Positions 1 through 34,531 of a stretch of DNA of 34,531 nt are shown piece by piece. A program made the position numbers and the translations under genes. Source of the DNA: Oscillatoriales cyanobacterium (GTDB lineage: Bacteria; Cyanobacteriota; Cyanobacteriia; Cyanobacteriales; Geitlerinemataceae); the NCBI GenBank assembly GCA_004293855.1, contig RDYZ01000218.1:1-34531 (forward strand), read 5' to 3'. The stretch's first letter is position 1. Each line of letters starts with the position of its first letter. Below the pieces are notes generated by a model. The model did not search any database and was not told the origin of the DNA. It was given only the letters and a program-made list of their open reading frames with translations.

Positions 1-1
1 C

Positions 2-658
2 GATGATAATGCCCGTATCTTCGCGAATACTCTGTCTGGTGATTCCGGCAACATCACGATCAACACCGCCGATCTCTGGCTCGATCGCCGCAGCCGCATT
101 ACCACCAATGCCACCGGCAATGCCACCGGCGGTAATCTGCGGATCAACACCGAAACCCTGGTCGCCCTGCAAAATAGCGACCTGACCGCCACCGCTGAAA
201 ATAACTTCGGTGGACGGATCAACCTCAATGCCACCGGCATTTTTGGTGCAGCCGAGCGTAACGTCGATCGCGCGATCGCCAACGACTCTGAGCGGATCGC
301 CGAACTGACCCGTAACAATACCACCAGTGACATTACCGCCAGTTCAGCACTCGGCCCGGAGTTTAGCGGCATCGTGATGATCGAAACACCCGACATTCGG
401 GCCGATGAAGGCGTCACTGAACCGGTCACCCTAGCCGAATCTCCCCTCACGCAAAGCGCCTGCGATACCAAACCGGGCGAGACTCCCTCATCATTGCGTG
501 TGGTCGGACGGGGTGGCCTGCCGCCGAACCTTGAACAACTGGCTCTGGAAAATCTCGATGTGATCTTTGCCGAAGCGCAGAATTTTTCTCGATCGCCCAC
601 GGGTACGATTCAGCTTGCGGCCCGTTGGTCACCCCAGTTTGCCACCTGCTCCTGGTAA
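2..658 (+). CDS. C-terminal part of a filamentous-haemagglutinin / two-partner-secretion-like exoprotein (5' truncated by window edge)
   Basis: Frame +2 is open from base 2 (DDNARIFANTLSGDSGNITINTADLWLDRRSRITTNATGNATGGNLRINTETLVALQNSDLTATAENNFGGRINLNATGIFG...). It has repetitive beta-helix-like NITI/GGNLRI/GGRINL strands and the cyanobacterial FHA-type C-terminal motif 'VVGRGGLPPN'. The supplied ORF track shows only the internal ATG at 374. Confidence 0.85.
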   Translation, partial: DDNARIFANTLSGDSGNITINTADLWLDRRSRITTNATGNATGGNLRINTETLVALQNSDLTATAENNFGGRINLNATGIFGAAERNVDRAIANDSERIAELTRNNTTSDITASSALGPEFSGIVMIETPDIRADEGVTEPVTLAESPLTQSACDTKPGETPSSLRVVGRGGLPPNLEQLALENLDVIFAEAQNFSRSPTGTIQLAARWSPQFATCSW

Positions 659-674
659 AGGTGGCCTGTGGTTG

Positions 675-1181
675 TTATTGGACGATCGCCATCACGCGAT
701 AATTTCCTTCGCTCGTACTGTCTAAACCATTAACCACCACCACGTACTGTCCATCATTGGGCAGAGTTAGGGTTAATTCCGAATTCGTGTCACCGGTATC
801 AATGTCATCAATTTGACCAAGCTCAGTACCATTTTCATCTAGAACAATGAGGTAGGTATCAAATTCTTCACTGAGAACTGAGATCTGAACCACTTGACCG
901 GCTTGACCTTCAAAAGCGTAAGTATCAAACAGGCTATTGTCCGATGCGATAATCTCGTCCCCTTCTTCGAGGACACCCATTTCATCCAAGAGTACGGCTT
1001 CTGGATCAGGCTCGCTGGGTCCTTCTGCTAACTGTGGCTGGGTGACGGGGGCGGTGGGGATCGATTTGGCGATCGTGATTGAATCTGGCTTGAGGTTTTC
1101 CCCAAGACTGGCATGGGCTGGAAGGACGATCGCCGGAAGAGCCGCGCAAACAGCCAACGCTGTTAGAGGAAGAGGATGCAT
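675..1181 (-). CDS. Secreted protein with a bacterial pre-peptidase C-terminal (PPC) domain
   Basis: 168 aa with N-terminal signal peptide (LPLTALAVCAALPAIVLPAHA). PPC-like core: DNSLFDTYAFEGQAGQVVQISVLSEEFDTYLIVLDENGTELGQIDDIDTGDTNSELTLTLPNDGQYVVVVNG. Confidence 0.8.
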   Translation of the reverse strand: MHPLPLTALAVCAALPAIVLPAHASLGENLKPDSITIAKSIPTAPVTQPQLAEGPSEPDPEAVLLDEMGVLEEGDEIIASDNSLFDTYAFEGQAGQVVQISVLSEEFDTYLIVLDENGTELGQIDDIDTGDTNSELTLTLPNDGQYVVVVNGLDSTSEGNYRVMAIVQ

Positions 1182-1628
1182 AGGTTTAGGAGGAGAAGGT
1201 TGAGGGAAAATTTAAGTGGCAAGATTAACGTTCAAGCGCCGTTTGATTGAAATTATAGGCGAATCAAAATACCGCCGATCGTTGCCATTGCCACAAACCA
1301 GCAGGGCTGACGCAAAATTGCCAAGACCTCAGAGGTCTGCGTCTCGCCTCAACAGAACGGATAGGTCCACAACCCGTTGACGTTCAAGCGGGGATCTTTG
1401 GGAGGATCAGATTTTGCTCAACGCTTTAGCAGGCGTGGAAATTACAGGTGTGGAAAAAGCCCGGTGATCATCAGGGGTCGCGTCAACTAGTTTAAAGTAG
1501 ACCTCTCAGATACGTCGTCTGAGCCGTGCGTTTGCCCCCGGTGGTTGAGTCGTGCCGCATCACTCGATCGCCCTTCACCCGCACGATTCACCCCTTAATC
1601 CAACCCCTTGTCCGCTGCTGATCTACTG

Positions 1629-2858
1629 ATGTACCTCCGATCGATTGCCCTGCGACATTTTCGTAACTACCACGAGCAGCGGGTTGAGTTTCACGCCCCG
1701 AAAACGATCCTGGTCGGAAACAACGCCCAGGGTAAATCCAACCTGCTTGAAAGTGTCGCTTTTCTCGCCACCTTGGGCAGCCCTCGCATTCGCAACGATC
1801 GCGACCTCGTCTGCAATGGTGAAGAAGCGGCTCAGATTGATGGTGAGATTGAGTGCTTGCATGGACGATCGGAACTGCAAGCCATTGTGCGGCGATCGGG
1901 ACGGCGCACCGTGCGAGCCAACGGCGAAACCTGCCGCCGTCAAACGGACTTTCTCGGCACACTCAACGCCGTTGAATTTTCCTGCATCGATATCGACCTC
2001 GTACGCGGTACGCCGGACTACCGCCGCCGCTGGATCGACAGTCTGATTATTCAGCTTGAACCGATTTACGTGTACATTCTGCGGGAGTATGGCCGCATCC
2101 TCAAACAGCGTAACGCCGTCCTCAAGCAGCTTAAGCCGCTCCAGTCCAGTACGAACCCGGCGATCGCCGATACCCTACCCGCCCTCGATCAGCAACTCGC
2201 CACCGCCGGAACCAAAGTCATCCGCCGCCGCCGTCGCGCCCTCGATCGCCTCGCTCCCCTCGCCCGCCACTGGCATCATGCCATCGGTGGCGCAGCGGAA
2301 AACCTGACGATCGCCTATCGTAGCCAGCTTGACCCGGACGGTATGACCGATCGGGCGTCACGGCCTGCCCAAGCCGATCGCCCCACCGATACCGACGACC
2401 CGCACGCTATCCAGCAGCGTTTTTTAGACCGTTTACAGCAATACAACAGCGCCGAACGCGCACGCGGCACGACCCTGATCGGCCCCCATCGCGATGACAT
2501 CGAACTGATGATCGACGATCGCCCCGCCCGTCATTTTGGCTCCCAGGGGCAACAGCGAACCCTTGTACTGGCGACCAAACTCGCGGAACTGCAAGCGATC
2601 GAAACCGTCGTTGGTGAACCGCCGCTCCTCCTCCTCGATGATGTCCTCGCCGAACTCGACCTCATCCGTCAAAACCACCTGCTTGACGTGATCGAAGACC
2701 GCTTTCAAACCCTGATCACCACCACCCACCTCAACGCCTTTGATGCCCAGTGGCTCGATCGCTCCCAAATCCTCACCGTCGATCGGGGCTCAATTCTCCT
2801 CCACACTGCCACGACGTTACCCACATACCCCCCACATGCTTTTTCCTCTCCCTCATAA
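1629..2858 (+). CDS. recF: DNA replication and repair protein RecF
   Basis: MYLRSIALRHFRNYHEQRVEF...LVGNNAQGKSNLLESVAFLA (Walker A) ... LLLLDDVLAELD (Walker B); RecF SMC-like ATPase. The ATG at 1629 fits the family N-terminus better than the upstream start at 1608. Confidence 0.93.
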   Translation: MYLRSIALRHFRNYHEQRVEFHAPKTILVGNNAQGKSNLLESVAFLATLGSPRIRNDRDLVCNGEEAAQIDGEIECLHGRSELQAIVRRSGRRTVRANGETCRRQTDFLGTLNAVEFSCIDIDLVRGTPDYRRRWIDSLIIQLEPIYVYILREYGRILKQRNAVLKQLKPLQSSTNPAIADTLPALDQQLATAGTKVIRRRRRALDRLAPLARHWHHAIGGAAENLTIAYRSQLDPDGMTDRASRPAQADRPTDTDDPHAIQQRFLDRLQQYNSAERARGTTLIGPHRDDIELMIDDRPARHFGSQGQQRTLVLATKLAELQAIETVVGEPPLLLLDDVLAELDLIRQNHLLDVIEDRFQTLITTTHLNAFDAQWLDRSQILTVDRGSILLHTATTLPTYPPHAFSSPS

Positions 2859-3292
2859 ATCCCTGCAACAAATCTTTATTATTTTTTCGGTTTTCGTTTG
2901 AATTGTGTCAAATTATAAACAAGTTTAAATTCAGCATAATCTTTCGATTTTATCGAACACATCTTTTGGACTCATTTTAACGAGAATTAACAGTTTAAAC
3001 CGTTGTCCAGACAGCATTTAAATCCTTCTTTGAAGGTCTATAGACCGAGCCTTACAAGTAGATATATCCCACACTTGGGGGGTGTAAATTTGAGTCTGAA
3101 GCGCCTCAAAGCCACCGAGATCAAGTGTGTATCGTGGCAAATTCTTACAGATGAAGACGGAAATTGAGATACTTGTTTATAATCAGGGCATTGTTCTTAA
3201 TGCTCCGCAAGGCATCGTAACTCACGACCCGCTTTGTCTCGATGCACCTTGATGCACTTTGTCCGTTACTGTCCTAGAGGTCTCGTTCTGTA

Positions 3293-4036
3293 ATGCCCAG
3301 AATTCTTGTAATCGACGACGATCCGTCCATTTCAGAACTCGTTGCCATCAACCTTGAAATGGCTGGGTATGACGTTAGCAAGGCCGGGGATGGGGTCAAA
3401 GCGCAGGCATTAACCGTGCAGTTAATGCCCGATTTAATCGTGCTGGATCTGATGTTGCCGCGTGTCGATGGCTTCACGGTCTGTCAGCGGTTGCGACGCG
3501 ATGAACGAACGTCAGATATTCCGATTTTAATGTTGACGGCATTGAGTCAAACCCAAAATAAAGTCGAGGGCTTTAATGCGGGTGCGGATGACTACATGAC
3601 GAAGCCCTTTGAGATTGAAGAGATGCTGGCACGGGTGCGGGCGCTGCTTCGCCGAACCGATCGCATTCCCCATGCGGCGAAGCACACCGAGATTCTGAAC
3701 TATGGCCCGTTAACTCTGGTTCCGGAGCGTTTTGAGGCGATTTGGTTTGAGCAGACGGTCAAGCTCACGCACCTGGAGTTTGAGTTACTGCACTGTTTGC
3801 TCCAGCGTCATGGTCAGACGGTGTCGCCCAGTGCCATTTTGAAGGAAGTGTGGGGCTACGATCCGAACGATGACATCGAGACGATTCGGGTTCATATTCG
3901 CCACCTCCGCACGAAGATGGAACCGGAGCCGCGCCATCCGCGCTTTATCAAGACGGTGTACGGGGCGGGCTATTGTCTAGAGTTGCCGTCTTCTCCCTAT
4001 CCCGAAACTTTACCGGTGGCGAGCCGCAAGGCGTAA
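3293..4036 (+). CDS. rpaA: OmpR-family response regulator, RpaA-like
   Basis: Receiver domain ([25 protein letters not shown]...[15 protein letters not shown]...[18 protein letters not shown]) plus winged-helix DNA-binding domain ([32 protein letters not shown]...[30 protein letters not shown]). The wording closely matches cyanobacterial RpaA as recalled. Confidence 0.82.
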
Positions 4037-4276
4037 ACCGATGATGCTGGGTTTGCACGGTGGCTGGAGCTGAGACGATGGCCGCACGGCAATAACATGA
4101 GAGCCTCTACAGGGGCGATCGCGCGATCGCCTCTTTTTTTGCGTTGGCAGACTTTTGAGCGCGGATCACACGGATCACAGCGAAGGATCACAGCGTTCAA
4201 TGATTTGATATGGTCTAGGGTCGGTCATGAACCGGCTGTAAAACGGAACAGGATTCACGCTAGATTCGGAAGACCT

Positions 4277-5869
4277 ATGACGATCGCGATCGATTTTGGT
4301 ACCAGCAATACGGTGGTGACGCGCTGGAATGCGGCGACGGGCAAAGCGGAAACGGTGCGCTTGCCGCTGGCGAGTCCGTTGGGGGATGTGCCGGTGGTGC
4401 CGAGTTTGGTGTATGTGGAGGATGCCGCCAGTGGAGCGGCGATCGTCGGTCAGGCGGTGCGAGATCGCGGCTTGGATCTGGTGAGCGATCGGCGTTTTTT
4501 TCGCAGTTTTAAGCGTGGCATCGGTGCGGATCTTCAGGGATTTTTGCCGGAATTGGACGGCGAAATCCTGCGCTTTGAGCGGATTGGTGAGCTGTTTTTG
4601 CGTCAGGTGATCGACGCGGTGCGGGCGGTTCCTCTGCCCACGGAGTCGTTAATTTTGACGGTTCCGGTGGAAAGTTTTGAGGTCTATCGCCAGTGGCTCG
4701 GGCAGGTGTGCGCGGTGACGGGGATCGATCGCGTGCGGATGATCGACGAACCGACGGCGGCGGCGTTGGGCTATGGTGCGACGGCGGCGAAATATTTACT
4801 GGTGGTGGATTTCGGTGGCGGAACGCTGGATTTATCCCTGGTGCAGCTCGATCGGGGAACGCAAAACCAGCGTAAACCCCTGGGCTTTATTTTGAAATGG
4901 GGTGATAAATCCTTTGCGGAGGAGTCGGGGCAAAAGGTCGAAACGGCGCGGGTGTTGGCGAAAAGCGGCCAGGATTTGGGCGGGACGGATATTGATAACT
5001 GGTTGGTGGATTATTTCGCCCAAACCCAGGGATTGGCAAAAAATGCGTTAACGACGCGGCTCGCGGAACGGTTGAAAATTCAGCTTTCGCAACGATCGGA
5101 GGCGACTGAGGTTTACTTTGATGAGGCGAATTTCGAGAGCTACGAGCTCAGTTTGGATCGATCGACGTTTGAGCAAATTTTGCGCGATCGGGACTTTTTT
5201 GAACGGCTCGATCGCAGCCTCAATCAGGTGCTACAGCAAGCCCAACGCCAAGACATCAGCCTGCGTGAGATTGACACGGTGCTACTCGTGGGCGGCTCGG
5301 TGCAAATTCCGGCGGTGCAGCGTTGGATTGAGGGCTATTTCCCAGCGGAGAAAATTCGGCAGGATCGCCCCCTCGATGCGATCGCGATCGGCGCACTCCA
5401 GCTCGAAGCGGGCATCGAGCTGCAAGATTTTTTGCAACACAGCTACGGGATTCGCTTTTGGGATCGCCGCAAGCAAGCCCATAGTTGGCATCCGATCATC
5501 CAAGCGGGTCAGCCCTACCCGACCCAAAATCCGATCGAAATCACCCTCGGTGCGTCCCTCGATCAGCAGCCGCAAATCGAGTTAATTTTGGGCGAGTTGG
5601 GCGATCGCAGCACGTCAACGGAAATCTTTTTTGATGGCGATCGGCTCATCACTCGCACCCTAGAGACGGATGACGCCCCCGTGAAACCGCTCAATGATAC
5701 GGATGCGGGTCGCGTCATGGCTGTCCTCGATCCGCCTGGTGTACCGGGGAGCGATCGGCTCAAGGTGCAGTTTCGGATTGATGAGCAGCGCTTTTTACGG
5801 GTGACGGTGGAGGATTTGCTGCGCTTACGGGTGTTGATTGACGATCAACCGGCGATCGAGCTGGATTAA
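4277..5869 (+). CDS. Hsp70 (DnaK-like) family protein
   Basis: MTIAIDFGTSNTVVTRW (phosphate-1), VRMIDEPTAAALGYG, LLVVDFGGGTLDLSLV, IDTVLLVGGSVQIPAVQ; actin-like ATPase with a short, diverged C-terminus. The internal ATG at 4277 is preferred over 4097. Confidence 0.87.
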   Translation: MTIAIDFGTSNTVVTRWNAATGKAETVRLPLASPLGDVPVVPSLVYVEDAASGAAIVGQAVRDRGLDLVSDRRFFRSFKRGIGADLQGFLPELDGEILRFERIGELFLRQVIDAVRAVPLPTESLILTVPVESFEVYRQWLGQVCAVTGIDRVRMIDEPTAAALGYGATAAKYLLVVDFGGGTLDLSLVQLDRGTQNQRKPLGFILKWGDKSFAEESGQKVETARVLAKSGQDLGGTDIDNWLVDYFAQTQGLAKNALTTRLAERLKIQLSQRSEATEVYFDEANFESYELSLDRSTFEQILRDRDFFERLDRSLNQVLQQAQRQDISLREIDTVLLVGGSVQIPAVQRWIEGYFPAEKIRQDRPLDAIAIGALQLEAGIELQDFLQHSYGIRFWDRRKQAHSWHPIIQAGQPYPTQNPIEITLGASLDQQPQIELILGELGDRSTSTEIFFDGDRLITRTLETDDAPVKPLNDTDAGRVMAVLDPPGVPGSDRLKVQFRIDEQRFLRVTVEDLLRLRVLIDDQPAIELD

Positions 5870-5910
5870 GGGTTGGCGGGCTTCGGTTGGACGGGCTTCG
5901 GTTGGATGGG

Positions 5911-5945
5911 GAGACCTCGGAGGTTTCTAAAACCTCAGAGGTCTG
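5911..5945. repeat. Inverted repeat between convergent genes; possible transcription stop
   Basis: AGACCTCGGAGGTTT-CT-AAAACCTCAGAGGTCT: near-perfect inverted repeat of two self-palindromic halves (ACCTCNGAGGT). Lies between the + strand Hsp70-like gene and the - strand hypothetical gene. Confidence 0.6.
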
Positions 5946-6360
5946 AATCGAGGTCTGAATCGAGACCTGGATCGCGGGGAAGCTGAAAGAAGATCGATCG
6001 CACGATCGCCTCCGCCTTTTCATCCAACCGCTCCCAGTCCACATCCTCATCCTCATCGAGCAGATCGCGATCGATCTCCACCTCGTAGGATTGTTCCGGA
6101 TCGTCCGTCACCACATAATTCTGAAAACAAACCCGAAAACACAGCTCCCATAAATTCACCGACTTCACCACCTCTCCACCCGTCGCTCGGGTGAGGTCGA
6201 GACAGTGACCGGGAATCGGCTCCGTCACCTCGCGAAATTCTCCCGTCCAAGACGAGGTTTCCAGCTTGGTTCGCAGGCGATCGAGCACCCGAATTAACGC
6301 AGGCTGCATCAGCAGTTCGGCGTATTCCCAGTCGGCTTCGGTTTTAAATCTTGGTTTCAT
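5935..6360 (-). CDS. Conserved hypothetical protein (cyanobacterial type)
   Basis: 141 aa ORF, MKPRFKTEADWEYAELLMQPALIRVLDRLRTKLE...; protein-like composition, convergent with the Hsp70-like gene. The C-terminus ends in a short DSDL repeat. Confidence 0.65.
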   Translation of the reverse strand: MKPRFKTEADWEYAELLMQPALIRVLDRLRTKLETSSWTGEFREVTEPIPGHCLDLTRATGGEVVKSVNLWELCFRVCFQNYVVTDDPEQSYEVEIDRDLLDEDEDVDWERLDEKAEAIVRSIFFQLPRDPGLDSDLDSDL

Positions 6361-6686
6361 AGGGCTACGGCCATCGTGATCAGGCAGGATGGAAAAGAGG
6401 TTGCCAGGGGGTAGAGGGATACGGTATCACTTTCAGCCGATTCAGTTTGATTCCAAACCGACCAGTGGACGATCGACACCTCGATCACCCTTAGCCGCCC
6501 TTACCATGACTCCACTTGTAAAACTGGCTGCATCGTGGCAACCCCGGATCAACGATCACGTCTAGATCCTCTAGATACCCGTTTGAGATGGATCTCGATT
6601 CGTTGTGATCGGTCTACCCACGAGAACCGACGCCGATCTCCAAGGTTTCAATGATCGCGTTGCCACCTTTATTGTCAGCAGGGATT

Positions 6687-9600
6687 ATGACACGAGTTCC
6701 CGATCCACCACCCGATCCACCGCCCAATCCACCGTCCGATCCCGATCTCAACGCCCGATCGTTGGATGAGCTGTGCTTTGCCCTCACCGCCACTCAGGGT
6801 CAGTTTAAGTTGCTGTTCGGCCATTGTAACTATCGTGAACTGCGCCAACAGATCAGCAGCAAACTCCTGCTGGGGACTGGGGCACAGGAGACGGGGAAAC
6901 CGCACCAACCGGAAGCGCAGCGGCCACAGATTCTTGAGCTTCAGGTGACGCCCGAGACCACCAGCCTGCTGCCGTCCTTGCTGGAATGTGCGATGACACA
7001 ACCCGATGCGGTGATGATTGCGGGACTGGAAACGGCGCTGAATGTGCGCGGATTACTCGAGGATCTCAACCAGCGGCGGGAACTGCTGCGCGATCGCTGT
7101 GCGTTTCCTGTCCTGTTTTGGCTGGATGATCAACTGTTGAGCTTGATGGTGCGACATTTGCCCGATCTGGAAAGTTGGGCAACGATCTACGCCTTTGACA
7201 TTGAACCTGAGCAGTTAATCGCCCAAATCGATCGCTTTTGTAATCACGTGTTTGAGCGGGTGATGACGCCGACGTCGGAGCCGTTTTTAAGTCGGTATCC
7301 ACTGATTCGCGATCGCGATCGGCTTGAACTGGATCTCGGGCTGCGTCGTCTTCAGCGTCGTGGTTACCAACTCACCCCACAGCTCCGCGCCAATCTTCAC
7401 TTTGTGGTGGGACGCCGTGCCTACGAACACGACAAAACAGAGGTGGCGATCCGCTATTTTCGGGACAGTCTCGCCTACTGGGAGGCGATCGGTGAACGGT
7501 TGACGATCGCCTCAACGGAGACGTTCCCCACCCCTGACGCTTCAACTGATTTAGCACCAGATCTAACCCCGGATCTCACCTCGGATCTAACCCCAGATCT
7601 AACCACCGACCCAACCCCACCGCTCAACGCCTTCGATAAATCCCAGGCACAGCAACAGATTCAAGCACTCAGTAAACAAGGTGTCCTTTGGGTTCACCTG
7701 GGGCTGTGCCAACTGCCGGGTCAGCACGTGCCCGACCCGGAACGCCGGGAACGTCTCCAGGCGGCGGCCCAATCCTTTCGTCAAGGGCTGGCAGCCTTTA
7801 CGAGCGCGATGCGTCCCGAGCTCAATGCAGCGGCGATCGTCTTTCTGGCTGAAGTCCTCGACGATCTGGAAGCATGGCGATCGCTCCAAGGGGTTTTGCG
7901 TCAGGCGATCACCCTCCATAAGCAGTATGGATCGCCCCTCGATTTGGCCGCCGATTATCTGCTGTTGGCCGAAGTTGCGATCCAGGAACACCGCTGGCAA
8001 CCGGTACAACTGTGGGCCGCACGAACGGTACAGCTCTTGACTTCAATGCTGCCGGACTCGTCGCGGTCTGAGTCCGATCGAGTGCTGTTGATGCAGATGG
8101 CTCACCTCTATCAGGCCCAGGTGGCCCAGCAACGGAACAGTCCCACCGCCTTGACTCAGATTAATCTGGCGATCGAGCAGTTAGCGATGACCGGGGACGA
8201 CGACACACCGACGCTCAATCCAGCTCGCTATCTGCACTGGTTGGAACGATCGCGTCGAATGTACTTCACCTTGGGGTGCTACCGCGAAGCACTTCAGCTT
8301 AAGTTGAAATATCAAGGCATCGCGCAACAGTACGGCTTTCAGGCGTTTGTCGGGATCGGTCAACTTGAGGCGCGTTGCGACCCTGGCCCGATTTTCCCGG
8401 AAAATGGGGTTCCAGTGTCACCAACCGAGGCGGTATCCCGTGAAATTCAGACATCAGGGCGCGGGCGCGATATTCAAAATCTGGTGGCTTTACTGATCCG
8501 TCCCGATCGCAAACTGATCGCAATTCATGGTCAGTCGGGGGTGGGTAAAAGTTCGCTGGTTCATGCGGGTCTGGTTCCCACCTTGCAGCGCACGTCGATC
8601 GCCGGTCGGGTGGTGTTACCGGTGGTGTTGGGTTTGTATGCCGATTGGCCAGCACGTTTGGCGCAACAGTTGAATCAAAACCTCAGCGCCCTGGGCTATA
8701 CGCCGATCGACAGCCTGCAAGATTTGGAGGATAAACCCTGGAAATTTGATGTGGATCGCATCCTGGAAGCGGTCACCGATCTGACGACCCAACATTTGGC
8801 GCTGGTGTTTATTTTTGACCAGTTCGAGGAATTTTTCTTTGCCAATGCGGACCCTGCCGATCGACTTAATTTTTACTATTTTCTCGATCGTCTGCTCAGT
8901 TTGCCCTTTGTTAAGGCAGCATTGGCGGTGCGTGACGACTGCCTGCACTGCTTGCTTGAGTGCGATCGCTGGCTGTCGATGGAGGTCACCCAGGGCGATA
9001 TTCTCAACCAAGCCTCACGCTACTACATCGGCAACTTTTCGCGGGGCGAGGCTCGCAATTTAATTCGCAGCCTCTCCGGTAACCGTTCCACGTTTAGGCT
9101 GGATGCCGATCTCATTGAAGAGCTGGTTCGTGATCTGTCCGCTGAACTCTCGGAGGTCAGACCGATCGAGCTGCAAATTGTCGGGGTTCAGTTGCAACAC
9201 GAGCGCATCACCAGTCTCGAAGACTATCGCGCCGCTGGCCCCAAAGCGAATTTTGTCCGCCGCTTTTTGATCGAAACGATCGGCCATTGCGGCCCCGAGC
9301 ATCAGGCCACGGCGATCGCGTTGATGTTTTGCCTCACCGACAAAAACGGCACACGCCCCATTCGTACCCGTGCCGATTTGGCCCAGGTGAGCCACGCGAG
9401 CCCCGCACAGCTCGACACCATCCTGCATATTCTGTGCGAATGTGGCCTAATTTTCGCCTTGCCCGATCGTCCGGCCTATCGCTATCAGCTCGTCCATGAC
9501 TATTTTGTCCCGTTCATTCGCCAGGAACAGGAACGCTACTATTCCGCTGAAACCGAGGCCCTACGCCAGGAAAATCGCCAGCTTAACGAAGATAAAGAGC

Positions 9601-11810
9601 TGCTTGAACAGCTCGCTGAAGCCCACGCGCGACGCCAACGCAGTGAACGCACCTCTCGCCGTCTGTTGGCCCTCGGGGTGATTGTTTCAACCCTGGGCGC
9701 GATCGCCTTTGGTTTACTCGCCAGTTCCGCCCAGCACGCACGCCAACGGGCGGAAATCGCAGAACGCCAAGCCGCCTTTGCCGCGATCGATGCACGCAGT
9801 TCCGCCGCCACCGCTCGCTGGCTCGCCCACGATTCCCTCAATGCGATCGTCGATGGTCTCCGCGCCACCCTACGCCTTGCCGTCTTCCCCGGCCCGGTGG
9901 ACGACCCCGATCGGCAAGCCCTCACCTACACCACCCTACAAACCCTCAACCCGATCCTGCAAACGGTGACGGAACGCAATCGTCTCGAGGGTCACAGCAA
10001 CAGCATCCTCGGGGTGGAAGTGGCCCCCAATGGCACGTTTATCGCCAGTGTCAGTTGGGATGAAAGTTTGCGGGTCTGGTCGGCCTCGGGGCGTGAGCGC
10101 TATCAAATTCCCAAAGCCCATCGTGAAGCGGTTACCACAGTTGCGATCTCACCCGACAGTACGACGATCGCCACCGGTGGCCACGATCGCACGGTCAAAC
10201 TCTGGCAAGCCGACGATGGTACACAACGGGCGGATCTCAAAGGCCATCAAAACATTGTGACCAGTGTGGCGTTTTCTCCCGATGGCCGCTGGCTGGCCTC
10301 GGCGGATATTGACGGCATGGTCATTCTTTGGGACTGCCGCCGTCAGACAGCGGTGCGACGCTTTCAGGCTCATGACGATTGGATTTTGGATTTGGCCTTT
10401 AGCCCAGAGGGCTCGACCCTGGCGACAACGAGCCGCGATCGTCGCTTGCGCCTCTGGAGTCTGGACGGTCAACTTGAGGCGGAATTTTTAGGCCATACCG
10501 ACGGGGTCACCGCTGTGGACTTTAGCCCCGACGGTCGCGAGCTGGTGACGGCCAGTGCGGATGGATCGGCGATCGTCTGGACGCGATCGGGTGTGATACT
10601 CGCCACCCTGGCAGATCATGACGGGTGGGTGCGCGATGCTCGTTTTAGTCCGGATGGAACCACGATCGCCACCGGTGACGATCAGACGATTTCCCTGTGG
10701 AATCGTGACGGTACACGGCGCGATCGCCTCTTCGGCCACCACGATCGCATCTGGAGCCTCAGTTTTAACCCCACCCGCTCAACCCTGGTCAGTGCCAGCT
10801 CCGATAATACAATTCGTCTCTGGGACTATACCGATCGGGCCTTTGCCCGCCTGAGCGATCCAGATCAAGCCTTTGCGAGTGTTGCCGTCAGTCCCAATGG
10901 TCAATGGATCGCCGCCGCTGTCGATCCGGTCATTCACCTCTACACACCCTCCGGCCAACTCCTCGCCCAACTGAAAGGCCATACCGAGGACATCCTCACC
11001 GTTGCCTTTGACCCCCAGGGTCAGGCGATCGTCAGCGCCTCCGATGACGGCACGGCCCGAGTCTGGTCTCTGGAACCCGGCCAGCCTCCCCAGGAACAGG
11101 CCATCCTCACCCACGGCGGCCCTGTGCTCGCGGCGGGTTTTTCCAGTGATGGTCAAACCATCGCCACCGCTGGGGATGATGGGGTGGTACGGCTCTGGGA
11201 TGCCCAAACCGGAGCCCGACAACGCACCCTCTACGGTCATACGGATCAGGCCACAAGCCTCGCCTTTGATCCGCTCAATCAACTGCTGGCAACCGCTAGC
11301 GCAGACAACACCGTCCGGCTATGGACTCGCACCGGACGCGAAATCGCCATCCTCAACGGCCACGATAGCTCTGTGAAGTGGGTCACCTTCAGCCCCGATG
11401 GTCAGCACATTGCGTCCGCCAGTGCGGACAATACGATCCGGATTTGGACTCGTAACGGCACATCGATCGCCACCCTCACGGGTCACACCGGCCCGGTCAA
11501 CGGTGTGGTGTTCAGCGCAGACAGTCAGACGATCGCCTCGGTGGGCGACGATCGCACCCTGCGTCTCTGGCGGGTGGATGGGCAAGCCCTCTTGAGTTTT
11601 GAAGCACATACCGATCGTGCCTTAAGTGTGGCCTTTAGTGCCGACAATCAGCAGCTCTTGACGACCAGCGCCGACCACACCCTACGGGTTTGGGAACTCA
11701 ATCCCGACCATTTAATGCGTCAAGGCTGTGCCTGGGTGAAGCCCTACCTTGACGATAATCCCAGTGTGGCCGACGAAAACCGACGCCTCTGTGATGATTT
11801 CATCCCCTGA
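6687..11810 (+). CDS. Very large nSTAND1-type P-loop NTPase with TPR-like region, TM segment and 14 WD40 repeats
   Basis: ORF of 1719 aa (ORF start 6651; alternative ATG 6687). Walker A IHGQSGVGKSSLVHAGLVP, LVFIFDQFEEFFF Walker B-like, hydrophobic segment LLALGVIVSTLGAIAFGLLAS, then 14 WD40 repeats (GH...VTSVAFSPDG..LAS...D..V.LW). Confidence 0.9.
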   Translation: MTRVPDPPPDPPPNPPSDPDLNARSLDELCFALTATQGQFKLLFGHCNYRELRQQISSKLLLGTGAQETGKPHQPEAQRPQILELQVTPETTSLLPSLLECAMTQPDAVMIAGLETALNVRGLLEDLNQRRELLRDRCAFPVLFWLDDQLLSLMVRHLPDLESWATIYAFDIEPEQLIAQIDRFCNHVFERVMTPTSEPFLSRYPLIRDRDRLELDLGLRRLQRRGYQLTPQLRANLHFVVGRRAYEHDKTEVAIRYFRDSLAYWEAIGERLTIASTETFPTPDASTDLAPDLTPDLTSDLTPDLTTDPTPPLNAFDKSQAQQQIQALSKQGVLWVHLGLCQLPGQHVPDPERRERLQAAAQSFRQGLAAFTSAMRPELNAAAIVFLAEVLDDLEAWRSLQGVLRQAITLHKQYGSPLDLAADYLLLAEVAIQEHRWQPVQLWAARTVQLLTSMLPDSSRSESDRVLLMQMAHLYQAQVAQQRNSPTALTQINLAIEQLAMTGDDDTPTLNPARYLHWLERSRRMYFTLGCYREALQLKLKYQGIAQQYGFQAFVGIGQLEARCDPGPIFPENGVPVSPTEAVSREIQTSGRGRDIQNLVALLIRPDRKLIAIHGQSGVGKSSLVHAGLVPTLQRTSIAGRVVLPVVLGLYADWPARLAQQLNQNLSALGYTPIDSLQDLEDKPWKFDVDRILEAVTDLTTQHLALVFIFDQFEEFFFANADPADRLNFYYFLDRLLSLPFVKAALAVRDDCLHCLLECDRWLSMEVTQGDILNQASRYYIGNFSRGEARNLIRSLSGNRSTFRLDADLIEELVRDLSAELSEVRPIELQIVGVQLQHERITSLEDYRAAGPKANFVRRFLIETIGHCGPEHQATAIALMFCLTDKNGTRPIRTRADLAQVSHASPAQLDTILHILCECGLIFALPDRPAYRYQLVHDYFVPFIRQEQERYYSAETEALRQENRQLNEDKELLEQLAEAHARRQRSERTSRRLLALGVIVSTLGAIAFGLLASSAQHARQRAEIAERQAAFAAIDARSSAATARWLAHDSLNAIVDGLRATLRLAVFPGPVDDPDRQALTYTTLQTLNPILQTVTERNRLEGHSNSILGVEVAPNGTFIASVSWDESLRVWSASGRERYQIPKAHREAVTTVAISPDSTTIATGGHDRTVKLWQADDGTQRADLKGHQNIVTSVAFSPDGRWLASADIDGMVILWDCRRQTAVRRFQAHDDWILDLAFSPEGSTLATTSRDRRLRLWSLDGQLEAEFLGHTDGVTAVDFSPDGRELVTASADGSAIVWTRSGVILATLADHDGWVRDARFSPDGTTIATGDDQTISLWNRDGTRRDRLFGHHDRIWSLSFNPTRSTLVSASSDNTIRLWDYTDRAFARLSDPDQAFASVAVSPNGQWIAAAVDPVIHLYTPSGQLLAQLKGHTEDILTVAFDPQGQAIVSASDDGTARVWSLEPGQPPQEQAILTHGGPVLAAGFSSDGQTIATAGDDGVVRLWDAQTGARQRTLYGHTDQATSLAFDPLNQLLATASADNTVRLWTRTGREIAILNGHDSSVKWVTFSPDGQHIASASADNTIRIWTRNGTSIATLTGHTGPVNGVVFSADSQTIASVGDDRTLRLWRVDGQALLSFEAHTDRALSVAFSADNQQLLTTSADHTLRVWELNPDHLMRQGCAWVKPYLDDNPSVADENRRLCDDFIP
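7557..7612 (+). repeat. Short in-frame tandem repeat (~12 bp units, encoding PDLT/SDLT)
   Basis: CCAGATCTAACC-CCGGATCTCACC-TCGGATCTAACC-CCAGATCTAACC; translates as PDLTPDLTSDLTPDLTTDPT inside the STAND protein. Confidence 0.8.
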
Positions 11811-12085
11811 TCGGCATCCGGATCAGCGAATGGACAGCGGGTGGATACGTTGACATGAACCCGTTAAATTGAGAACATCCGCCTCCAATGCGGGCGTGTC
11901 ATCCCGAAATCAACGAACCGTAATCGGGTAAGCTGTGGAACGCCCGACCCAACAAAACGAAGGGCTGTAACCCTGACGGGATAAGCGCTAGGCATTGCAT
12001 GGATGACCGGCTCTCCTCCCGCGATGTTGGCGATCCGTTCGGCTATCCCAGAACTCTACCCTCGATCGCTGCCCTTGTGCCTGCT

Positions 12086-12985
12086 ATGACCTTGTCTCGC
12101 CCTATTTCGATCGCCTATCTCGGCCCCGCTGGAACCTATACCGAAGCGGCCACCCTTGCCTACGCCGAACAGCTCAGCGACTGCTTTGGCTGTGCCTGTG
12201 AGCCTCAGCCGCAACCGACGATCGCCCAAACCTTTCAGGCCGTTACCCAAGGTCGAACCGATCTGGCGATCGTGCCTGCTGAAAATTCGATTCAGGGGAG
12301 TGTCACCGTTACCCTGGATTTAATGTGGCAGTTGACCGATCTCACCATTCGGCAAGCGATTATTTTGCCCATCCAACATGCCCTAATTTCTAACGTGTCG
12401 CGCTGTGATCAAATCAGCACGATTTATTCCCATCCCCAGGCCCTCGCGCAGTGCCAACACTGGATCGCCGACCACGCTCCCCAAGCCCAAACCCGATCCA
12501 CGGACTCCACCGCCGACGCCCTACACACCCTTGAGACCGATCCCCAGGCCGCTGCGATCGCCTCACCCCGTGCTGCGCAGCTCTACAGTCGCCCGATTCT
12601 GGCCTATCCCATTAACGACTATCCCGATAACTGCACCCGCTTTTGGGCGATTTCCCCCACCCATAGCCCTCTCCCCTGGCCCGACTCTCCGGGCGCTCAC
12701 CACGCTTCGATCGCCTTTAGCCTACCCAAAAATTCACCGGGAGCGCTGCTCGATCCCCTGGCGACGATCGCCAGCCGCAATATCAACATGAGTCGCATCG
12801 AATCCCGACCGACCAAACGCCTCCTCGGGGAATATCTTTTCTTTGTGGATTGTGAAATTATCGGCACTCAACGGGACGATCGCCCCCTGTGGCACGCAGC
12901 GCTCCAGGATCTCAAAACCCATACGGAAGTCCTAAAACTCTTCGGTACTTACGGCATTCTTGATCTCAGTGAAATCACGTGCTAG
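12086..12985 (+). CDS. pheA: Prephenate dehydratase
   Basis: ISIAYLGPAGTYTEAATLAYAEQ ... AIVPAENSIQGSVTVTLDLM ... C-terminal ACT region with NINMSRIESRPTKRLLGEYLFFVDCE. The ATG at 12086 fits the family N-terminus; the ORF opens at 11999. Confidence 0.92.
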   Translation: MTLSRPISIAYLGPAGTYTEAATLAYAEQLSDCFGCACEPQPQPTIAQTFQAVTQGRTDLAIVPAENSIQGSVTVTLDLMWQLTDLTIRQAIILPIQHALISNVSRCDQISTIYSHPQALAQCQHWIADHAPQAQTRSTDSTADALHTLETDPQAAAIASPRAAQLYSRPILAYPINDYPDNCTRFWAISPTHSPLPWPDSPGAHHASIAFSLPKNSPGALLDPLATIASRNINMSRIESRPTKRLLGEYLFFVDCEIIGTQRDDRPLWHAALQDLKTHTEVLKLFGTYGILDLSEITC

Positions 12986-13272
12986 AAATCGCATGATACC
13001 GGTGGACAAGGGCGACACCTTCGGGTCACCCACCCCCATCCTCCGATCCTCGCTCTCGAGTTGCGCTCTAAAATAAAAGCAACCCCGACCATTTGGTCTA
13101 AGTTTCACGCTCTCCTTTCGGGTTTCTCGTCAGTTGGATTTGAGGTTTATTTCAGTTTACTTTCAGCTTAATTTTGCCCGCTGACCACACCCTAGCGCCG
13201 CCGTTGTGGTCTCCTCGACGATCGTCGAGTTTGTTCCGAGCCTCCTAAACTGCTCTCACGCTCTCCAAACCC

Positions 13273-14487
13273 ATGCGCGTATCTTTCAAACCTGTCATTG
13301 CTTCCCTTGTTTTACTCGCAATTGGCGGTGGAATCGGTGTCGCCGTTAGTCGGCAGCAGCTCCTCCTCAAGGAACAGGCCGCGACTCCGGATCAAGCAAC
13401 CGAGAGCACTCCCCTTCTGATCACCACGGACGATCCAAATCTCACCCCAACGACGGAACCCCAACGATCGAACTTCATCGCGGCGGCGGTTGAGCGTGTG
13501 GGTCCGGCGGTTGTCCGGATCGATGCCTCGCGCACCGTAGCGACGGGTGTTCCCGATGCCTTGCAAAATCCTTTCTTTCGCCGCTTTTTCTCGGAAGGTA
13601 CAGAGCCGCCTAGCGAACGGATTGAGCGTGGTACGGGTTCCGGTTTTGTCCTCAGCCAAGATGGCCGCATTATCACCAATGCTCACGTGGTTGAAGGGGC
13701 AGATGTGGTGGATGTCACGCTCAAGGATGGGCGTACGTTTGAGGGCAAGGTTTTAGGGGTAGATGCGCTGACGGATGTGGCCGTGATTCAAATCCAGGCC
13801 GACGATCGCCTGCCGACCGCTCCCATTGGCAGTGCGGAAACCCTAATCCCTGGTCAGTGGGCGATCGCGATCGGGAATCCCCTCGGTTTGGACAATACCG
13901 TCACGGTTGGCATCGTTAGTGCGATCGGACGATCCAGCGCTCAGGTGGGGATTAGCGATAAGCGTGTGCAATTTATCCAGACGGATGCTGCGATCAATCC
14001 CGGTAATTCTGGTGGCCCGCTGCTCAACGATCGGGGGGAAGTGATTGGCATTAACACCGCCATTCGCGCCAATGCCCAAGGTCTCGGCTTTGCCATTCCG
14101 ATCGAAACCGCGATCCGGGTCGCCACCCAAATTTCCACCTCCGGTTCCGCCGAGCATCCGTTCCTCGGGATTCAGATGCTTGATTTATCCCCAGACGTGA
14201 AAGCAGAACTAAACGCTAGCAAAAATATTCCGTTTCAGATCGAGCGCGATAGCGGTGTCTTTATTATGCAGGTTCTCCCCGATTCACCTGCCGCCGCTGG
14301 GGGACTAGAGGCTGGAGACATTATCCAAAAAATTGGTCAGACCCCGATCAAAAGTGCCGCTGACGTCCAGGCTCAAGTGGAAAATAGCTCGATCGGCGAT
14401 CCCCTGACGATCGAAGTCCTACGCAATCAACAGGTTCTCTCCCTACAGATCCAACCCGGACGGTTTCCCGCCCAAGACACGCCTTAA
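13273..14487 (+). CDS. HtrA/Deg-family S1C serine protease with PDZ domain
   Basis: N-terminal membrane/signal segment; GTGSGFVLSQDGRIITNAHVV (His), DALTDVAVIQI (Asp), QTDAAINPGNSGGPLLN (Ser), and C-terminal PDZ DSPAAAGGLEAGDIIQKIGQTPI. Confidence 0.92.
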   Translation: MRVSFKPVIASLVLLAIGGGIGVAVSRQQLLLKEQAATPDQATESTPLLITTDDPNLTPTTEPQRSNFIAAAVERVGPAVVRIDASRTVATGVPDALQNPFFRRFFSEGTEPPSERIERGTGSGFVLSQDGRIITNAHVVEGADVVDVTLKDGRTFEGKVLGVDALTDVAVIQIQADDRLPTAPIGSAETLIPGQWAIAIGNPLGLDNTVTVGIVSAIGRSSAQVGISDKRVQFIQTDAAINPGNSGGPLLNDRGEVIGINTAIRANAQGLGFAIPIETAIRVATQISTSGSAEHPFLGIQMLDLSPDVKAELNASKNIPFQIERDSGVFIMQVLPDSPAAAGGLEAGDIIQKIGQTPIKSAADVQAQVENSSIGDPLTIEVLRNQQVLSLQIQPGRFPAQDTP

Positions 14488-14844
14488 CTCTTCGTTACAT
14501 TCCGTATTCCGTGGCAACAAACTCACAATTTTTGTCAGCAACCTTCACCTATTTCTTGCGCTTATCAGCCTCCGAGTGAGTGGTAAATCCGACCCGAGGG
14601 GCGATCGAACCCCAACCCTGACTTCGATCGGGGCGGATCATCCAACTTGGGGATCGCCCAGTCTGGCGGTGATCCCCAGAATCTTGCTGGTCAACGCACA
14701 AAACGAAATTAAAAAGTGTGATCTTTATAACAAGAATTGTGTCGCAAACCTAAAGGGAAACGAAACAATCAGTAAGTTATTGAAATAACTTCGATAAGCT
14801 AAGTTTTGAAGAGCGAAACCCAGCGTTATGCGTTGGCTAGGAGC

Positions 14845-15807
14845 ATGACCAATCCTTCCCCGAAAGATCTGCTGTCCCGAATGCAGGAAGGCTTATCCAT
14901 GACACGCTCCTGCTTCGATCATCTGGAATTCCAAAATCTGGATCTTGATCGGGGACAATTTGCTCGTACCCAGTTTTCGGATGTTCGCCTTTCCCAGGTT
15001 TCCTGCCAGCGCACCAATTTTTCCCACGCCGATCTGTGCTATCTCGAGGTCTACGACAGCACCTTTGCTCAGGCCAACCTCTCCAAAGCGATTCTCCACA
15101 ACGCCCGCTTTCTGAATACGAACCTGCGTAGTCTGTACGCGCCCAAGGTGCAAGCCGACAATTTACGCCTGGTGAATGTTGCCGCATCGAATGCTCGGTT
15201 TACCTGTGCGACCCTGCGCCAGCTTGTGGCCGATCGCGTTGACTTCAGCCGTTCCAACTTTGAAGGGGCAAGACTCGGGGCCTGTGATTTGTCGGTCTGC
15301 AATTTTAATGAATCCCGCCAAAATCATGCGGACTTTGAAGGTGGGCAACTGGAAACCTCCACCTGGGTCAATGCCCAACTTCAGCACGCGTCCTTTGCCC
15401 GATCGACACTCACCAATGTCAATTTTTATCGTGCCCTGCTGAGTGATGCCAACTTTCGGGGGGCAACGATGCATTCGGTGCGGTTTGAGCGGATTGAGGG
15501 CATCGATACCAGTTTTGAAGGAACGGCGATCGATCGGGTTGATTTCCAAGACGCCGCACTCTTTGGAGCCTGTTTCCAAGGGGCGAAGCTGTCCCAGGTT
15601 GATTTTCGGAATGCCAGCTTACAAAATGCCAACTTTAACTACACCGATTGGCATGGTGCAAAGTTCGTCGGCAGTACGGTCTCGAATGCTTCGTTTTACG
15701 GCGCGACCGGCCTCTCGTCGGACAATTGCCGGTGGCTCATCGATAACGGTGCGATCGGTCTCGACAGCTCAAGTTGCTGTGTGATGTCTCTGGAAACAGC
15801 GTCGTAA
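14845..15807 (+). CDS. Pentapeptide-repeat protein
   Basis: Repeated A(D/N)LXX-like pentapeptides (FSHADLCYLEV, QANLSKAILHNARFLNTNLRS, LSDANFRGATMHSVRF, LFGACFQGAKLSQVDFRNASLQNANFNYTDWHGAKF). ORF opens at 14806; ATG 14845 (MTNPSPKDLLSRMQ) is a plausible start. Confidence 0.88.
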   Translation: MTNPSPKDLLSRMQEGLSMTRSCFDHLEFQNLDLDRGQFARTQFSDVRLSQVSCQRTNFSHADLCYLEVYDSTFAQANLSKAILHNARFLNTNLRSLYAPKVQADNLRLVNVAASNARFTCATLRQLVADRVDFSRSNFEGARLGACDLSVCNFNESRQNHADFEGGQLETSTWVNAQLQHASFARSTLTNVNFYRALLSDANFRGATMHSVRFERIEGIDTSFEGTAIDRVDFQDAALFGACFQGAKLSQVDFRNASLQNANFNYTDWHGAKFVGSTVSNASFYGATGLSSDNCRWLIDNGAIGLDSSSCCVMSLETAS

Positions 15808-16009
15808 GTTTCCCCTTCACCTCATGTCACCGAGGCTTTAGCGGGACAGCATCTAACCTGGTTTGAACCGCACTCGCTCGGATGATGGGCTCAGATCGAT
15901 CGGGCATGATGGCCCTGGATCGAAAACCTCACCCCCCATAAAACCGCTAGCTTAACGGTCTATGATAGGGAAAACTGCAACGTAGAACAGCGCAAAGGGC
16001 GAACAAACA

Positions 16010-16345
16010 ATGGCTCATATTGAATTTGTACGGGGTATTAAAGAGGAAACAATTCCTGATGTGCGGCTAACTCGCTCGAAAGATGGCACCAACGGAGTTG
16101 CAACCTTTATCTTCTCGGACCCTCAAGCCCTAGCGCCGGATTTCGGTCAAGAGATTACAGGGATGTATCTGATTGATGAAGAGGGAGAATTGGTCACCCG
16201 TGAGGTGAAGGGAAAATTTGTGAACGGCCAAGCGCGGGATCTCGAAGTCATGTATGCCATGAAGTCGGTGAACGATTGGGATCGCTTTATGCGCTTCATG
16301 GAGCGGTACGCCACAGAAAACGAACTGGGTTTTAGCAAGGCATAA
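16010..16345 (+). CDS. psb28: Photosystem II assembly/reaction-centre protein Psb28
   Basis: [38 protein letters not shown]...[26 protein letters not shown]...[23 protein letters not shown]; recognisable Psb28 sequence. Confidence 0.93.
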
Positions 16346-16465
16346 GCTTCGATCGTCTGTCCGATCGTCAACGGCAATGATGATCAGACCAGCCTGAAAT
16401 CACTGAGCGGAGTCGAAGTGCGGCGCGGCCTCACCCAATGGCGAGCGACAATCGCCACCGACACG

Positions 16466-16512
16466 CCCAAAAAAAGACGTTGGAACCAAGTTTCCAGCGT
16501 CTTTTTTTGGGT
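16466..16512. terminator. Rho-independent terminator, likely bidirectional
   Basis: CCCAAAAAAAGACGTTGGAA-CCAAG-TTTCCAGCGTCTTTTTTTGGG: long GC-containing stem flanked by A7/T7, between convergent psb28 (+) and the CP12 gene (-). Confidence 0.85.
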
Positions 16513-16602
16513 TGATGGTTTAGAACAACACGGTTATCTCTGGAACTACGCCAACTCTGAACACACGCGATCGCGTGCCCTGGGCTGACCACTGAGGTCT
16601 AT

Positions 16603-16830
16603 CTAGTCGTCGTAAATACGGCACTCAGCGGCTTCGGGGTTTTCGTCGCAGTAGGTCTGAAATGAATTTTTCGGGGATTCTTGTTTTTGGTGAGAGGCTT
16701 CGGCTTGGAGTTCCTCGACCGCATCCCAAGCGGCTGCGCACTCACCGGAGGTTGCTCCGGAGGTGTCACAAACTTGACGGGCTTCGGCCCGTTCTTGCTC
16801 GATACGGCTATTGATGTCGCTATTGGTCAT
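16603..16830 (-). CDS. cp12: CP12-family Calvin-cycle regulator
   Basis: MTNSDINSRIEQERAEARQVCDTSGATSGECAAAWDAVEELQAEASHQKQ...FQTYCDENPEAAECRIYDD. Two cysteine pairs and AWDAVEELQAE are hallmark CP12 features. Start chosen at 16830, not the ORF start 16890. Confidence 0.92.
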   Translation of the reverse strand: MTNSDINSRIEQERAEARQVCDTSGATSGECAAAWDAVEELQAEASHQKQESPKNSFQTYCDENPEAAECRIYDD

Positions 16831-16919
16831 TTTGAAAAGTCCTGGTTGTAGGTCGTCTTCTACTCTACTTAGTATAGAGAAACTACTCACGGGGTGAGAT
16901 TCGGTTTCTTTAACCCTGG

Positions 16920-19598
16920 TTACGATTGACTCATGGGAGCTTCTGAGGTGAAGCCCGAGCTTGAGGTCGTATCACTCGGTGCGGTTGATCGGTGAGTCTC
17001 GATCGCCGCGATCGCGCGAGTCACACTTTCGGGAAGGATCGTGACTAGACTATCGCGTGGAGCCTCTTTTAGAGCAATATCGATCGCTTTCGACTCCTTG
17101 AGGATGGTTTCAAAGGTGCAGTTGGAGTCGGTGGATTCAATGCCACGCACGATCCACTCCGCCGCACTGCCGCGTTCTCGCCCTCGGGTATCATCATCCT
17201 CCTTGACGATGATGTGATCAAACATTCCCGCTGACAGGCGACCGAGCTCTTCGAGATCTTCGTCCCGACGATCGCCAGGGCCACCCACGACACCGATGCA
17301 TTTACCGGGCCAGTTGGCGATGAATCCGCCCAGGGCTTCATAGCTGGCAGCATTGTGGGCGTAGTCCACCAGTGCGTGATAACGACCCATGTCGAACAGG
17401 TTCATGCGTCCGGGGGTTTGATCGACGGATGCGGTAAAGGTGCGCAGACCTTGGCGAATGGCGTCTAAGTCGATGCCCTGGACGTAGGCGGCAAGGGTGG
17501 CCGCTAGGGCATTGGCAATCATAAAGGGAGCCATCCCCTTGATCGTGAGCGGCACATTTACGGCGGCTTCGACCGGTAGGCGTTCGCTGCCATTGAGGAT
17601 GACGATCCAGCCCTCGTCGTAAACCGCAGCAATGCCACCCTGGGCGACGTGGTCGCGAATGACGTCATTGTCGGGATTCATCGAGAAGAAGACCGTTGTG
17701 CCATCCACCAAGTCCCGCATGGCGGTGACCAGGGGATCATCGGCATTGAGGACGCCATACCCATCGGGACTGACGGTTTCGGCCACGACACCTTTGACCT
17801 GAGCCATTTGCTCGATCGTGTTGATATCGCCGAGGCCGAGGTGATCCGCTGCCACGTTCAGCACAACGCCCACATCGCTGCGTTCAAAGGCAAGCCCCGA
17901 TCGGATAATTCCACCCCGTGCGGTTTCGAGCACCGCAATTTCGACACTGGGATCACCCAAAATGAGATGGGCACTTTGCGGGCCGGTGTTATCCCCGGCT
18001 TCCGCGAGAAAATCGCCGATATAGGTTCCGTCCGTGGTGGTGTAGCCGACCACTTTGCCGGTTTGCCGTGCCAGGTGGGCAATTAGACGGGTGGTTGTGG
18101 TTTTACCGTTCGTACCGGTGATGGAGAAAATCGGGCATTGATGGGGTTTTCCGGGGGGGAACAACATGTCGATCGTTGCGCCTGCCACATCGCGCGATTT
18201 GCCCTCACTGGGGCTAACGTGCATCCGGAAGCCGGGAGCGGCGTTCACCTCGACGATGACACCATCGGTTTCACGCAGCGGTTTTGAGATGTCCGTGGTG
18301 ACGAAATCCATCCCGATGATATCGAGGCCGATCAGCTTGGCGACCCGCTGGGCAATCCACACGTTTTCGGGGTGAATTTCATCGGTCCGATCGATCGCCA
18401 CACCGCCCGTGCTGAGGTTCGCCGTTGCCCGGAGGTAGCAGATTTCGCCCTCATTGGGAATGCTATCAGGACGTAGACCTTGGCGAGCGAGACGCTGGAG
18501 GCTGAGGCGATCGAGCTTCAAGCGGGTCAACATGTTGTCATGACCATCACCACGACGCGGATCACGGTTGGTTTCTTCGATCAGTTCGGAAATGGTCGAT
18601 CGGCCATCTCCCACCACATGCGCCGGAACCCGTTCCGCAACCGCCACAAGCTTGCCGTCAATCACCAAGACCCGGTGATCTGACCCCTTATAAAAACGCT
18701 CGACGATGACCGATCGCGTTTTGGATTCTTCACTGGCCGCATCGTAGGCGACCTCTGCATCTTCCCAGTTATCGATGTCGATCGTAATGCCGCGCCCGTG
18801 GTTACCATCCAGAGGTTTGATCACGATCGGGTAACCCCCCACGCTGTCAATCGCCTCTTCCAAATCTTCGAGGTATTGAATCACCGTCCCGCGTGGTACC
18901 GGAATCGCAGCATCGGCGAGGAGCATTTTCGTCCCCTCCTTATCGCAGGCCAACTCCACCCCAAGGATGCTGCTACCGTCCGTTAGGGTGGCCTGGATAC
19001 GACGCTGATGGCAGCCATAGCCCAACTGGATCATCGATCGCGCACTGAGTCGCTTCCACGGAATCCCGCGATCTTCCGCCGCTTTGACGATCGATTCCGT
19101 ACTCGGCCCTAACGCCGCCTCTGCCCACAGTTCGCGCAGATCTTCTAGATCGCGATCGAATTCAGAATCGGGATAGTGTCCGGTAGCCACCAGACTTTCA
19201 CACATCCGCACCGCAGCACGCAGGGCATAGCGTCCGGCTCGCTCATCGCGATACTCAAACACCACGTTGTACACCCCCGGTTCTGCCGTGCTCCGGGCTC
19301 GACCAAAGCCCACGGACATCCCAGCGAGTTCTTGTAGCTCTAGGGCAATATGCTCCGTGACATGACCCAGAAGTGTGCCGTTTTCGACGCGCTTGAGGAA
19401 GCCACCACGATGACCCGGCGAACAAAAATGTTCCACCAAGCTGGGTAAACGGTTGACTAAACCATCATAAAACCCTGGAATTGTATCCGTCGTGCGTTCG
19501 GCGAACTCCTCGAGGTCGATGCGAGCCACGATGAGTTTTGGGCGACGAATGCTCCAGTAGTTCGGACCGCGTAGCGTGAGGATTTTAAGGATTTTCAT
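16920..19598 (-). CDS. cphA: Cyanophycin synthetase
   Basis: MKILKILTLRGPNYWSIRRPKLIVARIDLEE..., ATP-grasp region (YPIVIKPLDGNHGRGITIDI), Mur-ligase-like P-loop (FSITGTNGKTTTTRLIAHL), HALVDYAHNAASYEALGGFI; 892 aa. Confidence 0.95.
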   Translation of the reverse strand: MKILKILTLRGPNYWSIRRPKLIVARIDLEEFAERTTDTIPGFYDGLVNRLPSLVEHFCSPGHRGGFLKRVENGTLLGHVTEHIALELQELAGMSVGFGRARSTAEPGVYNVVFEYRDERAGRYALRAAVRMCESLVATGHYPDSEFDRDLEDLRELWAEAALGPSTESIVKAAEDRGIPWKRLSARSMIQLGYGCHQRRIQATLTDGSSILGVELACDKEGTKMLLADAAIPVPRGTVIQYLEDLEEAIDSVGGYPIVIKPLDGNHGRGITIDIDNWEDAEVAYDAASEESKTRSVIVERFYKGSDHRVLVIDGKLVAVAERVPAHVVGDGRSTISELIEETNRDPRRGDGHDNMLTRLKLDRLSLQRLARQGLRPDSIPNEGEICYLRATANLSTGGVAIDRTDEIHPENVWIAQRVAKLIGLDIIGMDFVTTDISKPLRETDGVIVEVNAAPGFRMHVSPSEGKSRDVAGATIDMLFPPGKPHQCPIFSITGTNGKTTTTRLIAHLARQTGKVVGYTTTDGTYIGDFLAEAGDNTGPQSAHLILGDPSVEIAVLETARGGIIRSGLAFERSDVGVVLNVAADHLGLGDINTIEQMAQVKGVVAETVSPDGYGVLNADDPLVTAMRDLVDGTTVFFSMNPDNDVIRDHVAQGGIAAVYDEGWIVILNGSERLPVEAAVNVPLTIKGMAPFMIANALAATLAAYVQGIDLDAIRQGLRTFTASVDQTPGRMNLFDMGRYHALVDYAHNAASYEALGGFIANWPGKCIGVVGGPGDRRDEDLEELGRLSAGMFDHIIVKEDDDTRGRERGSAAEWIVRGIESTDSNCTFETILKESKAIDIALKEAPRDSLVTILPESVTRAIAAIETHRSTAPSDTTSSSGFTSEAPMSQS

Positions 19599-20011
19599 AC
19601 AGCGACAGACACAGGGCGGCAGGCAGCAAAACCGCGCGAACGATTAGTGCTTTATTATGCATGAGGATTATGCAGGCGGATCGTGAATTGCGTCACGAAG
19701 CGAGCCACAGAGGGCTGCTTTATTCGTTAGTGTCAGGAATTGCTAACACCATCCGGATCGACCCACACGGGGTGAGACGTCCGATTTTTTCCGTAGCGTT
19801 GGCCGCCTGAAATGTGAGATTTTGTGGCTGTGTCGCGTTTCTGCATCCAGAGTTTCTCGGGGGTGTAAGCGGTGACCGAACCCCCTATCCGCCGTCATCG
19901 ATAACATTCGTGAGGTTCCATTGGGTTTGGGCCTGTTGGTCTCCTACACTAGCGGCTAGAGCCATCTGTCGTTGTGACATTGCCCTGTTTGACGTTTTCT
20001 GAGGTGTTCCC

Positions 20012-21148
20012 GTGAGTTTCCAAACAATCACATCCGCCAATGAAGAGCGTGCCATCCTGACTCGTCCGACCTTTGTGTTTGAGTCCAACAATATTCGCTA
20101 TGGCTTTGATGCTCACTACGTGCGGGAAGTCTTTTTCTTGCCGCAGGTGGAAGCCTTGCCGGAAGCACCCCGCGATATTATTGGCGCGATCGACCTGCGT
20201 GGGCAAATTGTCCCGGTGATGGATCTCGAGCTGCGGTTTGGTTTTCAGGCACGGGACTATCAAATTACTGATAGTGTGATCGTCTTTGAGTGTGACGGCA
20301 TCCTGATGGCGCTGGTGGTGAGTTCTGTGTTTGCGGTGCAGGATATCCCGATCGAGGATTTTCGGGCAGCACCGACCTATGGTCGCAGTGAGTATGACGG
20401 GGTGCAGATTGCTGATCCGAAGTCTGCTCCCGATGTTCTGCAACGACAACATCACTTCATGTCAGGCATTGCACAAACCCCAGAGGGAGCGGTGCGTCTA
20501 TTGGATTGTGCGGAGTTGGTGCATTACTCCCAAAGTTTGAATCTAGACAGCCTTGAGGATGAGGAAGGGCTGCGGCGTGCGTTGTGTGATCCCGAGGCGG
20601 CCCATCTGCGGACGTTTTGCCCACAGGCAACGGCGGACGAGCGTGAGATTTTTCGTCAACGGGCGATCGCCCTTCAGATGCGTCTCGAAGAGGATGTGCA
20701 AACCGATAAACTCCCCCTGGCGATCGTTGAGATTTCCGGTGAGTTTTTTGGGATTGATCTGAAGGTGGTGCGTGAATTCTTTGAAGTGAAGAAGATCGTA
20801 CCGATCCCCTGTTGTCCCGATCGCATTTTGGGCAATACCAATCTGCGGGGTGAAATTTTGACGATCGTCTCATTGCACGAGCTGCTCGGTCTACCGGCCT
20901 ACACCCGCGAAGAGATTAGTAATGCTGTGGTTGTGGTCGTCGATTCTACAATTTTCGGGATCGCGATCGATGTGGTGTTTGACGTGATGCATCTGCGATC
21001 CGCCGACATTGCACCGATCCCCACGGCGCTCCAGGGTCACGATGATGAGTTTATCCGTGGAACAGCGTCCTACCGTAAACAGATGATCAGTGTCCTAGAT
21101 CTGGAGGCGATCGTGCAGCGTAAAGTCCTGGTTGTGAATGACCGTTAA
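20012..21148 (+). CDS. Protein with two CheW-like domains
   Basis: FVFESNNIRYGFDAHYVREVFFLPQVEALPEAPRDIIGAIDLRGQIVPVMDLELRFG and a second copy LAIVEISGEFFGIDLKVVREFFEVKKIVPIPCCPDRILGNTNLRGEILTIVSLHELLGL. GTG start at 20012. Confidence 0.87.
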   Translation: MSFQTITSANEERAILTRPTFVFESNNIRYGFDAHYVREVFFLPQVEALPEAPRDIIGAIDLRGQIVPVMDLELRFGFQARDYQITDSVIVFECDGILMALVVSSVFAVQDIPIEDFRAAPTYGRSEYDGVQIADPKSAPDVLQRQHHFMSGIAQTPEGAVRLLDCAELVHYSQSLNLDSLEDEEGLRRALCDPEAAHLRTFCPQATADEREIFRQRAIALQMRLEEDVQTDKLPLAIVEISGEFFGIDLKVVREFFEVKKIVPIPCCPDRILGNTNLRGEILTIVSLHELLGLPAYTREEISNAVVVVVDSTIFGIAIDVVFDVMHLRSADIAPIPTALQGHDDEFIRGTASYRKQMISVLDLEAIVQRKVLVVNDR

Positions 21149-21209
21149 CAACCCAGCGATCGATACGCCACGACATCCCCGACGGAGGTGGTCGCGTCAG
21201 CCTGCGCCA

Positions 21210-21914
21210 TTACACCCGGCTGAGCATATCCCGTCCGTGGGTATCCGTACCGCAGGTATTGAACAGATGGTATTGCGCGTTGAGGCTACTCACCAGTTCG
21301 GTTTGAATCTCGCTCGGTGTCCAGGGAAGCGCCTTACGATAGGCGTAGAACGCTTCGGTTCCATCAATCCCGAGGGCAGCAGCCGCCGGGATCAAATCCT
21401 CTGCGGCCTTGCGGTAACGACAGGGATGGGCGAGGACTGCTAAACCGTGGGCCGCATGAATAGCATCAATGACATAGCGAGCATTAAAGTCATTGCCGGT
21501 CACTTTTTCGCCTTGGAGGTAATGCTGGATCGCCGCATGACGGGGATCAAAGCCGTACCCCAAGATATGTACTTCTGTCCCGAGGAGTTCCGCACTAATC
21601 TCCACGCCCGTCCAGAGTTGGGGGAGAGGAGTACGAGGATCACGTTTGCGACGATCGACAAGGATGTCTTGGGCGAGGTGATAGCCCAGAACGCTGTGAT
21701 GGTCGGTGATTGCTAAACCTTGGAGGCCGATCGCGATCACTTGGGAGAGAATCTCGTCGGGCTGTAGCTGGCCGTCGGAGAAGACCGAGTGCAGGTGAAA
21801 GTTATAACGAGTCGGACAGCTACTTCGGTCTAGATTTTGGAAAACACGCTTGAGCGCCGCAACCTCCTGAGCCGCGAGGTGACTGGAAGCATTCGCTCGA
21901 GTCAGAAAAGCCAT
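21210..21914 (-). CDS. PHP-domain metal-dependent phosphoesterase
   Basis: RYNFHLHSVFSDGQLQPDEILSQVIAIGLQGLAITDHHSVLGY...GVEISAEL...HAAHGLAVLAHPCRYR...GTDTHG: PHP metal-binding motifs. ORF opens at 21950; ATG 21914 (MAFLTRANASS) preferred. Confidence 0.88.
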   Translation of the reverse strand: MAFLTRANASSHLAAQEVAALKRVFQNLDRSSCPTRYNFHLHSVFSDGQLQPDEILSQVIAIGLQGLAITDHHSVLGYHLAQDILVDRRKRDPRTPLPQLWTGVEISAELLGTEVHILGYGFDPRHAAIQHYLQGEKVTGNDFNARYVIDAIHAAHGLAVLAHPCRYRKAAEDLIPAAAALGIDGTEAFYAYRKALPWTPSEIQTELVSSLNAQYHLFNTCGTDTHGRDMLSRV

Positions 21915-22292
21915 CGCATAAAAAATATAAGAGTTCATTGATTGTAACAATTTCTCCAGGAAGTAGCAGAAGCAATCCTGGTAACTGTCAGGGCAAACGC
22001 ATACTCCCGAAACGAATGGATGGATCGATGAAAGCGATATCCTATCGCTTTCACCCTGTCATCCTAGACCTCGCACGGTGAAGATCAGGACTCCCATTGG
22101 ATGCCGTCGATCGCACCCTCAGCGATCCCGTCATCCACGATCGCGGTTATCACCCAGGGGGTCATCACCGCGATCGTCCTCCCCCGAAACGTGCGAAATT
22201 GTTGAAGATTGGACAACGTGGTGCTCAACCAACCCTGTAACACTCTGTCCTGATCCCAACTAGCCCTTCCGCCCTTTTGGATCTAAGCCTGC

Positions 22293-25097
22293 GTGGATCT
22301 CATCCTGTGCCATACCACCGTCGATTTTGATAGCCTCGGAGCTGCGGTCGGACTTGCCCGCCTGCGACCGGGTTCCCGTATCGTCCTCACCGGCGGCGCA
22401 CATCCCGGCGTCGAAACCTTCCTGCGGCTCCATCGTGATGAATATCCCCTGATCGAACGCCGATCGGTTAATCCCAAAACCATCCGCTCGATCGCGATCG
22501 TCGATACACAACACCGCGATCGCCTTGGTAAAGCTGCCGAATGGTTGGATTTGCCGCAGTTGCAAACGATCGAAGTCTTTGACCACCACCTCGGTGTCCA
22601 GAGCGATATTCCCGCCACCGATCGCCATATCCATGATATCGGTGCGACCACGACCTTAATTGTGGAACACCTCCAAGCCGCCAATGCGACCCTAACGGTT
22701 CCGGAAGCGACGGTGATGGCGCTTGCGATTCATGTGGATACGGGATCACTCACCTACGATCGAGCCACCACCCGCGACGCCCTCGCCCTCGCATGGCTGA
22801 TGCAGCAGGGGGCCAATCAGCACGTTGTTGCACAGTATATTGAACCGGGCCTCAGCACAGCACTGCAAGATCTATTAGTGGTGGCTCTCGATCGCTACAC
22901 CGCTCAGGATATACGCGGCTACACCGTCGGCTCAGTTCTGCTCGAAACCGATCGCTACGTTCCAGGTCTGTCGGGTCTGGCGAGCCGCCTGCTGGAATTG
23001 ACCGACAGCGATGCCCTGATTTTAGGCCATGTCTATGACACCAAATCCGGCCATAACACCCGCCTGAGTGCGATCGGCCGATCGCGTATCCCCAACACCG
23101 ATCTAAACCCGATTTTTCGCCACTTTAACGGTGGTGGTCATGCCAAAGCTGCCTCCGCCCAAATTACCACCGATAACCCCACCCACACCCTCGCAAGCCT
23201 CCTCGATCAACTGATTGAAGGTATCCCCCAACCGCCCGTCGCTCGCGACCTGATGTCCTCCCCCGTGCGGACGATCCGCCCCGACACTCCGATCGGCGAA
23301 GCCCACCGCATCCTGTTGCGTTACGGTCATTCCGGCCTATCCGTTGTCGATGACACCGACACCCTTGTGGGGATCATCTCCCGCCGCGACCTCGATATTG
23401 CACTCCACCACCGCCTCGACCATGCCCCTGTCAAGGGCTACATGACCAACCAACTGAAGACGATCACCCCCGACACCAGCCTGACGGAGATCGAAACCCT
23501 GATGGTGACCTACGATATCGGACGGTTACCCGTGATCGATCGCGGTAACCTCGTCGGCATCGTCACCCGCACCGATGTATTGCGCGAACTCCACCAGGAT
23601 TGCGTCACAATCTGCCACCTACCAACGCCCAGGACATCGGAGGTAACCTCCCCTCGTCCTGGCCGCCGGGTTGACCTCGAAGCCCTGATCTGGCAAACCC
23701 TGGAGCAACGTCTTCCGGCCAAGCTGCGATCGCTGCTCTTCGACACTGCCGCAGCCGCCGAAGCACGAGGATGGCATCTTTATTTGGTCGGTGGAGCCGT
23801 CCGGGATTTACTCCTAGCCGCCTTTCGGGATTTAGATCGGCGGGACTCCTCGCCACATCGTTCCGAAAATTGCGATGAGCCGATCGGATTGCTCGATATT
23901 GATTTAGTCGTTGATGGCTTTCATCAGGCGGCTACGGTGGGGGCTGGGGTCGAGTTGGCAAAGGTTTTACAGGAGAAATATCGCGGCGCCAAACTCGAAG
24001 TGCATGGTCAATTTCAGACCGCAGCCCTAACCTGGCGCAAAGATTCCAGCCTTGATTCACTGTGGATTGATATTGCCACAGCTCGCACCGAATTTTATCC
24101 CTATCCAGCGGCGAATCCTGAAGTTGAAGCCAGCTCAATCCGTCAGGATCTTTACCGGCGTGACTTTACCATTAATGCCCTCGCCTTACGGTTAACCAAT
24201 CCACGCCGAGGAAAACTTCTCGATTTTTTTGGTGGCACGATCGACCTCCAAAACCAAAAAATTCGCGTTTTACATACCAATAGTTTTATCGAAGATCCGA
24301 CACGGATTTATCGTGCAGTTCGCTTTGCCGTTCGTCTTGGATTTGCGATCGAAGCTCAAACAGAGCGATCGATTCGTCATGCGATCAACTCCGGAATTTA
24401 TCCCCGATCACAAGCCGAAAACGATCGCACCCCGGCCCTCCAAACCCGCCTCAAAGCCGAGCTTAAATACCTGCTACAAGCGCCCTATTGGAAACCGGCA
24501 CTGTTGATGCTTGCTGACCTAGAAGCCCTGCAATGCATTCACCCTAGCCTCCGTTTGACCCCTGAAATTTGGTGGAATATTCGTCTCACAGACCGCTGGC
24601 TCCGGCGGTTTGATCGGGACGGGACGATCGCCCATTGGCAAGCCCTGCTTGAAACCTTGCTATCCCATCTTGCAGCGGAATTTCGCGGCGCGATCGCCCA
24701 ATCCCTACAACTTCCCGACAGCAGCATTATACGGTTAAAAACATTTGAGAAAACGCTCAAATGTGTTATTCAAGCCTTATCCACAGACCTAAAATCGAGT
24801 GAAATTTATCACAACCTAAAACCCTACGATCAACTCACCTTATTGTTACTCGTTCTACATTGTCCGCGTTCGGTACGGCGTAAAATTTGGATATACCTTA
24901 ACCGACTAAGCGACATAACACCGATTTTGAATGGGCGAGATTTACGTCAGTTGGGCTATCAACCCGGCCCCATTTTTAAAGAGATTCTCGCTGACCTACT
25001 CACGAAAACCTTAGATGATGCCTTTGGAGTCGGAACGATCGCCGAAAAACAAGACAAGGCAATCGGCTACTTAGAGGGGCGATATACTGCAAACTAA
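22293..25097 (+). CDS. DHH-DHHA1 + two CBS + class II tRNA nucleotidyltransferase/poly(A) polymerase fusion protein
   Basis: LCHTTVDFDSLGAAVGLARL, VFDHH, GGGHAKAAS (DHH/DHHA1); two CBS units (RDLMSSPVRTIRPDTPIGEAHRIL..., KGYMTNQLKTITPDTSLTEIETLM...); LVGGAVRDLLL ... DIDLVVDG ... RRDFTINALAL (nucleotidyltransferase head). GTG start. Confidence 0.92.
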   Translation: MDLILCHTTVDFDSLGAAVGLARLRPGSRIVLTGGAHPGVETFLRLHRDEYPLIERRSVNPKTIRSIAIVDTQHRDRLGKAAEWLDLPQLQTIEVFDHHLGVQSDIPATDRHIHDIGATTTLIVEHLQAANATLTVPEATVMALAIHVDTGSLTYDRATTRDALALAWLMQQGANQHVVAQYIEPGLSTALQDLLVVALDRYTAQDIRGYTVGSVLLETDRYVPGLSGLASRLLELTDSDALILGHVYDTKSGHNTRLSAIGRSRIPNTDLNPIFRHFNGGGHAKAASAQITTDNPTHTLASLLDQLIEGIPQPPVARDLMSSPVRTIRPDTPIGEAHRILLRYGHSGLSVVDDTDTLVGIISRRDLDIALHHRLDHAPVKGYMTNQLKTITPDTSLTEIETLMVTYDIGRLPVIDRGNLVGIVTRTDVLRELHQDCVTICHLPTPRTSEVTSPRPGRRVDLEALIWQTLEQRLPAKLRSLLFDTAAAAEARGWHLYLVGGAVRDLLLAAFRDLDRRDSSPHRSENCDEPIGLLDIDLVVDGFHQAATVGAGVELAKVLQEKYRGAKLEVHGQFQTAALTWRKDSSLDSLWIDIATARTEFYPYPAANPEVEASSIRQDLYRRDFTINALALRLTNPRRGKLLDFFGGTIDLQNQKIRVLHTNSFIEDPTRIYRAVRFAVRLGFAIEAQTERSIRHAINSGIYPRSQAENDRTPALQTRLKAELKYLLQAPYWKPALLMLADLEALQCIHPSLRLTPEIWWNIRLTDRWLRRFDRDGTIAHWQALLETLLSHLAAEFRGAIAQSLQLPDSSIIRLKTFEKTLKCVIQALSTDLKSSEIYHNLKPYDQLTLLLLVLHCPRSVRRKIWIYLNRLSDITPILNGRDLRQLGYQPGPIFKEILADLLTKTLDDAFGVGTIAEKQDKAIGYLEGRYTAN

Positions 25098-25116
25098 TCC
25101 CAGGTGAGACCGATCT

Positions 25117-26019
25117 ATGCACGTATCCAAACTTCAAGTTGCACTTTTGATTGATGCTGATAATTCTCCAGCTCAGTGTGTCCGCGCGGTTATTTCTAAG
25201 CTCGAGGAATATGGCACGGTTAATGTCCGAAAAGCCTACGGAAATTGGGAGAAATCACATCTTAATGCTTGGAAACAACGTTTGTTAAAGTATGCCATTC
25301 GTCCTGTCCAGCAGTACGATTACACCAAAGGCAAAAATGCAACGGATGTTGCTTTAACGATCGATGCGATGGATTTAAGCTATACCGATGACATCAAAGT
25401 CTTTGCGATCGTCAGTAGTGATTGTGACTTTACGCCATTAGTGATGCGCCTGCGAGAACGTGGATTAATTGTCTACGGCTTTGGCGAAGCTAAGACACCC
25501 AAAGCATTTGCCAGAGCCTGTTCTCACTTCTTTTATTTATTCCCGAAATCAACAAATGTTCATCAATCCGCCAATAGATCGACGCTTCAGGCAGAATCAT
25601 CAACTCCAGTAAATACCAGCTCACAGAAGGCGTTAGCGTCAACCCCAGCGATGCCATCACCCGCATCCTGCTCACACAATCCACCCTTAGAATCACCATC
25701 AAATCCGAAGGTCACCGCGAAGTCTCCCGAAGCCACAAAGACGACAAAATTAGCGGCATTAAATACTTCCCAGACGAGCCAAATCTCTGGAGAAAAACTC
25801 AAGCAAGATACCCGTTTAATTAAGACGTTACGACAGGTGATTCTGGATAATCAAGATCAGCAGGGTTGGTCTTCCCTCGCCTCGATCGGCAATCAGGCGA
25901 AAATTCAGCCCAAACAATACGGCTATAGCAAACTCAGCACGTTAATTAAGGCCATTAATTTATTTGAAGTTAAACAAGATACCAAGCACTTGATGGTTCG
26001 CTGCAAACCATCAACGTAA
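25117..26019 (+). CDS. NYN-domain (DUF88/LabA-like) putative RNase with C-terminal OST-HTH/LOTUS domain
   Basis: VALLIDADNSPAQCVRAVISKLEEYG ... KGKNATDVALTIDAMDL ... FAIVSSDCDFTPLVMRLRERGLIVYGFG (NYN PIN-like acidic residues). C-terminal LIKTLRQVILDNQDQQGWSSLASIGNQAKIQPKQYGYSKLSTLIKAINLFEV (OST-HTH). Confidence 0.88.
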   Translation: MHVSKLQVALLIDADNSPAQCVRAVISKLEEYGTVNVRKAYGNWEKSHLNAWKQRLLKYAIRPVQQYDYTKGKNATDVALTIDAMDLSYTDDIKVFAIVSSDCDFTPLVMRLRERGLIVYGFGEAKTPKAFARACSHFFYLFPKSTNVHQSANRSTLQAESSTPVNTSSQKALASTPAMPSPASCSHNPPLESPSNPKVTAKSPEATKTTKLAALNTSQTSQISGEKLKQDTRLIKTLRQVILDNQDQQGWSSLASIGNQAKIQPKQYGYSKLSTLIKAINLFEVKQDTKHLMVRCKPST

Positions 26020-26025
26020 ATCCTG

Positions 26026-27177
26026 CTACCAGGGCAGTAGCTTTTTACTGAGTTTGGCGATCGCCTTGCCTGCCATATCGGAATAGCGAAGATCGCCGGA
26101 CAAAACCTGCGCCATAAGCTGATTGGCGATCGGCTTTTTGATGGCAACCTTGTAGGCCAAACCCGGCACACGATACAAAATTTGGCTGAGACGGGACGCC
26201 CAGGTAAAATCAGCACCCCAGGTTTGCTGAATGGTTTGGGTGTAGGTGGCGAGGGCGGTGGCGGCGCTGGCTGGGGTGCTGAGGGCAGCGGCGATCGCCT
26301 CGGCAGCTCGCAGACCACTATCGATCGCCGGACGGATGCCCTCTGCGGTGACCGGGTCGGCCAAGCCTGCCGCATCCCCCACAATCACGGCCCGATCGGT
26401 GTGGAGCGGTCGCTCACCTGACCACAGGGCGATCGGTCGTTGGCGAATGTCAGCGTGTTGGGCGTGCCAGCCGCGCGATCGGGTGTAGCTCAAGAGGCGA
26501 TCCATCAGTTGCGGGTCGTCTTTGCCTAAAAAACTGGCAGCTCCGATCGAAACGGTCGTGCGTTTCGGAAAACACCACAGCAAACCATTATCAATCTGAC
26601 CCAGGCCAAACTCAACGAGGGGCGGCTCATTGGGCGTGAGGGAAGGGGTTTCGACCTCCAGCATCGCGGCCCACCGTAGAACGGGACGCTGGCCTCCGAT
26701 CCAATGGGTCGCCTCACTACAAGCACCGTCGGCAACGATCGCATAACGTGCCGTCAGGGATGCAGCGTCGGTTTGGACAGTCCACACAGGTTCGCCCGAT
26801 CCGTGGCTTAAAGCGGCTCCGGTGGCCGTGGCGGGATACATGACGGCTCCGGCTTGCTGTGCCTGTTCGCGCAACAGGGCATCCAAGCGATCGCGTTGTA
26901 CCATCCACATGGCTTGGGCTGAGTCGAGCTGAATCGTGACCGGATCGCCATTGTTCCAGGTGTAGCGCACATCGCGTACGGTGTGGTCAATCACAGAGGT
27001 CAGATCAAAATCGAGCAGGCGAGCAACTCCTGGTGAAACCCCGCCCGTGCAACCGGTGGCACGGTGACAATGGCCTGCGATCGCGATGACACGATAGCCC
27101 GCACGAGCTAGCCCATAGGCAGCACTCGCACCTGCGGGGCCTGCTCCAAAAATTACGCAGTCGAACGTTTCGGTCAT
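26026..27177 (-). CDS. Geranylgeranyl-reductase-family FAD-dependent oxidoreductase
   Basis: FDCVIFGAGPAGASAAYGLARAGYRVI (FAD GxGxxG), AVIVGDAAGLADPVTAEGIRPAIDSGLRAAEAIA. ORF opens at 27195; start MMTETFDC at 27177. Confidence 0.85.
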   Translation of the reverse strand: MTETFDCVIFGAGPAGASAAYGLARAGYRVIAIAGHCHRATGCTGGVSPGVARLLDFDLTSVIDHTVRDVRYTWNNGDPVTIQLDSAQAMWMVQRDRLDALLREQAQQAGAVMYPATATGAALSHGSGEPVWTVQTDAASLTARYAIVADGACSEATHWIGGQRPVLRWAAMLEVETPSLTPNEPPLVEFGLGQIDNGLLWCFPKRTTVSIGAASFLGKDDPQLMDRLLSYTRSRGWHAQHADIRQRPIALWSGERPLHTDRAVIVGDAAGLADPVTAEGIRPAIDSGLRAAEAIAAALSTPASAATALATYTQTIQQTWGADFTWASRLSQILYRVPGLAYKVAIKKPIANQLMAQVLSGDLRYSDMAGKAIAKLSKKLLPW

Positions 27178-27348
27178 CATGAGGATTGAGAACAACAGGC
27201 TTCCACACTATAGGTCGAACATCCCAGAGACCCGTTCAGACACAAATCGCGCCGCCTGAGGCCGAGGGTCACCAGAACCCAAGACCCAAACGACGCGATC
27301 GTCAGATTCACGGGTATCATCCTTCGATCCCAGCTCATCTAGGCGGAT

Positions 27349-28738
<1,390 letters not shown>

Positions 28739-29596
28739 CTAACGCGCGACGAGTTGAGGAAAGGGATTGACCACTGCGCGACCGAAGACTTCGCAGGCAT
28801 TTCCCGGACTTTCGATCAGTTTGAGTTTATGGAGAGTGGCACCGAGATTGGCGATCGGCTCTTCGAGTAAATCGCGGATGTGGAGTGCGAAATTTTCGTC
28901 TGTGGGGACGATCGCTCCCTCGGCGAAGTACGGAATATCGGCGTTTAAAAAGGTGTGGTCGAAGGGTTCAGCCACGCGATCTTCAATCAGTTGCGTCAGC
29001 GCTCCGAGGTCAACGCTCATACCGGTGCGATCGTCCATTGTGCCGCGCACGGTCACTTCGAGGTGGTAGTTATGACCATGACCGTAGGGGCGGGCGCATT
29101 TACCGTACAGGCGATCGTTTTCGTCATCGCTCGCGCCGGGAATCGCCAGACGGTGCGCCGCGCTGAAGTGCGTCCGCAGCGACAGATAAACTTCGTTACC
29201 GTTGCCGTAGTAGTCCGCCCAGAGGTCGGGATGTTCAAATAGTTGAATCTGAACGATCGGCAAGTGGGGCGCGAGGCGTTGCCAAATCACTTTCGCGATA
29301 TGTTCTGTGGTCGGTAGCGTTTGCTGAAACTCCGGCCACACATCGTTTAGAAAGGAGAAATCGAGCGGTTCGGTTACTTCGCGCTTGATGTCGTGTTTGA
29401 TATCCGACAGGTTCAACACCATGCCGTACTCATCCAGTTGACCGGCCATCGAGACGAATAGCTCGTAGTTATGGCCGTGGCCGGGGGCGTTGGCGCAGCG
29501 TCCGAAGCGATCGCGGTTTTCGGCTTCGGTGAGTTCAGGCAGCCAGTAACGATGACTAGCGGAAAACTGGGCGCGGCGGTTGATGATACAGTCCAT
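28739..29596 (-). CDS. Tandem 6-pyruvoyl-tetrahydropterin synthase / 6-carboxytetrahydropterin synthase (QueD-like) protein
   Basis: Two PTPS-like modules in one ORF: FSASHRYW...CANAPGHGHNYELFVSM...EPLDFSFLND...PTTEHIAKVIWQRL and FSAAHRLAI...CARPYGHGHNYHLEVTV...EPFDHTFLN...PTDENFALHI. Confidence 0.9.
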   Translation of the reverse strand: MDCIINRRAQFSASHRYWLPELTEAENRDRFGRCANAPGHGHNYELFVSMAGQLDEYGMVLNLSDIKHDIKREVTEPLDFSFLNDVWPEFQQTLPTTEHIAKVIWQRLAPHLPIVQIQLFEHPDLWADYYGNGNEVYLSLRTHFSAAHRLAIPGASDDENDRLYGKCARPYGHGHNYHLEVTVRGTMDDRTGMSVDLGALTQLIEDRVAEPFDHTFLNADIPYFAEGAIVPTDENFALHIRDLLEEPIANLGATLHKLKLIESPGNACEVFGRAVVNPFPQLVAR

Positions 29597-29615
29597 GGGT
29601 TTGGGGCGAGCCGAG

Positions 29616-29717
29616 AGGGTTTGTTAAGTTCTGTGACGTATTTGTATTGTAAGGGGGAGTGCGTCGAGGGTTTGTTAAGTTCTGTGACGTATTTGTATTG
29701 TAAGGGGGAGTGCGTCG
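29616..29717. repeat. Perfect tandem duplication, 2 x 51 bp
   Basis: GAGGGTTTGTTAAGTTCTGTGACGTATTTGTATTGTAAGGGGGAGTGCGTC occurs twice back to back with no mismatch, 20 bp upstream of the PTPS-like gene. Confidence 0.97.
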
Positions 29718-29821
29718 TGTCAGAGGATTTGAGCCGGATTAACGTGGCGCACGAACCCAGCCCGCTGCTTGTGCTTCCGCAGCTTTTTGGGAGCTGGGGC
29801 ATCGGTCATGAGGGAAGCTAA

Positions 29822-29856
29822 TCCGTATAAAATGCCAATTACGGAGATTATACGGA
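29822..29856. promoter_or_regulatory. Candidate operator: 9-bp perfect inverted repeat at the edge of the AT-rich segment
   Basis: TCCGTATAA-N17-TTATACGGA. Functional role is inference only. Confidence 0.35.
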
Positions 29857-30055
29857 GAGTTTCCGCACAATCATTCCCATATAGAATGTTAGACGGATAA
29901 AATCTTAAGAGAAACCATATAGGGGTGATTGGGTAGAAAAAATACGTACAATTTGGGACTGGACGCTTCAGGCTTCCTGCAAGGACATATATAAACCCTT
30001 TGTGGAATATTAATAAACTTGTAAGTTTTTAGTTAGACAGAAAAAGAAGGCTCAA

Positions 30056-30265
30056 ATGACTCCAGAGAACGATCCAAATAACAGTAATATTCAAAATCCC
30101 ACAAACCCAGAAAAGATTGAACAGTCAACTCAAGTCTTGCTAGCTTTCATTACTTATCAATGGTCACAAGCCAAACAATCTGAAGATCAGCGAGTAGCCA
30201 TAACCAACTCTCTTCTAAGAGCTAATTACTCTGTTAGGAGGTTTTGGTATAGTTACAAGTACTAA
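30056..30265 (+). CDS. Small hypothetical protein upstream of the AIPR gene
   Basis: 69 aa, MTPENDPNNSNIQNPTNPEKIEQSTQVLLAFITYQWSQAKQSEDQRVAITNSLLRANYSVRRFWYSYKY; preceded by an AAGAAGG-like RBS, same strand as and 56 bp before the AIPR ORF. No family recognised. Confidence 0.45.
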   Translation: MTPENDPNNSNIQNPTNPEKIEQSTQVLLAFITYQWSQAKQSEDQRVAITNSLLRANYSVRRFWYSYKY

Positions 30266-30321
30266 ATATACATCGTTAGATTTTCACAACTAGGAAGCAG
30301 AAATAATCAAAGAGGAAGGAA

Positions 30322-32040
30322 ATGGATAGAATCACCAAAAAACTTTTGCAGGATTTCCTAAAAGCACAAGAATTGGATGAGTGCGATGAGTCTAGCGATT
30401 TTGAGCTTTTCTGTAATTATTCTGTACTTGCTAACGAATACAATAAAACATTTGATGCTAAAGCCATCACTGTAGGTGCTGGCGCTGATACAGGAATTGA
30501 TGGCATAGCAATAATTGTAAATGGACACTTAGTTGAAGATACAGACGAAATAGACAGTTTACTGGAAACAAACGGATACTTAGAAGTAACATATCTGTTC
30601 ATTCAATCCAAAACCTCATGTAACTTTGATACCAAAGAAATGCATACGTTTTACTTTGGAGTAATTGATTTCTTTGCAGAGGAGCCAAAGTTAACTAGGA
30701 ATGATGATATTAAAAGGTTCTCAGAGCTTTCAGAGTATTTGTTAGAAAAAGCCTCTGATTTTAAAGATAATCCAATTTGTAAAACATTTTATATTACTAC
30801 AGGCGTCGTAAATAAAGACCAAAACATTACCGCTGCTGTTGATTACTCTACTAAAAACCTAGAAAACTATAAACTCTTTGAACGCGTTGAGGCTAAAGTG
30901 CTTGGCGCTCAAGAACTTGGCAAGCTTTATAGAAAAACGAAAAATCCGATATCTTCAAAATTCACATTCACCAACAAAATCAGCCTGCCTGACATAGAAG
31001 GTATTGATCAGTCCTTTTATGGAGTTCTTCCATTTTCGGAGTTTAGAAAGCTCTTAATTGATGACAATGGCAATATTCAATCCATATTTGATGATAATGT
31101 TCGAGATTTTCAGGGAATCGGAAACTTGGTTAATAGTAATATCAACGAAACTTTAAAGAGCGATAGACCCGACTTGTTTAGCGTATTAAATAATGGTGTA
31201 ACAATTGTTGCAGATTCCATAAAGACATCTGCGAATACTTTGACCATTACAGATTATCAAATTGTAAATGGCTGCCAAACAAGCAACGTTCTTTACGAAA
31301 ATCGGAACAATGAAAAAATCAATGATATAAATATACCGTTAAGATTAATTGTGACGACGGATGAGGATATTAAGGCGAAAATAACGGTTTCTACAAACAA
31401 TCAGACTGCCATTAAAAAAGAACAGTTGGCAGCTATGTCTGATTTTCAAAAAAATCTCCAACATTATTATTCTTCAATAAATGGAGAGGGGAAATTGTTC
31501 TACGAAAGAAGAGCTAAAGAATATAATTCAGACAGAAATATTGTTAAGAGAAAGATTATTACTATTGCTAATCAAATAAAATCCTTTTCAGCAATGTTTA
31601 GTAAAAATCCGCACATGGTAACCACTTATCTAGGTACACTAGTGAAAACCATGGGCAATCCTGGCTCAAAACTCTTTGAAAAAGACCATCAGTTTTCTCC
31701 ATATTACATGGCGGGTTTGGCTTTTTATAGATTAGATTCTTTGTTCAATAACGGAACGATAGATAAGAAGTATAAAAAGGTCCGGTTTTACATATTGATG
31801 CTTGTTCCCATGATTGCGTCTACTGACGATTTACCTCCTCTAAATAGCCAAAAAAAATGTGAGCGTTTCTGTAATCTCATAATTAACAAATTGAATGATG
31901 AAAATGTCTATTCAACTATATTTGCAGAGGCGGTAAAAGTAATTGATCGTTCGGGTGCCAATGTTGAAGATAAAGAAGCGTTAAAGTCTCGAGCTATGAC
32001 AGATCAAATTTTAGCTGCCTATAGCGGAGAGAAAATTTAA
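30322..32040 (+). CDS. AIPR (abortive infection phage resistance) family protein
   Basis: 572 aa. AIPR-like core RPDLFSVLNNGVTIVADSIKTSANTLTITDYQIVNGCQTSNVLYEN...STNNQTAIKKEQLAAMSDFQKNLQHYYS...LFYERRAKEYN; good RBS (AGAGGAAGGAAATG). Confidence 0.88.
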   Translation: MDRITKKLLQDFLKAQELDECDESSDFELFCNYSVLANEYNKTFDAKAITVGAGADTGIDGIAIIVNGHLVEDTDEIDSLLETNGYLEVTYLFIQSKTSCNFDTKEMHTFYFGVIDFFAEEPKLTRNDDIKRFSELSEYLLEKASDFKDNPICKTFYITTGVVNKDQNITAAVDYSTKNLENYKLFERVEAKVLGAQELGKLYRKTKNPISSKFTFTNKISLPDIEGIDQSFYGVLPFSEFRKLLIDDNGNIQSIFDDNVRDFQGIGNLVNSNINETLKSDRPDLFSVLNNGVTIVADSIKTSANTLTITDYQIVNGCQTSNVLYENRNNEKINDINIPLRLIVTTDEDIKAKITVSTNNQTAIKKEQLAAMSDFQKNLQHYYSSINGEGKLFYERRAKEYNSDRNIVKRKIITIANQIKSFSAMFSKNPHMVTTYLGTLVKTMGNPGSKLFEKDHQFSPYYMAGLAFYRLDSLFNNGTIDKKYKKVRFYILMLVPMIASTDDLPPLNSQKKCERFCNLIINKLNDENVYSTIFAEAVKVIDRSGANVEDKEALKSRAMTDQILAAYSGEKI

Positions 32041-32052
32041 CAAGCACATGTT

Positions 32053-32180
32053 TTTTACTCGTTCCCACGCTCGCGTGGGTAATGCAAGCCCCAGACGCTC
32101 TGCGTCGCGACCATAGACCATGATTCGCTGGACGCAGAGCGTCCAAACGGCATTCCCACGCAGAGCACAGGAACGATTAA
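32053..32180. mobile_element. MITE-like foldback element, copy A
   Basis: TTTTACTCGTTCCCACGCTCGCGTGGG...GACGCTCTGCGTC...GACGCAGAGCGTC...ATTCCCACGCAGAGCACAGGAACGATTAA. Outer and inner arms are complementary, and a near-identical copy lies at 33791. No transposase encoded. Confidence 0.75.
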
Positions 32181-32190
32181 GCCGGAAGCA

Positions 32191-32237
32191 TTTGTTAAGT
32201 TCTGTGAATCTCCTACATTGTAAAGGGGAGTGTGTCG
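32191..32237 (+). repeat. Third, diverged copy of the 51-bp repeat
   Basis: TTTGTTAAGTTCTGTGA-ATCTCCTAC-ATTGTAAAGGGGAGTGTGTCG versus TTTGTTAAGTTCTGTGA-CGTATTTGT-ATTGTAAGGGGGAGTGCGTCG at 29621 and 29672. Conserved ends flank a 9-nt variable middle, same strand. Confidence 0.88.
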
Positions 32238-32311
32238 CGCTGGGGTGAAGCCGAGTTCAATGGGGCGGTTCTAAGCCATGATCGTGATAGTTGTGCTGGA
32301 GAGAGTTTGCG

Positions 32312-32629
32312 ATGAATGTTCGGTTGGTTGAATCGTTGGTTGAGGCGATCGCGTCGCTACCCGAGGATGAGTACACGCTGTTTCAGGTGGCGCTCGTCAC
32401 AAAAATGGTACGCAAGACGCCGGGTGTCGCGGGTGGTCATGCCTGCATTCGGAACACGCGGATTGCGGTATGGACATTGATTTCGTTCGCGCTGCAAGGA
32501 GCGAATGATACGGAATTGGCGTTGCATTTTCCGGGGTTGACTCAGTTTGATTTTGTGGCGGCGCGATCGTACTACGAGGCGAATCGGGCTGAGATTGACG
32601 CGGCGATCGCCTCGCATGATTGCGAGTAG
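32312..32629 (+). CDS. DUF433-family protein (putative antitoxin)
   Basis: TPGVAGGHACIRNTRIAVWTLISFALQGANDTELALHFPGLTQFDFVAARSYYEANRAEID is the DUF433 signature. ORF opens 32291; ATG 32312 preferred. Confidence 0.87.
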   Translation: MNVRLVESLVEAIASLPEDEYTLFQVALVTKMVRKTPGVAGGHACIRNTRIAVWTLISFALQGANDTELALHFPGLTQFDFVAARSYYEANRAEIDAAIASHDCE

Positions 32630-32638
32630 GTGGGAGGA

Positions 32639-33040
32639 ATGTCCAGCGTGTTTCGGTTTTATGCCAACGAAAATTTATCGGCGCTTTTGGTCAAGGCTTT
32701 GCGCGATCGCGGCCATGATGTTTTAACTTCCTATGAGTCTGGTCGTGCCAATCAGCGCATCCCTGATGATGGGGTGCTACGCGATGCCACGATCGATGGG
32801 CGGTGTGTGGTGACGTTTAATCGAGATGATTTTGTGGCGCTTCATCGTGGCGGAATGGAACATGCAGGGATTGTCATTTGCAAGGACGATCGCGATTGTG
32901 AGGGGCAAGCGCAGATGTTGGAAGGTTGGTTGCGATCGCCAACGTGTTTAAACAATCGATGCTTACGGGTGCTGCGGCGTAATGAGCGAGGCAATAGCCA
33001 GCCGGTTTGGGTGATTCAGGAGTATGGGCGATCGGGATAG
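32639..33040 (+). CDS. DUF5615-family PIN-like protein (putative toxin)
   Basis: FRFYANENLSALLVKALRDRGHDVLTSYESGRANQRIPDDGVLRDATIDGRCVVTFNRDDFVALHR...HAGIVICKDD; starts 9 bp after the DUF433 stop, PIN-like acidic motifs. Confidence 0.87.
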   Translation: MSSVFRFYANENLSALLVKALRDRGHDVLTSYESGRANQRIPDDGVLRDATIDGRCVVTFNRDDFVALHRGGMEHAGIVICKDDRDCEGQAQMLEGWLRSPTCLNNRCLRVLRRNERGNSQPVWVIQEYGRSG

Positions 33041-33044
33041 TCTT

Positions 33045-33104
33045 GACACGACGCTTTTACAGGACTACCTGGCTATGCCAGAGTGTCCCACCTCCAAGGA
33101 TTAT
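33045..33104 (+). pseudogene. Possible 5' remnant of a Uma2-family gene
   Basis: Frame reads DTTLLQDYLAMPECPTSKDY, resembling the N-terminus of the intact nearby Uma2 protein (GNILSLGDFLAMPETKPASEYVNG), then runs into the antisense 3' end of that gene. Confidence 0.45.
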
Positions 33105-33115
33105 CACCCTCAAAA

Positions 33116-33694
33116 CTACACCTTGAGCCAAGCAAAAACATCGCTTACAGATAGTTGCCAATCATCCAAACCCGCCATCACCGCCATCGGTTCCGCCGGA
33201 GTCCGATCGAGCAAGTACACCTTCGGTAAACCAGACGCCTGAAACACCGATACAGACTTCGCTTGCGTATCAATCAACCACCCCAACTCCGTCCCTTGGT
33301 TCAAACAAAAAATAATCTTCTCCATCACGATCGTGGCCGACTGATCCGGCGATAGAATCTCGATCGCCCAGTCCGGATAACGATCAAACCGATCCGCAAT
33401 TTCTCCGTCCTCATCCAGCGGCAAATTTTCCCAACGTATCACCGCAATATCTGGAACTAGCGATCGGCCTGCAAACGTGCAGCGTAACTCCGGCAGCGCA
33501 TAGGCAATCTTGTTTGGCTTTGCTTGCTGATTGATCGCTCTCGCAAGCTCAAATTGAACAACACTGTGCTTTCCTTTCGGCATTAACTTCTGAATCACCA
33601 TTCCATTGACATACTCACTGGCCGGTTTTGTTTCTGGCATTGCCAAAAAGTCCCCCAAGCTGAGAATGTTTCCTTGCGTTTTTGTCGCGACCAT
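33116..33694 (-). CDS. Uma2-family (DUF820) putative endonuclease
   Basis: MVATKTQGNILSLGDFLAMPETKPASEYVNGMVIQKLMPKGKHSVVQFELARAINQ...LVPDIAVIRWENLP...RYPDWAIEILSPDQSATIVMEKIIFCLNQGTELGWLIDT. Start set at 33694; the longer ORF to 33949 reads through the MITE. Confidence 0.9.
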   Translation of the reverse strand: MVATKTQGNILSLGDFLAMPETKPASEYVNGMVIQKLMPKGKHSVVQFELARAINQQAKPNKIAYALPELRCTFAGRSLVPDIAVIRWENLPLDEDGEIADRFDRYPDWAIEILSPDQSATIVMEKIIFCLNQGTELGWLIDTQAKSVSVFQASGLPKVYLLDRTPAEPMAVMAGLDDWQLSVSDVFAWLKV

Positions 33695-33790
33695 ATTGAA
33701 GTTCGTAGTACGTGATATTTCAGTACAGAAACGTGACATCTGACGTGAATTTACCTTAAGTGTAAATCTGGCGATCATAATAAAGGATTC

Positions 33791-33919
33791 TTTTACTCGT
33801 TCCCACGCTCCGCGTGGGCAACGCAAGCCCCAGACGCTCTGCGTCGCGACTATAGACCATGATTCACTGGACGCAGAGCGTCCAAACGGCATTCCCACAC
33901 AGAGCGCAGGAACGATTAA
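33791..33919. mobile_element. MITE-like foldback element, copy B
   Basis: Aligns with copy A (32053..32180) with about six substitutions and one indel; imperfect terminal inverted repeats TTTTACTCGTTCC / GGAACGATTAAAA. Confidence 0.75.
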
Positions 33920-33925
33920 AAATGT

Positions 33926-34078
33926 AAGCAATACCCTGAAGCCCTGCAAAACTACGAAGCCGCCCTATCGATGTTCCGCGACCAGCTCGGAGCCAAACAC
34001 CCGCAAACCATCCTGATCCAAGGCAAAATCAAACAGATCCAAAAGCAAATCAAACAACAGAAAAAATCAAAATCCTGA
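33926..34078 (+). pseudogene. C-terminal TPR (kinesin-light-chain-like) gene remnant
   Basis: Frame reads KQYPEALQNYEAALSMFRDQLGAKHPQTILIQGKIKQIQKQIKQQKKSKS*. 'A..Y..AL..FR..LG..HP.T' is a typical TPR unit; no start or upstream coding sequence remains, and it begins directly after MITE copy B. Confidence 0.65.
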
Positions 34079-34240
34079 AGCTTCAGGCAGAATGCAGATC
34101 CTTGAATACTGTATTCCTACACAACATTATGTCCCCGACGATCGCGCCCATTCCAAAACCTCAGCGGTCTAACGCCCCCCCAACCCACCCCAAAACAACA
34201 GCGTCCATTCTGTCTAACCAACCATCGAGGCACGAGATCG

Positions 34241-34531
34241 ATGCCAGAACCACCCACGATTCAAACCCTGAGCCAAACCCTGACGCTCAACCTCCCCACC
34301 AGCCTCAAACTCCAGATCACCCCCGACCAATTTGCGATCCTCGCCGCCAGCAATCGCACACTCCGCCTCGAACGCACCGCCCAGGGAGAACTATCCGTGA
34401 ATCCACCCACCGGCTGGGAAACCGGCGAACGTAATCGCAGCATCATCGGACAGCTCGATCGCTGGTATGACCTCAATGGCAGCCCCGGAAAAGCCTTCGA
34501 CTCATCCACCGGATTTATCCTGCCAAATGGA
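34241..34531 (+). CDS. Uma2-family (DUF820) putative endonuclease, N-terminal part (3' truncated by window edge)
   Basis: ATG at 34241 opens MPEPPTIQTLSQTLTLNLPTSLKLQITPDQFAILAASNRTLRLERTAQGELSVNPPTGWETGERNRSIIGQLDRWYDLNGSPGKAFDSSTGFILPNG with no stop before the window end; absent from the ORF track. 'F.L.PNG' is Uma2-like. Confidence 0.8.
   Translation, partial: MPEPPTIQTLSQTLTLNLPTSLKLQITPDQFAILAASNRTLRLERTAQGELSVNPPTGWETGERNRSIIGQLDRWYDLNGSPGKAFDSSTGFILPNG

Follow-up and report, generated by a model that had tools for sequence, protein, structure and literature searches.

A putative worn integron cassette with an AIPR/AbiU-type gene beside the duplicated candidate promoter of a host PTPS gene in an Oscillatoriales cyanobacterium

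Integrons are already known as stores of anti-phage genes: such genes have been described in integron cassettes (Darracq et al. 2025, Getz et al. 2025 and Kieffer et al. 2025, as cited in PMC12444791), and the insertion of cassettes at non-classical attG sites has likewise been described (Loot et al. 2024, as cited in PMC12444791 and PMC12901181). A literature search covering papers available without subscription found no relevant paper linking AIPR genes with integron cassettes. A second described element that bears on the locus is the HLR1 motif (consensus KTTACAWW-N2-KTTACAWW), which, in the account of this motif given in PMC13421787, is bound by RpaB and, where it overlaps the start point, allows RpaB to repress until high light.

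The window, i.e. the whole 34,531-nucleotide stretch analyzed (GCA_004293855.1, contig RDYZ01000218.1, positions 1 to 34,531), contains an AIPR gene with copies of a repeat on both sides. The reading that we consider probable is that these are two unrelated neighbors: the repeat would be the promoter region of a host PTPS gene, and the AIPR gene would be carried by a former integron cassette. The pertinent features are:

28739 to 29596, minus strand: host 6-pyruvoyl/6-carboxy-tetrahydropterin synthase (PTPS/QueD-family) gene with two PTPS domains (Pfam PTPS 201.5 bits, in two stretches; TIGR00039 and QueD above cut-off)
29615 to 29665, minus strand: candidate promoter repeat of PTPS, copy 1 (HLR1-like box 29620-29637; -10-like TACAAT 29646-29651)
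29666 to 29716, minus strand: candidate promoter repeat, copy 2, with the same sequence as copy 1 (HLR1-like box 29671-29688; TACAAT 29697-29702)
29819 to 30274, plus strand: AT-rich leader with a 69-aa ORF (30056-30265) that has no relatives
30275 to 30281, plus strand: left edge of the cassette, G^TTAGAT (matching the integron core GTTRRRY), the leftmost letters common to the AIPR loci
30322 to 32040, plus strand: intact gene for an AIPR protein, probably of the AbiU abortive-infection type, 572 aa (Pfam PF10592 and PADLOC AbiU)
32035 to 32041, plus strand: R'' (ATTTAAC), the first attC box, matching the consensus RYYYAAC (PMC12901181) and overlapping the AIPR stop; the CAAGC after it is shared with L104 and L105
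32058 to 32176, no strand assigned: dispersed repeat element of about 120 bp with inverted ends (26 matches in its own genome, copies aligned), at the position of the missing attC part
32191 to 32237, minus strand: candidate promoter repeat, copy 3 (79%), right of the cargo

In copy 3 the HLR1-like box lies at 32191-32208 and the TACAAT at 32217-32222.

An earlier note had named the AIPR gene from the sequence, and this identity is confirmed: the protein scores 145.9 bits against Pfam PF10592 (gathering score 25) and matches PADLOC AbiU over its full length (412.1 bits, residues 2-567), a combination shared with the known AbiU/AIPR proteins. MzaE, from the MZA system, is only distantly related, and at 51.7 bits against NF041935 (cut-off 1050) the window protein is not a MzaE. 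Its nearest relatives, 81-86% identical, are found in Alteromonadaceae, Motilimonas, Cycloclasticus, Methylophaga and a Sulfurovaceae bacterium, and in the tree it falls inside a Pseudomonadota/Campylobacterota group with support 100/99. The 385 other cyanobacterial genomes contain three homologs that pass E 1e-60, at 36-50% identity and none of them comparable, and neither of the two same-genus genomes (G001 and G002) has the gene upstream of PTPS. Together these comparisons uphold the claim of the earlier note that the segment was horizontally acquired and mark the gene as foreign. Related AIPR genes are also found on plasmids and phages; no close AIPR was present in the viral contigs searched, and a search for extra gammaproteobacterial copies found none besides that of Motilimonas. 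Synonymous sites of the gene are saturated and pN is 0.08, pointing to strong purifying selection on the protein along these lineages.

With respect to function, G54, D56, D60-G61, Q95 and K97 are invariant in the N-terminal portion of the AIPR alignment, and a structure model places D60-G61 at one strand and the QxK motif on the next strand, which we take to be the layout of the PD-(D/E)xK nucleases. A fold search against the PDB gave no match at E <= 0.001, and no solved structural relative was found by sequence; one review assigns an N-terminal HEPN domain to AIPR proteins instead (PMC3506569). The protein is most likely an AbiU-type abortive-infection effector, with a predicted nuclease mechanism based on its N-terminal GxDxxxDG...QxK signature: the PD-(D/E)xK-like site would attack nucleic acid upon a phage trigger, while the C-terminal AIPR domain would sense or regulate. 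The putative role in phage defense, and abortive infection in particular, is taken from the family name.

DNA homology between the window and its relatives sets in no more than about 47 bases ahead of the start codon and breaks off at the stop or a few bases past it. The leftmost letters in common are G^TTAGAT, present as such in L104, L105 and L108 and with one change each in L102 and L103; across six loci the mean pairwise identity is 0.31 to the left and 0.77 to the right of this point. In L104 (Alteromonadaceae) the same letters form the R' box of a canonical attC at 4471-4539, which the AIPR gene directly follows; a second attC lies upstream at a distance of one gene, a worn attC lies downstream, and all three fold as bottom-strand hairpins (z -3.3 to -4.4). 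In L108 (Motilimonas) the AIPR gene is found at an attI: to the left of the crossover, 120 bases show homology to the attI next to the IntI of the same genome (L134), and this homology stops exactly at the crossover. In L113 and L115 (Flavobacterium ichthyis and Dyadobacter tibetensis) the AIPR gene is part of a single 1,862-bp unit, 99.3% identical between the two, with a complete folded attC on both sides, differing attC partners, and identity that drops to about 50% just outside both G^TT points. Of the seven genomes with a close AIPR, four encode an integron integrase above the curated cut-off and a fifth encodes a split one, versus one of 39 cyanobacterial relatives and none of 14 controls. 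From the attC and attI contexts, the edges of the L113/L115 unit at G^TT and this occurrence of IntI, the AIPR lineage in the relatives is recognized by sequence as an integron gene cassette.

Two hairpins or sets of hairpins were set aside in this comparison: those near the AIPR gene in Sulfurovaceae L102 are terminator-like rather than attC and were excluded from the evidence, and the attC-like hairpin after the AIPR gene in Motilimonas L117 is weak (z -1.1). In Motilimonas eburnea (L108/L117/L134) the AIPR cassette occupies a second attI-like site with no integrase nearby; the site shares a contig with the integron integrase, located at its opposite end, and the AIPR gene is split over two contig ends. 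The units at L113:5976-7837 and L115:5976-7837, with their unlike neighbors, constitute a clear recent cassette exchange between families. Integron-integrase genes that contain internal stops, or are split or fragmented (L119-L126), are seen in six genomes of cyanobacterial relatives (G029, G008, G010, G027, G033 and G026), which suggests that integrons have been lost in the order.

The window copy shares with the anti-phage integron cassettes a single defense-type gene, a G^TTRRRY left edge and a 3' RYYYAAC box, and its close relatives likewise sit at attC or attI in integrase-bearing genomes. It differs from them in standing alone, in a cyanobacterium in which no integron integrase above cut-off was found (genome 82% complete), and in an attC that is reduced to one box: R'' is all that was recovered of an attC in the window, and the dispersed element sits where the rest should be. 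No attI was found in the window, and the left edge has no similarity to the Motilimonas sites; a worn attI at this edge was rejected (p 0.14-0.74 against those sites), as was an attC just left of the cassette at 30190-30280 (z 0.2). Hence, to judge from its edges, the window AIPR gene is cassette-derived rather than a functional cassette and, its attC being reduced to the first box, is now probably immobile and fixed. As with the insertions at attG, the cassette lies outside an integron, but it differs from these in having neither an intact attC nor clean target half-sites, and for this reason its insertion by an integron integrase can only be inferred. The proposed history is that integron integrases moved the AIPR cassette lineage among Gammaproteobacteria, Campylobacterota and Bacteroidota, and that one cassette would then have been inserted beside PTPS, outside any recognizable integron.

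The composition of the DNA around the cassette bears on how it might have entered. The best two-breakpoint segmentation delimits an AT-rich block at 29819-32057, in close agreement with the 29820-32040 of the earlier note, with GC of 0.365 at 29821-30275 and 0.342 at 30276-32040 versus 0.553 to the left; 29717-29818, between copy 2 and the block, is host-like in GC. The absence of the octamer GCGATCGC (HIP1) from the block, also pointed out previously, is true and extends over 29507-32345, but it is weak evidence of foreignness and was discarded as proof: about 2.9 occurrences are expected (P of zero ~0.06), and a longer GCGATCGC-free gap is present elsewhere in the window at 17008-20663. AT-rich DNA starts 456 bp left of the cassette edge, so that the foreign or AT-rich DNA is not confined to the cassette. 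This feature favors the most serious alternative, a possible if somewhat doubtful one, namely that the cassette-derived block, including the leader at 29819-30275, arrived within a larger piece of foreign DNA through illegitimate or homologous recombination or on a plasmid or phage, with no integrase acting here. The failure to find attC, attI or IntI in the host, and the plasmid- and phage-borne relatives of the gene, would fit the same route; against it, a search of 28 other relatives gave no match to the leader region 29717-30290, and this region shares no flank with any AIPR locus fetched. Between the promoter copies and the AT-rich block there is also a 29-codon basic ORF (29723-29809, minus strand) with no relatives in 58 other genomes. 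A GC-rich palindrome at 29734-29826 was tried as an attC and rejected (z -1.5 and -1.0).

Turning to the repeat, the perfect tandem reported previously on the left border is present at 29615-29716 as two 51-bp units that are 100% identical, as is the diverged third copy on the same strand to the right, at 32191-32237, which is 79% identical over 47 bp (E 1.7e-4 in a whole-genome search); these are the only two sites of the repeat in the whole genome. The PTPS gene, on the minus strand, has the tandem immediately upstream of it and is 95% identical to that of the same-genus genome G002, the closest relative. At the equivalent position upstream of PTPS, G002 contains one repeat copy and no cargo, and in G001 the repeat is partly recognizable. 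On the PTPS strand each copy shows TACAAT, a short spacer and GTCACAGA-AC-TTAACAAA, with the first base changed in copy 3. An HLR1-like direct repeat is found just upstream of PTPS in most of 30 loci of the order (29 other genomes), with 1-2 mismatches in the best loci, 1-4 in most relatives and usually 5-7 in windows farther upstream; the box here has 3 mismatches in 16 against the consensus. Since PTPS loci across the order retain this HLR1-like box in their upstream region, the 51-bp repeat is best identified as the conserved promoter/operator region of the host PTPS gene, tandem-duplicated here. A further copy would have been displaced to the right of the cargo. Copy 3 was also considered as a piece of a longer leader-plus-promoter unit, but the extension (p 0.25 to the left, p 0.05 to the right) is not relied on.

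The arrangement, in which an HLR1-type direct repeat at the presumed start point comes after a -10-like TACAAT, would be that of a promoter repressed by RpaB until high light, making the box a diverged candidate operator through which RpaB may control PTPS. With the described HLR1/RpaB high-light promoters (PMC13421787, PMC6331805) the PTPS loci of the order share a repeat resembling KTTACAWW-N2-KTTACAWW near the presumed start point, whereas the window site is diverged and duplicated. PTPS does not appear among the RpaB targets named in the literature consulted.

The significant homology of copy 3 begins at TTTGTTAAG, within which a GTTRRRY core is contained. This leads to the speculation, to which we assign a low probability, that the cassette integrated at an attG-like core G^TTAAGT that makes up half of the RpaB operator of the host promoter, displacing the promoter; the promoter site concerned would be TTTGTTAAGT. 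The missing left half-site counts against this form of entry. If true, cassettes in cyanobacteria would have natural landing sites in light-response operators of such shape.

The earlier note had offered a different account: a mobile or excisable AIPR island, with the 51-bp repeats as its attachment or recombination sites, or as the ends of an excised circle. Repeat copies on the same strand to either side of the foreign DNA, and the AT-richness of the cargo, agree with such an island, but we regard it as very improbable: the repeat exists without cargo as the PTPS promoter copy in G002, and its box is order-wide, the outer copies are alike at only 79% over 47 bp, and the two ORFs of the block include no recombinase of the kind expected in an ICE or genomic island. 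Nor do the edges of AIPR homology in the relatives agree with a circle formed between the repeats, as they fall inside them, at the cassette core sites, which lie some 560 bp (30275) and 150 bp (32035) from the repeats. The proposed empty-site comparison was successful on one side, in that a single repeat copy is found at the PTPS flank in G002; the far flank is non-syntenic, its sequence was not found adjoining PTPS in relatives, and the join across the gap was not obtained. The case cautions that direct repeats flanking foreign DNA can represent merely a duplicated host promoter. Also very improbable is an assembly or binning chimera with the AIPR gene from a contaminating bacterium, which the draft state of the genome (496 contigs, 82% complete) and the gammaproteobacterial look of the gene might suggest, but which is contradicted by host DNA on both sides (PTPS 95% and 34222-34530 92% identical to G002), host dispersed elements right of AIPR and a block that is not at a contig end.

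Returning to the favored reading of a host promoter beside a former cassette, the comparison shows a single defense-gene lineage traveling as an integron cassette in Pseudomonadota and Bacteroidota; Campylobacterota carry close copies of the gene. The cyanobacterial copy, worn and outside any integron, would be a gene of the cassette pool parked in a chromosome in which no working integron was found.

The dispersed element that sits between the AIPR gene and repeat copy 3 belongs to a family of ~120-130-bp repeats, represented in the window at 32050-32180 and 33791-33919, with inverted ends CTCGTTCCCACGCTC...GAGCGTAGGAACGAG; besides the matches in this genome, many are present in relatives of the family. 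The two copies bracket DUF433, DUF5615 and Uma2 genes. The DUF433 and DUF5615 genes are arranged back to back at 32291-33040 beside the AIPR block, with no PADLOC match, a layout that is presumably that of a toxin-antitoxin pair.
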